A stretch of 64,000 bases of DNA from Streptomyces sp. ALI-76-A. GTDB lineage: Bacteria > Actinomycetota > Actinomycetes > Streptomycetales > Streptomycetaceae. A model generated the notes under the pieces. It had not been told where the DNA came from. It did no database searches and was given only the letters and a program-made list of their open reading frames with translations. A program made the position numbers and the translations under genes. Of the stretch, positions 1 through 64,000 are shown piece by piece. Each line of letters begins with the position of its first letter. Position 1 is the stretch's first letter. The stretch lies in assembly GCF_030287445.1 (NCBI RefSeq), contig NZ_JASVWB010000002.1:5394001-5458000 (forward strand), in the 5' to 3' direction.

Positions 1-173
<173 letters not shown>

Positions 174-183
174 GTCTTCCTGA

Positions 184-220
184 GTCCTGAGTCCTGAGTC
201 CTGAAGTCCTGAAGTCCTGA
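184..220. repeat. Short tandem repeat GTCCTGA (five copies)
   Basis: Five copies of GTCCTGA (184-190, 191-197, 198-204, 206-212, 214-220) fill most of the 53-bp gap between the guaA stop and the stop of the convergent PPOX gene. The last two copies are each preceded by one extra A, so the period changes from 7 to 8. It has no obvious hairpin, and slipped-strand expansion is the simplest explanation. Confidence 0.8.
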
Positions 221-226
221 CGGGGC

Positions 227-706
227 TCAGGTCCGCTTGAGCGTGCGCACCGGCTCTCCGGGCTTCCAGACCTGGACGACCAGGTACTTCTCGTCCTCGA
301 CAGAGGTCCGGACGACCTCGGTCAGCTCGGTGCGGAAGAGGTGGAACGGCTGCGGCGGTCCCACCTCTTCGACGTATCCGGCCCGCTCCACCGGATCGTC
401 CACCTCGATCGCCCGGCCGCTGATCCGGACGTCACCGCCGCCCATGCCCTGCCCCTCGCCGGGGTTCGCCTGGAGCGCGAAGCGCGGGTCGCGGCGCAGG
501 TCGAGCGCCTTGACCGAGTCCGGCATCATGCCCAGCCACAGTTCACCGTTCAGGAACCGCACCTCCAGGCCGGTGGTGCGCGGTGAGCCGTCCTTGCGCA
601 GGGTCGCGAGGACGTGGTGCGTGAACGCGCCGAAGCGCTTCTCGGCCGTTCTGGCGAGGTCGGGTTCCGCCGCGGAGAAGGCCGCCCAGTTCGTACGAGC
701 TGTCAT
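227..706 (-). CDS. PPOX-class (pyridoxamine 5'-phosphate oxidase family) flavin/F420-binding protein
   Basis: A 159-residue single-domain split-barrel protein if it starts at the ATG at 706 (MTARTNW). It has the usual family order: an N-terminal helix, then LATLRKDGSPRTTGLEVRF, ELWLGMMPDSVKALDLRRDPR and a C-terminal barrel strand KYLVVQVWKPG. Members bind FMN or F420 and act as oxidoreductases or sequester cofactor, and the substrate cannot be read from sequence. A second in-frame ATG at 766 (MTHTADT) would add 20 residues. Neither start has a strong Shine-Dalgarno, so the start is uncertain. The gene is convergent with guaA and divergent from the aldolase gene at 849. Confidence 0.8.
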   Translation of the reverse strand: MTARTNWAAFSAAEPDLARTAEKRFGAFTHHVLATLRKDGSPRTTGLEVRFLNGELWLGMMPDSVKALDLRRDPRFALQANPGEGQGMGGGDVRISGRAIEVDDPVERAGYVEEVGPPQPFHLFRTELTEVVRTSVEDEKYLVVQVWKPGEPVRTLKRT

Positions 707-848
707 ACGTGCCAGTCTCGCGTCGATACCCGACACTTGCTGTCTGGTATCGGCCGTGTGCGTCATCTTTATGAACCAGCGCTGTTCTCCCGCGCTGACC
801 GACGGTAACTTCCGCCCCGTAAAGCTCCCCAGTGCTGGAGGACACCAC

Positions 849-1658
849 ATGCACGGGACGCCCGATGCCGGGCCCACACCGCCGCTGCCGTTGCCCACCG
901 ACCGGCTGCGGTTCGCGATGCCGCCGATGCACGAGTCGCTCGACGACGAGCGGCGGCACCGCAAGGAGCGGCTCGCGGGCGCGCTGCGGATCTTCGGGCG
1001 GCTCGGCTTCGAGGACGGGGTGTCGGGACATATCACCGCCCGTGACCCCGAGTACAGCGACTGCTTCTGGGTCAATCCGTTCGGCATGCCCTTCAGGCAC
1101 GTCACGGTGAGCGACCTGGTGCTGGCCAACTCCGAGGGGCAGGTGATCCAGGGCGGCTACCACGTCAACCAGGCGGCGTTCACCGTGCACGTCCAGGTGC
1201 ACGCCGCCCGCCCGGACGTCGTCGCGGTCGCCCACTGCCACTCGGTGCACGGCCGGGCGCTGTCGGCGCTGGGCGAGATCCTGGAGCCGATCACCCAGGA
1301 GAGCTGCGCCTTCTACGAGGACCTCGCGCTCTACGACGCCTACAGCGGCGTCGCCGTCGACGCCGAGGAGGGCCGCCGTATCGCCTCCGCCCTCGGCACC
1401 CGCAAGGCGCTCGTGCTGCGCAACCACGGCCTGCTGACCGTCGGCGACTCGGTGGACGCGGCGGCCTGGTGGTTCCTGTCCCTGGAACGGTCCTGCCAGG
1501 TGCAGCTGACCGCGAAGGCGGCCGGACGCCCCCTCCTGATCGACCACAGGATGGCGGTGGCGACCCGCGAGCAGCTGGGCGGGGACCTGGTGGCGTGGAT
1601 CAACTACCAGCCCATGTGGAAGGACATCAGCCGCAGCGAGCCGGATCTGCTGGACTAG
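849..1658 (+). CDS. Class II aldolase/adducin family protein
   Basis: 269 residues. The start is ATG 849, seven bases after GGAGG (837-841), which overrides longer in-frame openings. The aldolase-II fold covers about residues 40-240. Visible zinc-site elements are AHCHSVHG (128-135) and RNHGLLTVG (191-199), and the GHIT loop (60-63) matches the substrate phosphate loop of fuculose/ribulose-phosphate aldolases. The catalytic acid usual in true aldolases is not obvious, and many actinobacterial members are of unknown substrate. The gene stands alone, divergent from the PPOX gene. I infer a metal-dependent lyase or isomerase-like enzyme. Confidence 0.85.
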   Translation: MHGTPDAGPTPPLPLPTDRLRFAMPPMHESLDDERRHRKERLAGALRIFGRLGFEDGVSGHITARDPEYSDCFWVNPFGMPFRHVTVSDLVLANSEGQVIQGGYHVNQAAFTVHVQVHAARPDVVAVAHCHSVHGRALSALGEILEPITQESCAFYEDLALYDAYSGVAVDAEEGRRIASALGTRKALVLRNHGLLTVGDSVDAAAWWFLSLERSCQVQLTAKAAGRPLLIDHRMAVATREQLGGDLVAWINYQPMWKDISRSEPDLLD

Positions 1659-1727
1659 CGCCGGGCCGGGCCTTCCCGCCCGCCCCTGACCGACGAGGGG
1701 AAGGGGAACGGGAAGCGGACGGGCGCA

Positions 1728-2624
1728 CTAGAAGCCTCTCAGGACGGCCGCTTTCGTCAGTGCGAACTCCTCGTCCGTGAGCACCCCGTCCCGGTGCAGC
1801 TCGCCCAGCTCCCGCAGCCGCCGCAGCAGTACGTCGTGATGGTCGGCCGGGGGCGGGACGGTCGCCGTGAGCCGGGGCCGGGCCGCCCGGTGCGCGTCCT
1901 GCTCGACGCCGGTGCGGGTGGAGGGGTGCGGCAGCCGGGCCGTGACGGCGGCGGCGACGATCGCCGTGAGCAGGTCGCGGCGGGCGCTGCCCCACAGGTC
2001 CAGGGCGTACGGGTCCTTCTCGGGCGGCAGTTTGGAGAACGAGGTCTCATGGGTCGCGAAGCGCAGGAAGCCGTCCTCGAAACCGGAGTTGGGCAGCCAC
2101 TCGACCTGGGTGACGTCCCCGAGGTGGATGATGCGGGGGCCGGTGGCCCGCTTGACCCGGTCGGAGGTGTCGGACCAGTCGATCCGCACCCGGGTGCCGT
2201 CGAAGGAGACGGTGCCGTCGGAGGAACGCACCGACACCGGCACCGGCGGACCGGGCAGCAGGTAGGCCGTGACCGGATCCCGCGGGACCTGGTCCAGGAG
2301 CAGGGCGTGCCGGATCTCCTCGGCCACGTACTCGGCGACGCCCGCCCGGTCGAGGTCCACCAGCAGCCGGTACGGATCCGCCGGGTCGGGCAGCCGGCCG
2401 CCGGTCGCCTGGAGCAGCGGATCGGCGCCCTCGCGCAGCCGCATCCGCAGCCGCCCGCGCTTGCGTTCGGGCTCGAAGACGACGCCCGAGACCGCCTCCA
2501 GAGGCACGGCGATCTCCCCGTACGTCTGCCGGAACAGCGGCACGGAGCGGTGCAGACCCGGCGTGATCCGGACCGTGCTGCCGTCGAAGGCCCAGGTCCC
2601 GTCGCGCTGGATGATCTCGGCCAT
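1728..2624 (-). CDS. DUF4429 protein with C-terminal SHOCT domain
   Basis: 298 residues. Two DUF4429 repeats are visible. The first covers about residues 1-100 (DGTWAFDGSTVRITPG...), and the second about 130-225 begins with the parallel phrase SSDGTVSFDGTRVRIDW. The last 35 residues (LLRRLRELGELHRDGVLTDEEFALTKAAVL) are a SHOCT motif, a short helical module typical of actinobacterial oligomerising or membrane-associated proteins. There is no signal peptide or membrane span. The family has no established biochemical role. The gene is divergently placed from the membrane protein at 2780. Confidence 0.88.
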   Translation of the reverse strand: MAEIIQRDGTWAFDGSTVRITPGLHRSVPLFRQTYGEIAVPLEAVSGVVFEPERKRGRLRMRLREGADPLLQATGGRLPDPADPYRLLVDLDRAGVAEYVAEEIRHALLLDQVPRDPVTAYLLPGPPVPVSVRSSDGTVSFDGTRVRIDWSDTSDRVKRATGPRIIHLGDVTQVEWLPNSGFEDGFLRFATHETSFSKLPPEKDPYALDLWGSARRDLLTAIVAAAVTARLPHPSTRTGVEQDAHRAARPRLTATVPPPADHHDVLLRRLRELGELHRDGVLTDEEFALTKAAVLRGF

Positions 2625-2779
2625 GGGGAAATTCTCGCAGCCGGGTCAACACGGCCGCCCCCGCTTCACCCGCGCTGACCCGGCCCGGCAACACGGAGGG
2701 TGCGGTGTAGGGCACAATTCGCTGTCATCGTGGGGCACTTACGGGGCACATTTCGGGGCTGGGAAGGCGGACGTCGGAC

Positions 2780-4078
2780 GTGGCGGTGCAGGAGGCGAGA
2801 CAGGGCGCGACCGGGGGCGCTCAGGACGGAGCCGGAGGTGCGCACGGAGGCGGCTGCACCTGCGGGGACTGTCCGCACGGAGCGCGGGCGGGACACCGGC
2901 GGGCGGTCGCCGCGTTCCTGCTGAAGCGGGACGGGTTCGCGGCGGGGGAGGGGCTGCCCGCGGGTGTGGCCCACTCGGCGTCGGCCTCCCGGCAATGGGT
3001 CTCCGAGGAACTGACCCAGTCCGCCGAACTCGTCGCCGAACGCGGCCGGGCCGAGGGCGAGGCCTGGCTGGCCCGGCTCTGGCGCCGCACCGTGATCACG
3101 ACCTGGGCGCTGGTCGTCCTGTTGCTGCTGGCACAGGCGCTCACGGCGATCGGCGCGGGCTGGAGCACCGCGCGCACGGCCGGACTGCTGGCCGCCGTGC
3201 TGATGGCCGGGGCGCTCACCGCGGCCTCCTGGTTCCACCGGGCGCGCGGCGGTGCGCTGGCGCCGCTGATCGGCGAGGACAACCGCCTGTCCACCTCCCG
3301 CGCGGTGGCGGCCGGCTGGGTGCTCCTCGTCGCGTACGCCGTGCTGGTGCTGGCCGGCCGCCTGGCCATCGCCTCCGACCGCGCCGAGCGCGACGCGCTG
3401 ATCTCCGGGCTCGGACTCTCCCGGGGCGCGGGCGTGGTGACGGTGCTCGCGGTGGTGTGCGCGATCGCCGTGCTGGTACGACGCGTGGTCGGGCTGCGGG
3501 TGCTCGGGCAGCGGCTGCAGAAGGTACGGGCGGACCGGCCGCGCGCCGCCGACCTGCTGACCGACGACGCGGGCCGGGGCACCTTCGCCGACCTCCAGTA
3601 CGTCGTCATCAGCGCCGTGGCCCTGCTGTTCGCGGCGGTGCGGCTGGCCCGGCGCCCCGACCAACTGCCCGACCTGCCGTGGGGACTGGCGGTCGTGGTG
3701 CTGGTGTCGGCCGGTACCTATCTCGCCGGGAAGTACGCCGAGGGCGGGCGCCCGGTGATCCTGTCCGTCGTACGGGCCCGGGAGGCCGGCGACCTGGACG
3801 GGCCGATCCGCACCGGCGACGACGTGGAGATCCGCGGCGCCGGATTCGTCCCGCCGGGGGCACAGACGGCGGACCGGCTGTCGCGGATGGTCGTGCGGGT
3901 CGGCGCGGTGAACGTGCGGGTGCCGCTGGTCCCGGTGACCGGCGGCTTCAGCAACCCGACGGACTCCGTGCTCACCGTGCCGGTGCCGGTGGACGTGGAG
4001 CCGGGCCGGGTGGAGGTCCAGGTGGTCACGGCGGCGGGGGTGGAGACGAACCGGTACGCGATCGACGTCACGGAGTGA
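2780..4078 (+). CDS. Six-span membrane protein with N-terminal cysteine cluster
   Basis: 432 residues from a GTG at 2780, with GGAAGG about ten bases upstream. The cytoplasmic head holds a compact cysteine cluster CTCGDCPHG near residue 27, which could bind metal. About six hydrophobic spans follow between residues 104 and 315. The soluble C-terminal ~110 residues are rich in beta-strand pattern (IRTGDDVEIRGAGFVPPG, then three short VRVPLVP / VLTVPVPV / VEVQVVT strands) and resemble an IPT/Ig-like fold. I do not recognise the family. It is followed by DoxX without obvious coupling. Confidence 0.75.
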   Translation: MAVQEARQGATGGAQDGAGGAHGGGCTCGDCPHGARAGHRRAVAAFLLKRDGFAAGEGLPAGVAHSASASRQWVSEELTQSAELVAERGRAEGEAWLARLWRRTVITTWALVVLLLLAQALTAIGAGWSTARTAGLLAAVLMAGALTAASWFHRARGGALAPLIGEDNRLSTSRAVAAGWVLLVAYAVLVLAGRLAIASDRAERDALISGLGLSRGAGVVTVLAVVCAIAVLVRRVVGLRVLGQRLQKVRADRPRAADLLTDDAGRGTFADLQYVVISAVALLFAAVRLARRPDQLPDLPWGLAVVVLVSAGTYLAGKYAEGGRPVILSVVRAREAGDLDGPIRTGDDVEIRGAGFVPPGAQTADRLSRMVVRVGAVNVRVPLVPVTGGFSNPTDSVLTVPVPVDVEPGRVEVQVVTAAGVETNRYAIDVTE

Positions 4079-4259
4079 CTGACGTGAAGGGGTGGCGTGA
4101 CCGGGTGACGTGACGGAGTGACAGCCGCCTCCACGGGCCGCCGTCCCGGGCGCGGGACGGGACGGACCGACCGGGAACAGGAGGGAGCGCTGTTCCCCCG
4201 TCGTACGTATCGTCTTCTCAAAGGGTCACTGCACAGCGGGCGAGAGGCGGCTTGGAGCG

Positions 4260-4790
4260 ATGACTCACAGCATGCGGACGGACACCCACTCCCCCTACCT
4301 CGACGGCGACCGTGACTGGCGGGACACCGCCACCCGCTACGCCCTGCTCCCTCTGCGCGTCTTCCTCGGCGTCACCTTCATCTACGCCGGTCTGGACAAA
4401 CTCACCGACAGCGCGTTCATGAAGGGCTCCGGATCCGGTTCGGTCGGCGACCTGATGCGTACCGTCCGCGACTCCTCCGCCATCCCGGCCCTGGTCGACC
4501 TGGCCCTGAAGAACCCCGGCGCCTTCGGCTACGCCATCGCCTTCGGTGAACTCGCCGTCGGGATCGCCACCCTGATCGGCCTCCTCACCCGCCTCGCAGC
4601 GCTCGGCGGCGCGCTGATCTCGCTCAGCCTGTGGCTGACCGTGAGCTGGACCACCGAGCCCTACTACTACGGCAACGACCTCATCTACCTCATGGCCTGG
4701 CTCCCCCTCGTCCTCGCCGGCGCCACTGTCCTCTCCCTGGACGCGGCCCTTCGGTCCCGGCGGCGACAGCGGTCAGGCGGATATCGGTAG
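4260..4790 (+). CDS. DoxX family integral membrane protein
   Basis: 176 residues with four hydrophobic spans. The first carries the DoxX hallmark LLPLRVFLGVTFIYAGLDKLTD, followed by GYAIAFGELAVGIATLIGLLTRLAALGG. DoxX/DoxD relatives associate with quinone-linked electron transfer or redox homeostasis at the membrane. The exact role of this paralogue is unknown. The start is ATG 4260 close behind GGAG, and an in-frame ATG at 4272 is possible. The 181-bp upstream gap shows no clear promoter to me. Confidence 0.85.
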   Translation: MTHSMRTDTHSPYLDGDRDWRDTATRYALLPLRVFLGVTFIYAGLDKLTDSAFMKGSGSGSVGDLMRTVRDSSAIPALVDLALKNPGAFGYAIAFGELAVGIATLIGLLTRLAALGGALISLSLWLTVSWTTEPYYYGNDLIYLMAWLPLVLAGATVLSLDAALRSRRRQRSGGYR

Positions 4791-4876
4791 GCGCGAGCGA
4801 CGGCGGGGCGCGCGCGGCCGACGGGTGGGCGGCCTCACACGGGTGAGCGTGGGTGGCCGGGCTTCCCGGGCCGGTG

Positions 4877-5131
4877 TCAGCGGGGGGCCTCCAGGCGCGC
4901 CCCGGAGGCCGTCGCCCTGGTGTCCGTACGGCCCGCTCTTCGGCGTCTGCGGATCGTCCGGGTGAGGAATCCGACCGCGCCCGCCAGGAACAGGCCGATC
5001 ACCACCAAGGGGATCACCGCGAACCACGGGGTCTCCCAGAGGCCGCCCGCGTCGCCGGCGTAGATGACGCCCGCGAGGGCGAGGAAGAGGCCGACGACCA
5101 GCCTGCCGGGCTGGAACTCATGACGCAGCAC
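4877..5131 (-). CDS. Small two-span membrane protein, partner of the PspC protein
   Basis: 84 residues with two hydrophobic segments (about 10-27 and 36-60) and a strongly basic tail RRRRRAGR, which predicts a cytoplasmic C terminus. Its start overlaps the 3' end of the upstream PspC-domain gene by 14 bases, so the two are almost certainly co-translated. Such short spans next to PspC/LiaF-like genes are common in Streptomyces and probably belong to the same envelope-stress module. No enzymatic motif is visible. Confidence 0.8.
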   Translation of the reverse strand: MLRHEFQPGRLVVGLFLALAGVIYAGDAGGLWETPWFAVIPLVVIGLFLAGAVGFLTRTIRRRRRAGRTDTRATASGARLEAPR

Positions 5132-6827
5132 GGCTCACCTCCACCTGACCCGCGCCCACCTTGAGGTCGAGGTCGACCGTGCCGGCGCTCTTGACGCCCG
5201 CGCCCGGCGAGAGGGTCAGCTCCTTGAACCTGCCCGGCTGCACGTCCACGTCCTTCTTCTCGTCACCCGGCAACTGGATGTCGCCCACCCCCACGTCGAT
5301 GGTCAGCCTCACCGTCACGTCCGGCGGCATGATCACCCGCGCCCGGCCCACGCCCACCTCGACCTCCGACTCCACCGTCTGGCCCCCGGCGAGCCGCAGC
5401 CGGGTCAGGTCCAGCGTTCCGACGCCGGTGCCCAGGTCGTACGTGCGCTTCATGTCCGTCGCCGTGACGGGCCGCCAGGTCGTGCGCACCCAGTCCGTGC
5501 CGATGTTCTCGGGCAGCGCGGCGGAGCAGGCGAGCAGGCCCGCGGTGGTGATCGCCAGGAAGACCGACCCCGCGCCGGTGCGGCCCAGGAACGCGCTGAC
5601 CGCGATGCCGACGCCCAGCATGGTCAGCGCACAGGCCAGCCCGGTCTGCAGGCTGGTGCCCAGGGCCTGGTCCTCCCACGTCAGCCGGGTGCCGAGGCCG
5701 CCCGCGAGCAGGGCGAGGAGGAAGATCCAGCCGCCGATCCAGCGGGGGCCGCGTGGTCCGGGCGACTGCGCGGACGGGGTGCGCGTGTCCTGGTGGCCGG
5801 TCCGCCCGGTGCCGAGGCCGATGGTGACGGCCGCCGCGATGTCCCGGTCGTGCGAGTCCTGCGGCCCCCAGAGATAGCCCGTGCCGCCGACGTGGGTGCC
5901 GTCCTTGACGATGGGGTCGCGCCACCAGGACGGGTAGGCGGCGGGCACCGGCGGGGCCTGGGCCTCCGGCGGGGCGTCGGCGACGGCCTGCGCGGCCAGC
6001 GGGTCCGTGTCGGGGGCGCCGCGCTGCCGCGACCAGTACCCGGCACCCGCGAGGAGCAGGGACAGCACCACGGCGAAGGTCAGCACCCCGCCGTTCTTCA
6101 GCAGCGTGAGGAACACCCCGCAGCCGACCAGCGCGAACAGCACGGCCGTCAGCGCCTGGCCGTCGACACGGCCGGTCAACAGCTTGCGCACCTCGTTCTC
6201 GTCCTCGTCGTCGTACGGGACGCACAGCCAGGCGAAGCCGTAGAAGAGGAGGCCGATGCCGCCGGTCGCGGAGAGCACCGCGAGGGTGATCCGGAAGATC
6301 ACCGGGTCCATGTCGCACTGTCGCCCGAGTCCGGCGCACACCCCGGCGAGCATCTTGTGCCGCGGGTCGCGCCGGAACCTGTGCGGCAGTCCGGCCGCAC
6401 CGCCCTCGCCCGGCACGTCGGTGCCTGTGTCGCCGGGCATGCCGGGCCTGCCCCTGCCGGGGGACGGCGGGGACTGCGGCGCGGTCCTTGCCGTGCCGGT
6501 GCGGGCGCCGGTGCCTGTGCCCCGGTCCGTAACCGTTCCTGTGCCCGTGCCCGTAGCCGTTCCTGTGCCCGTAGCCGTTCCTGTGCCTGTGCCCGTGCCC
6601 GTAGTCGTGCCTGTGCCCGTGGCCGCCCGCGCGCCCGCACCCGGTCCCGCCGGGCTGCCCGCACCCCGCTCCGCCCGCGCGTCCGCCTGCTCGCGCGGGT
6701 CCGTCCGCGCCCGCGCCTCCGCCCGCTCGTGCGCGCGCGGTTCCTCTTCCGCGGCGGCAGCGGGGCGCGCGCCGGACGAGGTGCCCTCGTCGGGCACGGA
6801 GTCCGCGGCGTGCTGGTGCTCTGTCAT
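5118..6827 (-). CDS. PspC-domain membrane protein with LiaF-like C-terminal domain
   Basis: 569 residues from ATG 6827. The first ~150 residues are a disordered, charged stretch that includes an almost pure Thr-Gly run (encoded about 6530-6620). A PspC domain follows (DPRHKMLAGVCAGLGRQCDM ... GLLFYGFAWLCVPYDDED), then several membrane spans. The last ~110 residues are a beta-rich repeat (TLDLTRLRLAGG, VGVGRARVIMPPDV, VGVGDIQLPGDEKK, LKVGAGQVEVS) like the LiaF / cell-wall-active-antibiotic-response domain. LiaF-type proteins restrain a cognate sensor kinase at the membrane. The divergent PspC-kinase and regulator at 7007-9036 are the obvious partners. Confidence 0.88.
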   Translation of the reverse strand: MTEHQHAADSVPDEGTSSGARPAAAAEEEPRAHERAEARARTDPREQADARAERGAGSPAGPGAGARAATGTGTTTGTGTGTGTATGTGTATGTGTGTVTDRGTGTGARTGTARTAPQSPPSPGRGRPGMPGDTGTDVPGEGGAAGLPHRFRRDPRHKMLAGVCAGLGRQCDMDPVIFRITLAVLSATGGIGLLFYGFAWLCVPYDDEDENEVRKLLTGRVDGQALTAVLFALVGCGVFLTLLKNGGVLTFAVVLSLLLAGAGYWSRQRGAPDTDPLAAQAVADAPPEAQAPPVPAAYPSWWRDPIVKDGTHVGGTGYLWGPQDSHDRDIAAAVTIGLGTGRTGHQDTRTPSAQSPGPRGPRWIGGWIFLLALLAGGLGTRLTWEDQALGTSLQTGLACALTMLGVGIAVSAFLGRTGAGSVFLAITTAGLLACSAALPENIGTDWVRTTWRPVTATDMKRTYDLGTGVGTLDLTRLRLAGGQTVESEVEVGVGRARVIMPPDVTVRLTIDVGVGDIQLPGDEKKDVDVQPGRFKELTLSPGAGVKSAGTVDLDLKVGAGQVEVSRAAS

Positions 6828-7006
6828 GGGTCCATGGTGACGGGCGCGACGCCGTGGCGGCAGTCGGTACGACCCTGGCCGGACCCTGATATCTCCCCTG
6901 AGCCGGCGCCGGGGAAGCGTTCGACGACCGGGGCCGGTGAAGATCAGGGACGTCTCGGGGGCCGACCCTGATGCCCCGCACCCCACACCGTGTGACCATC
7001 ATTGGC

Positions 7007-8299
7007 ATGCCGGAAGCCGCAGCAGCGCCCCTCGTCGACCCGCGGCCACCGCGCAAGCTCTACCGCAGCAGTGACGGACGCTGGCTGGGGGGCGTGGCGC
7101 GGGGGCTCGCCGGGCATCTCGGGCTGCCGGTGATCTGGGTGCGGCTGGTCTTCGTCGGCCTGTTCATGGCGGACGGTCTCGGCGCCCTGCTGTACGCCGC
7201 GTTCTGGTTCTTCGTCCCGCTCGGCGTCGGCGGCGTCGGCGGCCAGCGCACGCCCTCCCTCGTCACCACGGAGACCTCGCCGGACGGCCGCCGCAGACTC
7301 GTCACCCGCAGACCGGACAAGGGCCAGATCGTGGCCCTGCTCCTGATGGTCGTCGTGGCCATGGTCTTCGTGGGCAACGTCAACCTCGGCAACGGCGCGA
7401 AGGCCTACCTGTGGCCGATCGTCCTGGTCGGCGCGGGCGTCGCCTTGGTCTGGCGCCAGGCGGACAACGCCCGCCGGGCCCGCTGGGTCGAGGCCGGACG
7501 GCGTCGGCGCACGCTCAGCCTGCTGCGCGCGGGCGCCGGTGTCCTGCTGGTCACCGCCGGTGTCTCCGGCATCTTCGTCCTTCAGGGCTCCGCCGCCCAC
7601 CTCGGCTCGGTCCTCCAGGCGGCCCTCGCGGTGCTCGTCGGCATCACCCTGCTCGCCGGCCCCTACCTCGTGCGCATGACGCAGGACCTCTCCGAGGAGC
7701 GGCTGATGCGCATCCGCGCCCAGGAGCGCGCCGAGGTCGCCGCGCACGTCCACGACTCCGTGCTGCACACCCTGACCCTGATCCAGCGCAACGCGGAGAG
7801 CCCGGCGGAGGTGCGCCGCCTCGCCCGCGCCCAGGAGCGCGACCTGCGCACCTGGCTGTACAAACCGGAGGGCACCGGCAAGGACGAGGCCGACGAGCCC
7901 ACCACCCTCGCCGACGCGGTCCGGCGCAACGCGGCGGAGGTCGAGGACAAGCACGGCGTCCCCCTCGAGGTCGTCGTCGTCGGCGACTGCCCCCTCGACG
8001 AGAGGATCAGCGCGCAGATGCAGGCCGCGCGCGAGGCGATGGTGAACGCCGCCAAGTACGGTGGCGAGGGCGGCTCCGTCCAGGTCTTCGCCGAAGTCGA
8101 GGGAAAGACGGTCTTCGTGTCCGTCCGCGACCGCGGCCCCGGCTTCGACCTCGACTCGATACCCGCCGACCGCATGGGCGTCAGAGAATCGATCATCGGC
8201 CGGATGGAACGCAACGGCGGCACGGCGCGACTGCGCGCGGTGCCGGACGGCGGCACGGAGGTCGAGCTGGAGATGGAGAGGGCGGAGAAGACGTCATGA
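7007..8299 (+). CDS. PspC-fused sensor histidine kinase
   Basis: 430 residues from ATG 7007. A PspC domain (residues ~15-75, RKLYRSSDGRWLGGVARGLAGHLG) leads into about five membrane spans up to residue ~220. A HisKA_3-type dimerisation helix holds the phospho-acceptor in AAHVHDSVLHTL (His249-Asp250). The HATPase domain shows an N-box EAMVNAAKYGG and a G-box DRGPGFD. This is the LiaS/NarX-like class that senses envelope stress and phosphorylates the adjacent regulator. The stop overlaps the next start (ATGA), so the pair is translationally coupled. An upstream in-frame start at 6971 would add 12 residues and looks less likely. Confidence 0.92.
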   Translation: MPEAAAAPLVDPRPPRKLYRSSDGRWLGGVARGLAGHLGLPVIWVRLVFVGLFMADGLGALLYAAFWFFVPLGVGGVGGQRTPSLVTTETSPDGRRRLVTRRPDKGQIVALLLMVVVAMVFVGNVNLGNGAKAYLWPIVLVGAGVALVWRQADNARRARWVEAGRRRRTLSLLRAGAGVLLVTAGVSGIFVLQGSAAHLGSVLQAALAVLVGITLLAGPYLVRMTQDLSEERLMRIRAQERAEVAAHVHDSVLHTLTLIQRNAESPAEVRRLARAQERDLRTWLYKPEGTGKDEADEPTTLADAVRRNAAEVEDKHGVPLEVVVVGDCPLDERISAQMQAAREAMVNAAKYGGEGGSVQVFAEVEGKTVFVSVRDRGPGFDLDSIPADRMGVRESIIGRMERNGGTARLRAVPDGGTEVELEMERAEKTS

Positions 8300-9036
8300 G
8301 CGACCCGACCGAGGGAAACAGCACGGCGGGAGCGGCGGAGACGGCCGAGTCCGCGAAGAGCGCCGGCGTGGGCGAGCGGCACGCGCGCGTGGTCCTCGTC
8401 GACGACCACCGCATGTTCCGTACGGGGGTCCAGGCCGAGATCGGCCGGACCGAGGAGACCGGTGTCGAGGTCGTCGGCGAGGCCGCGGACGTCGACCAGG
8501 CGGTCACGGTCATCACCGCGACCCGCCCCGAGGTGGTTCTCCTGGACGTTCACCTCCCGGGCGGCGGCGGGGTCGAAGTCCTGCGCCGCTGCGCCCCGTT
8601 GATGGCCGACGCCGAGCAGCCGGTCCGCTTCCTCGCACTGTCCGTGTCGGACGCGGCGGAGGACGTGATCGGGGTGATCCGGGGCGGCGCGCGGGGCTAC
8701 GTCACGAAGACGATCACCGGTACGGACCTGATCAACTCCATCTTCCGTGTCCAGGAGGGCGACGCCGTCTTCTCCCCGAGGCTCGCCGGTTTCGTGCTGG
8801 ACGCCTTCGCGTCCACGGACGCGCCGCCCGTCGACGAGGACCTCGACCGCCTCACCCAGCGCGAACGCGAGGTCCTGCGCCTGATCGCCCGGGGGTACGC
8901 GTACAAGGAGATAGCCAAGCAGCTCTTCATCTCGGTGAAGACGGTCGAGTCCCACGTCTCGGCGGTCCTGCGCAAGCTCCAGCTCTCCAACCGGCACGAG
9001 CTGACCCGCTGGGCGACGGCCCGGCGGCTGGTCTAG
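8296..9036 (+). CDS. LuxR/NarL-family response regulator
   Basis: 246 residues. After a 28-residue polar leader comes a receiver domain with the acidic pair Asp36-Asp37, phospho-acceptor Asp84 in VLLDVHLPGGGG and the conserved lysine in GYVTKT. A C-terminal LuxR HTH spans about 180-244 (LTQREREVLRLIARGYAYKEIAKQLF...VKTVESHVSAVLRKL). The start ATG overlaps the kinase stop by four bases. It should act as output of the PspC-kinase and may control the divergent PspC/LiaF-like operon, although no operator could be identified. Confidence 0.93.
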   Translation: MSDPTEGNSTAGAAETAESAKSAGVGERHARVVLVDDHRMFRTGVQAEIGRTEETGVEVVGEAADVDQAVTVITATRPEVVLLDVHLPGGGGVEVLRRCAPLMADAEQPVRFLALSVSDAAEDVIGVIRGGARGYVTKTITGTDLINSIFRVQEGDAVFSPRLAGFVLDAFASTDAPPVDEDLDRLTQREREVLRLIARGYAYKEIAKQLFISVKTVESHVSAVLRKLQLSNRHELTRWATARRLV

Positions 9037-9042
9037 CGTCCC

Positions 9043-9067
9043 GAGGGGCCGGCGGGCCCGGCCCCTC
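9043..9067. terminator. Bidirectional terminator between response regulator and NlpC/P60 gene
   Basis: GAGGGGCCGG (9043-9052) pairs with CCGGCCCCTC (9058-9067) across a five-base loop. It sits directly after the regulator stop and overlaps the stop of the convergent hydrolase gene. There is no U-tract, as is usual in Streptomyces. Confidence 0.7.
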
Positions 9068-10136
9068 ACACCACCCGCGTCGCCCCCGCGAACGGCATCT
9101 CGCTGATCGGCGCCACCCGTACCGGCGCCGACGGGTTCGGGGCGTGGACCATCTGCCCGTTGCCGACGTAGAGGCCGACGTGGCTGATGCCGGAGTAGAA
9201 GAAGACCAGGTCGCCCGGGAGCAGTTCGGAGCGGGCCACGCGCCGGCCGGCGCCGATCTGGGCGTACGTCGTGCGGGGCAGGGCGATGCCCGCGGAGCGG
9301 TACGCGGCCTGCATCAGGCCCGAGCAGTCGAAGGCGTCCGGACCGGTCGCGCCCCACACATAGGGGCTGCCGAGCTTGGCGTAGGCGTACGAGACGGCCG
9401 CCGCCGCCCGGGAGTCGGGCGCCTGGGCGGTGGCCGGGCCGGGCGCCGTCAGGCCGTCCCGCGCGCCGGCGGCGGAGCGTGAGGCGCGGGCCGGGGCGGC
9501 GGTGCCCTCCCCGTACCGGGCGCGCTCCTGGGCGGAGAGCCGGGACAGCAGCTGCCGGGCCGTGTCCAGCTTGCCGTCGATCGTCGTCCGGTGCCGGCTC
9601 AGCTCCGACCGGCGGGACGTCAGCGAGGTCAGCTCGACGCGCGCGGCTCCCCGCAGCCGCTCGATCTCCCGCAGCTGCCGACGGACCCGCGCGACGGACG
9701 AGGCCTGCCGGCTGCCCGCGCGCTCGACGAACGCGGCCCCCTCCAGATACCGGTCCGGGTCGGAGGACAGCGCCAGGCGCAGCGCGGGATCCAGGCCGCC
9801 GTCGCGGTACTGCGCGGCGGCCATCGAACCCAGCGCGTCCCGTGCCGAGTTGAGCTGCCCGGTCCGGCGTGCCGCCTCGTCCCGCAGGGCCGACAGCCGC
9901 TGCTCGGCGGCCTCCGCCTGCTCCTTCGCGCCGTTGTACTTCTCGGTGGCGACCTCCGCCTCCTGGTACAGCCTGTCCACCTCCGCACTGACCTCCGCCG
10001 GCGTCGGCTGGGGCTCGGCGTGTCCGGTCCCGTCGAGACCCGTCGCCGTCGCCGCGCCCGCGAGGGCGATCGTGGCGGCCGTGCGGGCCGTGGTGCCGCT
10101 GACCGAACGGCGCCGGGGCTTGCGGTGCGCTGCCAA
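9066..10136 (-). CDS. Secreted NlpC/P60 peptidoglycan endopeptidase
   Basis: 356 residues from a TTG at 10136 with AAAGGA upstream. The basic N terminus (HRKPRRRS) plus an alanine-rich hydrophobic stretch ending near AEPQPTP is a secretion signal. Residues ~45-200 are coiled coil, as in RipA/RipC-type hydrolases. The NlpC/P60 domain occupies the C terminus, with catalytic Cys271 (DCSGL), His319 (SHVGLYVG) and His331. It should cleave stem peptides during growth or sporulation. A near paralogue lies at 10978-12180, also with a TTG start. Unlike that gene, I see no c-di-AMP riboswitch in its leader. Confidence 0.92.
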   Translation of the reverse strand: MAAHRKPRRRSVSGTTARTAATIALAGAATATGLDGTGHAEPQPTPAEVSAEVDRLYQEAEVATEKYNGAKEQAEAAEQRLSALRDEAARRTGQLNSARDALGSMAAAQYRDGGLDPALRLALSSDPDRYLEGAAFVERAGSRQASSVARVRRQLREIERLRGAARVELTSLTSRRSELSRHRTTIDGKLDTARQLLSRLSAQERARYGEGTAAPARASRSAAGARDGLTAPGPATAQAPDSRAAAAVSYAYAKLGSPYVWGATGPDAFDCSGLMQAAYRSAGIALPRTTYAQIGAGRRVARSELLPGDLVFFYSGISHVGLYVGNGQMVHAPNPSAPVRVAPISEMPFAGATRVV

Positions 10137-10584
10137 CTGGGGTGCACGTCCTTTCGTACGACCGCCCTGTCCGTACGAACGCCAAGCGGAGCGGACGTAC
10201 GACCGCCCGGGGGCGGATGACGCGTCCGGCGGCGCCCCGCACAGGGGGACGGGCCGCCGCCGGACCTTCTCGGCGGTGGTGGCCGACTGCCGCCCCTGGC
10301 CCGGGCGGCGGTGGGGAGCCGGTCACCTGGGGAAGGACGCTAAACCGACGGTGACGGCTAGGTAACGGCTTGTGCGGAAGTGCTGTGAGCGGACCGCCGG
10401 GTGACCGCAAGTGACCGTGATCCAGGAGGGGCGCCGACTGCTTGAGGCGGCGCGATGACCGATGTGGGGAATGCGGGACACGGGTGGCCGCCGGGGTGCT
10501 ATGGGTCGCGTATATGCGGGGTCCGCTCCGGCGAGGTGGGCCGGTGTCCGCCGGCGCGGACGCCCCTGATTAGGCTCCGGCGTC
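10137..10584. other. Divergent intergenic region, no gene seen
   Basis: The region between the NlpC/P60 start and the small membrane protein start. It contains a direct repeat CGTACGACCGCCC (around 10156 and 10196) in the hydrolase leader and no ORF with supporting signals. I searched the minus-strand leader for the ydaO core sequences seen in the paralogue's leader and did not find them. Confidence 0.5.
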
Positions 10585-10938
10585 ATGGACGTACTCATCC
10601 ATCTCCTCGTCGCCCTGCACATCATCGGCATCGCCTCGCTGCTCGGCGGCTTCCTCACGCAGCTGAAGGCGATGGGCCGGGGCACCGCCCGCTTCGTCCC
10701 GGCGATGCTGCACGGCGCCCTGACGATGCTGGTCACCGGCGCGATCCTGGTCGGCCTCAACCAGGCCGACGGCCAGCACGTCGACAACGTCAAGATCGGT
10801 GTCAAGCTGGCCCTGCTGATCGTGATCCTGGGACTCGTCTACGTGAAGCGGGACGACGAGAAGGTGGACAAGCGCCTGTTCGGCCTGGTGGGCCTGCTGA
10901 CCACGGCGAACATCTTCATCGCGGTGCTGTGGACCTGA
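10585..10938 (+). CDS. Small four-span integral membrane protein
   Basis: 117 residues, nearly all hydrophobic, with four spans: LLVALHIIGIASLLGGFL, AMLHGALTMLVTGAILVGL, VKLALLIVILGLVYV and GLVGLLTTANIFIAVLW. A conserved-looking His pair sits in spans 1 and 2. Homologues are widespread in Streptomyces as unnamed integral membrane proteins. It is convergent with the riboswitch-controlled hydrolase, and the 39-bp gap holds only a GC-rich palindrome (10958-10973). Confidence 0.85.
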   Translation: MDVLIHLLVALHIIGIASLLGGFLTQLKAMGRGTARFVPAMLHGALTMLVTGAILVGLNQADGQHVDNVKIGVKLALLIVILGLVYVKRDDEKVDKRLFGLVGLLTTANIFIAVLWT

Positions 10939-10977
10939 CCGCCGCCCGCCCGGCGCCCGCCCCGCGCGGGGCGCGCG

Positions 10978-12180
10978 TCAGCCCGGACGCACCACGCTGT
11001 GGACCGACGCCTCGCCGTCGTGGAAGACCGACTCCTCGCGGACGTACGAGCCCGGCTTCGGGACGTGGATCATCATGCCGTTGCCGACGCAGATGCCGAC
11101 ATGGCTGACGTCGTCGTAGAAGAAGACCAGGTCACCGGGGAGGGCGGCGGAGAGGGGGACCGTGGTGCCGGCGTTCACCTGGTCGCGGGTGGTGCGCGGG
11201 AGGTCGACTCCGGCGGCCCTCCAGACGGCCCGGGTGAGGCCGGAGCAGTCGTAGGACCCGGGGCCGGTGGCGCCCCAGACGTACGGCTTGCCGATCTGGG
11301 CGCGGGCGAAGGCGAGCGCCCTCGTGGCCCTGACGGAGTACGAGGGGTCGGCCGTCGTGGCGCCGGAGCCCGAGGGGGACGTGAGCGGGGAGGACGTGGA
11401 CGGGGAGCCCGGCGCGGTGATCTGCGTGGAGTCGCTGCGCTCCGGCCGGTTCGCGGCCTCCTGCCGGGCGTTCCGCACCGCCGCCGCCTGCTGCTGTTCC
11501 GCCAGTTCCGCGGCGGTGCGGGCCGCCTCCCGCCGCTCGGTCGCCGCGAGCCGGGCCTTCTCCTCGGCGGCCGGCCGGGACAGCAGGCCGCGCGCGTCGG
11601 CGAGCTTCTTCTGGACGGTCGCCTTGGCCGTCTTCAGGTCGCTCCGCGACGTGGTGAGCGTCCGGTGACTCCCGGCGGCCTCCTGGCGCTGCTTCACCGT
11701 CGCGTCCCGCTCGGCGGCGTGGTCGTCGACCGCGTCCTGCCGGAGGCCGGCCGGCCGGCTCGTCGACCGGGTGCGGTCGACGTGGTCCCGCGGGGGGCCC
11801 GCGAGCGGGGACGTCGCGGTGTCGGGCCCGGCGGCGCCGGTGCGGTACGGGGCGGAGGTGAGGGAACCCGGTTCCTCCCGCGCCTCGGTGAGCCGCCGCG
11901 TGCCCTGGGGGACGTCGTCGAGCAGGGTGCCGACGCGCTCGCGCTGCTTGGCGGACCTCTCCTTGGCCGCGTTGTACGTGTCGGTCGACGACCCCGCCTG
12001 GCGGTACAGGTCGCCGACCTTCTTCTCGACCTCTTCGAGGCTCGGCCGGTCGTCGGCCGGGGCGGCTTCGGCCGACTGGGACAGCAGGGCGACGGAGGTG
12101 AGGGCCGCCGTGGCGAGGGCGGGGGTCCGGATGCCTGCTACGCGCGTACCCGCGGGACGCGACTTGCGGTGCGACGCCAA
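10978..12180 (-). CDS. Secreted NlpC/P60 peptidoglycan endopeptidase under c-di-AMP riboswitch control
   Basis: 400 residues from TTG 12180, ten bases after GGAAGGAG. A longer opening upstream would run through the riboswitch and is rejected. It has a basic N terminus and hydrophobic secretion signal (ALATAALTSVALLSQSAEA), a coiled-coil region (about 50-230), a Ser/Thr/Pro linker, then an NlpC/P60 domain with Cys312 (YDCSGL), His360 (SHVGICVG) and His372. Same architecture as the 9066-10136 protein but a longer linker. The leader carries a ydaO-type aptamer ending about five bases before the ribosome-binding site, so synthesis should follow c-di-AMP level. Confidence 0.93.
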   Translation of the reverse strand: MASHRKSRPAGTRVAGIRTPALATAALTSVALLSQSAEAAPADDRPSLEEVEKKVGDLYRQAGSSTDTYNAAKERSAKQRERVGTLLDDVPQGTRRLTEAREEPGSLTSAPYRTGAAGPDTATSPLAGPPRDHVDRTRSTSRPAGLRQDAVDDHAAERDATVKQRQEAAGSHRTLTTSRSDLKTAKATVQKKLADARGLLSRPAAEEKARLAATERREAARTAAELAEQQQAAAVRNARQEAANRPERSDSTQITAPGSPSTSSPLTSPSGSGATTADPSYSVRATRALAFARAQIGKPYVWGATGPGSYDCSGLTRAVWRAAGVDLPRTTRDQVNAGTTVPLSAALPGDLVFFYDDVSHVGICVGNGMMIHVPKPGSYVREESVFHDGEASVHSVVRPG

Positions 12181-12201
12181 GGGCGGCGACTCCTTCCGTG
12201 T

Positions 12202-12349
12202 TCCGCCTGCCGGGTTAGCTGTCGGGTTCGGGCGGGTGCTTCGGAAGGTGTGCCCTACGGCTCGCTCCGGAGGGGAGTCGGGCCGATTCACCCCGGGTTC
12301 CGTGGGTCCCCGGCTCCGGGTGCGCGGCGGCACTCCGGACTCGGCGGAG
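12202..12349 (-). ncRNA. c-di-AMP (ydaO/yuaA-type) riboswitch
   Basis: Read on the minus strand, the leader contains conserved ydaO segments in order. These are GCCGGGGACCCAC, then GGGGTGAATCGG, then CCGTAGGGC, then CACCTTCCGAAGC, and finally the diagnostic CGAACCCGACAGCTAACCCG followed by GCAGGCGGAA. A closing helix can form between TCCGCC (12349-12344) and GGCGGA (12207-12202). The aptamer ends a few bases before GGAAGGAG and the TTG start of the hydrolase. In Streptomyces this class controls cell-wall hydrolase genes such as rpfA, and c-di-AMP binding is known to turn expression off in this family. Confidence 0.9.
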
Positions 12350-12682
12350 GCCGCGCGGTCCGGCGGGGTTCGCCGGTGGGGGTCGTACGGCCTGCTCGGC
12401 ACGGTAGCCAACGCGTGTGGCGCCTGTGAAGGTTGATGCGCGATATGCCCGATACATTTTCGTGACCTTCGGTCAGGACTTCGCGTGCCGTGGCCGAAGC
12501 GGAGTGATCTGCGCATATGTGCGTGCCTTTCGGTGGCATCGTGACCGTCCGTACTCACTCCTTGCGGCGGTGTCGGTGTCAGCACCGAGGGTGACCTCCG
12601 AGGGCGACCTGGACGTCGGCCCGCTCCGCGGCGGCCGGGTGTCGGAGGTCGTTCCGCCGGAGTTCTCGGGGCGGCGGCGGGG

Positions 12683-12704
12683 TGTCAGTGGGGAGCTCTA
12701 GACT
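12683..12704 (+). promoter_or_regulatory. RecA-NDp / PafBC-type DNA-damage promoter of pcrA
   Basis: TGTCAGTG (12683-12690), exactly eight bases, then TAGACT (12699-12704). This fits the mycobacterial RecA-independent damage promoter consensus TTGTCRGTG-N8-TAnnnT, bound by PafBC. Transcription would start near 12711, three bases before the ATG, giving an almost leaderless mRNA. Confidence 0.8.
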
Positions 12705-12713
12705 CGGAGAGCG

Positions 12714-15197
12714 ATGAGCAGCCTCTTTGATGACAGCTTCCTGGCGAACCTCCAGGCCCCGCGGGGCCACGAGGAGGAACCCCCGCCGCCCGAGGACGAT
12801 CACGTACCGGAGCCCGTACCGGACGATCTGTTCGGCGGGAAGTTCGACGTGCCACCGGACCGGGACACCCACTACCGCGACGGCGCCCCGCGCCCGGTGG
12901 TGGACCCGGCCGCGCTCCTGGAGGGGCTGAACGAGAACCAGCGGGCCGCCGTCGTGCACCACGGCACCCCGCTGCTCATCGTGGCCGGCGCCGGCTCCGG
13001 CAAGACCCGCGTGCTCACCCACCGCATCGCGCACCTGCTCGGCGAGCGGAACGTGCATCCGGGCCAGATCCTCGCGATCACCTTCACCAACAAGGCCGCG
13101 GGCGAGATGAAGGAGCGCGTCGAGCAGCTCGTCGGCCCGCGCGCGAACGCGATGTGGGTGATGACGTTCCACAGCGCGTGCGTGCGCATCCTGCGCCGGG
13201 AGAGCAAGAAGCTCGGCTTCACCTCCTCCTTCTCGATCTACGACGCCGCCGACTCCAAGCGCCTGATGGCCCTGGTCTGCCGTGATCTGGAGCTCGACCC
13301 CAAGCACTTCCCGCCGAAGTCCTTCAGCGCCAAGGTCTCCAACCTCAAGAACGAGCTGATCGACGAGGAGGACTTCGCCGCCCAGGCCGCCGACGGCTTC
13401 GAGAAGACCCTCGCCCAGGCCTACGCGATGTACCAGTCGCGACTGCGCGAGGCGAACGCCCTCGACTTCGACGACCTGATCATGACGACGGTCAACCTGC
13501 TCCGTGCCTTCCCCGACGTGGCCGAGCACTACCGCCGCCGCTTCCGGCACGTCCTCGTGGACGAGTACCAGGACACCAACCACGCCCAGTACGCCCTGGT
13601 CCGGGAGCTGGTCGGCACCTCCGAGCACCCGGTCGACGTGCCGCCGAACGACCACGACGTCCCGCCCGCGGAACTGTGCGTGGTGGGCGACGCCGACCAG
13701 TCGATCTACGCCTTCCGCGGCGCGACCATCCGCAACATCCTCCAGTTCGAGGAGGACTACCCGGACGCGACGACGATCCTGCTGGAGCAGAACTACCGCT
13801 CCACCCAGACGATCCTCACCGCCGCCAACGCGGTCATCGAGCGCAACGAGTCCCGCCGCCCCAAGAACCTGTGGACCAACGCGGGCGCGGGCGCGCGGAT
13901 CACCGGCTACGTCGCCGACACCGAGCACGACGAGGCGCAGTTCGTCGCCGAGGAGATAGACCGCCTCACCGACGCGGGCGACGCGAAGGCCGGCGACGTC
14001 GCCGTCTTCTACCGGACCAACGCTCAGTCCCGTGTCTTCGAGGAGATCTTCATCCGCGTCGGCCTGCCCTACAAGGTCGTCGGCGGTGTCCGCTTCTACG
14101 AGCGCAAGGAGGTCCGGGACGTCCTGGCCTACCTGCGGGTGCTGGCCAACCCTGAGGACTCGGTGCCGCTGCGCCGGATCCTGAACGTCCCCAAGCGGGG
14201 CATCGGCGACCGCGCCGAGGCGATGATCGACGCCCTGTCCCAGCGGGAGAAGATCTCCTTCCCGCAGGCGCTGAGGCGGGTCGACGAGGCGTACGGCATG
14301 GCCGCGCGTTCCACCAACGCCGTCAAACGGTTCAACACACTGATGGAGGACCTCCGTACGATCGTCGAGTCCGGCGCGGGCCCGGCGACGGTCCTGGAGG
14401 CGGTCCTCGAACGCACCGGCTATCTCGCCGAGTTGCAGGCCTCCACCGACCCGCAGGACGAGACGCGGATCGAGAACCTCCAGGAACTCGCGGCCGTCGC
14501 CCTGGAGTTCGAGCAGGAGTCGGGCGAGGGCGAGGAGTCCGGATCCCTCTCCGACTTCCTGGAGCGGGTCGCGCTGGTCGCCGACTCCGACCAGATCCCC
14601 GACGAGGACGAGGACGGCTCCGGAGTCATCACCCTGATGACCCTGCACACCGCCAAGGGCCTGGAGTTCCCGGTCGTCTTCCTGACCGGCATGGAGGACG
14701 GCGTCTTCCCGCACATGCGCGCCCTCGGCCAGGCCAAGGAACTGGAGGAGGAACGGCGGCTGGCGTACGTCGGCATCACGCGCGCGCGGGAGCGGCTGTA
14801 TCTGACACGGTCGTCCATGCGCAGCGCGTGGGGGCAGCCGTCGTACAACCCGCCGTCCCGCTTCCTGGAGGAGATCCCCGCGCAGCACGTGGACTGGAAG
14901 CGGACGGGTGCCATGGCACCGGTGTCCTCCGGTCCGGTGTCCGGGGTGGCGGCCTCGCTGTCGTCGTCCCGCTCCCGCTCCTCGGCGTCGGGCGCGTCGG
15001 GCTTCGCCACGCGGCGGACCTCGGAGAAGCCGACGGTGTCGCTGGCGGTGGGGGACCGGGTCACCCACGACCAGTTCGGGCTCGGCACGGTCGTCGCCGT
15101 GAAGGGCACGGGCGGCAACGCCGAGGCGACGATCGACTTCGGGGACGAGAAGCCGAAGCGGCTGCTGTTGAGGTACGCGCCGGTGGAGAAGCTGTAG
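12714..15197 (+). CDS. pcrA: ATP-dependent DNA helicase PcrA/UvrD (superfamily 1)
   Basis: 827 residues from ATG 12714. Helicase motifs are in order: Q-motif LNENQRAAV, Walker A AGAGSGKT (91-98), motif Ia TFTNKAAGEM, Walker B LVDEYQDTN, motif III GDADQSIYAFRGA, motif IV EQNYRST, motif V TLHTAKGLEFPVVFL and motif VI AYVGITRARERLY. The extreme C terminus VGDRVTHDQFGLGTVVAVKG is the PcrA Tudor-like RNA-polymerase-interacting domain. An acidic 65-residue extension precedes the core. It acts 3'-5' in repair and transcription-coupled unwinding. Its promoter matches the damage-inducible class. Confidence 0.97.
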   Translation: MSSLFDDSFLANLQAPRGHEEEPPPPEDDHVPEPVPDDLFGGKFDVPPDRDTHYRDGAPRPVVDPAALLEGLNENQRAAVVHHGTPLLIVAGAGSGKTRVLTHRIAHLLGERNVHPGQILAITFTNKAAGEMKERVEQLVGPRANAMWVMTFHSACVRILRRESKKLGFTSSFSIYDAADSKRLMALVCRDLELDPKHFPPKSFSAKVSNLKNELIDEEDFAAQAADGFEKTLAQAYAMYQSRLREANALDFDDLIMTTVNLLRAFPDVAEHYRRRFRHVLVDEYQDTNHAQYALVRELVGTSEHPVDVPPNDHDVPPAELCVVGDADQSIYAFRGATIRNILQFEEDYPDATTILLEQNYRSTQTILTAANAVIERNESRRPKNLWTNAGAGARITGYVADTEHDEAQFVAEEIDRLTDAGDAKAGDVAVFYRTNAQSRVFEEIFIRVGLPYKVVGGVRFYERKEVRDVLAYLRVLANPEDSVPLRRILNVPKRGIGDRAEAMIDALSQREKISFPQALRRVDEAYGMAARSTNAVKRFNTLMEDLRTIVESGAGPATVLEAVLERTGYLAELQASTDPQDETRIENLQELAAVALEFEQESGEGEESGSLSDFLERVALVADSDQIPDEDEDGSGVITLMTLHTAKGLEFPVVFLTGMEDGVFPHMRALGQAKELEEERRLAYVGITRARERLYLTRSSMRSAWGQPSYNPPSRFLEEIPAQHVDWKRTGAMAPVSSGPVSGVAASLSSSRSRSSASGASGFATRRTSEKPTVSLAVGDRVTHDQFGLGTVVAVKGTGGNAEATIDFGDEKPKRLLLRYAPVEKL

Positions 15198-15209
15198 CCC
15201 GCACGCGAC

Positions 15210-15235
15210 GAGCCCCGGCCGAACGGCCGGGGCTC
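15210..15235. terminator. Strong bidirectional terminator between pcrA and M23 gene
   Basis: GAGCCCCGGCC (15210-15220) and GGCCGGGGCTC (15225-15235) form a perfect 11-bp stem with a GAAC tetraloop, 13 bases after the pcrA stop and before the convergent peptidase stop. Confidence 0.88.
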
Positions 15236-15264
15236 ACCAGGCGGTCGCCCGTGCGGGCGGTCAC

Positions 15265-16833
15265 CTACGTCGGGTCGACGCCGTGGCTGCGCAGCCAGGA
15301 CAGCGGGTCGATCGCCGAGCCGCCGGCCGGCCGTACCTCGAAGTGCAGGTGCGGGCCGGTCGAGTTGCCCGAGTTTCCGGCGTAGGCGATCGGGTCGCCG
15401 GCCTTCACGGTCGTACCGGAGGCGACCCGGTAGCTGGAGAGGTGGCAGTACCACGTCTCCGTGCCGTCCTTGTCGGTCACGATCATCATGTTGCCGTACG
15501 CGCTGTTCCACTGCGTCCGCACGGTGCCGTCGGTCGCGGCCATCACGGTCGTGCCGTAGGACACCGGGAAGTCGATGCCGGTGTGGATGGACATCCAGTT
15601 GATGCCGGACTGGCCGTAGTAGGCGCTGAGTCCGTGCTGGGCCACCGGCAGCGCGTACTTGGGGCGCAGCCGCTCCTTGCGGGCGGCCTCCGCGGCGGCC
15701 TTCTTCTTCTCGGCCTCCTGCTGCGCCTTGAGGTCGATACGTTCCTGCGTTCGGCTGACCCGGTCGCTGAAGTCGTCCGCCTCGGCGGACAGGCTCTGCA
15801 ACTGGGTGTCGAGCTTGTTGTTCGCGGTGGCCGGCTGCACGGGGGCCGCGTCCGCCGCGGTCGTCGAGACGTCCTTGTCCTCGCTGGTCAGCGTGGTGAC
15901 GGAGGCGGCGGCGATGCCCGCGACCCCCATCACGCAGGCCGAGGGCACGGCCACCGTCAGTAGCGCGGACCGCTTGGCGGGCAGCCGGCGGCGGGAGCGG
16001 GACCCGCCCCGAGCGGCGGCGCGGGACGCCGGGACCGGGGTGAGCTCTTCCTGGTCGTCCAGCAGCGGTGTGTCGGAGGCGGCCGTCCCGTCCGGCAGGG
16101 ACGGCATCTCACCGGTGGTGGCCGACTCGCCGTCGTCCGGGGCGTGTTCGCCGTATCCGACGTGGTCGAAGGTCGCCGTCTCCTGCCCGCCGGCGTGCTC
16201 GCCCCGCTGCTCGCAGTCCTCGTCGCCCGCCGTGGCGGGGCCGTCGGAGTTCCACTGCGTGGCGTCGTAGGCCCCGGTGTCGAAGGCCTGGGTGCCCCAT
16301 TCCCACTGCTGCGTCCCGTCGGCCGGGGCGCCGGACTGGTCGGGCTGGAGCCAGGCGTTCGCGTCCCACTGGCCGCTGGTGTCGGGGCTCGTCGCCTGCG
16401 GCGGGATCGCGGAGAGGTGCTGGTGCTCGCCGGTCCAGGCGGTGGAGTCGTACGTGCCGCTGTCGTACGCGCCGCCGCCGTGGGTACCGCTGTCGTACGT
16501 GCCGCCGTCATGGGCGGCGTGGTGCCGGGCCGCGTACGGGTCGTGGTGCACGGTCTGGTGGCCACCCGTGGACCAGAGGGACATGTCGTACGAGCCCGTG
16601 CCGTCGGCGGGCAGGCAGCCGAACAGGGGGTCGGACTCGAAGCTCGTGGTCGACCTGCCGGTGTCGAATCCCGAGCCCGAAGGCGGGACAAAACCGGTGG
16701 CGTCATAGTCGGCGTACGTGGTGAAGTCGCCGTACTGGGCTTCCTGGGTGCCGTACGACGCGTAGTGCGCCGGGTCGGCGTCGGAAGCCGGAGCCGGGGT
16801 GGTCATGGTCCCCGACGGGTGACGGTCGTTCAC
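15265..16833 (-). CDS. M23 (LytM-type) peptidase with disordered N terminus and one membrane anchor
   Basis: 522 residues if started at GTG 16833 just after AAGAGAAG; an ATG at 16806 would shorten it by nine. The first ~260 residues are Gly/Asp/Thr/Tyr-rich with repeated GTYDS and GAYDS units. A basic stretch (RAAARGGSRSRRRLPAKRS) precedes one span (LTVAVPSACVMGVAGIAA), then a coiled coil and the M23 domain. Zinc ligands His417 and Asp421 (HTGIDF) and the HLH pair His495/His497 are all present, as is His464. It should be an active membrane-anchored endopeptidase of peptidoglycan cross-bridges. Confidence 0.9.
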   Translation of the reverse strand: MNDRHPSGTMTTPAPASDADPAHYASYGTQEAQYGDFTTYADYDATGFVPPSGSGFDTGRSTTSFESDPLFGCLPADGTGSYDMSLWSTGGHQTVHHDPYAARHHAAHDGGTYDSGTHGGGAYDSGTYDSTAWTGEHQHLSAIPPQATSPDTSGQWDANAWLQPDQSGAPADGTQQWEWGTQAFDTGAYDATQWNSDGPATAGDEDCEQRGEHAGGQETATFDHVGYGEHAPDDGESATTGEMPSLPDGTAASDTPLLDDQEELTPVPASRAAARGGSRSRRRLPAKRSALLTVAVPSACVMGVAGIAAASVTTLTSEDKDVSTTAADAAPVQPATANNKLDTQLQSLSAEADDFSDRVSRTQERIDLKAQQEAEKKKAAAEAARKERLRPKYALPVAQHGLSAYYGQSGINWMSIHTGIDFPVSYGTTVMAATDGTVRTQWNSAYGNMMIVTDKDGTETWYCHLSSYRVASGTTVKAGDPIAYAGNSGNSTGPHLHFEVRPAGGSAIDPLSWLRSHGVDPT

Positions 16834-17153
16834 CAACTTCTCTTTCGCCTCGACAACAGGGGCTGCCAGAGCAGTGCGGCGACTGTACCCGGCGGTACGC
16901 GGGCACGACAATCTTCCGCTGGTTTCGCTCGCGCAGGAAACGGGCATTCGGCCGTGTTTCGGGGGACCGCGGGCGAGAGTTTGGCCCTGTGTTCGAAGAG
17001 TGTTCGATGTCGGTGTGCTGTCGGACGGCTGTTTTCCCGCTGTGCGGGGCGGTCTCAGGGGGCGGTACGGCCCAGGACGCCGGCGCGTTGTCCTGGGGAT
17101 CCGCCGCACCGGCCGGCACGGCCGTGAGGGGAGCGCCGTCGTCGTGCGCCGGT

Positions 17154-18023
17154 TTATGCCACCGTGAGTCCGCCGGTGCGCGCGGCGGTCTCCTCGCCCG
17201 GGCGTGCCGTGTCGAGGACGCGCCGTATCCCGGCCGCGACAGCGGGGTGCACCGGCAGGGCGAGATGCCCGATCCCGCTCACCTGGATGTTCTCCGCCGC
17301 CAGGTCGGGGTGGTCGACACAGGCGGTCTCCAGCGGCTCCATCAGGTGATCGAGGTCGCTCCAGAAGCTGACGAAGTGCGTCCGGCAGCCGGGGGCGGGC
17401 AGGGCCAGCTCCTCGATGAACTCCGAGCCGGGGCGCATCTGGCGCACGATCGGATGCGCGTTGGCCAGCGGCGCCACCCGGGTGCCGGAGTGCGGGGTGC
17501 CGAGCGTCACGAGTGTCCGGACGCGGGTGTCACCGCCGAGGCGCTGCACGTAGTACCGCGCGATCAGCCCGCCGAGGCTGTGTCCGACCACGTCGACCTG
17601 CCGACTGCCCGTGCGCTCGCAGATCTCCTCTATGTGCCGGCCGAGCAGCGCAGCCGCGGTGCGGATGTCGCAGGTCAGCGGCGAGTAGTTGAGCGACTCG
17701 ATCTGCTGCCTGCCGTGCTGGACGAGGCTGCGGCGCAGCAGGACGAAGACCGAGCGGTTGTCGATGAACCCGTGCAGCAGGACGACCGGGGGCTTGGCCT
17801 CCCGGGGCAGCTGGGTCGCGCTGTCCTCCGGTGCGGGGATCGGGGGCACGGGGGCGCGCCGCTCCTGCACGATGCCGGAGGGATAGAGGAGGAGGTGGCC
17901 CGCGAGGATCGCCATCTCCAGGGCGGTCGCCTTCAGGAGGGTCAGCGAGAGGCCCGCCAGTCTGCTCGGGAGCAGGCGCTGGCAGAGCGGAAGCAGGGGC
18001 AGTGCTGCCCTGGTGACCTTCAT
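17154..18023 (-). CDS. Alpha/beta-hydrolase, triacylglycerol lipase/PGAP1-like
   Basis: 289 residues from ATG 18023 behind AGGAGG. An N-terminal hydrophobic region (about 20-48, LAGLSLTLLKATALEMAILAG) could be a signal anchor. The oxyanion strand PPVVLLHGFIDNRSVF (78-93) precedes the nucleophile elbow VVGHSLGGLIARYY, with Ser149. Later are LVTLGTPHSGT, an acidic SFWSDLDHLMEP loop and the likely catalytic His in GIGHLALP. This is a typical cell-envelope lipase or esterase, whose substrate cannot be inferred. It is divergent from icmB with a 470-bp gap. Confidence 0.87.
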   Translation of the reverse strand: MKVTRAALPLLPLCQRLLPSRLAGLSLTLLKATALEMAILAGHLLLYPSGIVQERRAPVPPIPAPEDSATQLPREAKPPVVLLHGFIDNRSVFVLLRRSLVQHGRQQIESLNYSPLTCDIRTAAALLGRHIEEICERTGSRQVDVVGHSLGGLIARYYVQRLGGDTRVRTLVTLGTPHSGTRVAPLANAHPIVRQMRPGSEFIEELALPAPGCRTHFVSFWSDLDHLMEPLETACVDHPDLAAENIQVSGIGHLALPVHPAVAAGIRRVLDTARPGEETAARTGGLTVA

Positions 18024-18493
18024 GGCCGACCTCCTGTCGGCACGCGGGGGGACGGCTCTGTCCCCCGGGTGCCCTCATGGGGAGGCGTGGCGGAGATCCT
18101 CGACGAGGCGTGAGCGGGATACGCGGGGTGAGCGCGGCGTACGGCGGGGGTGACGGGGGCTGCCTGCGTTCCTGCTGCTGCCCGTGGTGCGCCGATGACG
18201 TGGTGAGGTCCCCTGCCGGCGTGGCGACGAGGCTCCCCGCTGTCGTGCCTTACCTGCCCTGCGTACCCTTCGTGCCCCCGTCGATACGCCTCACCGCCGC
18301 AGCGCGCGGCCTGCGGCGCGGCGGTGAGGCGACCTCGTTGCGGCTCCCGAACGTGTCCCACCGTGTGATTTCCCCCTCGGTATCCACCGCGAAACTGCCG
18401 GGTGCGGGATGCTGGCGATAACGTTCGTTCACTTTCCCGGCCGGTGCGGTACTTGTCGGTACGGATGGATGCAGTCGCTTCATGGAGGCAGTG
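18024..18493. other. Intergenic region upstream of icmB and the lipase gene
   Basis: A divergent intergenic region with no supportable ORF. It should hold both promoters. On the plus strand TTGTCGGTA (18448-18456) lies 38 bases before icmB and resembles half of the damage-promoter motif, but the -10 position reads TGCAGT, so I do not call it. I see no hairpin or riboswitch. Confidence 0.45.
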
Positions 18494-18910
<417 letters not shown>

Positions 18911-19044
18911 ACGGTCGGGGCGCAGGTCGGCGCGGCACACCGATCGGCGGTCGTACCGTGCCGGCCGGCCGGTGCGGCCGTTGTCCGGGGGCTCGGTGCC
19001 CAGGTCCCGGTTCGGCGTGAACGGCCTCGTCCTCGGGCCCGTCC

Positions 19045-20691
19045 TCAGGCGCCGGACGGTTCGGGAGGCCGCACCGTCCCCAGTTCCTCCTGCATTGCCG
19101 CGCGCAGCCGCAAGGTCGTCACCAGGCGCTGGAACGCCTCCGCCCAGTAGCCCCCGGCTCCTGGACTCGCGTCCTCCGGTTCGTCCGGGACCGCCAGCAG
19201 TCCGTCGAGGCGGCTCGCCTCGGAGGGGTCGAGGCAGCGCTCCGCCAGGCCCATCACTCCGCTGAAACTCCATGGGTAGCTCCCCGCGTCCCGTGCGATG
19301 TTGAGGGCGTCGACCACGGCCCGTCCGAGTGGCGCGGACCACGGCACCGCGCACACTCCGAGCAACTGGAACGCCTCGGACAGACCGTGGGCCGCGATGA
19401 ACCCGGCCACCCAGTCGGCCCGCTCGACGGCGTCGAGCGTGCCGAGCAGCTTGGCCCGCTCGGCCAGGGACACCGCCCCCGGCCCACCGGCCTCGGGTGC
19501 CGCGGGCGCCCCGAGCAGGGCCCTCGCCCACTCCGCGTCCCGCTGCCGTACCGCCGCCCGGCACCATGCCGCGTGCAGGTCGCCCTGCCAGTCGTCGGCC
19601 ACCGGCAGCGCCACGATCTCCCTCGGGGTACGGCCGCCGAGCCGTCCCGGCCAGGTGCGGAGCGGGGCGGCCTCCACCAGCTGGCCGAGCCACCACGACC
19701 GTTCACCCCGCCCCGCCGGGGCCTTCGCTGTCACCCCGTCGGCCTCCATGCCCGGATCGCACTCGTGCGGCGCCTCGATCAGGAGGGCCGGGGTGTCCCC
19801 GGTGTGGTCGACGGCCACACAGGCCCCGGCGCGCACCGCCATCCGCGCGGCGAGCGCCGAGCCGGGCAGCGCCGACAGCAGCTCCGCCGCCGTCGCCCGT
19901 ACGTTGCGGCTGCGGTCGGTCAGCGCCTGCTCAAGGAACGGCTCGTCGTCCGCGGCCAGGCCCGAGCGCAGGGAGTCAAGGAACATCAGCCGGTCCTCGG
20001 CCCGTTCCGTCGCCCAGGTCGTCGTGAGCAGCTCGCGCGCGGCGGCGGGCTCCCGGGCGCGGAGCGCCGCGAGCAGCGCCACCCGCTCGGCGAACAGGCC
20101 CTCCCGCCACAGCTGCCGGATCCGCTCGGCGTCCTCCGCGTGCGGCAGGGCCGCGCCCCCGCCCGGTGTCGCGCGCAGGGCGAACCGCCAGTCGGGGTTC
20201 AGCCGGGCGAGCCACACCGCGCGCGGCCCCGCGAACGCCAGCGCCGCCGGCCGCAGATCCGTACGCCCGCGGGCCGCGTCCAGCAGCGCGGGCAGCAGCT
20301 CGGGGGGAGCGGCGAAGCCGCGGGCGTTCGCCGTCGCCAGCCACTGCGGCAGCAGCTCCATCAGGTCCGGCGCCGTGCCCCGGCGGCCCCCGCCGCCCGC
20401 GCCGGGGCGGTCGGCCAGCAGCATCGCCAGCCTGCGGGCCGCCGCGGCGGGCGGCCGGGGGCGCGGGTCCCCGGCCGCCGGTTCCGGCAGCCGGGCCGCC
20501 CGCCCGGGCCGCAGGCCGGCCCGGCGGCGTACGGTCTCCGCCGCCGCCGCGTCCAGCAGGGCGAGCGGGGCCTGCCGGCCGGGCGGGCAGCCCGGTGGGG
20601 TGCGCCGCTCCGTCCCGAGCAGGGCGGTCGTGACAAGTTCCTCCCAGGCACCCGTCGCGGGCGCTTCCGCAGGAGCTGAGGTCCTGGTCAT
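19045..20691 (-). CDS. DUF5691 protein of the MoxR/VWA/SWIM cluster
   Basis: 548 residues from ATG 20691 behind GAGAGGAA. The sequence is helical, Ala/Arg/Leu-rich, with the family's opening ATGAWEELVTTALLGTERR and repeated LARLNPDWRFALR / WRFALRATPGG-type helices. No catalytic motif, signal or span is visible. DUF5691 proteins are known mainly by their position beside SWIM, MoxR, DUF5682 and VWA genes. It lies 136 bp downstream of the SWIM gene on the same strand and is presumably co-transcribed with it from the promoter at 22192-22213. A scaffold or adaptor role is inference only. Confidence 0.85.
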   Translation of the reverse strand: MTRTSAPAEAPATGAWEELVTTALLGTERRTPPGCPPGRQAPLALLDAAAAETVRRRAGLRPGRAARLPEPAAGDPRPRPPAAAARRLAMLLADRPGAGGGGRRGTAPDLMELLPQWLATANARGFAAPPELLPALLDAARGRTDLRPAALAFAGPRAVWLARLNPDWRFALRATPGGGAALPHAEDAERIRQLWREGLFAERVALLAALRAREPAAARELLTTTWATERAEDRLMFLDSLRSGLAADDEPFLEQALTDRSRNVRATAAELLSALPGSALAARMAVRAGACVAVDHTGDTPALLIEAPHECDPGMEADGVTAKAPAGRGERSWWLGQLVEAAPLRTWPGRLGGRTPREIVALPVADDWQGDLHAAWCRAAVRQRDAEWARALLGAPAAPEAGGPGAVSLAERAKLLGTLDAVERADWVAGFIAAHGLSEAFQLLGVCAVPWSAPLGRAVVDALNIARDAGSYPWSFSGVMGLAERCLDPSEASRLDGLLAVPDEPEDASPGAGGYWAEAFQRLVTTLRLRAAMQEELGTVRPPEPSGA

Positions 20692-20827
20692 ACGTTCCTC
20701 TCGGTGCCTCTTCGGGTGGTGCCTGGGAGTGGTTGAAGGGGCACGTGGTCCGGGTGTCCAGTGAGAGGGGACACATGCGTGAAATGAGGGAAGGAAGGTG
20801 GATTGCCGGACGAACGCGCAGGTCGGG

Positions 20828-22183
20828 TCAGCACAGGGCCACCGCCTCGCCGGTCCCCTGCGGCCAGGCCGTCAGCGGGGTGAAGCCGCGGTGGCCGCAC
20901 TCGCCGAAGACCGTGACCGGGGCCCCGCCGGACAGGGAGACCAGCCGCCACAGGCCCGGACGGGACCGCGCGGCGGACGTCAGCGGCAGCGCCGTGTCCC
21001 CGCCGGCGTCCACCAGCTGCCAGGAGTCGCCGTCCGGGGCCGGGACGACCCCCTCCAGCGTCACCGGCACGGCGTCCAGCCAGGGGTCCTCCCGCAGTGC
21101 CTCGCCGTACCGGGCGGCGGCCTCGGCCGGGGTCACCCCCGGCGGGCGTACCGCCGCGGGAGCGGGCGGGGCGAACCGCTCGCCCAGGGCCGCCCGCGGC
21201 TGTCCGGCACCCGGATACGCCGACACCTCCGCGTCCAGGACCAGCCCGACCGGCAGTACGAGCTCCGGCGCGCGGCCGGCGGCGCCGTAGGAGAGCAGCA
21301 GGGCCGTACGGCCCGAATCGGCGCCGTGGAGCCATATGCGGCGGATGGTCAGCCGGGCGTCCGCGGTGTCGTACTGGGCGAGGACCAGCCAGTGGTCCCG
21401 CAGCGGCGGGCCGTCCGCCGAGGCGGGCAGGCCGACACGGGAACGGACCGTCGCCGCGAGGCCCTCGGGCAACCGCTCCCGGCGCAGCCAGCCCTGGTCG
21501 AGGAGGTGGAGGAGAGCGCACTCCTCCAGCAGACGCACCGGCCAGCCCGGCCCGGACGACGGGATCGCCCCCAACTCCCGCACCCGCGCGGCCAGCCCGG
21601 GGGCCTGGGCGTCGACCATGCGGGCCGCGGTCTCCTCCCACAGCTCGTACCCCGCCTGTTCCGCGCCCGCGAGGCCGCCGCGCAGCAGGTCCGCCAGCCG
21701 CTGTTCCAGCTCCGTGGCCCCCGCGGTGATCCGCTCGGCCCGGCGCTCCGCCCGGCGCCGCGCCGCCTCCGGATCACCGGAACCGGACGGGGAACCGGCC
21801 CCCTCCGCCGTCCGCTGCTCCGCCGCGCGCTTCCTTCTCCCCTCTATCCACTCCCCGGCCCACCCGGGCGGCTCTCCGGGCGGCACCGCGCCGTCCCCGC
21901 CCGCCCAGAGCAGCAGCAGCCCCAGCGCGTGCTTGCACGGGAACTTCCGGCTCGGACAACTGCACCTGTACGCCGGGCCGGACGCGTCCGCGAGGTCCAC
22001 GACCGTCTGATACGGCCTGCCGCCACTGCCCTTGCACAGCCCCCACACCGTCCCCTCGCCGGCACTGCCCGCCTCGGACCACGGCCCGGCCGCCCCGAGT
22101 TTGCTGCCCGCTTTGCGTGACGCGGCGTCAGGAGCCAGTGACAGCACCTGGTCCGCGCTCCAGCGCACCCCCTGCTCAGTCAT
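20828..22183 (-). CDS. SWIM zinc-finger protein
   Basis: 451 residues from ATG 22183. The SWIM motif C-x-C-x6-C-x-H is intact: Cys74, Cys76, Cys83 and His85 in YRCSCPSRKFPCKHALG. The remaining ~350 residues are a helical, Arg/Glu-rich region (EAARRRAERRAERITAG...) and a beta-containing C terminus. SWIM domains bind DNA or proteins. The ATG follows a TACCTT -10 element by only eight bases and has no usable Shine-Dalgarno, so the mRNA is probably leaderless. A longer TTG start at 22213 would place the start inside the promoter and is rejected. Confidence 0.9.
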   Translation of the reverse strand: MTEQGVRWSADQVLSLAPDAASRKAGSKLGAAGPWSEAGSAGEGTVWGLCKGSGGRPYQTVVDLADASGPAYRCSCPSRKFPCKHALGLLLLWAGGDGAVPPGEPPGWAGEWIEGRRKRAAEQRTAEGAGSPSGSGDPEAARRRAERRAERITAGATELEQRLADLLRGGLAGAEQAGYELWEETAARMVDAQAPGLAARVRELGAIPSSGPGWPVRLLEECALLHLLDQGWLRRERLPEGLAATVRSRVGLPASADGPPLRDHWLVLAQYDTADARLTIRRIWLHGADSGRTALLLSYGAAGRAPELVLPVGLVLDAEVSAYPGAGQPRAALGERFAPPAPAAVRPPGVTPAEAAARYGEALREDPWLDAVPVTLEGVVPAPDGDSWQLVDAGGDTALPLTSAARSRPGLWRLVSLSGGAPVTVFGECGHRGFTPLTAWPQGTGEAVALC

Positions 22184-22191
22184 GTCTCCGA

Positions 22192-22214
22192 AGGTAGATC
22201 CCCCCACTGACAAT
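22192..22214 (-). promoter_or_regulatory. Damage-type promoter driving the SWIM-DUF5691 unit
   Basis: On the minus strand the order is TTGTCAGTG, eight bases (GGGGGATC), then TACCTT. This is a full match to the RecA-NDp/PafBC consensus TTGTCRGTG-N8-TAnnnT. The element also forms the left arm of a perfect 12-bp inverted repeat (CCCACTGACAAT at 22203-22214 against ATTGTCAGTGGG at 22250-22261). Confidence 0.82.
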
Positions 22215-22249
22215 CGGCCGTTCGAGCGCGTTCGTGCAGGTCAGAACGC

Positions 22250-22273
22250 ATTGTCAGTGGGATGGTGCACGGT
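22250..22273 (+). promoter_or_regulatory. Opposite-facing TTGTCAGTG element upstream of the MoxR gene
   Basis: ATTGTCAGTGGG (22250-22261) is the right arm of the 12-bp inverted repeat and faces the MoxR gene. Eight bases on, the -10 position reads CACGGT, which keeps only the A and final T of TAnnnT. It is therefore a good upstream element with a weak -10. Confidence 0.55.
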
Positions 22274-22316
22274 GGACACCAGATCCGAACCGGCCGAGCT
22301 GGAGGGGGACTCAGCC

Positions 22317-23447
22317 ATGACTGTGTCTGCAGCACCTACGTCCGCGCACCTGCCAGAGCAGGAGCCGACCGAGGCGTTGCGTCCGCACGCCGAGGACGCC
22401 TTCGCCGAGGAACTCGCCGCGCTCGCCGCGCAGGACGACCGTCCGCGCCCGGCCCGCTGGAAGCTGTCGCCGTGGGCCGTCGCCACCTATCTCCTCGGCG
22501 GCACCCTGCCGGACGGCACGGTGATCACGCCGAAGTACGTCGGCCCGCGCCGCATCGTCGAGGTCGCCGTCACCACCCTCGCCACCGACCGCGCCCTGCT
22601 CCTGCTCGGTGTGCCCGGCACCGCGAAGACCTGGGTGTCCGAGCACCTGGCCGCCGCGGTCAGCGGCGACTCCACCCTGCTGGTGCAGGGCACCGCCGGC
22701 ACCCCGGAGGAGGCCATCCGGTACGGCTGGAACTACGCGCAGCTGCTCGCCCACGGTCCCAGCCGGGACGCCCTGGTCCCCAGCCCCGTCATGCGGGCGA
22801 TGGCCGAGGGAATGACGGCCCGCGTCGAGGAACTGACCCGTATCCCGGCCGACGTCCAGGACACGCTCATCACCATCCTGTCGGAGAAGACGCTGCCGAT
22901 ACCGGAGCTGGGCCAGGAGGTGCAGGCGGTCCGCGGGTTCAACCTGATCGCGACGGCCAACGACCGCGACCGCGGGGTCAACGACCTGTCCAGCGCCCTG
23001 CGCCGCCGCTTCAACACGGTGGTGCTGCCGCTGCCGGAGAGCGTCCAGGCCGAGGTCGACATCGTCTCCCGGCGCGTCGACCAGCTCGGCCGTTCCCTCG
23101 ACCTGCCGGCCGCGCCCGACGGCATCGACGAGATCCGCCGCGTGGTGACCGTCTTCCGCGAGCTGCGCGACGGCGTCACGTCCGACGGCCGCACCAAGCT
23201 GAAGTCGCCCAGCGGCACCCTGTCGACGGCGGAGGCGATCTCCGTCGTCACCGGCGGCCTCGCCCTGGCCGCGCACTTCGGCGACGGCGTGCTGCGGGCC
23301 GGCGATGTCGCCGCGGGCATCCTCGGCGCCGTCGTCCGCGACCCCGCGTCCGACCGGGTCGTGTGGCAGGAGTACCTGGAGGCGGTCGTCCGCGAGCGCG
23401 AGGGCTGGACGGACTTCTACCGGGCCTGCCGGGAGGTGAGCGCGTGA
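22317..23447 (+). CDS. MoxR-family AAA+ ATPase
   Basis: 376 residues from ATG 22317 behind GGAGGGGGA. Walker A is GVPGTAKT (98-105, Lys104). The acidic Walker B equivalent lies in VEELTRIPADVQDTL, sensor 1 in LIATANDRDRG and the arginine-finger region in SSALRRRFNTVVLPLPES. A ~90-residue N-terminal extension precedes the AAA core. MoxR ATPases typically work with a VWA-domain partner to remodel or load metal into a client, and the VWA gene is four genes on (26095). Together with DUF5682 and the micro-ORF it forms a tight plus-strand operon. Confidence 0.92.
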   Translation: MTVSAAPTSAHLPEQEPTEALRPHAEDAFAEELAALAAQDDRPRPARWKLSPWAVATYLLGGTLPDGTVITPKYVGPRRIVEVAVTTLATDRALLLLGVPGTAKTWVSEHLAAAVSGDSTLLVQGTAGTPEEAIRYGWNYAQLLAHGPSRDALVPSPVMRAMAEGMTARVEELTRIPADVQDTLITILSEKTLPIPELGQEVQAVRGFNLIATANDRDRGVNDLSSALRRRFNTVVLPLPESVQAEVDIVSRRVDQLGRSLDLPAAPDGIDEIRRVVTVFRELRDGVTSDGRTKLKSPSGTLSTAEAISVVTGGLALAAHFGDGVLRAGDVAAGILGAVVRDPASDRVVWQEYLEAVVREREGWTDFYRACREVSA

Positions 23448-23528
23448 GCGGCGGCGGGTGCGCGGCGCCGGGCGGCGCGCGGGGTGAGCGGCCCGGGGCA
23501 TCTCCGGGCGGTCCGGGAGGGGGACAGG

Positions 23529-25946
23529 GTGACAGGCGCTGACGAGTCCGGGAGCGGGTGGCCCGGGGAGGGACCGCTGCTGCTCGGGGTGCGGCACCAC
23601 GGACCGGGTTCCGCGCGGGCCGTGCGGGCGGCGCTGAGCGCGGCCCGGCCGCGGGTGGTCCTGATCGAGGGGCCGCCCGAGGCGGACGCGCTGATCCCGC
23701 TGGCCGCCGACGAGGACATGCGGCCGCCGGTCGCCCTGCTCGCCCACGCGGTGGACGAGCCCGGCCGGTCGGCGTTCTGGCCGATGGCCGAGTTCTCGCC
23801 GGAGTGGGTCGCGATCCGCTGGGCCGTGGAGCAGGACGTCCCGGCCCACTTCATCGACCTGCCGGCCACCCACACGCTGGCCTGGATGAGGGACGGGGAG
23901 AAGGACGCCGAGGCGGAGAAGAGCGAGCCTGAGGCCGGGGGTGAGCAGGCCGAGGGGGAGAAGGCCGGGCAGGAGGCGGCCGGGTCGGACGCCGGGGCCA
24001 ACATCCGCGTCGACCCGCTGGCCGTGCTCGCCGAGGCCGCCGGCTACGACGATCCCGAGCGCTGGTGGGAGGACGTCGTCGAGCACCGGGGGCCGGGCGA
24101 CGGGGACGCCTTCGCCCCGTTCGTCGCGCTCGAGGAGGCCATGGGGGCGCTGCGGGACACGTACGGCAGCGGCGGGCATGACCGGGACCTCGTCCGTGAG
24201 GCGTTCATGCGCCTCCAGGTGCGGGACGCGCGACGCCGGTACGGGGACGGCGTCGCGGTGGTCTGCGGGGCCTGGCACGTGCCCGCGTTGCGGCACCGGA
24301 CCACCGTCGCCGCCGACAGGGCACTGCTCAAGGGACTGCCCAAGGTCAAGACGGACATGACCTGGGTGCCGTGGACGTACCGCAGGCTGTCCCGGCGCAG
24401 CGGATACGGCGCGGGCATCGAGTCACCGGGCTGGTACGGACATTTGTTCGGCGCACCGGACCGTCCGGTCGAGCGGTGGCTGACCAGGGTGGCGGGGCTG
24501 CTGCGGCAGGAGGACCGGCTCGTGTCCTCGGCGCACGTCATCGAGGCGGTGCGGCTGGCCGAGACCCTCGCGGTGATGCGCGGCCGTCCGCTGCCCGGTC
24601 TGAGCGAGACGACCGACGCCGTGCGGGCGGTGATGTGCGACGGCTCGGACGTGCCACTGGCGCTGGTGCACGACCGGCTCGTCGTGGGAGACGTGCTCGG
24701 CGAGGTGCCGGCCGCCGCGCCGGCGGTGCCGTTGCAGCGGGACCTCGACCGCACCCAGCGCAGACTGCGGCTCAGGCCGGAGGCGCTGGAGCGCGAGCTG
24801 GAACTCGACCTGCGCAAGGACACCGACGCCGAACGCAGCAGGCTGCTGCACCGGCTGCGGCTGCTCGGTGTGGCGTGGGGCGAACCGGCCTCCTCGCGCG
24901 GCAGCACGGGCACCTTCCGGGAGACCTGGCGGCTCAGGTGGGAGCCGGAGCTGGCCGTGCGGGTCGCCGAGGCCGGGGTGTGGGGCACGACCGTGCTCGG
25001 CGCCGCGACCGCCAAGGCCGAGTCCGACGCGGCCGGCGCCCAGGGACTCGCCGACGTCACGGCCCTGGCGGAGCACTGCCTGCTGGCCGACCTGCCGGAC
25101 GCGCTCCCCACCGTGATGCGGATCCTCGCCGACCGGGCGGCCCTCGACGCCGACGTCGGCCACCTCGCCCAGGCCCTGCCCGCCCTGGTCCGCTCCCTGC
25201 GCTACGGCGACGTACGGGGCACCGACACGGCGGCGTTGACGGAGGTCGCCGCGGGCCTCGCGGAGCGGATCTTCGTCGGCCTGCCCCCGGCCTGCACCGC
25301 GCTCGACCCGGACGCGGCCGAGGAGATGCGCCGCCACCTCGACGCGGTGCACGGGGCGGTGGGACTCCTGGCCGGCGCCGCCCCGCCGGCCCACGGCGAC
25401 CTGCGGGGGCGCTGGCACACGGTGCTCGGCGTGCTGTCCGGGCGGGACACCGTGCCCGGGGTGATCCGCGGGCGCGCGGTACGGCTGCTGCTGGACAGCG
25501 GGGAACTGGCTCAGGACGAGGCGGCCCGGCTCATGGGACTCGTGCTGTCGCCGGGCACCCCGCCGGGGGACGCGGCCGCGTGGATCGAGGGCTTCGTCGG
25601 CGGCGGCTCCGGCGGCGGGATGCTCCTGGTGCACGACGAGCGGCTGCTCGGGCTGGTCGACGCCTGGCTGACCGGCGTGCCGGCCGAGGCGTTCACCGAC
25701 GTCCTGCCCCTGCTGCGACGCACGTTCTCGGCGTACGAGGCGGGTGTGCGCCGGACACTCGGCGAACTGGTCCGGCGTGGTCCGGGGCAGCGGGGGAACA
25801 CGACGGCGACCGGATCCGGCATTCCCGGCTTCGCACCCGACCTCGACGGCGAGCGCGCGGACGCCGTGCTGCCCGTCGTGCGGTTGCTGCTGGGCCTGGA
25901 CGGGCCGGAAGAGACCGCGGGCAACGATCTGGTGGGGGTGGCGTGA
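23529..25946 (+). CDS. DUF5682 protein of the MoxR/VWA cluster
   Basis: 805 residues from GTG 23529, chosen because GGAGGGGGACAGG lies directly upstream; a GTG at 23484 would add 15 residues. The family signature is at the N terminus: LLLGVRHHGPGSARAVRAAL, then VVLIEGPPEADALIPLA and PVALLAHAVDEPGRSAFWPMAEFSPEWVAIRWA. This part resembles TraB/ChaN-like folds with a conserved HHGPGS. A low-complexity acidic insert spans about 125-165. The rest is helical repeat-like. The function is unknown; conserved His, Glu and Asp positions suggest an enzymatic N-terminal domain. Its stop overlaps the next start (TGATG). Confidence 0.88.
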   Translation: MTGADESGSGWPGEGPLLLGVRHHGPGSARAVRAALSAARPRVVLIEGPPEADALIPLAADEDMRPPVALLAHAVDEPGRSAFWPMAEFSPEWVAIRWAVEQDVPAHFIDLPATHTLAWMRDGEKDAEAEKSEPEAGGEQAEGEKAGQEAAGSDAGANIRVDPLAVLAEAAGYDDPERWWEDVVEHRGPGDGDAFAPFVALEEAMGALRDTYGSGGHDRDLVREAFMRLQVRDARRRYGDGVAVVCGAWHVPALRHRTTVAADRALLKGLPKVKTDMTWVPWTYRRLSRRSGYGAGIESPGWYGHLFGAPDRPVERWLTRVAGLLRQEDRLVSSAHVIEAVRLAETLAVMRGRPLPGLSETTDAVRAVMCDGSDVPLALVHDRLVVGDVLGEVPAAAPAVPLQRDLDRTQRRLRLRPEALERELELDLRKDTDAERSRLLHRLRLLGVAWGEPASSRGSTGTFRETWRLRWEPELAVRVAEAGVWGTTVLGAATAKAESDAAGAQGLADVTALAEHCLLADLPDALPTVMRILADRAALDADVGHLAQALPALVRSLRYGDVRGTDTAALTEVAAGLAERIFVGLPPACTALDPDAAEEMRRHLDAVHGAVGLLAGAAPPAHGDLRGRWHTVLGVLSGRDTVPGVIRGRAVRLLLDSGELAQDEAARLMGLVLSPGTPPGDAAAWIEGFVGGGSGGGMLLVHDERLLGLVDAWLTGVPAEAFTDVLPLLRRTFSAYEAGVRRTLGELVRRGPGQRGNTTATGSGIPGFAPDLDGERADAVLPVVRLLLGLDGPEETAGNDLVGVA

Positions 25947-26098
25947 TGACGACCGACTGTCTGAGTGAGCCGAGAGAGCGGACCGAAACGGCGGACACCG
26001 CCGGGGAGGGGCACCGGGCGCACGAGGCGGAGCGCCCGGCGACGACCGTCCCGGTGATGCCGCTCTGGGAACGGCTGCACACGGGGGTGCGCGGATGA
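25946..26098 (+). CDS. 50-residue micro-ORF coupled between DUF5682 and VWA genes
   Basis: ATG 25946-25948 overlaps the DUF5682 stop (TGATG) and its own TGA overlaps the VWA start (ATGA), so it is chained on both sides and hard to explain as chance. The peptide is hydrophilic and Glu/Arg/Thr-rich, begins MTTDCLSEPRERTE and ends with a more ordered VPVMPLWERLHTGVRG. There is no span, signal or zinc motif beyond a single Cys5. It may be a translational coupler or a small subunit of the complex. I do not recognise a family. Confidence 0.6.
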   Translation: MTTDCLSEPRERTETADTAGEGHRAHEAERPATTVPVMPLWERLHTGVRG

Positions 26099-27381
26099 CC
26101 GGACCAGGGACGACCGGGCCAGGGACGACCGGGCCAGGGACGACCGGGCCAGGGACGACGGGACCAGGGACGACGGCCGGGCCGGAGGCGGGGCCGGGGG
26201 CGGTCACCGGATCCCGGGTGACGGCCGAGTCGGTGGACTCGGGGCGGGAGCGGCTGCGGCGCTGGCGGCTCGTGCTCGGTGGTGACACGGCGGACGGCAC
26301 CGGCTGCGCGCTCTCCGGAAAGGACGCCGCGATGGACGGGGCGCTCACCGCGCTCTACGGGAAGGGGGACAAACCGCCGGCCGGGCGGGACCGCGCGGCG
26401 GGGCTCGGGGCGTCGGCGCCGTCCGTGGCGCGCTGGCTCGGGGACATCCGGACGTACTTCCCGTCCTCCGTCGTCCAGGTGATGCAGCGCGACGCCATCG
26501 ACCGGCTCGGACTGTCCACGCTGCTGCTGGAGCCGGAGATGCTGGAGGCGGTGGAAGCCGACGTGCATCTCGTCGGCACGCTGCTCTCCCTCAACAAGGC
26601 CATGCCGGAGACCACGAAGGAGACGGCGCGCAAGGTCGTCCGCAAGGTCGTCGAGGACCTGGAGAAGCGGCTCGCCACCCGTACCCGGGCCACCCTCACC
26701 GGTGCCCTCGACCGCAGTGCCCGGATCAACCGGCCGCGCCACCACGACATCGACTGGAACCGCACCGTCGCGGCCAACCTCAAGCACTACCTGCCGGAAT
26801 ACCGGACGATCGTGCCGGAGCGGCTCATCGGATACGGGCGCGCGTCCCGGTCGGTGAAGAAGGACGTCATCCTCTGCATCGACCAGTCGGGGTCGATGGC
26901 GGCGTCCGTCGTCTACGCGTCCGTGTTCGGGGCCGTGCTGGCGTCGATGCGGTCGATCGACACGCGTCTCGTCGTCTTCGACACCGCCGTCGTCGACCTC
27001 ACCGACCAGCTCGACGACCCGGTCGACGTGCTGTTCGGCACGCAGCTCGGCGGCGGTACGGACATCAACCGGGCGCTCGCCTACTGCCAGTCGCAGATCA
27101 CCCGGCCCGCCGAGACGGTGGTCGTGCTGATCAGCGACCTCTACGAAGGGGGCATACGGCGGGAGATGCTCAAGCGGGTCGCGGCGATGAAGGCCTCGGG
27201 GGTGCAGTTCGTGACGCTGCTCGCGCTGTCCGACGAAGGGGCGCCCGCCTACGACCGGGAGCACGCGGCCGCGCTCGCCGCCCTGGGCGCACCGGCGTTC
27301 GCCTGCACCCCCGACCTGTTCCCGGAGGTGATGGCGGCGGCGATCGAGAAGCGGCCGCTGCCGATACCGGAGACCGCGTGA
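26095..27381 (+). CDS. VWA-domain protein, MoxR partner
   Basis: 428 residues from ATG 26095. Five GPGTT repeats open the protein, then a helical region (50-250) with SVARWLGDIRTYFPSSVVQVMQ. The VWA domain starts near 256, with the MIDAS DQSGS (263-267), the threonine in GGGTDINRAL and the aspartate in VLISDLYEGG, so metal binding should be intact. VWA partners of MoxR ATPases bind the client or metal cofactor. It is the last gene of the plus-strand operon and is translationally coupled to the micro-ORF. Confidence 0.92.
   Translation: MTGPGTTGPGTTGPGTTGPGTTGPGTTAGPEAGPGAVTGSRVTAESVDSGRERLRRWRLVLGGDTADGTGCALSGKDAAMDGALTALYGKGDKPPAGRDRAAGLGASAPSVARWLGDIRTYFPSSVVQVMQRDAIDRLGLSTLLLEPEMLEAVEADVHLVGTLLSLNKAMPETTKETARKVVRKVVEDLEKRLATRTRATLTGALDRSARINRPRHHDIDWNRTVAANLKHYLPEYRTIVPERLIGYGRASRSVKKDVILCIDQSGSMAASVVYASVFGAVLASMRSIDTRLVVFDTAVVDLTDQLDDPVDVLFGTQLGGGTDINRALAYCQSQITRPAETVVVLISDLYEGGIRREMLKRVAAMKASGVQFVTLLALSDEGAPAYDREHAAALAALGAPAFACTPDLFPEVMAAAIEKRPLPIPETA
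26098..26172. repeat. 15-bp in-frame tandem repeat at the VWA gene start
   Basis: Five copies of a 15-bp unit (CCGGGCCAGGGACGA and variants) encode GPGTT five times right after the VWA start codon. The unit is a multiple of three, so copy changes keep the frame. Confidence 0.85.
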
Positions 27382-27674
27382 CGGCTTCGGCGCAGGGCGA
27401 CTTGTCGACCCGCTGACCTGCCCTCCGGCCAGCAAAACGGACATGAATACGCATCGGTGGCGGGGGGCTTGCGCAACCTCGGGAGTGCCGTGCGAGGATC
27501 GACGCCCGTCAGCGGTACGCGATGTTCCGCTCGCTCGGTACCGCGTCCTACGTCGTTGTACCGCGTCATGCCGCGTCGTACCGCGACGCACCTCGTCTGA
27601 CACCGAGGCGTCTCCCGTCGTACCGCTTCCGTACGGCGTGCCCTGTTCCGCAGCACGGAGGGACCTTCCCGGAC

Positions 27675-28653
27675 GTGACCCCGCAAGCCGCCCTTTCCGG
27701 TGCCGCCCCGCGCGTGACGCGTACGGCGGCCGGGCGGCGTGCGCTGCACCTGGTGCTGCTGGTGGGTGGGTTGTTCGCGCTCGGGCTCCTCTGCGGTGAG
27801 CGGGCGCACGCGGCGGACGGGGTGCCGTCGGGGACGGCTTCCGGGTCGGTCCGGTCGGTTACGGGGAGCGCGGTCGCCGAGGTGGTGCCTGCTCCGGCGG
27901 AGGCGTCGACGGCGACGGCGGCGGCGAAGCCGGTCATCCGGGAGCCCCGCAGGCGTCCGGTCGGGGACCCCCGGGGACCCGGTGTCCGCGGGAGCGCACT
28001 CGGTGTCCGCCGGACTGGCCGATGCGAAGGCGAAGCTCCCCGCGCCGCCCGCAACCGCGCGGGACGCCGCTTCCGTGCCGGGATCGCCGGGCCTGTCGGG
28101 TCTGCCTGGCCTGCCGGATGCGCCTGACCTGCCGAGCAGGCCCGGGTTGCCGTCGGTGCCGTCCGTGCCGGCCATTCCCGGCCTTCCTGGTCCGCCGTCG
28201 CGTCCGGTGCACACGCTTCCGGCCCCGGTGCCGGACCCCGTCACGTCCGCTCCGCAGCAGGACGCTGCGTCCGCATCGACGCCGGTGCCGGCCGCGAACG
28301 CGAACCTTCGGACACCCGAGCGGCCTTCCGCCACGAGGACGAAGACGCCCCTCGCCTACGGACCCGGGTTCGCCGCCGGCACCACCATGACCCCGGTTGT
28401 GGCGCACAGGCCCGTGCAGCGGGCCGACCGTACCGGGTACGCCCCCGTGCGCCAGGCGCCCACCCAGGTTCCGGGTGGCGCGCTGAGCGGGAAGTCCGCC
28501 ATGGACAGCGGCACCTCCCGGCACGGCGGCGACGCCCACGCCGTCACGTTCGAACTCCGGGCGCCGCTGCGGCTCGTGCCCGGCGCCGCCGCGGGCGTGG
28601 ACGCCTACGGCACCCGGGACAGGCACCGGGACATTCCCGTTTCTCCCGCCTAG
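27675..28653 (+). pseudogene. Secreted Pro/Ala-rich protein gene with an apparent +1 frameshift
   Basis: A GTG at 27675, preceded by GGAGGGA, opens a protein with a clear signal peptide (RRALHLVLLVGGLFALGLL...CGERAHA). That frame is lost near 27945. A second frame continues without a stop to 28653 with a collagen-like Gly/Pro/Leu run (GLSGLPGLPDAPDLPSRPG) and an ordered C terminus. Removing one C from the CCCC run near 27950 joins VIREP to AGVRSGTPGDP and restores one ORF of about 325 residues. Either the genome carries a real frameshift or the base call is wrong. The function is unknown; I infer a secreted or surface protein. Confidence 0.65.
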
Positions 28654-28841
28654 GTCGGACCTTCCCCCGCCGCAGACCTGCCGCGCGGGGGCGGAAACAG
28701 GTCTGCCCGCCCGTCCGGATCCCCCTGTCGATGCCTATCGATTCTGTCGATCGTCGGCGATCTCCGGACGGAAGCCCGAAGCCCTCGGAATGTCTCCCAG
28801 CCTTCCCAGTCCCGCGGCTCCCGCAAAGGAGCTCCGGACTC

Positions 28842-30731
28842 TTGAGTACCAAGGATCTGACGCACGCCATGAACAAGAACATCCGCCGTTCCATCGTGAT
28901 AGCCGCCGGTGTCACCGGCGCGTGGGCGCTCGGCTCCGCCGTCGCCGGCGCGGACGAGCTGCCCGCGGCCGCCGTCTCCGCACCGGACGCGACGATCGGG
29001 ACCGACACCGACACCGACACCGACACCATCACCACTGACACGGAGATCGTCGACACCGTCACCGGCACGGTCGACGGAGTCGTCTCCGAGGCGGGGGACA
29101 CCGTCTCCGGCGTCCTCACCAAGGACGAGCTGACACCGCAGCCGGTCACCGACACGACCGACATGGTCGACACCATCGGCATCGCCGACCAGGGCCGCCG
29201 ATACGTCGACGCGAAGGTCACCGTCCCCAAGGCGTCCAAGGTGAAGGGGGCCGCGGCCATCCAGGGCGCCAGGGCCGCCCGCGCCGCCAAGGCCGCAGCC
29301 GACGCCACCGCCACGACGACCGCCACCGCCACGACGACCGCCGCCACCGCGCCGACCACCGCCGTCGAAGCGACCGCCGCGGAGACCGTCACCTCCGACG
29401 CGGACACCGTCCCCCAGGACGGGATCGACTACCTCTTCGGCCCCCTCTGCGCGTTCGCCCCCGAGCTGGAGCAGGCGCTGGCCGCCGCCCAGACGAAGCT
29501 CCAGGGCGCGCAGGCGACGGCCCGTTCCCAGGCGCGGGGCGTCGACGGGGTCGTACGGACGAAGGCGCGGCACGCGGGCGCGGGCGCGGGCCGCACGGCG
29601 GCCGGGGTGACCGGCGCCGCGCGGACCACGGTCACCGGCGCCGAGGGCCGGGCAGACGACGCGGTCACCACCGCCCGGGGCACGGCGGCCACCGTCACCA
29701 CCACCGCCCAGGCCACCGTCTCCGCCGTCCCGGGCCATGTCACCGGCACGGTGGGCGGGGTCCGGCAGCACGTCGTCGGCACCGTCGCCGGTGTCCCCGG
29801 CACGGTCACCCCGGTCGTGGAGGAGACGACGGCCGCCGTCGTCCCGCCCGTGGTGACGACCGCCGTGCACGGCGTACTGCCGGTCGCCACCGACGCGGTG
29901 AACGGTGTGACGCCGGTCGCCGGTGAGGCGGTGAGCGCGGTGGAGGGGACCGCCGGCCACACCGCGGAGGCCGTGACCGGGCTGGCGTACGGAGTCGTCG
30001 CCGACGTCCAGCCCGTCGCCGGTGGTGTCGTCCACGGGGTCCGGCCGGTCGTCGACCGCGGCGCCGCGGACGTTCCCCCGTACGCCGCCGGACTGGTCGG
30101 CCAGGTCACCGACGACACCACGGCCGCCGTCCTGCCGCCCGTGGCGCACACGGCCGTGCACGGCGTGGTGCCCGTCGCCGGGCAGGCCGTCGTGGACGCG
30201 GGCGGGGTGGCACACGGCGTCGTCCAGGACGTCCGGCCCTTCGCTGCCGGAGTCACCGGCTCCGTGCCACCGCTCGCGCACGGTGTGGCCGGTCACGCGA
30301 CCGGTCTGGGAGACGGCGTCGTGGGCCAGGTGCCGTCCTTCGCCGAGGGCGTTACGGGCGCGGTCCGGCCCGTCGTCGACACCGCCGTCCGGACCGCGCA
30401 CGACACCGTCACGCGGACCGTGCGGCCGGTCGTGCGGGGTGTAGGCGGCAGTGCCACGAGGCTCGCGTACGGCGTCACGGGCGACGTCGCTCCCTTCGCG
30501 GACGGCGTCGCCGGCGAGGTCGCCCCGTTCGCGCACGGTGTCGTCGGCGAGGTCGCGCCCTTCGCCCAGGACCTGGGCGGGACCGTCCGGGCCACCGCGG
30601 GCCCGCTTGCCGGGCACGCCGTCACCGGCGTCCAGGGGGTGGCCGCGTCGGCCACCCCCGGCTACGTACCGGACGCGCAGGCCGTCCAGGCCGTCCAGGA
30701 CGCGCACCACGGCAGCGCATACCGCCTCTGA
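28842..30731 (+). CDS. Secreted, repeat-rich Ala/Val/Gly protein
   Basis: 629 residues from TTG 28842, ten bases after AAAGGAG. ATG 28869 (MNKNIRRSIVIAAG) is the alternative and gives a cleaner signal peptide ending SAVAGA. After cleavage come a TDTDTDTD run, a Thr/Ala-rich stretch (ATTTATATTTAA), the only cysteine in a GPLCAFAPELEQAL segment, and a long C-terminal array of degenerate ~20-residue units built on GxVxGVxPVV/AHGVV/GEVAPFA. The repeats suggest an extended surface or cell-wall polymer rather than an enzyme. No sortase motif is seen. It follows the frameshifted secreted gene by about 190 bp and may belong with it. Confidence 0.8.
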   Translation: MSTKDLTHAMNKNIRRSIVIAAGVTGAWALGSAVAGADELPAAAVSAPDATIGTDTDTDTDTITTDTEIVDTVTGTVDGVVSEAGDTVSGVLTKDELTPQPVTDTTDMVDTIGIADQGRRYVDAKVTVPKASKVKGAAAIQGARAARAAKAAADATATTTATATTTAATAPTTAVEATAAETVTSDADTVPQDGIDYLFGPLCAFAPELEQALAAAQTKLQGAQATARSQARGVDGVVRTKARHAGAGAGRTAAGVTGAARTTVTGAEGRADDAVTTARGTAATVTTTAQATVSAVPGHVTGTVGGVRQHVVGTVAGVPGTVTPVVEETTAAVVPPVVTTAVHGVLPVATDAVNGVTPVAGEAVSAVEGTAGHTAEAVTGLAYGVVADVQPVAGGVVHGVRPVVDRGAADVPPYAAGLVGQVTDDTTAAVLPPVAHTAVHGVVPVAGQAVVDAGGVAHGVVQDVRPFAAGVTGSVPPLAHGVAGHATGLGDGVVGQVPSFAEGVTGAVRPVVDTAVRTAHDTVTRTVRPVVRGVGGSATRLAYGVTGDVAPFADGVAGEVAPFAHGVVGEVAPFAQDLGGTVRATAGPLAGHAVTGVQGVAASATPGYVPDAQAVQAVQDAHHGSAYRL

Positions 30732-30744
30732 CCGTCCTCCTCCT

Positions 30745-30845
30745 GACGGCTGGCGGTCTCCGCCGTCCGGTGGCTTCCGCCGTCCGGGCGGTCTCCGCCG
30801 TCCGGACGGCTTCCACCGTCCCGGCGGTCCCTACCGTCCGACCGA
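30745..30845. repeat. Degenerate ~20-bp tandem repeat downstream of the repeat protein
   Basis: About five imperfect copies of a unit resembling GGCGGTCTCCGCCGTCCGGA, located right after the stop of the secreted repeat protein. Units differ at several positions. It could form a weak hairpin and act as a terminator. Confidence 0.65.
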
Positions 30846-31197
30846 CTCCGCGAGGTGGCGGGACCCGGACGGCCGAATGCCATCGGCCGGCCTGATCACC
30901 GGCCTCGCGGGTGGGGCGGGGTGATTCTCCTGGGGAGGGAATCACCCGGCCCCCAGCCCCCTGAGGGCTGCCGGACAATGCCCTCGAGGGGCTGCTCAGA
31001 GGGCCTCACCGGGTCCACCCCGCCCGGTGGGGCCCTCCCCCCCCCGTGGCCTGCCCCGCCCGGCAAGGCCCTCCCCCCGTGGCCTTCCGCGTGCCTCCAG
31101 CACGCCCCCGCGTGCCACCCCCGCGCCCCCGCACACCACCCCCGCGCCTCCCCGCTTTCCTCACAGGAGGCACCCCGTGCCAGTGAGTCCGGCATCA

Positions 31198-31213
31198 TGT
31201 GACAGGTATCACC
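31198..31213. promoter_or_regulatory. CRP-like palindrome upstream of sucC
   Basis: TGTGA-CAGGTA-TCACC matches the CRP half-site pattern TGTGA-N6-TCACA at nine of ten positions, and GTG-N8-CAC fits the relaxed actinobacterial Crp motif. It is about 184 bases before the sucC start. Confidence 0.5.
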
Positions 31214-31395
31214 GCTCAGGTGTGACCCGCGCTTTAGGGGCCCCCCGCAAGCAGCGATAACCTGCGAGACGGACATGCCGCGCGCTCGGACACCGTGTGC
31301 GCCTCTCTTGTGACAGACGGCGGACGTCACGTTGCCCTTCGCGGCACGCCCACGCATCAGACGAACCGCGAGATCACTGATAGGGACGGAAGCGC

Positions 31396-32574
31396 GTGGA
31401 CCTGTTCGAGTACCAGGCGAGGGACCTCTTCGCCAAGCACGATGTACCGGTGCTGGCCGGTGAAGTCATCGACACGCCTGAGGCGGCCCGCGCAGCCACC
31501 GAGCGTCTTGGTGGCAAGTCCGTCGTCAAGGCCCAGGTGAAGGTCGGCGGCCGTGGCAAGGCCGGTGGCGTGAAGCTCGCCGCCACCGCCGACGAGGCCG
31601 TGGAGCACGCCACCAACATCCTCGGCATGGACATCAAGGGCCACACGGTCCACAAGGTGATGATCGCCGAGACGGCCCCGGAGATCCTGGAGGAGTACTA
31701 CGTCTCCTTCCTCCTCGACCGTGCCAACCGCACCTTCCTCTCCATCGCGTCCGTCGAGGGCGGCATGGAGATCGAGGAGGTGGCGGCCACCCGTCCGGAG
31801 GCCGTCGCCAAGACGCCGATCGACGCCAACGAGGGTGTGACCCCGGAGAAGGCCCGCGAGATCGTCGCGGCCGCGAAGTTCCCGGCCGAGGTCGCCGACA
31901 AGGTCGCGAACGTCCTGGTCACCCTGTGGAAGACCTTCATCGCCGAGGACGCGCTCCTCGTCGAGGTCAACCCGCTGGCCAAGGTCGCCTCCGGTGACGT
32001 CATCGCCCTGGACGGCAAGGTCTCCCTGGACGAGAACGCCGAGTTCCGCCAGCCGGAGCACGAGGCTCTCCAGGACAAGGACGCGGCCAACCCGCTGGAG
32101 GCCGCCGCCAAGGAGAAGAACCTCAACTACGTCAAGCTCGACGGCGAGGTCGGCATCATCGGCAACGGCGCGGGGCTCGTCATGAGCACCCTGGACGTCG
32201 TCGCGTACGCCGGTGAGGCGCACGGCGGGGTCAAGCCCGCCAACTTCCTCGACATCGGCGGCGGCGCGTCCGCCCAGGTGATGGCGAACGGCCTGGAGAT
32301 CATCCTCGGCGACCCGGACGTCAGGTCCGTCTTCGTCAACGTCTTCGGCGGCATCACCGCCTGCGACGAGGTCGCCAACGGCATCGTCCAGGCCCTGGAG
32401 CTCCTCAAGTCCAAGGGCGAGGAAGTCACCAAGCCGCTCGTCGTCCGGCTGGACGGCAACAACGCCGAACTGGGTCGCAAGATCCTCTCCGACGCCAACC
32501 ACCCGCTGGTGCAGCGCGTGGACACCATGGACGGCGCGGCCGACAAGGCCGCCGAGCTCGCGGCTGCGAAGTAA
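31396..32574 (+). CDS. sucC: Succinyl-CoA synthetase (ADP-forming) beta subunit
   Basis: 392 residues from GTG 31396, just after GGGACGGAAG. An ATP-grasp domain begins [22 protein letters not shown], with [19 protein letters not shown] for nucleotide binding and EVNPLAK for metal. The C-terminal CoA-ligase domain has [13 protein letters not shown] and [13 protein letters not shown]. With SucD it converts succinyl-CoA to succinate with ATP formation in the TCA cycle. sucD follows by 21 bp, so the two form an operon. Length and motifs are standard. Confidence 0.97.
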
Positions 32575-32595
32575 GGAAGAGGGACTAAGACAGCC

Positions 32596-33480
32596 ATGGC
32601 TATCTTCCTCAACAAGGACTCCAAGGTCATCGTCCAGGGCATGACCGGTGCCACGGGCATGAAGCACACCAAGCTCATGCTGGCCGACGGCACCAACATC
32701 GTCGGTGGCGTGAACCCCCGCAAGGCGGGCACGTCCGTCGACATCGACGGCAACGAGATCCCGGTCTTCGGCACGGTCGCCGAGGCGATCGAGAAGACGG
32801 GCGCGAACGTGTCCGTCCTCTTCGTGCCGCCGGCCTTCGCCAAGGCCGCCGTGGTCGAGGCGATCGACGCGGAGATCCCCCTCGCGGTCGTCATCACCGA
32901 GGGCATCGCGGTCCACGACTCGGCCGCGTTCTACGCGTACGCCGTGTCGCAGGGCAACAAGACCCGGATCATCGGCCCGAACTGCCCCGGTCTCATCACG
33001 CCGGGCCAGTCGAACGCCGGCATCATCCCGGGCGACATCACCAAGCCGGGTCGCATCGGCCTGGTGTCGAAGTCCGGCACGCTGACGTACCAGATGATGT
33101 ACGAGCTGCGGGACATCGGCTTCTCGTCCGCCGTCGGCATCGGTGGCGACCCGGTCATCGGTACGACGCACATCGACGCGCTCGCCGCGTTCGAGGCCGA
33201 CCCCGACACCGACCTGATCGTCATGATCGGTGAGATCGGCGGCGACGCCGAGGAGCGGGCCGCGGCCTTCATCAAGGACAACGTGAAGAAGCCGGTCGTC
33301 GGCTATGTCGCGGGCTTCACCGCGCCCGAGGGCAAGACCATGGGCCACGCCGGCGCCATCGTCTCCGGCTCCTCCGGCACGGCCGCCGCGAAGAAGGAGG
33401 CCCTCGAGGCCGCCGGCGTCAAGGTCGGCAAGACGCCGACCGAGACGGCGAAGCTGGCCCGGGAGATCCTGGCCGGCTGA
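32596..33480 (+). CDS. sucD: Succinyl-CoA synthetase alpha subunit
   Basis: 294 residues from ATG 32596 with GGAAGAGGGA upstream. The CoA-binding Rossmann part shows [14 protein letters not shown] and [10 protein letters not shown]. The phospho-histidine lies in [17 protein letters not shown], and [14 protein letters not shown] with [14 protein letters not shown] are typical active-site loops. It pairs with SucC. A 13-bp terminator stem follows the stop by 17 bases. Confidence 0.97.
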
Positions 33481-33497
33481 CCCACCTGGCCGCAGCA

Positions 33498-33530
33498 AGG
33501 GCCCGCACCCTCACCAGGGGTGCGGGCCCT
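33498..33530 (+). terminator. sucCD terminator
   Basis: AGGGCCCGCACCC (33498-33510) and GGGTGCGGGCCCT (33518-33530) form a perfect 13-bp stem with a 7-base loop, 17 bases after the sucD stop. Confidence 0.9.
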
Positions 33531-33600
33531 CGCGCATGCCCACCGCACCACCGCGCCACCGGCACCAGCGGCCCCGTTCCGTTCACCGCGCCACCGACCC

Positions 33601-33742
33601 GAGCGGCTCCGGCCGGCCCGCCGCGCCACCGGCACCCAGTCGCCCCGGTCCGTTCACCGCGCCACCGGCCCGAGCGGCTCCGGCCGGCCCGCCGCGCCAC
33701 CGGCACCCAGTCGCCCCGGTCCGTTTCACCGTGTCACCGGCA
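33601..33742. repeat. 71-bp tandem duplication between sucD and the XRE-sigma gene
   Basis: GAGCGGCTCCGGCCGGCCCG recurs exactly 71 bases apart (33601 and 33672) and the following ~60 bases match closely, with the second copy drifting after CGGTCCG. A shorter, more divergent copy precedes it (33546-33600). The right edge enters the 3' end of the minus-strand gene at 33726. Confidence 0.85.
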
Positions 33743-34865
33743 CCAGCCGCTCCGGTCCGTTCGCCGTTTCCTCGCGGAGTTTCGCCCGGAGCTCCAGCTC
33801 CTCCTCCGACAGTGGGCCGGGGGCGACTCTCGGCGGCACGCCCTGCACCGTCTCCCCGGGCGCGACCGGCGGTTCGTAGTGTGTCGGGGCCGTCCGCAGC
33901 GTCAGCGCGGTCGTCCCGATCAGGGCGACCGTGAAGGCGATGGCGGCGCGGGTCCAGAACTGCGCCCGGCGTTCGCCGCCGGTGCGTACCGTCGGCGGCT
34001 TCGCGGCGCGCAGCCGTTCCGCGGAGGCCACCTCGGCCAGCCGCCGGTGCAGCTCCGAGGGGTCCGCCAGCTCCGGCAGCCGCGCGGCGACCGCCTGGCG
34101 CGCGTGCATCAGCCGGTGCGCCGTCGCCGGCGTGCTGGCCTCCGTCTCCGCCGCCGTCTCCGGCAGATCGAGACCGACCCCGTCGTAGAGCAGGAGCGTG
34201 CGGCGGTACGGCGGCGGGAGCTGGACGAGTACGTCCAGCAGGGTGCGGGCGGTGGCGTCGGCGGGGGGCGGTTCGGGGTGCCGGTAGCGGGGGCGGAAGC
34301 GGTGCCAGGGGGAGAGCGCGTACTCGTACGCCGTGGCCCGCACCCAGCCCGCCGGGTCGCGGTCCCGGGCCACCTCAGGCCAGCGCTGCCAGGCCACTTG
34401 GAAGGCCCGCTCGACCGACTCGCGGGCGAGTTCGCGCCGCCCGGTGAGCAGGTAGGCCTGGCGGACCAGGGTCGGCGCGCAGAACGCGTACAGCGCGTCG
34501 AAGGCCTGAGCGGGGGTCAGGGGGGCCGCGGGCGGGTGCGGTTCGAGCGCGGGCGCGGGTGCGGGTGCGGGCTCGGACACGGGTGCCGGCTCGGGCGCGG
34601 GCTCCGGTGGGGGGAGGGGCGCGGGTGGCGGGCCGTCCGGGCGTGCGGGGCGGTCGGCGGCGTCGGCCGCGAACTCGGCCAGCAGGATCGCGTACGCCTC
34701 CCGTTTCCGGCCGCGTGGAGTCGTACGGCCGGTCTCCCACGCACGTACCCGCTCGCGGGGGACGCCCACCCGTGCGGCGACCTGAGCCTGCGTCAACGAC
34801 CTGGACTCGCGCAGGCGTCGGCGCTCCTTGGGCGGGGGCAGGGGAGTGGCAGGCCGCTGCGTCAC
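33726..34865 (-). CDS. XRE-type HTH fused to ECF-sigma-like domain and membrane segment
   Basis: 379 residues from GTG 34865, with GAAGGGG upstream. An N-terminal helix-turn-helix (LRESRSLTQAQVAARVGVPRERVRAWETG) is followed by a Pro/Ala/Glu linker (PAPEPAPVSEPAPAPA...). A sigma region-2-like helix (FDALYAFCAPTLVRQAYLLTGRRELARESVERAFQ in two parts) and a region-4-like segment (LLDVLVQLPPPYRRTLLLYDG) come next. A single span (AAIAFTVALIGTTALTL) lies near residue 310, with a short extracytoplasmic tail. This is not a standard sigma factor. It may be a membrane-tethered regulator with its own sensor tail. It is divergent from the PerM-like gene across an AT-rich spacer. Confidence 0.78.
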   Translation of the reverse strand: MTQRPATPLPPPKERRRLRESRSLTQAQVAARVGVPRERVRAWETGRTTPRGRKREAYAILLAEFAADAADRPARPDGPPPAPLPPPEPAPEPAPVSEPAPAPAPALEPHPPAAPLTPAQAFDALYAFCAPTLVRQAYLLTGRRELARESVERAFQVAWQRWPEVARDRDPAGWVRATAYEYALSPWHRFRPRYRHPEPPPADATARTLLDVLVQLPPPYRRTLLLYDGVGLDLPETAAETEASTPATAHRLMHARQAVAARLPELADPSELHRRLAEVASAERLRAAKPPTVRTGGERRAQFWTRAAIAFTVALIGTTALTLRTAPTHYEPPVAPGETVQGVPPRVAPGPLSEEELELRAKLREETANGPERLVPVTR

Positions 34866-34961
34866 CGGGCACCCCTTCGTACGAAAAAGTACATAAACGT
34901 ATATTGAGCGACACATCGGTGGTTCGCCTGTTACGACGGGAAAGCGCGTGTCGTTGGGAGC

Positions 34962-36602
34962 ATGGCGGTCGTGATCCAGCTGACCGCTCGCCGACCGCTG
35001 TTGTCGTCCCTGCTCACCCGGCTGCTCGACCGATCGCCCGGAGTGGCCGCCAGTCTCCTGGCCGGCGTCCTGGCCGCGGGCCTGGGGCTCGGTTCGTTCA
35101 CCGTGCTCGTGATGGTGCTGTGGGTCAGCTCGCCGTATCCCGACAGCGGTCCGAGCGGCGCGCTGCACGTCGCCGCGTCGCTGTGGCTGCTGGCGCACGG
35201 TGCCGAACTGGTCCGCGCCGACACGCTCTCCGGTGTCGCCGCGCCGGTGGGCGTCACCCCGCTCCTGCTGTTCGCGCTGCCGGTCTGGCTGGTGTACCGG
35301 GCGGCGCGGGACGCGGTGGACGCGGGTGCGGCGGGGGAGGGCGAGGCTGCGGGAGGCGGGAGCGCGGCGGACGACGACGGTGGGCAGGGCGAGGGGCCAC
35401 CGCCGGTTCCCGCGCGGACGGCGTGGTCGGGGGTCGTCCTCGGCTACCTCGCCGTCGGCGCGGCCACCGCGCTGTACGCCGCGGGCGGCCACCTGCGACC
35501 GGCGTGGGGGTGGACGGGGCTGTGCCTGCCGCTGACGGTGACGGCCGCGGCCGGGATCGGGGTGTGGACGGCGTACGGCCGACCGTGCGCGACGGCGGAC
35601 AGCGTGCCGCTGCCGTTGCCGGCGTGGCTGCGACGGCTCGTCCTCGGGCCGGAAGCGCGGGAGCGGCTCGGTGTCGCCGGACGGGCGGCCGGGGCCGGGG
35701 CGGCGGTGCTGGTCGGGGGCGGGGCGTTGCTGCTGGCGGTGTCACTGGTGTGGCACGGCGGCGTGGTGCGCGGGAACTTCCAGCAGCTGGCGGAGGGGTG
35801 GTCGGGACGGTTCGCCGTGCTGCTGCTGTGTCTGGCGCTGGTGCCGAACGCGGCGGTGTGGGCGGCGGCGTACGGGCTCGGGCCGGGCTTCGCCCTCGGG
35901 GTCGGCCATGTCGTGAGCCCGCTCTCCGCGGCGCCCGTGCCCCTGCTGCCCCTGTTCCCGCTGCTGGCGGCGGTGCCGGACGCGGGGCCCGGCACCCCCT
36001 GGAACTGGGCGGCGGGCCTGGTGCCGGTGGCGGCCGGGGTGACGGTGGGCTGGTTCGTGGGGCGGGGCGACCCGGGGGCGGACACCTGGTCGCGGAGGCG
36101 GACCGCGGCGACGGCGGGGCTGGCGGCCGGGTTGTGCGCGGGGCTGGTCGCGGTGCTCGCGGCGATGGCGGGCGGGCCGCTCGGAGTGTCGGCGTTGGCG
36201 CGGTTCGGGCCGGTGTGGTGGCAGGCGGGGGGTGCGGCGCTGGTGTGGACGGCGGGACTGGCGGTTCCGGTCGCGTTGGTTCGGCGTGGATGGGCGGACG
36301 GGACACGCGAGGTGGGCGCGAGCGGTGAGGCGACGACCGGCAAGCCGCGAGAGGAGGCGCGGACTGCCGCCGTGCCACAGGTGCCCCAAGGGCCGCACCT
36401 GCCCCGAGCGCCACACACGCCCGTGTCCCAGGTGGCTCAAGCGCCCCATACGCCGCAGATGCCCCAGGCGTCTCCCAGACCCCCCATGCCCCCCATGCCC
36501 CCCATGCCGTACGTGTCCCACGTCGACGACTCCGCCTCCGAGCCGTACGACTTCCTGCCGCTGGATCCGCCGGACTCACCGGAGCCGCCGCCCACGCCCT
36601 GA
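34962..36602 (+). CDS. PerM-like multi-pass membrane protein (DUF6350)
   Basis: 546 residues from ATG 34962 behind GGGAG. About nine or ten spans from residue 24 to 430 include [45 protein letters not shown] and [31 protein letters not shown] in separate segments. The cytoplasmic tail is Pro-rich with [10 protein letters not shown] repeats. In mycobacteria the corresponding gene (perM, cell-division associated) sits directly upstream of purN-purH, and the order here is the same apart from one minus-strand gene between. Function by synteny: envelope or division integrity. Confidence 0.82.
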
Positions 36603-36728
36603 CAGCTCACCCCACCCCGATGCGAGCGCCCCTGGGGGCTCCGCCGAACCGCCGGCACCCATTGCCCCGCCCGCCATCCGACTCGGTCGGACGAGGAGAC
36701 GGACGCAGGTCGGAGAAACGGACGCAGG

Positions 36729-37619
36729 TCAGTTGTCCGTGCCCAGGAGGCTGCGCAGTTCCTTGGGGAGGAGGTCTGTGCAGGCCTGCTCGGCCTCGTT
36801 GGTCAGGGCGTCGTTCGTGCACGTGTAGTAGTCGTCGTAGACCAGTTTCACGGTGAAGCCCGCGGCCACCAGGGCGATGGCCAGGGACGCGGTGACCAGG
36901 CCGGTCACCGCGGCCGTCGTCTGCGGGCGGCCCTTCTGGGCGGGCGGTGCCGGGGTGTTCGGGTCGGGGTTGACGGGCTTGGCGCGCAGCGCGCTGATGC
37001 TCCAGTACATGGCCAGGGCGCCGAGCAGCAGCGCCACGTACGGCCAGCTGAAGAGGGCGAAGAAGAAGGCCCACATACCGCTCAGCAGCGCGTACCGCGC
37101 GCGTCGCTGGGCGGCGTCCGCCGGGTCCCATCGGGAGCCCGAGCCGGGACCCGTGCCCCCGGACTTCTCGGGGCCGGTGTTCGGGGCGCCCGGACCCGCC
37201 GGGCCGCCCGGACGCTCGCCGAAACCGCCGGGGGAGCGGCCGGGCTGCTGGTCGCTCCACTGGGTGCCCCAGGGAGAAGCACCGCCCCGCGGGTCGTGCG
37301 GACCCTGCGCTCCCGGCGCGTTCCCCGCACCGTCGGGTCCCTCGCCGCCCGCCGGACGACGGGGCTGCCAGGGGCGGTCCGGAGTGCCCTCCGGCGGCGG
37401 CGCGAAGGGATTGTCGTCCCGGGTGTCCTCGGACGTGCCGCCGCTCGGGCCGTCCCGGCCGTCCCCGGAGTCCCGCGGCGTACCGCCCGTGCCACCCGGA
37501 GTGGTGCCGGGGGCGTCGGGGGGAGAGGCGGGGTGCTCCCGCAGCAGCACGCCGCTGCGCTCCCCTCCCTGCGGTGACTGCGGGGGGAGCGTGAGGAGTC
37601 GCAGACTGCGGTCCGGCAT
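36729..37619 (-). CDS. Membrane protein with long Gly/Pro-rich cytoplasmic region
   Basis: 296 residues from ATG 37619. The N-terminal ~175 residues are disordered (Gly, Pro, Arg, Asp). Two hydrophobic blocks ([25 protein letters not shown] and [23 protein letters not shown] in parts) follow, and a short external tail contains two cysteines ([21 protein letters not shown]) that could form a disulfide. Similar DUF4190-like membrane proteins are common in Streptomyces, with no known role. It is divergent from purN. Confidence 0.8.
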
Positions 37620-37778
37620 CAAATGAGCGTCTTCCCCTAGGTGATTACGGCTTCCTGGCGTGAGCTGTCACATGAGGAACGCACCACACGACGACCGCGT
37701 TCCCGAGCCGGCTCGTCCCAGACGCTACCTTCCGGCCACGCCCCCGTCCCGAGGGGGCCGCCCAGTGTGCCGGTATCG

Positions 37779-37806
37779 TTGCTGACGGTCGGCCGCTTCG
37801 TAGACT
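37779..37806 (+). promoter_or_regulatory. Likely housekeeping promoter of purN-purH
   Basis: TTGCTG (37779-37784), 16 bases, then TAGACT (37801-37806) fits a HrdB-type -35/-10 pair. It lies about 70 bases upstream of the purN GTG. No purine-riboswitch features are visible in the leader. Confidence 0.55.
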
Positions 37807-37874
37807 TCCCCGTATCCCGGGGCGCGAAGCATTCGTACGACCGTACAAACGCACCCCCGAGAAAGGGCCCCGCC

Positions 37875-38504
37875 GTGGCCGCCAAGCCCGTGGCCAAGCG
37901 CCTCGTCGTGCTGGTCTCCGGATCCGGTACGAACCTCCAGGCGCTGCTCGACACCATCGCGACCGCCGGCCCCGAGGCCTACGGCGCCGAGATCGTGGCC
38001 GTGGGCGCCGACCGTGAGGGCATCGAGGGGCTGGCGCGGGCCGAGCGCGCCGGGATCCCCACCTTCGTGCGGAAGGTCAAGGACTACGGGACCCGCGAGG
38101 CGTGGGACGCGGCCCTCGCCGAGGCCGTCGCCGGGTACGAGCCCGACCTGGTCGTCTCCGCCGGGTTCATGAAGATCGTGGGCAAGGAGTTCCTGGCGCG
38201 CTTCGGCGGCCGGTTCGTCAACACCCACCCCGCGCTGCTGCCCAGTTTTCCCGGCGCCCACGGCGTCCGCGACGCGCTCGCGTACGGCGCCCGGGTCACC
38301 GGCTGCACCGTCCACTTCGTCGACGACGGCGTCGACACCGGTCCGATCATCGCCCAGGGCGTGGTGGAGATCCGGGACGAGGACGACGAGAGCGCGCTGC
38401 ACGAGCGCATCAAGGAAGTCGAGCGAAGGCTGCTCGTCGAGGTCGTGGGGCGGCTCGCCCGCAACGGCTATCGCATTGAGGGACGAAAGGTAGTTATCCA
38501 GTGA
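37875..38504 (+). CDS. purN: Phosphoribosylglycinamide formyltransferase
   Basis: 209 residues from GTG 37875 after AAAGGG. It carries SGSGTNLQ (15-22) for the phosphate of [13 protein letters not shown], the catalytic Asn116-His118 in [16 protein letters not shown], and Asp154 in DDGVDTGPI. It transfers the formyl group from 10-formyl-THF to GAR, the third step of purine synthesis. The stop overlaps the purH start (GTGA), so the two are translationally coupled. folD, which supplies the cofactor, is 4.7 kb downstream. Confidence 0.97.
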
Positions 38505-40069
38505 CCGCCACCGCCGAGAGCAACAAGCGGGTCATTCGACGGGCGCTCGTCAGCGTCTACGACAAGACGGGCCTCGAAGACCTCGCGCGCGGCCTGCACG
38601 AGGCGGGCGTGGAGCTTGTCTCCACCGGGTCCACCGCCGGGCGCATCGCCGCCGCCGGCGTCCCCGTCACCAAGGTGGAGGAGCTCACCGGCTTCCCCGA
38701 GTGCCTGGACGGCCGGGTCAAGACCCTGCACCCCAAGGTGCACGCCGGCATCCTCGCCGACCTGCGCCTGGAGGACCACCGCGGCCAGCTCGCCGAGCTG
38801 GGTGTCGAGCCGTTCGACCTGGTGGTCGTCAACCTCTACCCGTTCCGCGAGACCGTCGCCTCGGGCGCGACGCCCGACGAGTGCGTCGAGCAGATCGACA
38901 TCGGCGGCCCCTCGATGGTGCGCGCCGCCGCCAAGAACCACCCCTCGGTCGCGGTCGTCACCAGCCCCGCCCGGTACGCCGACGTCCTCGCCGCGGTCAC
39001 GGACGGCGGCTTCGACCTCGCCACCCGCAAGCGGCTGGCCGCCGAGGCCTTCCGGCACACGGCCGAGTACGACATCGCGGTCGCCTCCTGGTTCGCCTCC
39101 GCCTACGCGCCGGCCGACGACTCGCAGTTCCCGGTGTTCGTCGCCTCCAGCCTGGAGCGCGCGCACACCCTGCGCTACGGCGAGAACCCGCACCAGCCCG
39201 CCGCCCTCTACACCGCGGGCACGGGCGGACTGGCGGAGGCCGAGCAGCTGCACGGCAAGGAGATGTCGTTCAACAACTACACGGACACGGACGCCGCCCG
39301 CCGTGCCGCGTACGACCACGCCGAGCCGTGCGTCGCGATCATCAAGCACGCCAACCCGTGCGGCATCGCGGTCGGCGCCGACGTCGCCGAGGCGCACCGC
39401 AAGGCGCACGCCTGTGACCCGCTGTCGGCGTTCGGCGGCGTGATCGCCGTCAACCGGCCGGTGTCGAAGGAGATGGCGGAGCAGGTCGCTGAGATCTTCA
39501 CCGAGGTCGTCGTCGCGCCGGACTACGAGGAGGGGGCCCTGGAGGCCCTCACCAAGAAGAAGAACATCCGTGTGCTGCGCTGCCCCGACAGCCCCGCGCA
39601 CCCCGTCGAGGTGAAGCCGATCGACGGCGGTGCCCTGCTCCAGGTCGCCGACCGCCTCCAGGCGGAGGGCGACGACCCGGCGCACTGGACGCTGGCGACG
39701 GGCGAGGCGCTCACCGCCGACGAACTCCAGCAGCTCTCGTTCGCCTGGAAGGCCTGCCGCGCCGTCAAGTCCAACGCGATCCTGCTGGCCAAGGACGGCG
39801 CCTCGGTGGGCGTCGGCATGGGCCAGGTCAACCGCGTCGACTCCTGCAAGCTGGCCGTGGAGCGCGCCGGGGAGGAGCGGGCCCGGGGGGCGTACGTCGC
39901 CTCGGACGCCTTCTTCCCGTTCCCGGACAACATCGACGTCCTGAGCGCCGCCGGTGTCAAGGCCATCGTCCAGCCCGGCGGTTCGGTCCGTGACGAACAG
40001 GTCGTCGAGGCCGCCCGGAAGGCGGGCATCACGATGTACTTCACGGGGACGCGGCACTTCTTCCACTGA
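38501..40069 (+). CDS. purH: Bifunctional AICAR transformylase / IMP cyclohydrolase
   Basis: 522 residues from GTG 38501. The MGS-like cyclohydrolase domain (1-200) shows [43 protein letters not shown]. The transformylase domain contains [45 protein letters not shown] (in parts) and [10 protein letters not shown]. It carries out the last two steps to IMP. Length is normal. It is followed by a 15-bp terminator stem. Confidence 0.97.
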
Positions 40070-40098
40070 TCTGCCACTGCCTGCCACCGACCTGTGGC

Positions 40099-40144
40099 CC
40101 GCGCGGCCTCCGGCGCTCCACCGAGCGGGCCGGAGGCCGCGCGG
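40099..40144. terminator. Bidirectional terminator between purH and the kinase gene
   Basis: CCGCGCGGCCTCCGG (40099-40113) and CCGGAGGCCGCGCGG (40130-40144) make a perfect 15-bp stem with a 16-base loop, placed between two convergent stops. Confidence 0.85.
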
Positions 40145-40186
40145 CGTCCGGGCTCCCGCCGGCGGCTGTCTGGGATGTCCGGGCGC

Positions 40187-41785
40187 TCACCTCCTGCCCG
40201 GGGGCGCGTACTTCTCGAGGTGGTCGGCGATCCGGTCGGCGTAGGCCTTGTCCTGCGCGGGCACGCCGCCGGCCGTGTTGACCGTCCCGTACGACGTCCG
40301 GTAGGCCGCGGCGATGAGCACCCGGCGGTCGTCCCGCAGGCCGGTGTCCAGGCGCGGGGCGATCCAGCACAGGTAGCGGCCCATCGCGGGGATGGACTCG
40401 GCGGGCGGGAAGGGCGGCTCGGGAACGGTCTCTCCGGGGGTGCCGTCCTCGTTCATCCACCAGCGCAGCACGCTCGGCGTCCACCGGGCGATGCCGTACT
40501 CGTCGTTGGCGGGGTCGGCGAGGTCCGGGTCGAAGTCGCTCTCCACCTTCAGCATGGCGGCGATCAGGGCCGGGGTGACGTCGGGCCGGTCGCAGTCGTG
40601 CGCCGTCTCGACGATCAGCAACCGGTAGGCGGGCGGGATGCCCGCGTCGGTACGGAGCTCGGAGGCGCCGTACGCGGCGGCGGAGACGTTCGCGGTCGCG
40701 CCCGAGCCCTTGCCACCGGTGCCCTTGCCGCCGTCGTCGGCCCAGGTGCTGACGCCGTAGCCGAGCGCCGAGAGGGCGACGGCGGCGGCCGACGCGGCGA
40801 GGACCAGGAAGGGCCGGGAGCGGCTGCGGCGCCGGGCCGGCCGGCGGGGCAGCCGGGACAGGCGGGCGGTCAGACGGGGCAGCCGTGCGCTCGGGGCCGT
40901 GCCCGCGGCCGTCTCCACCCGGCGCAGCAGCGCCTCCGTGGTGATGCGGTCCGCGTGCGTGCGGGTCAGGCACGCCCGCAGGATCTCCCGCCACACGGCG
41001 GGCAGCGCGGGCGACAGACGCAGTTCGTCGGTGCCGCGGGCGTACGCGGCGGCCGCGTCCCGGCGGGCCGTCGGGGTGGAGCCGGGCAGCGGGAAGGAGC
41101 CGGTGAGGACCAGGTGGGCGAGGACACCGAAGGCCCAGACGTCGGCGGACGGGCGGATCCGGCGCCCGCGTGCGCCGATCTCCGACCAGAGCAGCTCGGG
41201 CGGGGTGTAGTCGGGGGTGGAGAAGGCGGGCGTGTACGCGTGCGTGCCCTCCAGTTCGGCGGCCATGTTGAAGTCGGCCAGCCGCGCCGAACCGTCCGTC
41301 ATCAGCAGCACGTTCGCCGGTTTCAGGTCCCCGTGCACCCAGCCCGCGCGGTGCAGCTGGGCCAGCCCTTCGCAGATCTGCGCGAGCAGCGCGGGCCCGG
41401 CGGCGGGCCGGGGCGAGCCGGCGAGCAGGGCGGACAGTGATCGTTCCGCCTTCTCCAGGACGAGGACCGTGGCCCCGTCGAGGGCGGGCCGCTCGGGGTC
41501 GTCGACGGTGAGGGTGTCGTACATCCGGATCAGCCGCGGGCGTCTGAGCCGGCGGTGCAGCTCGACCTCCCGCTCGATCAGTTCCCGCAGGTGGGTCAGT
41601 TGCCGGGGCGTGCCGGTCCCGGTGGGCAGGAACTTCAGGGCCGCCGTGCGCGGCATGCCGTCCAGGTCCTTCGTGCGCCGCGCCTCGTACACGCTGCCGA
41701 ACGCGCCGGTCGCGATCGGCGCGCGCACCTCCCAGGCGCCGACCCGGTACCCCCGGGGCACCGGCACGGCGTACGGCTCGGTCAC
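40187..41785 (-). CDS. Membrane Ser/Thr kinase with extracellular lytic-transglycosylase-like domain
   Basis: 532 residues from GTG 41785. The kinase domain (about 13-290) has the glycine loop ATGAFGSVYEA, Lys51 (AALKFL), an HGDLKPANVLL catalytic loop (HGD replaces HRD) and DFN in place of DFG (171-173). The key Lys, both Asp and Asn are present, so it may be active. One span (326-346) separates an outer domain with CDRPDVTPALIAAMLKVESD, GIARWTPSVLRWW and PAMGRYLCWIAPRL. This resembles an SLT/lysozyme fold, with Glu415 at the catalytic position. It is coupled (GTGA) to the upstream 157-codon gene. Confidence 0.85.
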   Translation of the reverse strand: MTEPYAVPVPRGYRVGAWEVRAPIATGAFGSVYEARRTKDLDGMPRTAALKFLPTGTGTPRQLTHLRELIEREVELHRRLRRPRLIRMYDTLTVDDPERPALDGATVLVLEKAERSLSALLAGSPRPAAGPALLAQICEGLAQLHRAGWVHGDLKPANVLLMTDGSARLADFNMAAELEGTHAYTPAFSTPDYTPPELLWSEIGARGRRIRPSADVWAFGVLAHLVLTGSFPLPGSTPTARRDAAAAYARGTDELRLSPALPAVWREILRACLTRTHADRITTEALLRRVETAAGTAPSARLPRLTARLSRLPRRPARRRSRSRPFLVLAASAAAVALSALGYGVSTWADDGGKGTGGKGSGATANVSAAAYGASELRTDAGIPPAYRLLIVETAHDCDRPDVTPALIAAMLKVESDFDPDLADPANDEYGIARWTPSVLRWWMNEDGTPGETVPEPPFPPAESIPAMGRYLCWIAPRLDTGLRDDRRVLIAAAYRTSYGTVNTAGGVPAQDKAYADRIADHLEKYAPPGRR

Positions 41786-42255
41786 CGTGCCCCCCGGGCG
41801 GCCGGGGAGGCGGGCGCGAGGTCCCGGCCGTGGACCGCCCGGCCCCCAGCCGGCCGGCCGCGTTCCGCGCCGGTGTCCGGCGGAGCGTCGGCCACCCGGC
41901 GACGCGGTCGCGCCTCAGGCGGGCGGCCCGCGGTCGGCGGCCCGCTCCGCGAGCGCGCGCAGCGCACCGGCGCCGCCGGCCGCCCCGGGCCCACCGTGAC
42001 GCGTACGCCCGCGTCCCGCGGGCGCTCCACGGCGTACGGCTGACGGGCGTGGACGCGGGTCTCGCGCGAAGTCCCGCGGGTGCCCTTCGCGCCGGTCGCG
42101 CCCGGGCCGCGGGACACCTCGTGCGGGACGGTCGGGTCGTTGCCGCGCGCGGAGCGGCCGGAGGCCGGCCGCCCGCCGGGCGCGGGCCGCTGTGGTGCGG
42201 CGCGGCCGGGGTCGTCCTCCGTGGTCGGCGGAGGTACCACGATGATGCTGTACAA
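41782..42255 (-). CDS. Arg/Pro-rich protein coupled to the kinase gene
   Basis: 157 residues from TTG 42255, seven bases after GGGGAG. The N terminus MYSIIVVPPPTTEDD looks ordered. The rest is Arg/Pro/Gly-rich and probably disordered. Its stop overlaps the kinase start by four bases (GTGA), and a terminator lies between it and the upstream membrane gene, so it heads its own short operon with the kinase. I do not recognise the family. It might be a kinase substrate or cofactor, which is inference only. Confidence 0.6.
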   Translation of the reverse strand: MYSIIVVPPPTTEDDPGRAAPQRPAPGGRPASGRSARGNDPTVPHEVSRGPGATGAKGTRGTSRETRVHARQPYAVERPRDAGVRVTVGPGRPAAPVRCARSRSGPPTAGRPPEARPRRRVADAPPDTGAERGRPAGGRAVHGRDLAPASPAARGAR

Positions 42256-42308
42256 GGTGCGTCTCCCCGTGCCTGACGGCTACACGGGCCAGAGTAGGGC
42301 GACGCACC

Positions 42309-42346
42309 AGGGCCGTGTCCCCCTCGTACGGGTGAGACACGGCCCT
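42309..42346 (-). terminator. Terminator after the small tetraspan gene
   Basis: AGGGCCGTGTC (42309-42319) and GACACGGCCCT (42336-42346) form a perfect 11-bp stem. It lies between the stop at 42388 and the next minus-strand gene start at 42255. Confidence 0.85.
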
Positions 42347-42387
42347 TGGGCAGGAATGGCGCGAACTGTTCAGTCGCCCTGGCGCGT

Positions 42388-42978
42388 TCAGTAGCGCGGG
42401 CGGTTGAACCAGGCCTTGCCGTTGGAGTTGCCGACGAAGACGGCGATCAGGACGGCCAGCACCGTGTGGACCAGGCCCACCACGACGAACGGGTAGATGC
42501 CGAGGATCGCGGTGATGATGCCGAAGACCAGGAGGGTGACCCGGACGCCGTTGCCGCCGGTCTTGAACTTCGTCGCCAGCACGGCCGCGAAGACCGCCCA
42601 GGCCAGGCCGAACACCACGTAGCCCCACAGCAGGGCGGTCGAGTCGCCGGCCAGGTCCTGGAAGGCGGAGTTGTCCTGGAGCGACTCGTCGTCCTTCGCG
42701 GCGTTCAGGGCGATCGCGGCGAAGGCGAAGAGGGCGACGCCGATGATCTGCAGGCCGACGATGACCCACGTCATCACGCGGGCCGCGCTGACCGAGCCGG
42801 GCATCTCCGTCATCGGGGCACCGGCGCCGTAGGCGGCCTGTCCGACCGGCGGGGCCTGCGGGTAGCCGTAACCGGGCGCCTGTCCCTGCTGCTGGGGGTA
42901 GCCGTAGCCCTGCTGCGGCGGCTGCTGCGGCTGGCCCTGGGGCGCGCCGTAGGGGTTGTTCGGGTCGCCGTAACTCAT
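42388..42978 (-). CDS. Tetraspan membrane protein with Pro/Gln/Tyr-rich N terminus
   Basis: 196 residues from ATG 42978 behind GGAGGAAAC. The first ~55 residues are PQQGYGYPQ-type repeats (cytoplasmic and disordered). Four spans follow: VMTWVIVGLQIIGVALFAFAAI (two parts), ALLWGYVVFGLAWAVFAAVLA, VTLLVFGIITAILGIYPFVV and HTVLAVLIAVFVG. It ends with GKAWFNRPRY. This is a common Streptomyces architecture with no assigned role. It is divergent from folD. Confidence 0.85.
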   Translation of the reverse strand: MSYGDPNNPYGAPQGQPQQPPQQGYGYPQQQGQAPGYGYPQAPPVGQAAYGAGAPMTEMPGSVSAARVMTWVIVGLQIIGVALFAFAAIALNAAKDDESLQDNSAFQDLAGDSTALLWGYVVFGLAWAVFAAVLATKFKTGGNGVRVTLLVFGIITAILGIYPFVVVGLVHTVLAVLIAVFVGNSNGKAWFNRPRY

Positions 42979-43253
42979 GGCGGTGTTTCCTCCGTTGGTT
43001 CCGCGTGCGGGGACGACGGGCGGCGGCATCGTACGGAGGAGAGTTCTTCCGATGCGGCCGTCCCCCCGATGAGCTGCCCGCGGCACTGTGCATGTCATGT
43101 TTCTGCACCGTCGTCGCGCTTGTCCAGCCGCATTCCGCAGGTGTTGTGCAAGTGCAACATCGCTGATCATGGGGGGATACGGGCGGACGGACGCCACGGG
43201 TCGCCCCACCCCCGGATTGGAACCGGGGGCCGGTCATCCGCGAGGATGGAGCC

Positions 43254-44108
43254 ATGACCGCCCAGATTCTCGATGGCAAGGCCACCGCAGCCGCGATCAA
43301 GTCCGACCTGACCGCCCGCGTGGCGGCGCTGAAGGAGAAGGGGGTCACGCCCGGCCTCGGCACCATCCTCGTCGGGGAGGACCCCGGCAGCCAGAAGTAC
43401 GTCGCGGGCAAGCACCGGGACTGCGCGCAGGTCGGCATCGCCTCCATCCAGCGCGAACTGCCCGCCACGGCCACGCAGGAGGAGATCGAGGCGGCCGTCC
43501 GCGAACTGAACGAGGACCCGGCCTGCACCGGCTACATCGTCCAGCTGCCGCTGCCCAAGGGCATCGACGAGAACCGGATCCTGGAACTCATGGACCCGGA
43601 CAAGGACGCCGACGGCCTGCACCCGATGAACCTCGGCCGCCTGGTCCTCAACGAGCCCGCCCCGCTGCCCTGCACCCCCAACGGCGTGCTGACCCTGCTG
43701 CGCCGGTACGGCGTGGAGATCAAGGGCGCCGAGGTGGTGGTCGTGGGCCGCGGTGTGACCATCGGCCGCTCGATGCCGCTGCTGCTCACCCGGCGCAGCG
43801 AGAACGCCACGGTGACGCAGTGCCACACCGGCACCCGTGACCTGTCGGCGCACCTCAAGCGCGCGGACATCATCGTCGCCGCGGCCGGTTCCGCGCACCT
43901 GATCCGCGCCGAGGACGTGAAGCCGGGCGCCGCCGTCCTGGACGTCGGTGTCTCCCGCGGCGCCGACGGCAAGATTGTCGGAGACGTCCACCCGGACGTG
44001 GCCGAGGTGGCCGGCTTCATCTCCCCGAACCCCGGCGGCGTCGGCCCGATGACCCGGGCGCAGCTGCTCGTCAACGTGGTCGAGGCGGCGGAGCGCAGTG
44101 TCGGCTGA
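43254..44108 (+). CDS. folD: Methylenetetrahydrofolate dehydrogenase / cyclohydrolase
   Basis: 284 residues from ATG 43254. It has the active-site lysine region [15 protein letters not shown], the substrate loop [11 protein letters not shown], a dinucleotide motif [17 protein letters not shown] and the signature [17 protein letters not shown]. It interconverts 5,10-methylene-, methenyl- and 10-formyl-THF with NADP, supplying PurN and PurH. The next gene starts 11 bases inside its 3' end. Confidence 0.97.
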
Positions 44109-44628
44109 GGGCACGTCCGGCGAGGCCGCGAAGAACACGCACGTCGAGGACGCCGACGCCGGCACGGGCACCGGCCCCCTCGACGAGATCGAGGTGCGGG
44201 ACGCCGTCAGCGCGCCCGACGCCGAGGGGAGAGCCCGCCGGGTCACCCGCCGCTTCCCGCTGTTCACCAGGGACACCGCCCGTCCCGAGGGCGGCGGCCG
44301 GGCGGCGCCTCCCGACGCCCCGGCACCCGCCCGGCAGTGGCCGATCCTCGCCGTGCTGGCGATGGTCGGGCTCGGCCTGCTGCTGACCGCCCTGGACCGG
44401 TTCCGCGTCGGCACCCTGCTGATCGGCGTCGCGCTGCTGGTCGGCGGCGTCCTGCGCTGGCTGCTGCCGGACGTCGGCATGCTCGCGGTGCGCTCCCGCT
44501 TCACCGACATCGTCACGTACGGCGTGCTGGGCACCGCCATCGCGCTGCTGGCGATGATGGTCCAGCCGAGCCCGTGGCTGGTGATCCCGTTCCTCAAGGA
44601 CACGCTGCACTTCACCGTCAGCGGCTGA
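44098..44628 (+). CDS. DUF3017 membrane protein
   Basis: 176 residues from GTG 44098, overlapping folD by 11 bases. An acidic ~80-residue head precedes three spans: [42 protein letters not shown] and [18 protein letters not shown] [23 protein letters not shown]3017 directly after folD is a recurrent actinobacterial pairing. The function is unknown. A GC hairpin follows. Confidence 0.9.
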
Positions 44629-44632
44629 GCCG

Positions 44633-44648
44633 GCGGCCGAACGGCCGC
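44633..44648 (+). terminator. Short GC hairpin after the folD operon
   Basis: GCGGCC (44633-44638), GAAC loop, GGCCGC (44643-44648), four bases after the DUF3017 stop. The stem is short, but the GAAC loop matches the pcrA terminator. Confidence 0.55.
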
Positions 44649-45178
44649 GTACGGACGGCGGCCCGTCCTTCCCCCGAGCAAGGCCGGGCCGCCGCCGCAC
44701 TCCACCCTCGGGCACGGGAACGGCCTGTTCAACGGCTGTCCGCCGGCTGTGGCACGGAAGTGACCGTTCCGCCGCGGTGTCCGCGCCCTGCCACAACCCG
44801 GCCCCCTGTGGGAACCGTCGCGCCGCCGTGCCGGACGGCGCGGCGGCGGCTGGACGTTCCGGGAGCTCACGTGACCAGCGGTATTTCCGGTGTGTGACAC
44901 TTGTGTCGGTGTATCGACAAGTTCGGGGATATGGCAGGACGTCGGTCGACATCGGTACTACCGTGTCCCTCTGCCGATGGAGCACTGGACCTCGGACCGG
45001 TGGGCGTGCGACGGTGCATGCCCGCGGCCACGATGCACCTGTGCGCCCCCACCCCGGGAACTGAGATCCTGACTGTGCGCATCCCTGTGGGTAGCCACGA
45101 CGGGGACTCGGCAGAGGGCACCACGCACGGGGGAACGCGCCGAACAACCAGCACCAACCGGGGGGAAGAGGGGGAGCA
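44649..45178. other. Intergenic region upstream of the HTH/DUF2690 gene
   Basis: 530 bases with no supportable gene. It includes an imperfect inverted repeat CTTGTGTCGGTGTATCGACAAG near 44898-44919, which could be an operator for the regulator downstream, and a GGGGAAGAGGGGGAG ribosome-binding stretch before 45179. Otherwise I see nothing. Confidence 0.45.
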
Positions 45179-46474
45179 ATGCCTCGTTGGAGGGCCTTGC
45201 CCGACGAGCTCGATCCGCAGGTCAGAGAGTTCGCGAGCCAGCTGCGCCGGCTCGTGGACCGCAGTGGCCTGAGCATCGCGGCGGTGGCGGACCGCACGGG
45301 CTACAGCAAGACGTCCTGGGAGCGCTACCTGAACGGCCGGCTCCTCGCGCCGAAGGGCGCGATCGTCGCCCTGGCCGAGGTCACCGGCACCAATCCCACG
45401 CACCTCACGACGATGTGGGAGCTCGCCGAGCGCGCCTGGAGCCGCTCGGAGATGCGCCACGACATGACGATGGAGGCCATCCGGATCTCGCAGGCGCGCG
45501 CCGCGCTCGGCGAGTTCGGCGGCGAGGTCGGCGCGCCCCCGGCGAACGCCCAGGGGAGCAGGACGGCCCGCAGGGGCGCCACGGCCACGCCCGGCGTCGC
45601 CGGACCGGCCGGGGTGGTCCCGTCGGTGCCGCCGCAGCCCAGGGCACCGGACGCCCGTGACTCGGCGGGCGGCGTGCGCGAGCTGCGGCCCCAGGGGGGC
45701 GCCAACGGTACGGGCGGCTCCTCGGCGGGTCCGTCGAGCGGCTCCCCGGGCGGGAACTCCTGGGGCATGGCGGGCTATCAGGGTCCGTCCCGGACCGGCA
45801 GCGGGCGTCCGGTGGGGGCCTCCTCGCCCGCGTCGGCGTCCTCGCCGTCGCTCTCGTCCCCGTCCTCCTCCGCGGCCTCGTCCTCGGCCGACGGCCCGGG
45901 ACGGACCGCGGCGCCCGCGGCTCCGTACGGCGAATCCCCACGGGGCCCCCGGTCCGGTGGTGACTCGTCCGGCGGGGCCGGCGGCAAGCGGCGGCTGACG
46001 ATGTTCCTCGCGGGGATCGTCGGCGCGGCGGTCGTGGTCGCCGCCGCCTTCGTCCTCACCGACGGCGGGGACGACGGCAAGAAGAAGGACGCCGCGGCGT
46101 CGCCCTCGCCGTCCATCAGCTCCGAACCGGACCTGCCGCCCGGGGTCAAGTGCAGCGGCGACTCCTGCACCGGCAAGGACGCGGAGAGCATGGGGTGCAG
46201 CGGCGACCTCGTGACCACCGCGCAGACCGCGACCGTCGGCACGACCGTCGTCGAGGTCCGCTACAGCGAGACGTGCGGCGCGGCGTGGGGGCGGATCACG
46301 CGGGCCGTGCAGGGCGACGAGGTCACGGTGACCGCCGGCAAGAGCGAGCAGAACGGCACCATCTCGGTGGCCGGGGACACGATCGCGTACACGCCGATGG
46401 TGGCCGTGAAGGACGCGGGCGACGCGAAGGCCTGTGTGGCGCTGGCGGCCGGTCAGGAGGGCTGCACCCGGTAG
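45179..46474 (+). CDS. XRE-family HTH membrane regulator with DUF2690 domain
   Basis: 431 residues from ATG 45179. An HTH covers about 15-75 (REFASQLRRLVDRSGLSIAAVADRTGYSKTSWERYLNG in two segments, LLAPKGAIVALAEV). A ~190-residue Ser/Gly/Pro linker leads to one span (LTMFLAGIVGAAVVVAAAFVL, in parts). The external DUF2690 domain has four cysteines (VKCSGDSCTGKDAESMGC) plus two more later (SETCGAAWG, KACVALAAGQEGCTR). This topology suggests transmembrane signalling from an extracellular disulfide-rich sensor to DNA. Targets are unknown. Confidence 0.87.
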   Translation: MPRWRALPDELDPQVREFASQLRRLVDRSGLSIAAVADRTGYSKTSWERYLNGRLLAPKGAIVALAEVTGTNPTHLTTMWELAERAWSRSEMRHDMTMEAIRISQARAALGEFGGEVGAPPANAQGSRTARRGATATPGVAGPAGVVPSVPPQPRAPDARDSAGGVRELRPQGGANGTGGSSAGPSSGSPGGNSWGMAGYQGPSRTGSGRPVGASSPASASSPSLSSPSSSAASSSADGPGRTAAPAAPYGESPRGPRSGGDSSGGAGGKRRLTMFLAGIVGAAVVVAAAFVLTDGGDDGKKKDAAASPSPSISSEPDLPPGVKCSGDSCTGKDAESMGCSGDLVTTAQTATVGTTVVEVRYSETCGAAWGRITRAVQGDEVTVTAGKSEQNGTISVAGDTIAYTPMVAVKDAGDAKACVALAAGQEGCTR

Positions 46475-47775
<1,301 letters not shown>

Positions 47776-47806
47776 GCCGTACGCTCCGCGCCACCCGTCA
47801 GGTTTC

Positions 47807-47848
47807 GCACGGGCCCCGTTCCGGTTCCGGCCGGCACGGGGCCCGTGC
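47807..47848. terminator. mdh terminator
   Basis: GCACGGGCCCCGT (47807-47819) and ACGGGGCCCGTGC (47836-47848) form a perfect 13-bp stem between mdh and the convergent MarR-GNAT gene. Confidence 0.88.
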
Positions 47849-47869
47849 GCGTGCCGGCCGGCGTGACCG

Positions 47870-48766
47870 TCACCGTCCCGGGCGCGTCAGCCGCTTCTCG
47901 AACCAGTGGTGGGCGTAGACGTGGTCGCCGTACGCCGGGATGCCGGTGTAGCCGCAGGCCCGGTACATCGCCCGGGCCTCGGTGAGCGTGGCGTGGGTGT
48001 CCAGTCGTACGACGTCGAAGCCGCGGGCGGACGCCTCGCCCTCCAGCGCGTCGAGCAGCCGCCGGGCCAGACCGAGGCGCCGGGCGTCCGGGTGCACCCA
48101 CACGTGCCGGATCTCGCCGGCGCGCGGCTCCAGGCGGCGCAGTGCCCCGCAGCCCACCGGCCGGTTCTCCTCGTAGGCCACGAAGAACGCGCCGGCGGTG
48201 CCGGACACCTCGTGCGGGCGCACGAGGTCGGACGGGTCGAAGCCCTCGGGGAAGCGGGCGTCCAGCTCGGCGGCGTACGCGGCCAGACAGGCCCGGGCGT
48301 CCGGGGCGGCGCCGTCCACCGGGCCGACGGTGATGGCGGCCAGCCGCAGCAGACGCTGGACGGTGGCCATCGCGCCGGTGAGTTCGGCCCGCCGGCCTGG
48401 GGCGAGACCTTCGAGCAGGCCGGCGGTGAGGGCGTCCGCGCGGCGGTTCTGCTCGGTCAGCTCGGTGCGGCCGGCGGGTGTGAGCCGTACGCGGCGCAGC
48501 CGGTTGTCGTCCGGGTGCACGCTCACCCGGACCAGGTCCTGCGCCTCCAGCGCCTTCACCATCCGGCTCAGGTACCCGGCGTCCAGGCCGAGCCGGTTCC
48601 TGAGCTCCCGCAGGGACACCCCGTCACCGATCTCGAACAGCAGGCGGGCCTCGCCCAGCGGCCGGTCCTGGCCGAGGTAGTGGTCGTCGAGCGCGCCGAT
48701 CCGGCGGGTGAAGTAGCGGTTGAACCGGCGGAAGACCGCCACCTGCTCCGTCGACACTGGTTCCAT
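47870..48766 (-). CDS. MarR-GNAT fusion (regulator plus acetyltransferase)
   Basis: 298 residues from ATG 48766. The MarR winged helix covers residues ~5-140 (SLRELRNRLGLDAGYLSRMVKALEAQDLVRV, with VHPDDNRLRRVRLTPAGR as the wing, in segments). A GNAT domain follows from ~150 (AAYAAELDARFPEGF, VGCGALRRL, EIRHVWVHPDARRLGLARRLLDALE with the acetyl-CoA loop, RLDTHATLTEARAMYRACGY). It should bind DNA and acetylate a small molecule or protein, with the acetyl-accepting substrate perhaps also the inducer. A perfect palindrome sits two bases before the start codon. Confidence 0.92.
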   Translation of the reverse strand: MEPVSTEQVAVFRRFNRYFTRRIGALDDHYLGQDRPLGEARLLFEIGDGVSLRELRNRLGLDAGYLSRMVKALEAQDLVRVSVHPDDNRLRRVRLTPAGRTELTEQNRRADALTAGLLEGLAPGRRAELTGAMATVQRLLRLAAITVGPVDGAAPDARACLAAYAAELDARFPEGFDPSDLVRPHEVSGTAGAFFVAYEENRPVGCGALRRLEPRAGEIRHVWVHPDARRLGLARRLLDALEGEASARGFDVVRLDTHATLTEARAMYRACGYTGIPAYGDHVYAHHWFEKRLTRPGR

Positions 48767-48768
48767 AT

Positions 48769-48790
48769 TTCTTTGACCCTAGTCAAAGAA
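48769..48790. promoter_or_regulatory. Perfect palindrome at the MarR-GNAT start
   Basis: TTCTTTGAC-CCTA-GTCAAAGAA is a perfect 9-bp inverted repeat ending two bases upstream of the ATG on the minus strand. It lies where an autoregulating MarR protein would block transcription start or ribosome access. Confidence 0.8.
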
Positions 48791-48913
48791 CACCGGTGCG
48801 TCCACGGGGGGCAGCCGACGTATTCCGGTTCCCCCGGTCCCACCCGCCCCTCTATGCTGATGGTTTGTCAACAAGACGGTGACCAAGGGTTTTCCACGCA
48901 TCGGGGGAGCGGC

Positions 48914-50761
48914 GTGAGCACCGCATTCGTGCCTCAGCAACCACAGCAGACACCTACCGGCGCCCCACCGGCGTCCGCGGCGCCACCGCACCCGCCCACC
49001 GCGCCGCACGCCAGCGAGGCGACCCGGCTGCTGTGCGCGGGCGCCTACCTGGACTCCGGCTACCGGGACAAGGTCATCGAGCAGCTCCACCTCAACGAAC
49101 AGCGGATCGTCGCGCCCTCGCTCGGCTTCGACGCGGCCCGGGTCCTCGCGCACGCCCTGCGGGCCCGCCGCCAGGAGCTGCTGTGGGCCGGGCTGGTCCT
49201 CTTCCTGTGGGTGGCGGGGCTGCCGCTGACCGGCGGTCTGCTGGCCGGCTTCCTCGTGCCCAGCCTGCTGCTGGCCCTCGCCGGCTGGATCCGCGGCGGG
49301 GCCGCCGACCCGCCCCTGCACCGGCGGCTGCCCGCCTTCCTGCTCCGCTGGTGGGGGCGGATCACCTTCGCGCTGTTCCTCGTCGCCACGCTCCTCGCGG
49401 CTTTCGGCGGCTCGGACGACGGCTCGGACGGCGGCTCGTACGGCGGCGACGGCTTGTCGTACTACTCGGACTCGGACCCGTACGGCTACTCCGGCGACTC
49501 GTCCGACTGGACCGACCTGCTCATCCCCGACCCCAGCCGGGTCGGTGACCTGTTCGACCCCTGGCAGGCGTGGCTGGCACTCGGCCTGTTCGCGCTCATC
49601 GCGCTGTGCGTGGCCGCGCAGCGGGCCCAGTTGGCCCAGGTGATGGCCACGGAACTGTCCCCGGCGCGGTTCCCGGACGCCGCCGGTGACCCGGCGGAGC
49701 ACGCCGAGGAGCGGGGGAGGTTCCAGCGGCTGAAGGAACGCATCCGGGTCGAACAGCACGCGCCGCTGGTCATGTACCACGAGGCACGGCCCTTCTGCGG
49801 GGCGGGCGAGGCCTACGAGACCTGGGTCCTGGCCGTCGAACTGCGACCCGACGGCACGAGGAAGCAGCAGCCGCTCGGCAACCGCGCGGTGCTGGACCAG
49901 ATCCGGCCGCTGCTCGAACAGCTCCGGCTGCCCGCCGACTTCGCCGGTCACACCGTGCGCGACCGGCTGCGCTGGCTGGAGATCGACGAGTGCGTGTTCC
50001 TGCCCGCCGAGGGGCTGCGGCGGCGCGAGGAGGCCCCGTACACCGTGCGGGCGTTCGAGGAGCACCGGGAGCGCGCGGTGGAGGAGGGCGCCGAGAAGCG
50101 GCGGCACTTCCTGCGCATCCGCGTCGGCGGCTGGGAGGAGGAACTGGTCGTCACGGTGTTCGTGCGCGTGCACACCCAGGGCCGCATGCTCATGCTGGAG
50201 ATCGCCCCGCATGTGCTGCTGCCGGTGCGGGAGGCCTTCAAGAACGCCGACCGCACCGCCCACGCCTTCCGCCACGACAACGTGGCCGGCAAGGTGGCCT
50301 GGGCGGTCTCCCGGGTGCCCGGGTCCGCGGCCCGCTCCCTGGTCGTACTGGGCAGGGGGGTCGCGTACGGGTGGCGGATGCTGACGGGCGGTCACGCGGC
50401 CGCGCTGCCCGACGGGCCCGCCCTGTCGGTGCGGGAGCTGGGCTCGGCGCGCACCGGGTCGACCTTCCAGGAGATGGACGTCTCCCGCTACCTCAAGAGC
50501 GTGCAGGACCGCGTCGCCCACGGGGTACGGGCCGCGCTGGCCGAATCCGGTTACCAGACCGGCGAGTTCGTCCAGAAGATCGTGAACATCAGCGGTGGCG
50601 GAGTGAACATCGAGGGCGGTGTCGAAGGCAGCACGTTCGCCGTCGGCAGCCACGCGAGGGCCTCCGCCACGACTTCCTCCTCCCCTACGACCTCTTCCTC
50701 CACCACGACTTCCGGCGGCGCCGCGCCGCAGAAGGGATCCGACACCGATGCCGACGGATGA
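48914..50761 (+). CDS. Membrane protein with C-terminal NISGG...STFA.GSHA motif
   Basis: 615 residues from GTG 48914 behind GGGGGAGC. A Pro/Gln-rich head, then LLCAGAYLDSGYRDKVIEQL. Two spans sit at about 95-125, one near 145-165 and one around 220. A Ser/Gly/Asp/Tyr-rich extracytoplasmic loop (GGSDDGSDGGSYGGDG) lies between them. The large cytoplasmic part includes ERIRVEQHAPLVMYHEARPF and GGWEEELVVTVFVRVHTQGRMLMLEI (two parts). The C terminus has VKIVNISGG-like IVNISGGGVNIEG and GSTFAVGSHARAS. The last 14 bases overlap the next gene, which repeats the motif at its N terminus. The function is unknown. Confidence 0.82.
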   Translation: MSTAFVPQQPQQTPTGAPPASAAPPHPPTAPHASEATRLLCAGAYLDSGYRDKVIEQLHLNEQRIVAPSLGFDAARVLAHALRARRQELLWAGLVLFLWVAGLPLTGGLLAGFLVPSLLLALAGWIRGGAADPPLHRRLPAFLLRWWGRITFALFLVATLLAAFGGSDDGSDGGSYGGDGLSYYSDSDPYGYSGDSSDWTDLLIPDPSRVGDLFDPWQAWLALGLFALIALCVAAQRAQLAQVMATELSPARFPDAAGDPAEHAEERGRFQRLKERIRVEQHAPLVMYHEARPFCGAGEAYETWVLAVELRPDGTRKQQPLGNRAVLDQIRPLLEQLRLPADFAGHTVRDRLRWLEIDECVFLPAEGLRRREEAPYTVRAFEEHRERAVEEGAEKRRHFLRIRVGGWEEELVVTVFVRVHTQGRMLMLEIAPHVLLPVREAFKNADRTAHAFRHDNVAGKVAWAVSRVPGSAARSLVVLGRGVAYGWRMLTGGHAAALPDGPALSVRELGSARTGSTFQEMDVSRYLKSVQDRVAHGVRAALAESGYQTGEFVQKIVNISGGGVNIEGGVEGSTFAVGSHARASATTSSSPTTSSSTTTSGGAAPQKGSDTDADG

Positions 50762-51104
50762 GCCGAACGTCAACATCAGCGGGGGCGTCTCACGGAGCAC
50801 GTTCGCCATCGGCAGCCACGCGCACGCCGAGAGCCACCACGGCACGGGCGTCCCGCGCGACCAGGCAGCCGAGGAGCTGCTGGCGGCCGTAAGAGAGCTG
50901 CGGGCCGACCTGACCCGGGTGCGGGCCAGCGAGGAGACGGCCGCGCTGGACGAGGCCCTCGCCGACACCGAGGAGGAGATCACCCGCACCGGGGCGGCGG
51001 CACCGTCACGCCTCGACCGTCTGCGGCAACTCCTCCAGGACTCGCAGGCCCTGGTCGGCCTGATCGCGTCGGCCGGAGCCGTGGCCGGCCTGCTGGGCGT
51101 GTGA
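50748..51104 (+). CDS. Small NISGG-motif protein with coiled coil and hydrophobic tail
   Basis: 118 residues from ATG 50748, overlapping the upstream gene by 14 bases. It opens with EPNVNISGGVSRSTFAIGSHA, nearly the same beta-type motif as the upstream C terminus. A charged coiled coil (AAEELLAAVRELRADLTRVR) and a second helix follow, ending in a short hydrophobic tail LVGLIASAGAVAGLLGV. Small proteins with such glycine-rich ISGG starts occur beside NTPase or peptidase effectors in actinobacterial conflict systems. No effector is identifiable here. Confidence 0.8.
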   Translation: MPTDEPNVNISGGVSRSTFAIGSHAHAESHHGTGVPRDQAAEELLAAVRELRADLTRVRASEETAALDEALADTEEEITRTGAAAPSRLDRLRQLLQDSQALVGLIASAGAVAGLLGV

Positions 51105-51138
51105 GCGGCAATCCGAACGCGGAACGGAGAGGGGCGCC

Positions 51139-52368
51139 ATGAGCGGGGGAGTGCGGTACTGGAACGAGGAGAGCCAGCGCTGGGAGGACGCCGACGGCGC
51201 GGGCGACACGTCCGCGTCCATCACGCCGCCTCCGCCGGCCCGGCCGGCGTTCGCGCCGGGGGCGGACGGGGTGGGCGCGGGTACGGCTGCCGGGGCGTCG
51301 AACGCGGCGTCGAGCACGGAGCCCACGGACCGTCCGACTCCCACCCCCGCCGCCCCGGCGGACCCCTCCGCCCCTGATGCCCCGTCCGCCTCCTCCGACC
51401 CCTCCCTGCCGTCCACCCCCCTCGGCTGGCCCGTCGCCGGCGCGCAGGGCGGGTGGCACGGCCCGGCGGCGACGGGCGCGGCGGGTTTCCCGGACGGTGG
51501 CGGGCCGGCCTGGTCCCCCACCGAGGTGACGGGAAGCGGATCCGCGACGGGGCAGGGTGCCGGCGGTCAGGGTGCCTGGTCGCCCGCTCCGTCGCCCGAC
51601 GGTGGCTGGCGGGTGCCCGCGGACCAGCCGCCCGCTCCCGCCGCGGCCCGGGGCCCGAGCCGTCGGCTGGTGTGGTCGGTGCTGATCGGGGCCGCCGTCG
51701 TCGGGGTCGCCGTGAGCCTGGTGCTGACCCTGGTGGTCGGCGACGGGGACGACAAGGGCAAGCCGTCGGTCGCGGCGAGCGGCTCCCCGTCGTCCCCGTC
51801 GGCCGGGGTCTCGCAGCAGACCGAGCCGTCGCCGACGCCCACCGGGCAGACCGCGTCCCCGTCCCTGTCGGCCCCCGAGATCCCCGCGGGGTACGAGTCG
51901 TACGAGGACGCCGAGGGCTTCCGTGTCGCGCGGCCCGCCGGGTGGTCACGCACCACGGTGGCCTCCCAGTACGGCATCGCCGTGGTCAACTACCGCAGCG
52001 CGGACGGTGAACGCCGGCTCCAGATCTACCAGGTGGCGGAGGAGTCCCCGGACGCCTCGTTCGACCTGTATCTGTCCGACGCGACCCCGAAACCGGACGG
52101 CTTCCGGCAACTCTCCCGGCGCACCCTCGACGACGGCGCGTACACCGGCTCGCGGTTGCAGTACCTGGCCGACAGCCTCAAGGGCGAACCCGACGTGGGC
52201 ACCTGGCACGTCTACGACGAGCGGTTCGTGGCGGAGGACGGCAACATCTACGCCATAGCCGCCTACGGTCCCGACTCCGACGGCCGCGAGGACGAACTCG
52301 AGCTGCTCACCACGGCCGTGGACCACTTCTGCCCGCCCTACGCCTGCGACCCCGCGGCGATCGACTGA
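51139..52368 (+). CDS. Single-span membrane protein with extracytoplasmic domain
   Basis: 409 residues from ATG 51139 behind GAACGGAGAGG. The N terminus VRYWNEESQRWEDAD is a short Trp-containing motif common at the start of Streptomyces membrane proteins. A Pro/Ser/Gly-rich ~170-residue linker precedes one span (RLVWSVLIGAAVVGVAVSLV plus LTLVVG). The outer domain (~255-409) contains GYESYEDAEGFRVARPAGW, a PsbP/LpqN-like lead-in, and ends with two cysteines in HFCPPYACDPAAID. It is 34 bp downstream of the small NISGG gene, so it probably belongs to the same operon. Confidence 0.83.
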   Translation: MSGGVRYWNEESQRWEDADGAGDTSASITPPPPARPAFAPGADGVGAGTAAGASNAASSTEPTDRPTPTPAAPADPSAPDAPSASSDPSLPSTPLGWPVAGAQGGWHGPAATGAAGFPDGGGPAWSPTEVTGSGSATGQGAGGQGAWSPAPSPDGGWRVPADQPPAPAAARGPSRRLVWSVLIGAAVVGVAVSLVLTLVVGDGDDKGKPSVAASGSPSSPSAGVSQQTEPSPTPTGQTASPSLSAPEIPAGYESYEDAEGFRVARPAGWSRTTVASQYGIAVVNYRSADGERRLQIYQVAEESPDASFDLYLSDATPKPDGFRQLSRRTLDDGAYTGSRLQYLADSLKGEPDVGTWHVYDERFVAEDGNIYAIAAYGPDSDGREDELELLTTAVDHFCPPYACDPAAID

Positions 52369-52388
52369 CCGCGTGCGACGCGACCGCG

Positions 52389-52641
52389 TCACGCGTTCCG
52401 CGGGCCGTCCCGCAGCTTGCCGACGCCCACCGTGCCGTCGGCCGAGGGCGTCCTCGACGGGACCGGCTTGGCACAGTCCGTGAAGGACGGCGTCAGGTCG
52501 GTCCCGGCGCCCTCGGGGGGACCGTCCTTCGCCCGCGCCGCGAGCTCCCGCGCGCTCCGGCCGTCCGCGTCCGCCGCCACGGCGAGCCCCCGGCCGGAGG
52601 CACAGGGCCGCGCCCGCCGCCGCACAGATCGGCGCCCTCAC
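52389..52641 (-). pseudogene. Possible frameshifted small secreted protein gene
   Basis: One frame from GTG 52641 gives a signal-like start MRAPICAAAGAALCL, then loses sense. A second frame from 52625 continues sensibly as GLAVAADADGRSARELAARAKDG and on to a stop at 52389. Joining them near 52600 gives a plausible ~80-residue exported protein. Alternatively the 78-residue frame starting MRRRARPCASG is the true gene. No family is recognised and the evidence is weak. Confidence 0.35.
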
Positions 52642-52873
52642 ACCATGGCGTCACCTCCGGGGCGGGCTTCACCCGGGCTTCACCGGCGCCTCACATCCGC
52701 ACCATCCCCCGGTGTGCGTTTTGCCCGATTCGCCCGCACCTCCAGTGACACGGCGCACTTTCGGCCACGATTGCGCATGCAATCGGGTCGCGAGGGCATG
52801 TGCTCCCGGTCCCCAGTGAGTGACCTGCGTGTGACGCAGGGGCACTGAACAGGAACGGAAGGCAAGGCCGATC

Positions 52874-54394
52874 ATGGCGGACAGACTGGCACCGCAGGCA
52901 CGGAAGACCATCCACGCGGACGGGGAGTGGCGAGAAGCCGTCTCCGGCGCAACCCGCGAGATCCTCGACCCCGCGGACGCGCTGCCGTTCGCCGTGGTCG
53001 CGGAGGGGGACGAGAAGGACACCGATCTGGCGGTCGCGGCGGCCCGTCAGGCGTTCGACCACGGCGACTGGCCCCGCACCCCCGTCGCGGAGCGCGCCGC
53101 GCTGCTGCGGCGCGTCGCCGATCTCCTCGTACGCGACCGCGAAGAGCTCGGTCTGCTGGAGAGCCGGGACGCGGGCAAGACCGTGGAGGAGGGCCGGGTC
53201 GACATCGACTGTGTCGCGGACGCCTTCCGCTACTTCGCCGACCTCGTCGCCGGTGAGGCGCCCGGCCGGGTCGTCGACGCGGGTTCGCCCGACATCCACA
53301 GCGTCGTCGTGCACGAACCCGTGGGCGTGTGCGCGCTGATCACCCCCTGGAACTACCCCCTGCTCCAGGCCAGCTGGAAGATCGCCCCGGCGCTCGCGGC
53401 CGGCAACACCTTCGTGGTGAAGCCCAGCGAGATCACCCCCCTGACGACGGTCGCCCTGATCGGCCTGCTGGCCGAGGCGGGCCTGCCCGCCGGAGTCGCC
53501 AACATCGTCACCGGCCCCGGCCACACGGTCGGCGCCCGGCTCGCCGAGCACCCCGACGTGGACCTCGTCTCCTTCACCGGCGGCCTGGCCAGCGGCACCA
53601 AGGTCGCCCAGGCCGCCGCCCCGAGCGTCAAGAAGGTCGCCCTCGAACTCGGCGGCAAGAACCCCAACGTCGTCTTCGCCGACGCCTGCGCCACCGAGGA
53701 GGCCTTCGACACCGCCGTCGACCAGGCCCTCAACGCGGCCTTCATCCACAGCGGCCAGGTCTGCTCGGCGGGCGGCCGGCTGATCATCGAGGAGTCGGTC
53801 CGGGACCGCTTCGTCGCGGAGCTCGCCCGCAGGGCGGACCGGATCCGCCTCGGCCGCGGCACCGAGGACGGTGTCGAGTGCGGCCCGCTCGTCTCCGAAC
53901 AGCAGCGCGCCAAGGTCGAGGCGTACGTCGACTCCGCGCTGAAGGAGGGCGCGGTGCTGCGCTCCGGCGGCAAGCGCCCCGAACCGTCGCCGCAGCGGCC
54001 CGAGAACGGCTACTTCTACGAGCCGACCGTCCTCGACCGCTGCCACCGCGAGATGAAGGTCGTCCGGGAAGAGGTGTTCGGGCCGGTCCTCACCGTCGAG
54101 ACCTTCCGCACCGAGGACGAGGCCGTCGCCCTCGCCAACGACACCGAGTACGGACTCGCGGGTGCCGTGTGGACCGCCGACGCGGGCCGGGCCCGAAGGG
54201 TCGCGGGCCGGCTGCGCCACGGCACCGTCTGGATCAACGACTTCCACCCCTACCTCCCCCAGGCCGAGTGGGGCGGCTTCGGCAAGAGCGGAGTCGGCCG
54301 CGAACTCGGTCCCGCCGGCCTCGCCGAGTACCGCGAGACCAAGCACGTCTACCAGAACCTCGCGCCGAGGCCCGTCCGCTGGTTCGCCGGCTGA
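52874..54394 (+). CDS. betB: Betaine-aldehyde dehydrogenase
   Basis: 506 residues from ATG 52874 behind GGAACGGAAGG. ALDH signatures: ITPWNYPLLQASWKIAPALA, KPSEITPLT, SFTGGLASGTKVAQ, the general base Glu258 in ALELGGKNP, the nucleophile Cys297 in GQVCSAGGR, and EVFGPVLTVETF. The C-terminal WINDFHPYLPQAEWGGFGKSG is typical of BetB. It oxidises betaine aldehyde to glycine betaine with NAD(P). It heads an operon with a choline dehydrogenase-like enzyme and a betaine importer, which supports the substrate call. Confidence 0.92.
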   Translation: MADRLAPQARKTIHADGEWREAVSGATREILDPADALPFAVVAEGDEKDTDLAVAAARQAFDHGDWPRTPVAERAALLRRVADLLVRDREELGLLESRDAGKTVEEGRVDIDCVADAFRYFADLVAGEAPGRVVDAGSPDIHSVVVHEPVGVCALITPWNYPLLQASWKIAPALAAGNTFVVKPSEITPLTTVALIGLLAEAGLPAGVANIVTGPGHTVGARLAEHPDVDLVSFTGGLASGTKVAQAAAPSVKKVALELGGKNPNVVFADACATEEAFDTAVDQALNAAFIHSGQVCSAGGRLIIEESVRDRFVAELARRADRIRLGRGTEDGVECGPLVSEQQRAKVEAYVDSALKEGAVLRSGGKRPEPSPQRPENGYFYEPTVLDRCHREMKVVREEVFGPVLTVETFRTEDEAVALANDTEYGLAGAVWTADAGRARRVAGRLRHGTVWINDFHPYLPQAEWGGFGKSGVGRELGPAGLAEYRETKHVYQNLAPRPVRWFAG

Positions 54395-54530
54395 CCTCTC
54401 TTTCCTCCCTCTCCTCCACCCCCTTTCGCCGGCTCCGGCCCCCGTCCCCGGCCGGACCGGCCCCCACCCCCTGTCGGCCCCGGCCGCCCACCCCCAGCCG
54501 CGTCCGGCCCCGAGCCCCTGGAGTGCCCCC

Positions 54531-56060
54531 ATGCCCGAGAACCCCCAGGTGTACGACTATGTCGTGATAGGCGGCGGCACCGCAGGCTCCGTCATCGCCG
54601 CCCGTCTCACCGAGAACCCCGACGTCACCGTCGCCGTCATCGAGGGCGGCCCCAGTGACGTCGGCCGTGACGACGTGCTGACCCTGCGCCGCTGGATGGG
54701 CCTGCTGGGCGGCGAACTCGACTACGACTACCCGACCACCGAACAGCCGCGCGGGAACTCGCACATCCGGCACAGCCGCGCCCGCGTCCTCGGCGGCTGT
54801 TCCTCGCACAACACCCTGATCGCCTTCAAGCCGCTGCCGTCCGACTGGGCGGAGTGGGAGCGGGCCGGCGCCGAGGGCTGGGGCGCGGTGTCGATGGAGG
54901 CGTACTACGCCCGGCTCAAGAACAACATCGTCCCGGTCGACGAGAAGGACCGCAACGCCATCGCCCGCGACTTCGTCGACGCCGCGCGCACGGCACTGGA
55001 CGTCCCCCTGATCGAGGGCTTCAACACCAAGCCGTTCGACGACGGCGTCGGCTTCTTCGACCTCGCCTACCACCCGGAGACCAACAAGCGCTCCTCGGCG
55101 TCGGTGGCGTATCTGCACCCGGTGATGGACGAGCGCGCCAACCTGACGCTCCTGCTGGAGACGTGGGCGTACCGGCTGGAGCTGAACGGCACCCGCGCCG
55201 AGGGCGTCCACGTGCGCACCAGGGACGGCGAGGAGATCCTGGTCCGGGCCCGCAACGAGGTCGTGCTGTGCGCGGGCGCCGTCGACTCGCCCCGCCTGCT
55301 GCTGCACTCCGGCATCGGCCCGAAGGCCGACCTGGAGGCGCTCGGCATCCCGGTCGCGCTCGACCTGCCGGGCGTCGGCGAGAACCTGCTCGACCACCCC
55401 GAGTCGGTGATCGTCTGGGAGACCGACGGACCCCTCCCCGAGAACTCCGCGATGGACTCCGACGCGGGCCTGTTCGTGCGCCGCGACCCCGGACACGCGG
55501 GCCCCGACCTGATGTTCCACTTCTACCAGATCCCGTTCACGGACAACCCGGAGCGCCTCGGCTACGAACGCCCGCCGTACGGCGTCTCGATGACCCCGAA
55601 CATCCCCAAGCCGAAGAGCCGTGGACGCCTGTACCTGACCAGCGCCGACCCGTCGGTCAAGCCCGCCCTGGACTTCCGGTACTTCACGGACGAGGACGAC
55701 TACGACGGCCGTACCCTGGTCGACGGCATCAGGATCGCCCGTGAGATCGCCGCCACCGAGCCGCTCGCCGGCTGGCTCAGGCGCGAGGTGGCCCCGGGGC
55801 CGCACGTCACGGGCGACGAGGAACTGAGCGAGTACGCCCGCAAGGTCGCGCACACCGTGTACCACCCGGCCGGCACCTGCCGCATGGGCGCCGCCTCCGA
55901 CGAACAGGCCGTCGTCGACCCGGAGTTGAGGGTCCGCGGCCTGGACGGCATCCGGATCGCCGACGCCTCCGTCTTCCCTGCCATGCCCGCCGTGAACCCG
56001 ATGATCGGGGTGCTCATGGTCGGGGAGAAAGCCGCGGACCTGATCGGTGGTGGTGCGTGA
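54531..56060 (+). CDS. betA: GMC oxidoreductase, choline dehydrogenase
   Basis: 509 residues from ATG 54531 with GGAG upstream. The FAD-binding start is [19 protein letters not shown], then GMC signature 1 around [19 protein letters not shown] and signature 2 [18 protein letters not shown]-terminal active-site residues are in [11 protein letters not shown] (His) and [11 protein letters not shown] (Asn). It should oxidise choline to betaine aldehyde for BetB. Its stop overlaps the ABC ATPase start (TGATG). A generic alcohol oxidase is the alternative, but the operon favours choline. Confidence 0.88.
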
Positions 56061-57103
56061 TGAGTACGCCCGTGTTCTCCGTCGAGGGACTGTGGAAGGT
56101 CTTCGGTCCCAAGGCCGACAGCATCCCCGCCGACCCCGAGCTGGCCGCTCTCGCGCCCGCCGAGCTGCGCGCCCGCACCGGCTGCACGGCGGCCGTCCAG
56201 GACGTCTCCTTCGACGTGCGCAAGGGCGAGGTCTTCGTCGTCATGGGGCTGTCAGGCTCCGGCAAGTCCACGCTGGTGCGCTGTCTGACCCGGCTGATCG
56301 AGCCGACCGCCGGCACCATCGTCATCGACGGCGAGGACGTCCGCTCCATGGACCGGTCCCGGCTGCGCGAACTGCGCCGCCACCGTGCCGCGATGGTCTT
56401 CCAGCACTTCGGTCTGCTCCCGCACCGCACGGTCCTCGACAACGTGGCCTACGGCCTGGAGATCCAGGGCCTCGGCAGGTCCGAGCGGCGTGAGCGGGCC
56501 GCCCAGGTCGTCCGGAAGGTCGGCCTGGAGGGCATGGAGCAGCGCAGGCCCGGCCAGCTGTCCGGCGGTCAGCGCCAGCGCGTCGGACTGGCCCGCGCGC
56601 TCGCCGTCGACCCCGAGGTGCTCCTGTTCGACGAGCCGTTCAGCGCGCTCGACCCGCTGATCCGGCGCGACATGCAGGAGGAGGTCGTGCGGCTGCACCG
56701 CGAGGAGGGCCGCACGATGGTGTTCATCACCCACGACCTCAACGAGGCACTGAAGCTCGGTGACCGCATCGCGCTCATGCGCGACGGCCGGGTGGTGCAG
56801 CTGGGCACCCCGGAGGAGATCGTGGGCTCCCCGGCCGACGACTACGTCCGCGAGTTCGTCCGGGACGTCCCGCGCGAACAGGTCATGACGGTCCGCACGG
56901 CCATGCGCGCCGGGGAGTGCGGCGGCCCGGACCATCCCGGCGCGCTCGCCGCGGACGCGGTGGTCGCGGAGGCCATCAAGGTCGTCGCCGAGAGCCACAA
57001 GCCCGCGTGTGTCGTGGAGGACGGCCGGTGTCTGGGGGTTGTCGACCACGAACGGCTCCTGGACGTCGTGGCCGGAACGGAGCTCCACAAGGAGGCGGTC
57101 TGA
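56060..57103 (+). CDS. Glycine betaine ABC transporter ATP-binding protein (ProV/OpuAA type)
   Basis: 347 residues from ATG 56060. An N-terminal stretch [13 protein letters not shown] is typical of ProV. Walker [10 protein letters not shown]-loop [10 protein letters not shown], signature [15 protein letters not shown], Walker [15 protein letters not shown] and H-loop [10 protein letters not shown] are all intact. A CBS-like C-terminal segment ([22 protein letters not shown]) would sense ionic strength in this family. It couples ATP hydrolysis to betaine uptake with the next two genes, and its stop overlaps the permease start. Confidence 0.94.
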
Positions 57104-59058
57104 TGGCAACGGTCACCGCTCCCGTCCCCCGTATCTCCCTCCCCGGTTTCCTCAGGCACCGCGCGGTCGCCAAGCTCGCGCTGCTGGCGCTGGCCGCCGC
57201 GATCCTCGTACCGCTGGCTAACGCCCGCTGGGCGAGCGGCAGCTGGCCCGGCGCGCTCACCGTCGACCTCACCGAGCCGCTGTCCAGGACCAGCGACTGG
57301 ATCATCGACCACCGCGACAGCCACCCGCTGTTCCTCTACTTCTTCGGCTACGTCAGCAACGCGGTCGTGCTCTCCGTGCGCGCCGTGTACCTGGTGCTGC
57401 TCGGCATCGGCTGGGCCGGGGTCACCGCCGTCGCCGGGCTGGTCGCCTGGCGGGCCGCCGGGGTCCGGATGGCCCTCGGCACCGGTGCCGCGTTCCTGGC
57501 CTGCGGCCTGCTCGGCATGTGGGTGCCGACCATGCAGACGCTCGCGCTGATGGCCGTGGCCGTGCTCACGTCGGTCGTCGTGGGCGCACTGCTGGGGCTC
57601 GCCGCCGGGCTGTCCGACCGGATGGACCGCGTCCTGCGGCCGGTCCTGGACACCATGCAGGTGCTGCCCGCGTTCGCCTACCTCCTGCCCGTGGTCCTGG
57701 TCTTCGGCATCGGCGTCCCCGCGGCCGTTCTCGCCACCGTCGTCTACGCCGCCCCGCCGATGGCCCGCCTCACCGCGCTCGGCCTGCGCGGCGCCGACAA
57801 GGAGGTGCTGGAAGCGGTCGAGTCACTCGGCTCCACCGCCCGCCAGCGGCTGCTGACCGCCCGTATCCCGCTGGCCCGCAAGGAACTCCTGCTCGGCCTC
57901 AACCAGACGATCATGATGGCGCTGTCCATGGCGGTCATCGCGTCGGTGATCGGCGCCGGCGGCCTCGGTGACCGCGTCTACCAGGCGCTGGCCTCGGTCG
58001 ACGTGGGCGCCGCGCTCGCCGCCGGAATCCCGATCGTGCTCCTCGCGGTCGTCCTGGACCGGATCACCGGCGCCGCCGGAGACGGTGCCGCGGACTCCGG
58101 GCGCACCCCGCGCCAGGGGCGCCTGGCGTGGGCGTACGCGCTCGGCGCCGCCGTCGCCGTGGCGGTGGCCGGACGTCTGGCGGGCCGTCTCGACTGGCCC
58201 GACGCGTGGACGCTGAACATCGCCGAGCCGGTCAACCGGGCCGTCGACTGGATGACCGCCCACCTGTACTCCGGCGTCCCGGTCGTGGGCGGCACCGCCG
58301 ACTGGGCGGGCCACTTCACCACCTGGGTCCTCGACCCGATCCGGGACGGCCTGCAAGGGCTGCCCTGGTGGTCGGTGCTGCTGATCGTCGCCACCCTCGC
58401 CTGGCTGATCGGCACCTGGCGCACCGCGCTCACCGCCGTCCTCGCGATGGCCGCGATCGGTGTGCTCGGCGTGTGGAAGCCGTCCCTGGACACGCTGTCC
58501 CAGGTCCTGGCGGCGGTCGCCGTCACCCTCGTCCTGGGCCTCGCGACCGGCATCGTGGCGGCCCGCAACGAGCGCTTCGAGAGGGTGCTGCGGCCCGTCC
58601 TGGACGTCTGCCAGACCATGCCGCAGTTCGTGTACCTGATCCCGGTCGTCGCCCTGTTCGGCGTGGGCCGCGCCCCGGCCGTGGCCGCCGCCGTGGTCTA
58701 CGCGCTGCCCGCCGTCGTCCGCATCACCACGCAGGGCCTGCGCCAGGTCGACCCGGCCGCCATGGAGTCGGCGCGCTCGCTCGGCGCCACCAGCGGCCAG
58801 CAGTTGCGGCAGGTCCAGCTCCCGCTCGCCCGCCCCGCCCTGCTGCTCGCCGTCAACCAGGGCGTCGTCCTGGTCCTCGCCGTCGTCATCATCGGCGGCC
58901 TGGTCGGCGGCGGGGCGCTCGGCTACGACGTCGTCTTCGGCCTCGCCCAGGGCGACCTGGCGACCGGTCTGGTGGCCGGCGCGGCGATCGTCTGCCTCGG
59001 CCTGATGCTCGACCGGGTGACCCAGCCGACGGAACGCCGCCCGAAGAAGGGAGCGTGA
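57103..59058 (+). CDS. Glycine betaine ABC transporter permease, tandemly duplicated
   Basis: 651 residues from ATG 57103 (TGATG overlap, GGAGG upstream). Two complete ProW-like halves are fused. Each has an extracellular lead-in (ADPLSRTSDWIIDH-like TEPLSRTSDWII; AEPVNRAVDWMTAH), a TMD block and an EAA loop: VLEAVESLGSTARQRL in the first half, AMESARSLGATSGQQL in the second. Each half also has a conserved VLDTMQVLPAFAYLLPVV / VLDVCQTMPQFVYLIPVV segment. A single chain can thus form the whole channel. Typical ProW is about half this length. Confidence 0.92.
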   Translation: MATVTAPVPRISLPGFLRHRAVAKLALLALAAAILVPLANARWASGSWPGALTVDLTEPLSRTSDWIIDHRDSHPLFLYFFGYVSNAVVLSVRAVYLVLLGIGWAGVTAVAGLVAWRAAGVRMALGTGAAFLACGLLGMWVPTMQTLALMAVAVLTSVVVGALLGLAAGLSDRMDRVLRPVLDTMQVLPAFAYLLPVVLVFGIGVPAAVLATVVYAAPPMARLTALGLRGADKEVLEAVESLGSTARQRLLTARIPLARKELLLGLNQTIMMALSMAVIASVIGAGGLGDRVYQALASVDVGAALAAGIPIVLLAVVLDRITGAAGDGAADSGRTPRQGRLAWAYALGAAVAVAVAGRLAGRLDWPDAWTLNIAEPVNRAVDWMTAHLYSGVPVVGGTADWAGHFTTWVLDPIRDGLQGLPWWSVLLIVATLAWLIGTWRTALTAVLAMAAIGVLGVWKPSLDTLSQVLAAVAVTLVLGLATGIVAARNERFERVLRPVLDVCQTMPQFVYLIPVVALFGVGRAPAVAAAVVYALPAVVRITTQGLRQVDPAAMESARSLGATSGQQLRQVQLPLARPALLLAVNQGVVLVLAVVIIGGLVGGGALGYDVVFGLAQGDLATGLVAGAAIVCLGLMLDRVTQPTERRPKKGA

Positions 59059-59059
59059 C

Positions 59060-60007
59060 ATGCGAGTCCGTACGACTGCCGCAGCGGGCGCGCTGTTGCT
59101 GCTGACCGGGTGCGGCGCCGCCGACATGACCCAGCAGGCCTCGCCGTTCGCGGGCGCCCAGGGCGCGCGGACCGTGACCCTGTCCACCCAGTCCTGGGTG
59201 GGCGCGCAGGCCAACGTCGCCGTCGCGCAGTACCTCCTGGAGCACGAGCTCGGCTACCGCGTCGACACCGTCCAGGTCGACGAGGTGCCCGCCTGGGACG
59301 CGCTCAGCCAGGGCCGGGTCGACGCGATCCTGGAGGACTGGGGCCACCCGGAGCAGGAACAGCGCTACGTCACCGACAAGAAGACGATCACCCGGGCCGG
59401 CGACCTCGGCGTGACCGGGCACATCGGCTGGTACGTCCCGACGTACTTCGCCAAGCAGCACCCGGACGTCACGAACTGGAAGAACCTCAACAAGTACGCC
59501 GACCGGTTCCGCACCGCGGAGAGCGGCGGCAAGGGCCAGCTGATGGACGGCTCGCCGTCCTACGTCACCAACGACCAGGCGCTGGTGAAGAACCTGAAGC
59601 TGGACTACCAGGTGGTCTTCGCCGGTTCGGAAGCCGCCCAGATCACGCAGATGCAGCAGTTCGCGAAGGAGAAGAAGCCCTTCCTCACGTACTGGTACTC
59701 CCCACAGTGGCTCTTCAAGAAGATCCCCATGACGGAGGTGAAGCTGCCCGCCTACAAGGAGGGCTGCGACGCCGATCCGGAGAAGGTCGCCTGCGCCTAT
59801 CCGCACACCCCGCTTCAGAAGTACCTGAACACGGACTTCGCGAAGAGCGGCGGCAAGGCGGCGGCCCTGCTGAAGAAGTTCAGGTGGACGACCGAGGACC
59901 AGAACGAGGTCTCCCTGATGATCGCCGACCAGAAGCTGTCACCGGAGGAGGCGGCGAAGAAGTGGGTGGACGGCCACGAGTCCACCTGGAGGACGTGGCT
60001 GTCCTGA
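59060..60007 (+). CDS. Glycine betaine-binding lipoprotein
   Basis: 315 residues from ATG 59060, two bases after the permease stop. The lipobox LLLLTGCGAA predicts lipidation at Cys18. The OpuAC-like fold begins VTLSTQSWVGAQANVAVAQYLL and continues DAILEDWGHPEQEQRY, GHIGWYVPTYF, MDGSPSYVTNDQAL and FLTYWYSPQWLFKK. The aromatic Trp/Tyr residues are the kind that cage a quaternary ammonium group. It delivers substrate to the duplicated permease. It is the last gene of the operon and ends 34 bp from a convergent stop. Confidence 0.93.
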   Translation: MRVRTTAAAGALLLLTGCGAADMTQQASPFAGAQGARTVTLSTQSWVGAQANVAVAQYLLEHELGYRVDTVQVDEVPAWDALSQGRVDAILEDWGHPEQEQRYVTDKKTITRAGDLGVTGHIGWYVPTYFAKQHPDVTNWKNLNKYADRFRTAESGGKGQLMDGSPSYVTNDQALVKNLKLDYQVVFAGSEAAQITQMQQFAKEKKPFLTYWYSPQWLFKKIPMTEVKLPAYKEGCDADPEKVACAYPHTPLQKYLNTDFAKSGGKAAALLKKFRWTTEDQNEVSLMIADQKLSPEEAAKKWVDGHESTWRTWLS

Positions 60008-60041
60008 CCCGCCGGGAGTGCTCCGTACGGCATCCCCGGCG

Positions 60042-60785
60042 TCAGCCGCGCGGCGAACTCGTCGAGTGCCGCAGCTGTGCGGCGATCTCCTCGAGGGCCG
60101 CCGTGGCCCGGCGTTGCAGCCCGGGTCCGAACGTGACGCGGGTGGCCCCGAGTTCACCGAGCGCGGTGGGCGAGGGGCCCTCGCCGTCCAGCGTGGCGAA
60201 CACGTTCAGCGGGCCCTGGATCCCGGACCGCAGCAGCGGCAGCACGGTCGTCGGGGCGCCGATCGGATAGACGCAGTCGGCGCCCGCGGCGACGTACAGC
60301 GCGGCCCGCTCGATGGTCTGTCCGGGGTCGGTGACGCCACGGACGAAGGTGTCGATCCGCGCGTTCACGAACAGCCCGTCGGCGGCCACGGACCGCACCT
60401 CGGCCAGCCAGTCGGCGTGGGCCCGCGGGTCCTTGAGGACGCCTTGGTCGGAGTCCTCCAGGTTGCAGCCCACGGCACCCGCCTCCCACAGCCGCTCGAC
60501 CAGCTCCTTCGGCGGCAGGCCGTATCCGCCCTCCACATCGGCCGACACGGGCACGTCCACCGCCCGGGTGATCCGGGCGACCGCCGCGAACATCTCGTCG
60601 GCCGGGGTCGCCCCGTCCTCGTACCCGAGCGAGGCGGCGACGCCCGCGCTGGGCGTGGCGAGTGCCGGGAAACCCGCCTCGGCGCACGCCCGGGCACTGG
60701 CCGCGTCCCACGGGCCGGGCAGGACGAGCGGGTCACCGGGGACCCGGCCGTGGTGCAGGGCCCGGAACGTCTCGGCCTTGTTCAT
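60042..60785 (-). CDS. Isocitrate lyase / PEP mutase family enzyme
   Basis: 247 residues from ATG 60785. The barrel motifs are LVLPGPWDAASARACAEAGFPALATPS, VPVSADVEGGYG with the metal-binding Asp and Glu, and GAVGCNLEDSD. The long KKCGH active-site loop of true isocitrate lyase is missing, which points to the short PEP-mutase/oxaloacetate-hydrolase/2-methylisocitrate-lyase-like subgroup. The substrate is unknown. It is convergent with the betaine operon and may share a regulator with the next minus-strand gene. Confidence 0.85.
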   Translation of the reverse strand: MNKAETFRALHHGRVPGDPLVLPGPWDAASARACAEAGFPALATPSAGVAASLGYEDGATPADEMFAAVARITRAVDVPVSADVEGGYGLPPKELVERLWEAGAVGCNLEDSDQGVLKDPRAHADWLAEVRSVAADGLFVNARIDTFVRGVTDPGQTIERAALYVAAGADCVYPIGAPTTVLPLLRSGIQGPLNVFATLDGEGPSPTALGELGATRVTFGPGLQRRATAALEEIAAQLRHSTSSPRG

Positions 60786-60879
60786 GGTGTGTGTCCCCCT
60801 GGCGGGATCCGGCGCGAGACAGCCGGTTCCAGTTGTTGACGGCGACGAGCAGGCAGGGTCATGTGCGGTGTCCGCGTGG

Positions 60880-61395
60880 TCACGTGTACTGCCCCGGCTC
60901 GTAGTGGCCCGGCACGAGCCGGCAGGTCACCCCGAACCGGTTCCACGCGTTGATCACCGTGATCGCGGCGATCAGCTGGGCCAGCTCGGGCTCCTCGAAG
61001 TGCTGGGCGGCCCGCTCGTACACGGCGTCCGGGACGAAGCCTTCCGTCAGGACGGTCACCGCCTCCGTCAGCGCCAGCGCCGCCAGCTCCTTCTCGGTGT
61101 AGAAGTGCTCCGACTCCTCCCAGGCGCTGAGCTGGACGATCCGTTCGACGCTCTCGCCGCCCGCGAGCGCGTCCTTGCTGTGCATGTCGACGCAGAGCGC
61201 GCAGCGGTTGATCTGCGAGGCGCGGATCTTCACCAGCTCCAGCAGTTTCGGATCCAGGCCCGTCCGGGCGGCCGCGTCCAGCCGGAGCATCGCCTTGAAG
61301 ACCTCGGGGGCGTGCTCGGCCCAGTTGAGCCGGGGGGTGTGCGCGGGGGCGTACTCCATGGACGCCGTGGCGGTGCCGCTGTTCGTCGTCGTCAT
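60880..61395 (-). CDS. Carboxymuconolactone decarboxylase family (AhpD-like) protein
   Basis: 171 residues from ATG 61395. The redox motif Cys-x-x-Cys is in QINRCALCVDMHSKDAL, followed by the conserved His, as in AhpD-type peroxidase partners. Also typical are FKAMLRLDAAARTGLDPKLLELVKIRAS (two parts) and AITVINAWNRFGV. It probably reduces peroxides through the CxxC pair. It is divergent from the MocR regulator across only 47 bp with a likely overlapping promoter (TAGGGT at 61402-61407 on its strand), which suggests MocR control. Confidence 0.9.
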   Translation of the reverse strand: MTTTNSGTATASMEYAPAHTPRLNWAEHAPEVFKAMLRLDAAARTGLDPKLLELVKIRASQINRCALCVDMHSKDALAGGESVERIVQLSAWEESEHFYTEKELAALALTEAVTVLTEGFVPDAVYERAAQHFEEPELAQLIAAITVINAWNRFGVTCRLVPGHYEPGQYT

Positions 61396-61442
61396 GTCCT
61401 CGACCCTAGGAGCGAAGCTGCCCAGGGGTATGGTCCACTTCC

Positions 61443-63233
61443 ATGCCGAAACCGTGGGCCACTCTGGGGGTCGACCTCCATCTCGAACCGAGCGGTCCGG
61501 GCCTGCGCCGGGGCCTGACCGCCGCCCTGCGCGAGGCCGTGCGCACCGGCCGCCTCGCCCCCGGCACCCGGCTGCCGTCCTCCCGCGCGCTCGCCGCCGA
61601 CCTGGGCGTCGCCCGCAACACGGTCGCCGACGCCTACGCCGACCTGGTCGCCGAGGGCTGGCTCACCGCCCGGCAGGGCTCGGGTACGAGCGTGGCGACG
61701 GGTCTGCCTGCCCCGCCTCCCGGGCTGTGGGGGAGCCCGCCTCCCGGGCCGTCGCGGTCGAGTCCGGCTTCGCGGGAGTGGGGGAGCGGGGCTTCCGGTT
61801 CGCGGGGGAGTTCGGCATCGGTGTCGCGGGAACGCCCGGTTTCCGGGGCGCGGGAACGCCCGGTTTCCGGGGCGTGGGGAACGCCTGCCCCCGGGTCGGT
61901 GGGGAGCCCGGCTTCCGGTGCGCGGGGAACGCCTGCTTCCGGGGAATGGGAAAACCCGGCTCTCGGGTCGCCGGCTTTCGGGTCGCGAGGAACGCCTGCT
62001 TCCGGGTCGGTGGGAAGCGGGGCTTCCGGTTCGCGGGGGCATTCGGCCTCCGGGCCGTGGGCGAGCCCGTCGGCCCGGTCGTCCGCGGGTCCGGCACCCG
62101 GTGGCCGGCCACCCGGTGGACAGCCACCCGGTGGACGGCCACCGTCCCGTCCGGCGTACGACCTCGTCCCCGGCTCTCCGGACCTGTCCGCCTTCCCTCG
62201 CACGGCCTGGCTCAAGGCGGCCCGCCGCGCGCTGGCGGTCGCCCCGTACGACGCCCTCGGCTACGGCGATCCGCGCGGCCGGGTGGAGCTGCGCACCGCT
62301 CTGGCCGGCTACCTGGCGCGGGCCCGGGGCGTGCGCACGCACCCGGACGGCATCGTGATCTGCTCCGGCTTCGCGCACGGGCTGATGCTGCTCGGCCAGG
62401 TGCTGCGGGAACGCGGGCTCACGACCCTGGCCGTGGAGTCGTACGGCCTCGACGCGCACTGGCAGCTGCTGGAACGGGCCGGGCTGCGCACGATGCCGCT
62501 GGGACTCGACGAACTCGGCACCCGCACCGACGAAGTGGGCGCCGAGGAGCGGGCCGTCCTCCTCACACCCGCCCACCAGTTCCCGATGGGCGGCGCCCTG
62601 CACCCCGACCGGCGGGCGGCAGTGGTGGACTGGGCGCGGCGCGGCGACGGACTGATCGTCGAGGACGACTACGACGGGGAGTTCCGCTACGACCGCCGGC
62701 CGGTGGGCGCCCTCCAGGGCCTCGACCCGGACCACGTCGTCTACCTGGGCACCGCCAGCAAGTCACTGGCCCCGGGCCTGCGTCTGGGCTGGCTGGTCGT
62801 GCCGCCGTCGCTCGCCGCGGAGGTCGTCGCCGCCAAGGGCGGCGTGGACTGGTCGTGCGGAGTGCTGGACCAGCTGACCCTGGCGGAGTTCATCACCTCC
62901 GGCGCCTACGACCGCCACGTCCGCTCGGCCCGCCTCCACTACCGGCGCCGCCGGGACACGCTGGTGGCGGCGCTCGCCCGGCGGGCCCCGCACATCCACG
63001 CCACCGGCATCGCGGCCGGCCTGCACGTGGTGCTGCGGCTCCCGCCGGGCACCGAACCGGCGGCCCTGCGGGCGGCGGCCTGGCAGGGGCTGGCGGTGCA
63101 CGGGCTGCACCGCTACCGGCACCCGGAGGCGACCGTGGAACGGCCGGACGCGCTGGTGGTGGGCTACGGAACCCCGCCCGACCACGCATGGTCGGCGGCG
63201 CTGGACGCACTGTGCGCGGCGCTCCCCGAGTAG
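61443..63233 (+). CDS. MocR-type regulator (GntR HTH fused to aminotransferase) with repeat-expanded linker
   Basis: 596 residues from ATG 61443. A GntR winged helix (10-78) shows TGRLAPGTRLPSSRALAADLGVARNTVADAYADLVAEGWL (parts). The linker (~85-235) is about 150 residues of Gly/Ser/Ala/Pro repeats such as GTPASG and GSGASG, where most MocR linkers are 30-60. The aminotransferase fold I domain follows, with Lys440 in GTASKSLAPGLRLGW as PLP anchor and VEDDYDGEFRYDRRPVGALQGLD (parts). MocR proteins usually control a divergent gene, here the AhpD-like one. TATGGT (61427-61432) may be its -10, making the mRNA leaderless. Confidence 0.9.
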   Translation: MPKPWATLGVDLHLEPSGPGLRRGLTAALREAVRTGRLAPGTRLPSSRALAADLGVARNTVADAYADLVAEGWLTARQGSGTSVATGLPAPPPGLWGSPPPGPSRSSPASREWGSGASGSRGSSASVSRERPVSGARERPVSGAWGTPAPGSVGSPASGARGTPASGEWENPALGSPAFGSRGTPASGSVGSGASGSRGHSASGPWASPSARSSAGPAPGGRPPGGQPPGGRPPSRPAYDLVPGSPDLSAFPRTAWLKAARRALAVAPYDALGYGDPRGRVELRTALAGYLARARGVRTHPDGIVICSGFAHGLMLLGQVLRERGLTTLAVESYGLDAHWQLLERAGLRTMPLGLDELGTRTDEVGAEERAVLLTPAHQFPMGGALHPDRRAAVVDWARRGDGLIVEDDYDGEFRYDRRPVGALQGLDPDHVVYLGTASKSLAPGLRLGWLVVPPSLAAEVVAAKGGVDWSCGVLDQLTLAEFITSGAYDRHVRSARLHYRRRRDTLVAALARRAPHIHATGIAAGLHVVLRLPPGTEPAALRAAAWQGLAVHGLHRYRHPEATVERPDALVVGYGTPPDHAWSAALDALCAALPE

Positions 63234-63286
63234 CCGGTCGGCCACCGGACACGAAGTGCCCGCCGGGGGAGGGGGAGCACACGGCC

Positions 63287-63610
63287 CCTCCGTGACCGGG
63301 TACCCGGCACACCCTCCGGGACCGGGCACCCGGCGCGCCCTCCGGGACCGGGCACCCGGCGCGCCCTCCGGGACCAGGCACCCGGCGCGCCCTTTGGGAT
63401 CAGGCACCTGGCGCGCGCCCTCCGGGACCGGCACCTGGCGCGCGCCCTCCGGGACCGGCACCGCACCCTCCGGGACCAGGCACCCGGCGCGCCCTCCGGG
63501 ACCGGGCACCTGGCGTCTCCGGGACCAGGCACCCGGCGCACCGGCACCGCACCCTCCGGGACCAGGCACCTGGCGCGCGCCCTCCGGGACCGACACCCCG
63601 CACCCTCCGC
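63287..63610. repeat. Imperfect ~26-bp tandem repeat array (about 12 units)
   Basis: Units start CCCTCCGGGACC and continue GGGCACCCGGCGCG, with lengths of 21-36 bases and scattered substitutions. The unit contains CCGGG-CA-CCCGG and GGCGCGCC, so each can fold on itself. The array fills most of the 443-bp gap between the MocR and rocD stops. The sequence is open in several frames on both strands, a consequence of repeat and GC content rather than a gene. Confidence 0.88.
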
Positions 63611-63676
63611 GCTCCCGCCCCGGCTGGGCATGCCGCCCAAGCGGCGTCTCCCGCGCCCGCCGGGCCGGGCACCGTC

Positions 63677-64000
63677 TCAGCTGCCCCCTGCCACCCCGTT
63701 CCCGGGCACGTCCAGGACGGCACGCAGCTGGTCGAGTCCCCAGTCCAGGTCCTCCTTGGAGACGACCAGGGGCGGCGCGATCCGGAGCGTCGGTCCCCGC
63801 GTGTCCTTCACCAGCACACCCCGCTCCATCAGCCTCTCGGACACCTCCCGGCCCGTGCCGTGCTCCGGAGCGATGTCGACACCCGCCCACAGCCCGCGCC
63901 CCCGCACCGCCGTCAGGCGGCCCGTGCCGGCCAGCACCCTCAGCTCCCGCAGCAGATGGTCGCCCAGCTCCGCGGCCCGCGCCTGGTACTCGCCCGAGCG
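63677..64000 (-). CDS. rocD: Ornithine aminotransferase, C-terminal part
   Basis: The last ~107 residues of a class III aminotransferase. It includes LTAVRGRGLWAGVDIAPE, LMERGVLVKDTRGPTLRIAP and VSKEDLDWGLDQLRAVL. The combination GVLVKDTRGPTLRIAPPLV is characteristic of ornithine-oxo-acid transaminase (ornithine to glutamate semialdehyde). The start lies beyond the window edge. The reading frame is open to base 64000. Confidence 0.85.
   Translation of the reverse strand, partial: RSGEYQARAAELGDHLLRELRVLAGTGRLTAVRGRGLWAGVDIAPEHGTGREVSERLMERGVLVKDTRGPTLRIAPPLVVSKEDLDWGLDQLRAVLDVPGNGVAGGS

Follow-up and report, generated by a model that had tools for sequence, protein, structure and literature searches.

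Gene content and protein features

The locus occupies positions 19045-27381 of the window, the whole 64,000-nucleotide stretch analysed from the 9.69 Mb genome of Streptomyces sp. ALI-76-A. Two operons diverge there from one short control region, the leftward one encoding a SWIM and then a DUF5691 protein, and the rightward one a MoxR protein, a DUF5682 protein, a 50-codon ORF and a VWA_CoxE protein. All six ORFs and their divergent arrangement, as described in a first-pass annotation of the sequence, were confirmed with the ORF list and Pfam (threshold for the six proteins, E 0.001):

19045..20691, minus strand: DUF5691 protein, 548 aa, second gene of the leftward operon (ORF and Pfam PF18944, E 2e-173)
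20828..22183, minus strand: SWIM zinc protein, 451 aa, with a SWIM domain, a helical middle and predicted C-terminal tandem OB folds (Pfam PF04434, E 3e-6)
22317..23447, plus strand: MoxR-type AAA+ ATPase, 376 aa (Pfam AAA_5, E 4e-37)
23529..25946, plus strand: DUF5682 protein, 805 aa, modelled as an alpha/beta N-domain followed by a helical solenoid (Pfam PF18934, 1011 bits)
25946..26098, plus strand: 50-codon ORF overlapping both neighbours (ORF; no Pfam family)
26095..27381, plus strand: VWA_CoxE protein, 428 aa, with a MIDAS and a repeat-rich N-terminus (Pfam PF05762, E 5e-62)

The MoxR start is ATG 22317, from the sequence. The SWIM ORF was started at ATG 22183, since a TTG start falls within the SWIM promoter, and DUF5682 probably begins at GTG 23529 rather than at 23484, because a G-rich ribosome site precedes 23529. 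The overlapping starts noted earlier are also present, with the DUF5682/50-codon and 50-codon/VWA junctions each sharing one to four bases. The first-pass annotation had made its proposal depend on the recurrence of these genes in other genomes, and the same five were found together in 43 of 44 clusters. The unit it described as six genes is therein one of five conserved genes, the 50-codon ORF appearing private to the source genome (1/44 clusters); when the 44 clusters were compared its end motif was found in the window only, and many of the other clusters have directly overlapping DUF5682 and VWA frames.

The SWIM (CSCPSRKFPCKH at 74), Walker A (GVPGTAKT at 98) and MIDAS (DQSGS at 263) motifs are intact, as had been noted; a MoxR-type AAA+ protein with Walker A and a VWA protein with MIDAS share one operon. 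The nearest solved chains to the ATPase are midasin, the best match, and NorQ, and its Pfam bpMoxR score (23.6 bits) lies under the 27-bit cut-off. Besides its MIDAS, the VWA protein carries GGGTD at residue 319 and has a weak ViaA match; its VWA domain runs to residue 412 of 428, and no C-terminal effector domain was found by Pfam after residue 412.

In the DUF5682 N-domain, a histidine, a glutamate, an arginine-glutamate pair and a second histidine are invariant, an arrangement (GxxH, E, R-E, GxxH) which we take to be the Tiki/TraB/ChaN hydrolase motif. Direct comparison with those families gave weak clan matches (E 0.07-0.12) and an hhalign probability of 0.25%, and Foldseek returned no fold match at 0.001. 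In the model proposed below the protein is a probable metal-dependent hydrolase domain on a helical solenoid, with a putative hydrolase activity. Metal-centre assembly of the NorQD/CbbQO/CoxDE kind, in which MoxR-VWA would mature a DUF5682 enzyme of non-DNA chemistry and damage control would reflect oxidative stress, is consistent with the CoxE-like VWA, the NorQ match and the invariant His/Glu residues. However, it leaves unexplained the SWIM/OB protein, as well as the promoter type common to repair genes and the WGR-bearing sister loci described below, and we consider it doubtful.

The C-terminus of the SWIM protein is predicted, with moderate scores, to form RPA-like tandem OB folds. Among its matches to two-OB proteins, those aligned over the greatest number of residues are single-stranded-DNA or HIN proteins, and the OB matches also include translation factors and tRNA synthetases. 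These latter matches, together with midasin as the best solved MoxR match and the position of rpsF behind a damage site, are compatible with an RNA- or ribosome-directed stress machine, in which midasin-like RNP remodelling and RNA-binding OB folds would be induced with the damage regulon. Yet no RNA-specific domain was found in the cluster proteins, and the ranking of the two-OB matches also points away from this reading, which appears unlikely. The SWIM and DUF5691 proteins are naturally fused in Actinoplanes (L238) and in genome G050 (L054) and, judged by position, in Hymenobacter.

Damage-type promoters and their conservation

Three elements were recognised in the control region:

22191..22213, minus strand: RecA-NDp/PafBC-type promoter of SWIM-DUF5691, an exact match to TTGTCRGTG-N8-TANNNT
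22251..22273, plus strand: RecA-NDp/PafBC-type promoter of MoxR-DUF5682-VWA, with one mismatch, CA for TA at the -10
22237..22242, plus strand: CAGGTC element in the spacer between both motifs, found in 49 of 73 short spacers

The pattern TTGTCRGTG-N8-TANNNT was used as the RecA-NDp/PafBC consensus, attributed to Gamulin 2004. The extended form of the CAGGTC element showed no specificity in a genome-wide search. According to the available text of two studies, the RecA-NDp motif is kept in actinobacteria and tied to PafBC (PMC6789036, PMC8223512). The damage-type promoters postulated from the sequence are borne out in both directions and lie beyond chance, the pattern having 31 exact matches in the source genome, one of them the SWIM-side site, versus 0 for its reverse. 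Inside the window alone no enrichment was seen at up to 3 mismatches (10 sites found versus 5.5 expected); a third window site with one mismatch, at 12682, lies upstream of a PcrA/UvrD helicase. The SWIM ATG stands seven bases past the -10, and therefore the SWIM mRNA is probably leaderless; the recA, dnaX and uvrB sites show the same seven-base gap to ATG or GTG.

Loci were available for 30 of the sites. Among the ten proteins scanned with NCBIfam, chosen because they were repair-like in appearance, RecA, UvrB, RuvC, DnaX and ribosomal protein S6 scored above the cut-offs, and UvrA and RarA-like, Hel308-like, UvrD/PcrA-like and DinG/YoaA-like proteins scored strongly but below them, most of the latter being truncated by the locus end. 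Two of the 20 remaining sites were named, one being that of the SWIM gene (L023) and the other a weak VWA_2 match (L002). Two tandem WYL genes about 3 kb from the Hel308-like site are possibly pafBC. By motif, the cluster belongs to this set, and regulation of both operons from RecA-NDp/PafBC-type promoters is well supported at the sequence level; both would be expected to be damage-induced and PafBC-dependent.

In the accessible parts of the literature, S. coelicolor SCO6735, which has a RecA-NDp promoter, rises 5-fold after UV, and its deletion is described as having no survival phenotype (PMC5087735). A 2022 study, in the sections available, reports PafBC homologues in Streptomyces, did not find the motif conserved in S. 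venezuelae in its initial search, and leaves a LexA-independent damage response in Streptomyces open (PMC9380542). The motif counts obtained here, from other Streptomyces, run opposite to that S. venezuelae result as given there.

Of the 295 genomes of the genus, 187 contain the divergent pair CACYGACAA-N35..65-TTGTCRGTG and 2 its reversed control; in each of about 20 genomes whose coordinates were compared by eye the divergent pair lies within 2 kb upstream of DUF5682. An additional pair is found elsewhere in a few genomes (e.g. G380, G374, G270). In the 44 clusters (the window, 3 others and 40 fetched; first -10 base left free), the MoxR-side motif is present in 41, the SWIM-side motif in 41, both in 38 and at least one in all 44. 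Nine core letters, one of them R, were set by the search pattern, so that their constancy carries no weight of its own. The informative points are the presence of the motif and the retention of bases that the pattern leaves free: across these clusters the MoxR-side spacer and -10 are, with few exceptions, GTGGTGCA, the -10 being CA in 40 of 41 MoxR-side sites, and the SWIM ATG follows the -10 by seven bases in 37 of 41 SWIM-side sites.

A second set of 80 named loci, which may overlap the first in species, comprised 13 from other genera or unassigned, 6 without SWIM or MoxR on the contig, and 61 Streptomyces clusters; of the latter, 59 have the MoxR-side motif, 55 the SWIM-side motif, 55 both and 2 neither (L217, L225). 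The gap between motifs is 566-719 bp in 14 of 96 pairs, and the four long-gap pairs inspected enclose an additional ORF, some 140-150 codons long and beginning like a lipoprotein, both operons keeping their own motif. Outside Streptomyces, both motifs occur in Streptantibioticus, the MoxR-side motif in two Kitasatospora and the SWIM-side motif in one Streptacidiphilus. Where the genes are collinear (SWIM-DUF5691-MoxR-DUF5682-VWA), motif-like sites precede SWIM in Streptosporangium, two Nonomuraea, Catellatospora and Catenulispora, with scores that 0.2-1.1% of random windows from the same locus reach; a partial match precedes SWIM in L053 (1.0% of random windows), and no site was found before SWIM in L223, L227, L238, L050, L051, L052 and L054.

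Distribution, neighbourhood and sister loci

Within the genus, 287 of 295 genomes have DUF5682, against 10 of 149 across the phylum; DUF5691 occurs in 21 of 22 listed Streptomyces and in 50 of 246 genomes of the class. Of the 65 named loci that exceed 20.5 kb, 59 keep the B12-binding neighbour (18482) and 58 the succinyl-CoA-ligase-like neighbours (31396, 32596). A relative of the VWA protein was found in 0 of 135 pattern-matching viral stretches. Significant matches to PADLOC-DB 2.0.0 were absent, the ATPase matching IetA weakly (E 0.013 and 0.029), and no Pfam family for VMAP, iSTAND, FtsH or beta-propeller was found at E 0.001, although VMAP-C may have no Pfam model.

These observations bear on the possibility that the cluster is a MoxR-VWA conflict or anti-phage system related to the VMAP/iSTAND ternary systems, with damage serving as a proxy for infection. 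A MoxR, a VWA and a third constant protein do reproduce the ternary layout described in the available text of PMC7159879; the weak bpMoxR and IetA (E 0.013) matches agree with it, and some relatives, including E. coli ones, are plasmid-borne, one adjoining a type I restriction system. Against it stand the near-fixation in the genus, the kept neighbours, the constant five-gene set and a VWA protein without effector domain. Variable effectors mark MoxR-vWA conflict systems in the portions of PMC7159879 available, and its main text contains neither 'SWIM' nor 'WGR'. Given conserved neighbours, no viral copy found and the lack of variable effectors, a conflict system is unlikely, and the anti-phage version with damage as proxy is very improbable. 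The first-pass suggestion of a response to damage or a defence thus divides: its damage half stands at the level of promoters that are genus-wide and common to repair genes, and its defence half does not.

E. coli yehL, yehM and yehP belong to the MoxR, DUF5682 and VWA families (39, 27 and 36% identity, same order), yehQ (SWIM) follows yehP, and yehI (DUF4132) and yehF (WGR) lie nearby. With MoxR, DUF5682, VWA and SWIM together in both, yehLMPQ is, by sequence, a distant counterpart of the Streptomyces cluster. The yeh-like arrangement with DUF4132 (type B) also occurs in some Streptomyces; no DUF4132 was found in the window's own genome. The exact motif lies directly upstream of DUF4132 in 5 of 5 type B Streptomyces loci (L058, L246-L249; L249 contains the first gene only), and the L058 DUF4132 protein also carries a WGR domain (Pfam). 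Of nine lone DUF4132 loci (L250-L258), eight carry the motif directly at the predicted start or no more than about 420 bp from it. In a third type, made up of DUF4132, a large protein, an AAA protein and a DUF5682-VWA fusion, the motif is present at 4 of 9 loci, a count that takes in L057 by genome coordinates; it was not found at the S. atratus copy (L243).

Gene sets like that of the present cluster (type A) occur in Deinococcus and Rhizobium, and type B sets in Sinorhizobium and Iodobacter. Deinococcus radiodurans DUF4132/WGR genes rise when the damage repressor DdrO is depleted, with no tie to IrrE made in the available text (PMC8533742). No damage box was found at the copies in E. coli, Deinococcus taeanensis, Rhizobium and Nocardia.

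Proposed function and comparison with known systems

We propose, with a probability of roughly one half, that the cluster encodes a damage-induced, nucleic-acid-guided MoxR-VWA remodelling machine, accessory to the LexA-independent (RecA-NDp/PafBC-type) DNA-damage response. Damage would switch on both divergent promoters together, with SWIM and DUF5691 made from the leftward transcript, a probably leaderless mRNA, and MoxR, DUF5682 and VWA from the rightward one. The MoxR AAA+ ring and the VWA protein, as MIDAS adaptor, would work as an ATP-powered remodelling pair of the NorQ/midasin type, with DUF5682, the probable hydrolase on its solenoid, as dedicated partner. SWIM-DUF5691 may constitute the targeting part, whose zinc SWIM domain and tandem OB folds would direct the machine to its target by binding nucleic acid that is single-stranded or damaged. 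Complex formation among the cluster proteins and nucleic-acid binding by the SWIM protein are what this model would predict.

A more specific and speculative version, improbable as it stands, is an AAA+-powered remover of DNA-protein crosslinks or stalled complexes, in which the RPA-like OB folds would find single-stranded DNA gaps, a Tiki-type metalloprotease domain would cut and the ATPase would strip; the DUF4132-WGR sisters would target through a PARP-type break-sensing domain. E. coli yehLMPQ and the Deinococcus set would then be further members of this class.

The motif scan shows a RecA-NDp/PafBC-type repair-gene set in Streptomyces genomes, within which fall an almost ubiquitous but uncharacterised ATPase cluster and its sister DUF4132/WGR loci. 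Should function match regulation, a role in DNA-damage tolerance could be tested for families known from E. coli (yeh) through to Deinococcus, and a common context would emerge for DUF5682, DUF5691 and DUF4132.

Among known systems, NorQD, CbbQO and RavA-ViaA likewise combine a MoxR AAA+ protein and a MIDAS-bearing VWA within one operon, and NorQ and midasin are the closest solved ATPases; unlike all of these, the cluster adds DUF5682, SWIM and DUF5691 partners and damage-type promoters. The MoxR-vWA ternary conflict systems, as presented in the available text of PMC7159879, have the same MoxR-VWA core and third constant protein, whereas the cluster shows no variable effectors, VMAP or STAND in Pfam, and has a constant gene set at a fixed chromosomal site. 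E. coli yehLMPQ shares the MoxR, DUF5682, VWA order with a SWIM protein afterwards, but YehQ resembles the Streptomyces SWIM protein weakly and in the SWIM region alone, DUF5691 has no match there and DUF4132 lies nearby instead, the genes occupy one strand and no clear SOS box is present. With the RecA-NDp/PafBC regulon of mycobacteria and S. coelicolor SCO6735, so far as the accessible portions of the cited regulon literature describe it, the cluster has the promoter type in common; it goes unmentioned in those portions, and it differs in carrying a divergent double promoter.

Spacing of the divergent damage motifs

The SWIM-DUF5691 and MoxR-VWA operons diverge from two RecA-NDp/PafBC-type damage motifs, and the stretch between these was compared with homologous spacers from other loci.

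22214-22250, spacer between the two motifs
22237-22242, + strand, CAGGTC, recurrent in short spacers

Gaps shorter than 80 bp (n=73) fall into four length classes, of 25-28 bp (6 gaps), 36-38 bp (40), 48-49 bp (15) and 60-61 bp (12), with no intermediate length among the 73, and are thus quantised in steps of about 12 bp, the loci being counted without correction for shared ancestry. CAGGTC is present in 49 of these 73 short spacers, as against 1.4% of shuffled spacers, and in 44 of the 49 it lies 13-14 bp from the MoxR motif. The hexamer occurs at none of the 30 other damage sites used for comparison. CAGGTC may be a second operator.

Additional ORFs and other damage-motif genes

26095-26180, tandem repeats at the start of the VWA gene, encoding TGPGT units
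12682-15197, RecA-NDp-like site (one motif mismatch) and PcrA/UvrD helicase gene

The TGPGT-repeat start of the VWA protein is probably a disordered tail. Four loci (L128, L133, L139 and L155) carry an ORF of about 140-150 codons between the two operons, with a lipoprotein-like start; the L133 copy, excised approximately, gave no Pfam match. Within the window that also holds the cluster, the PcrA/UvrD helicase gene lies immediately downstream of its site. Also, an exact damage motif precedes an ORF elsewhere in the same genome (L002, 1522-2622), the product of which has a weak VWA_2 match, below cut-off.

DUF4132 and WGR sister loci

The damage motif occurs at eight of nine lone Streptomyces DUF4132 genes (L250-L258), and both proteins scanned from this set also contain a DUF7737 domain. 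On an Iodobacter plasmid (L242), a type B cluster, the DUF4132-bearing sister type, adjoins genes for transposases as well as a type I restriction-modification system. At the E. coli yeh locus (L046), a LexA-like site with one mismatch (1450-1465) lies nine bases upstream of yehF (WGR), sites of that grade numbering ten in the 25 kb there vs 7.6 by chance. According to PMC8533742, the WGR protein MolR has been described as LexA-regulated.
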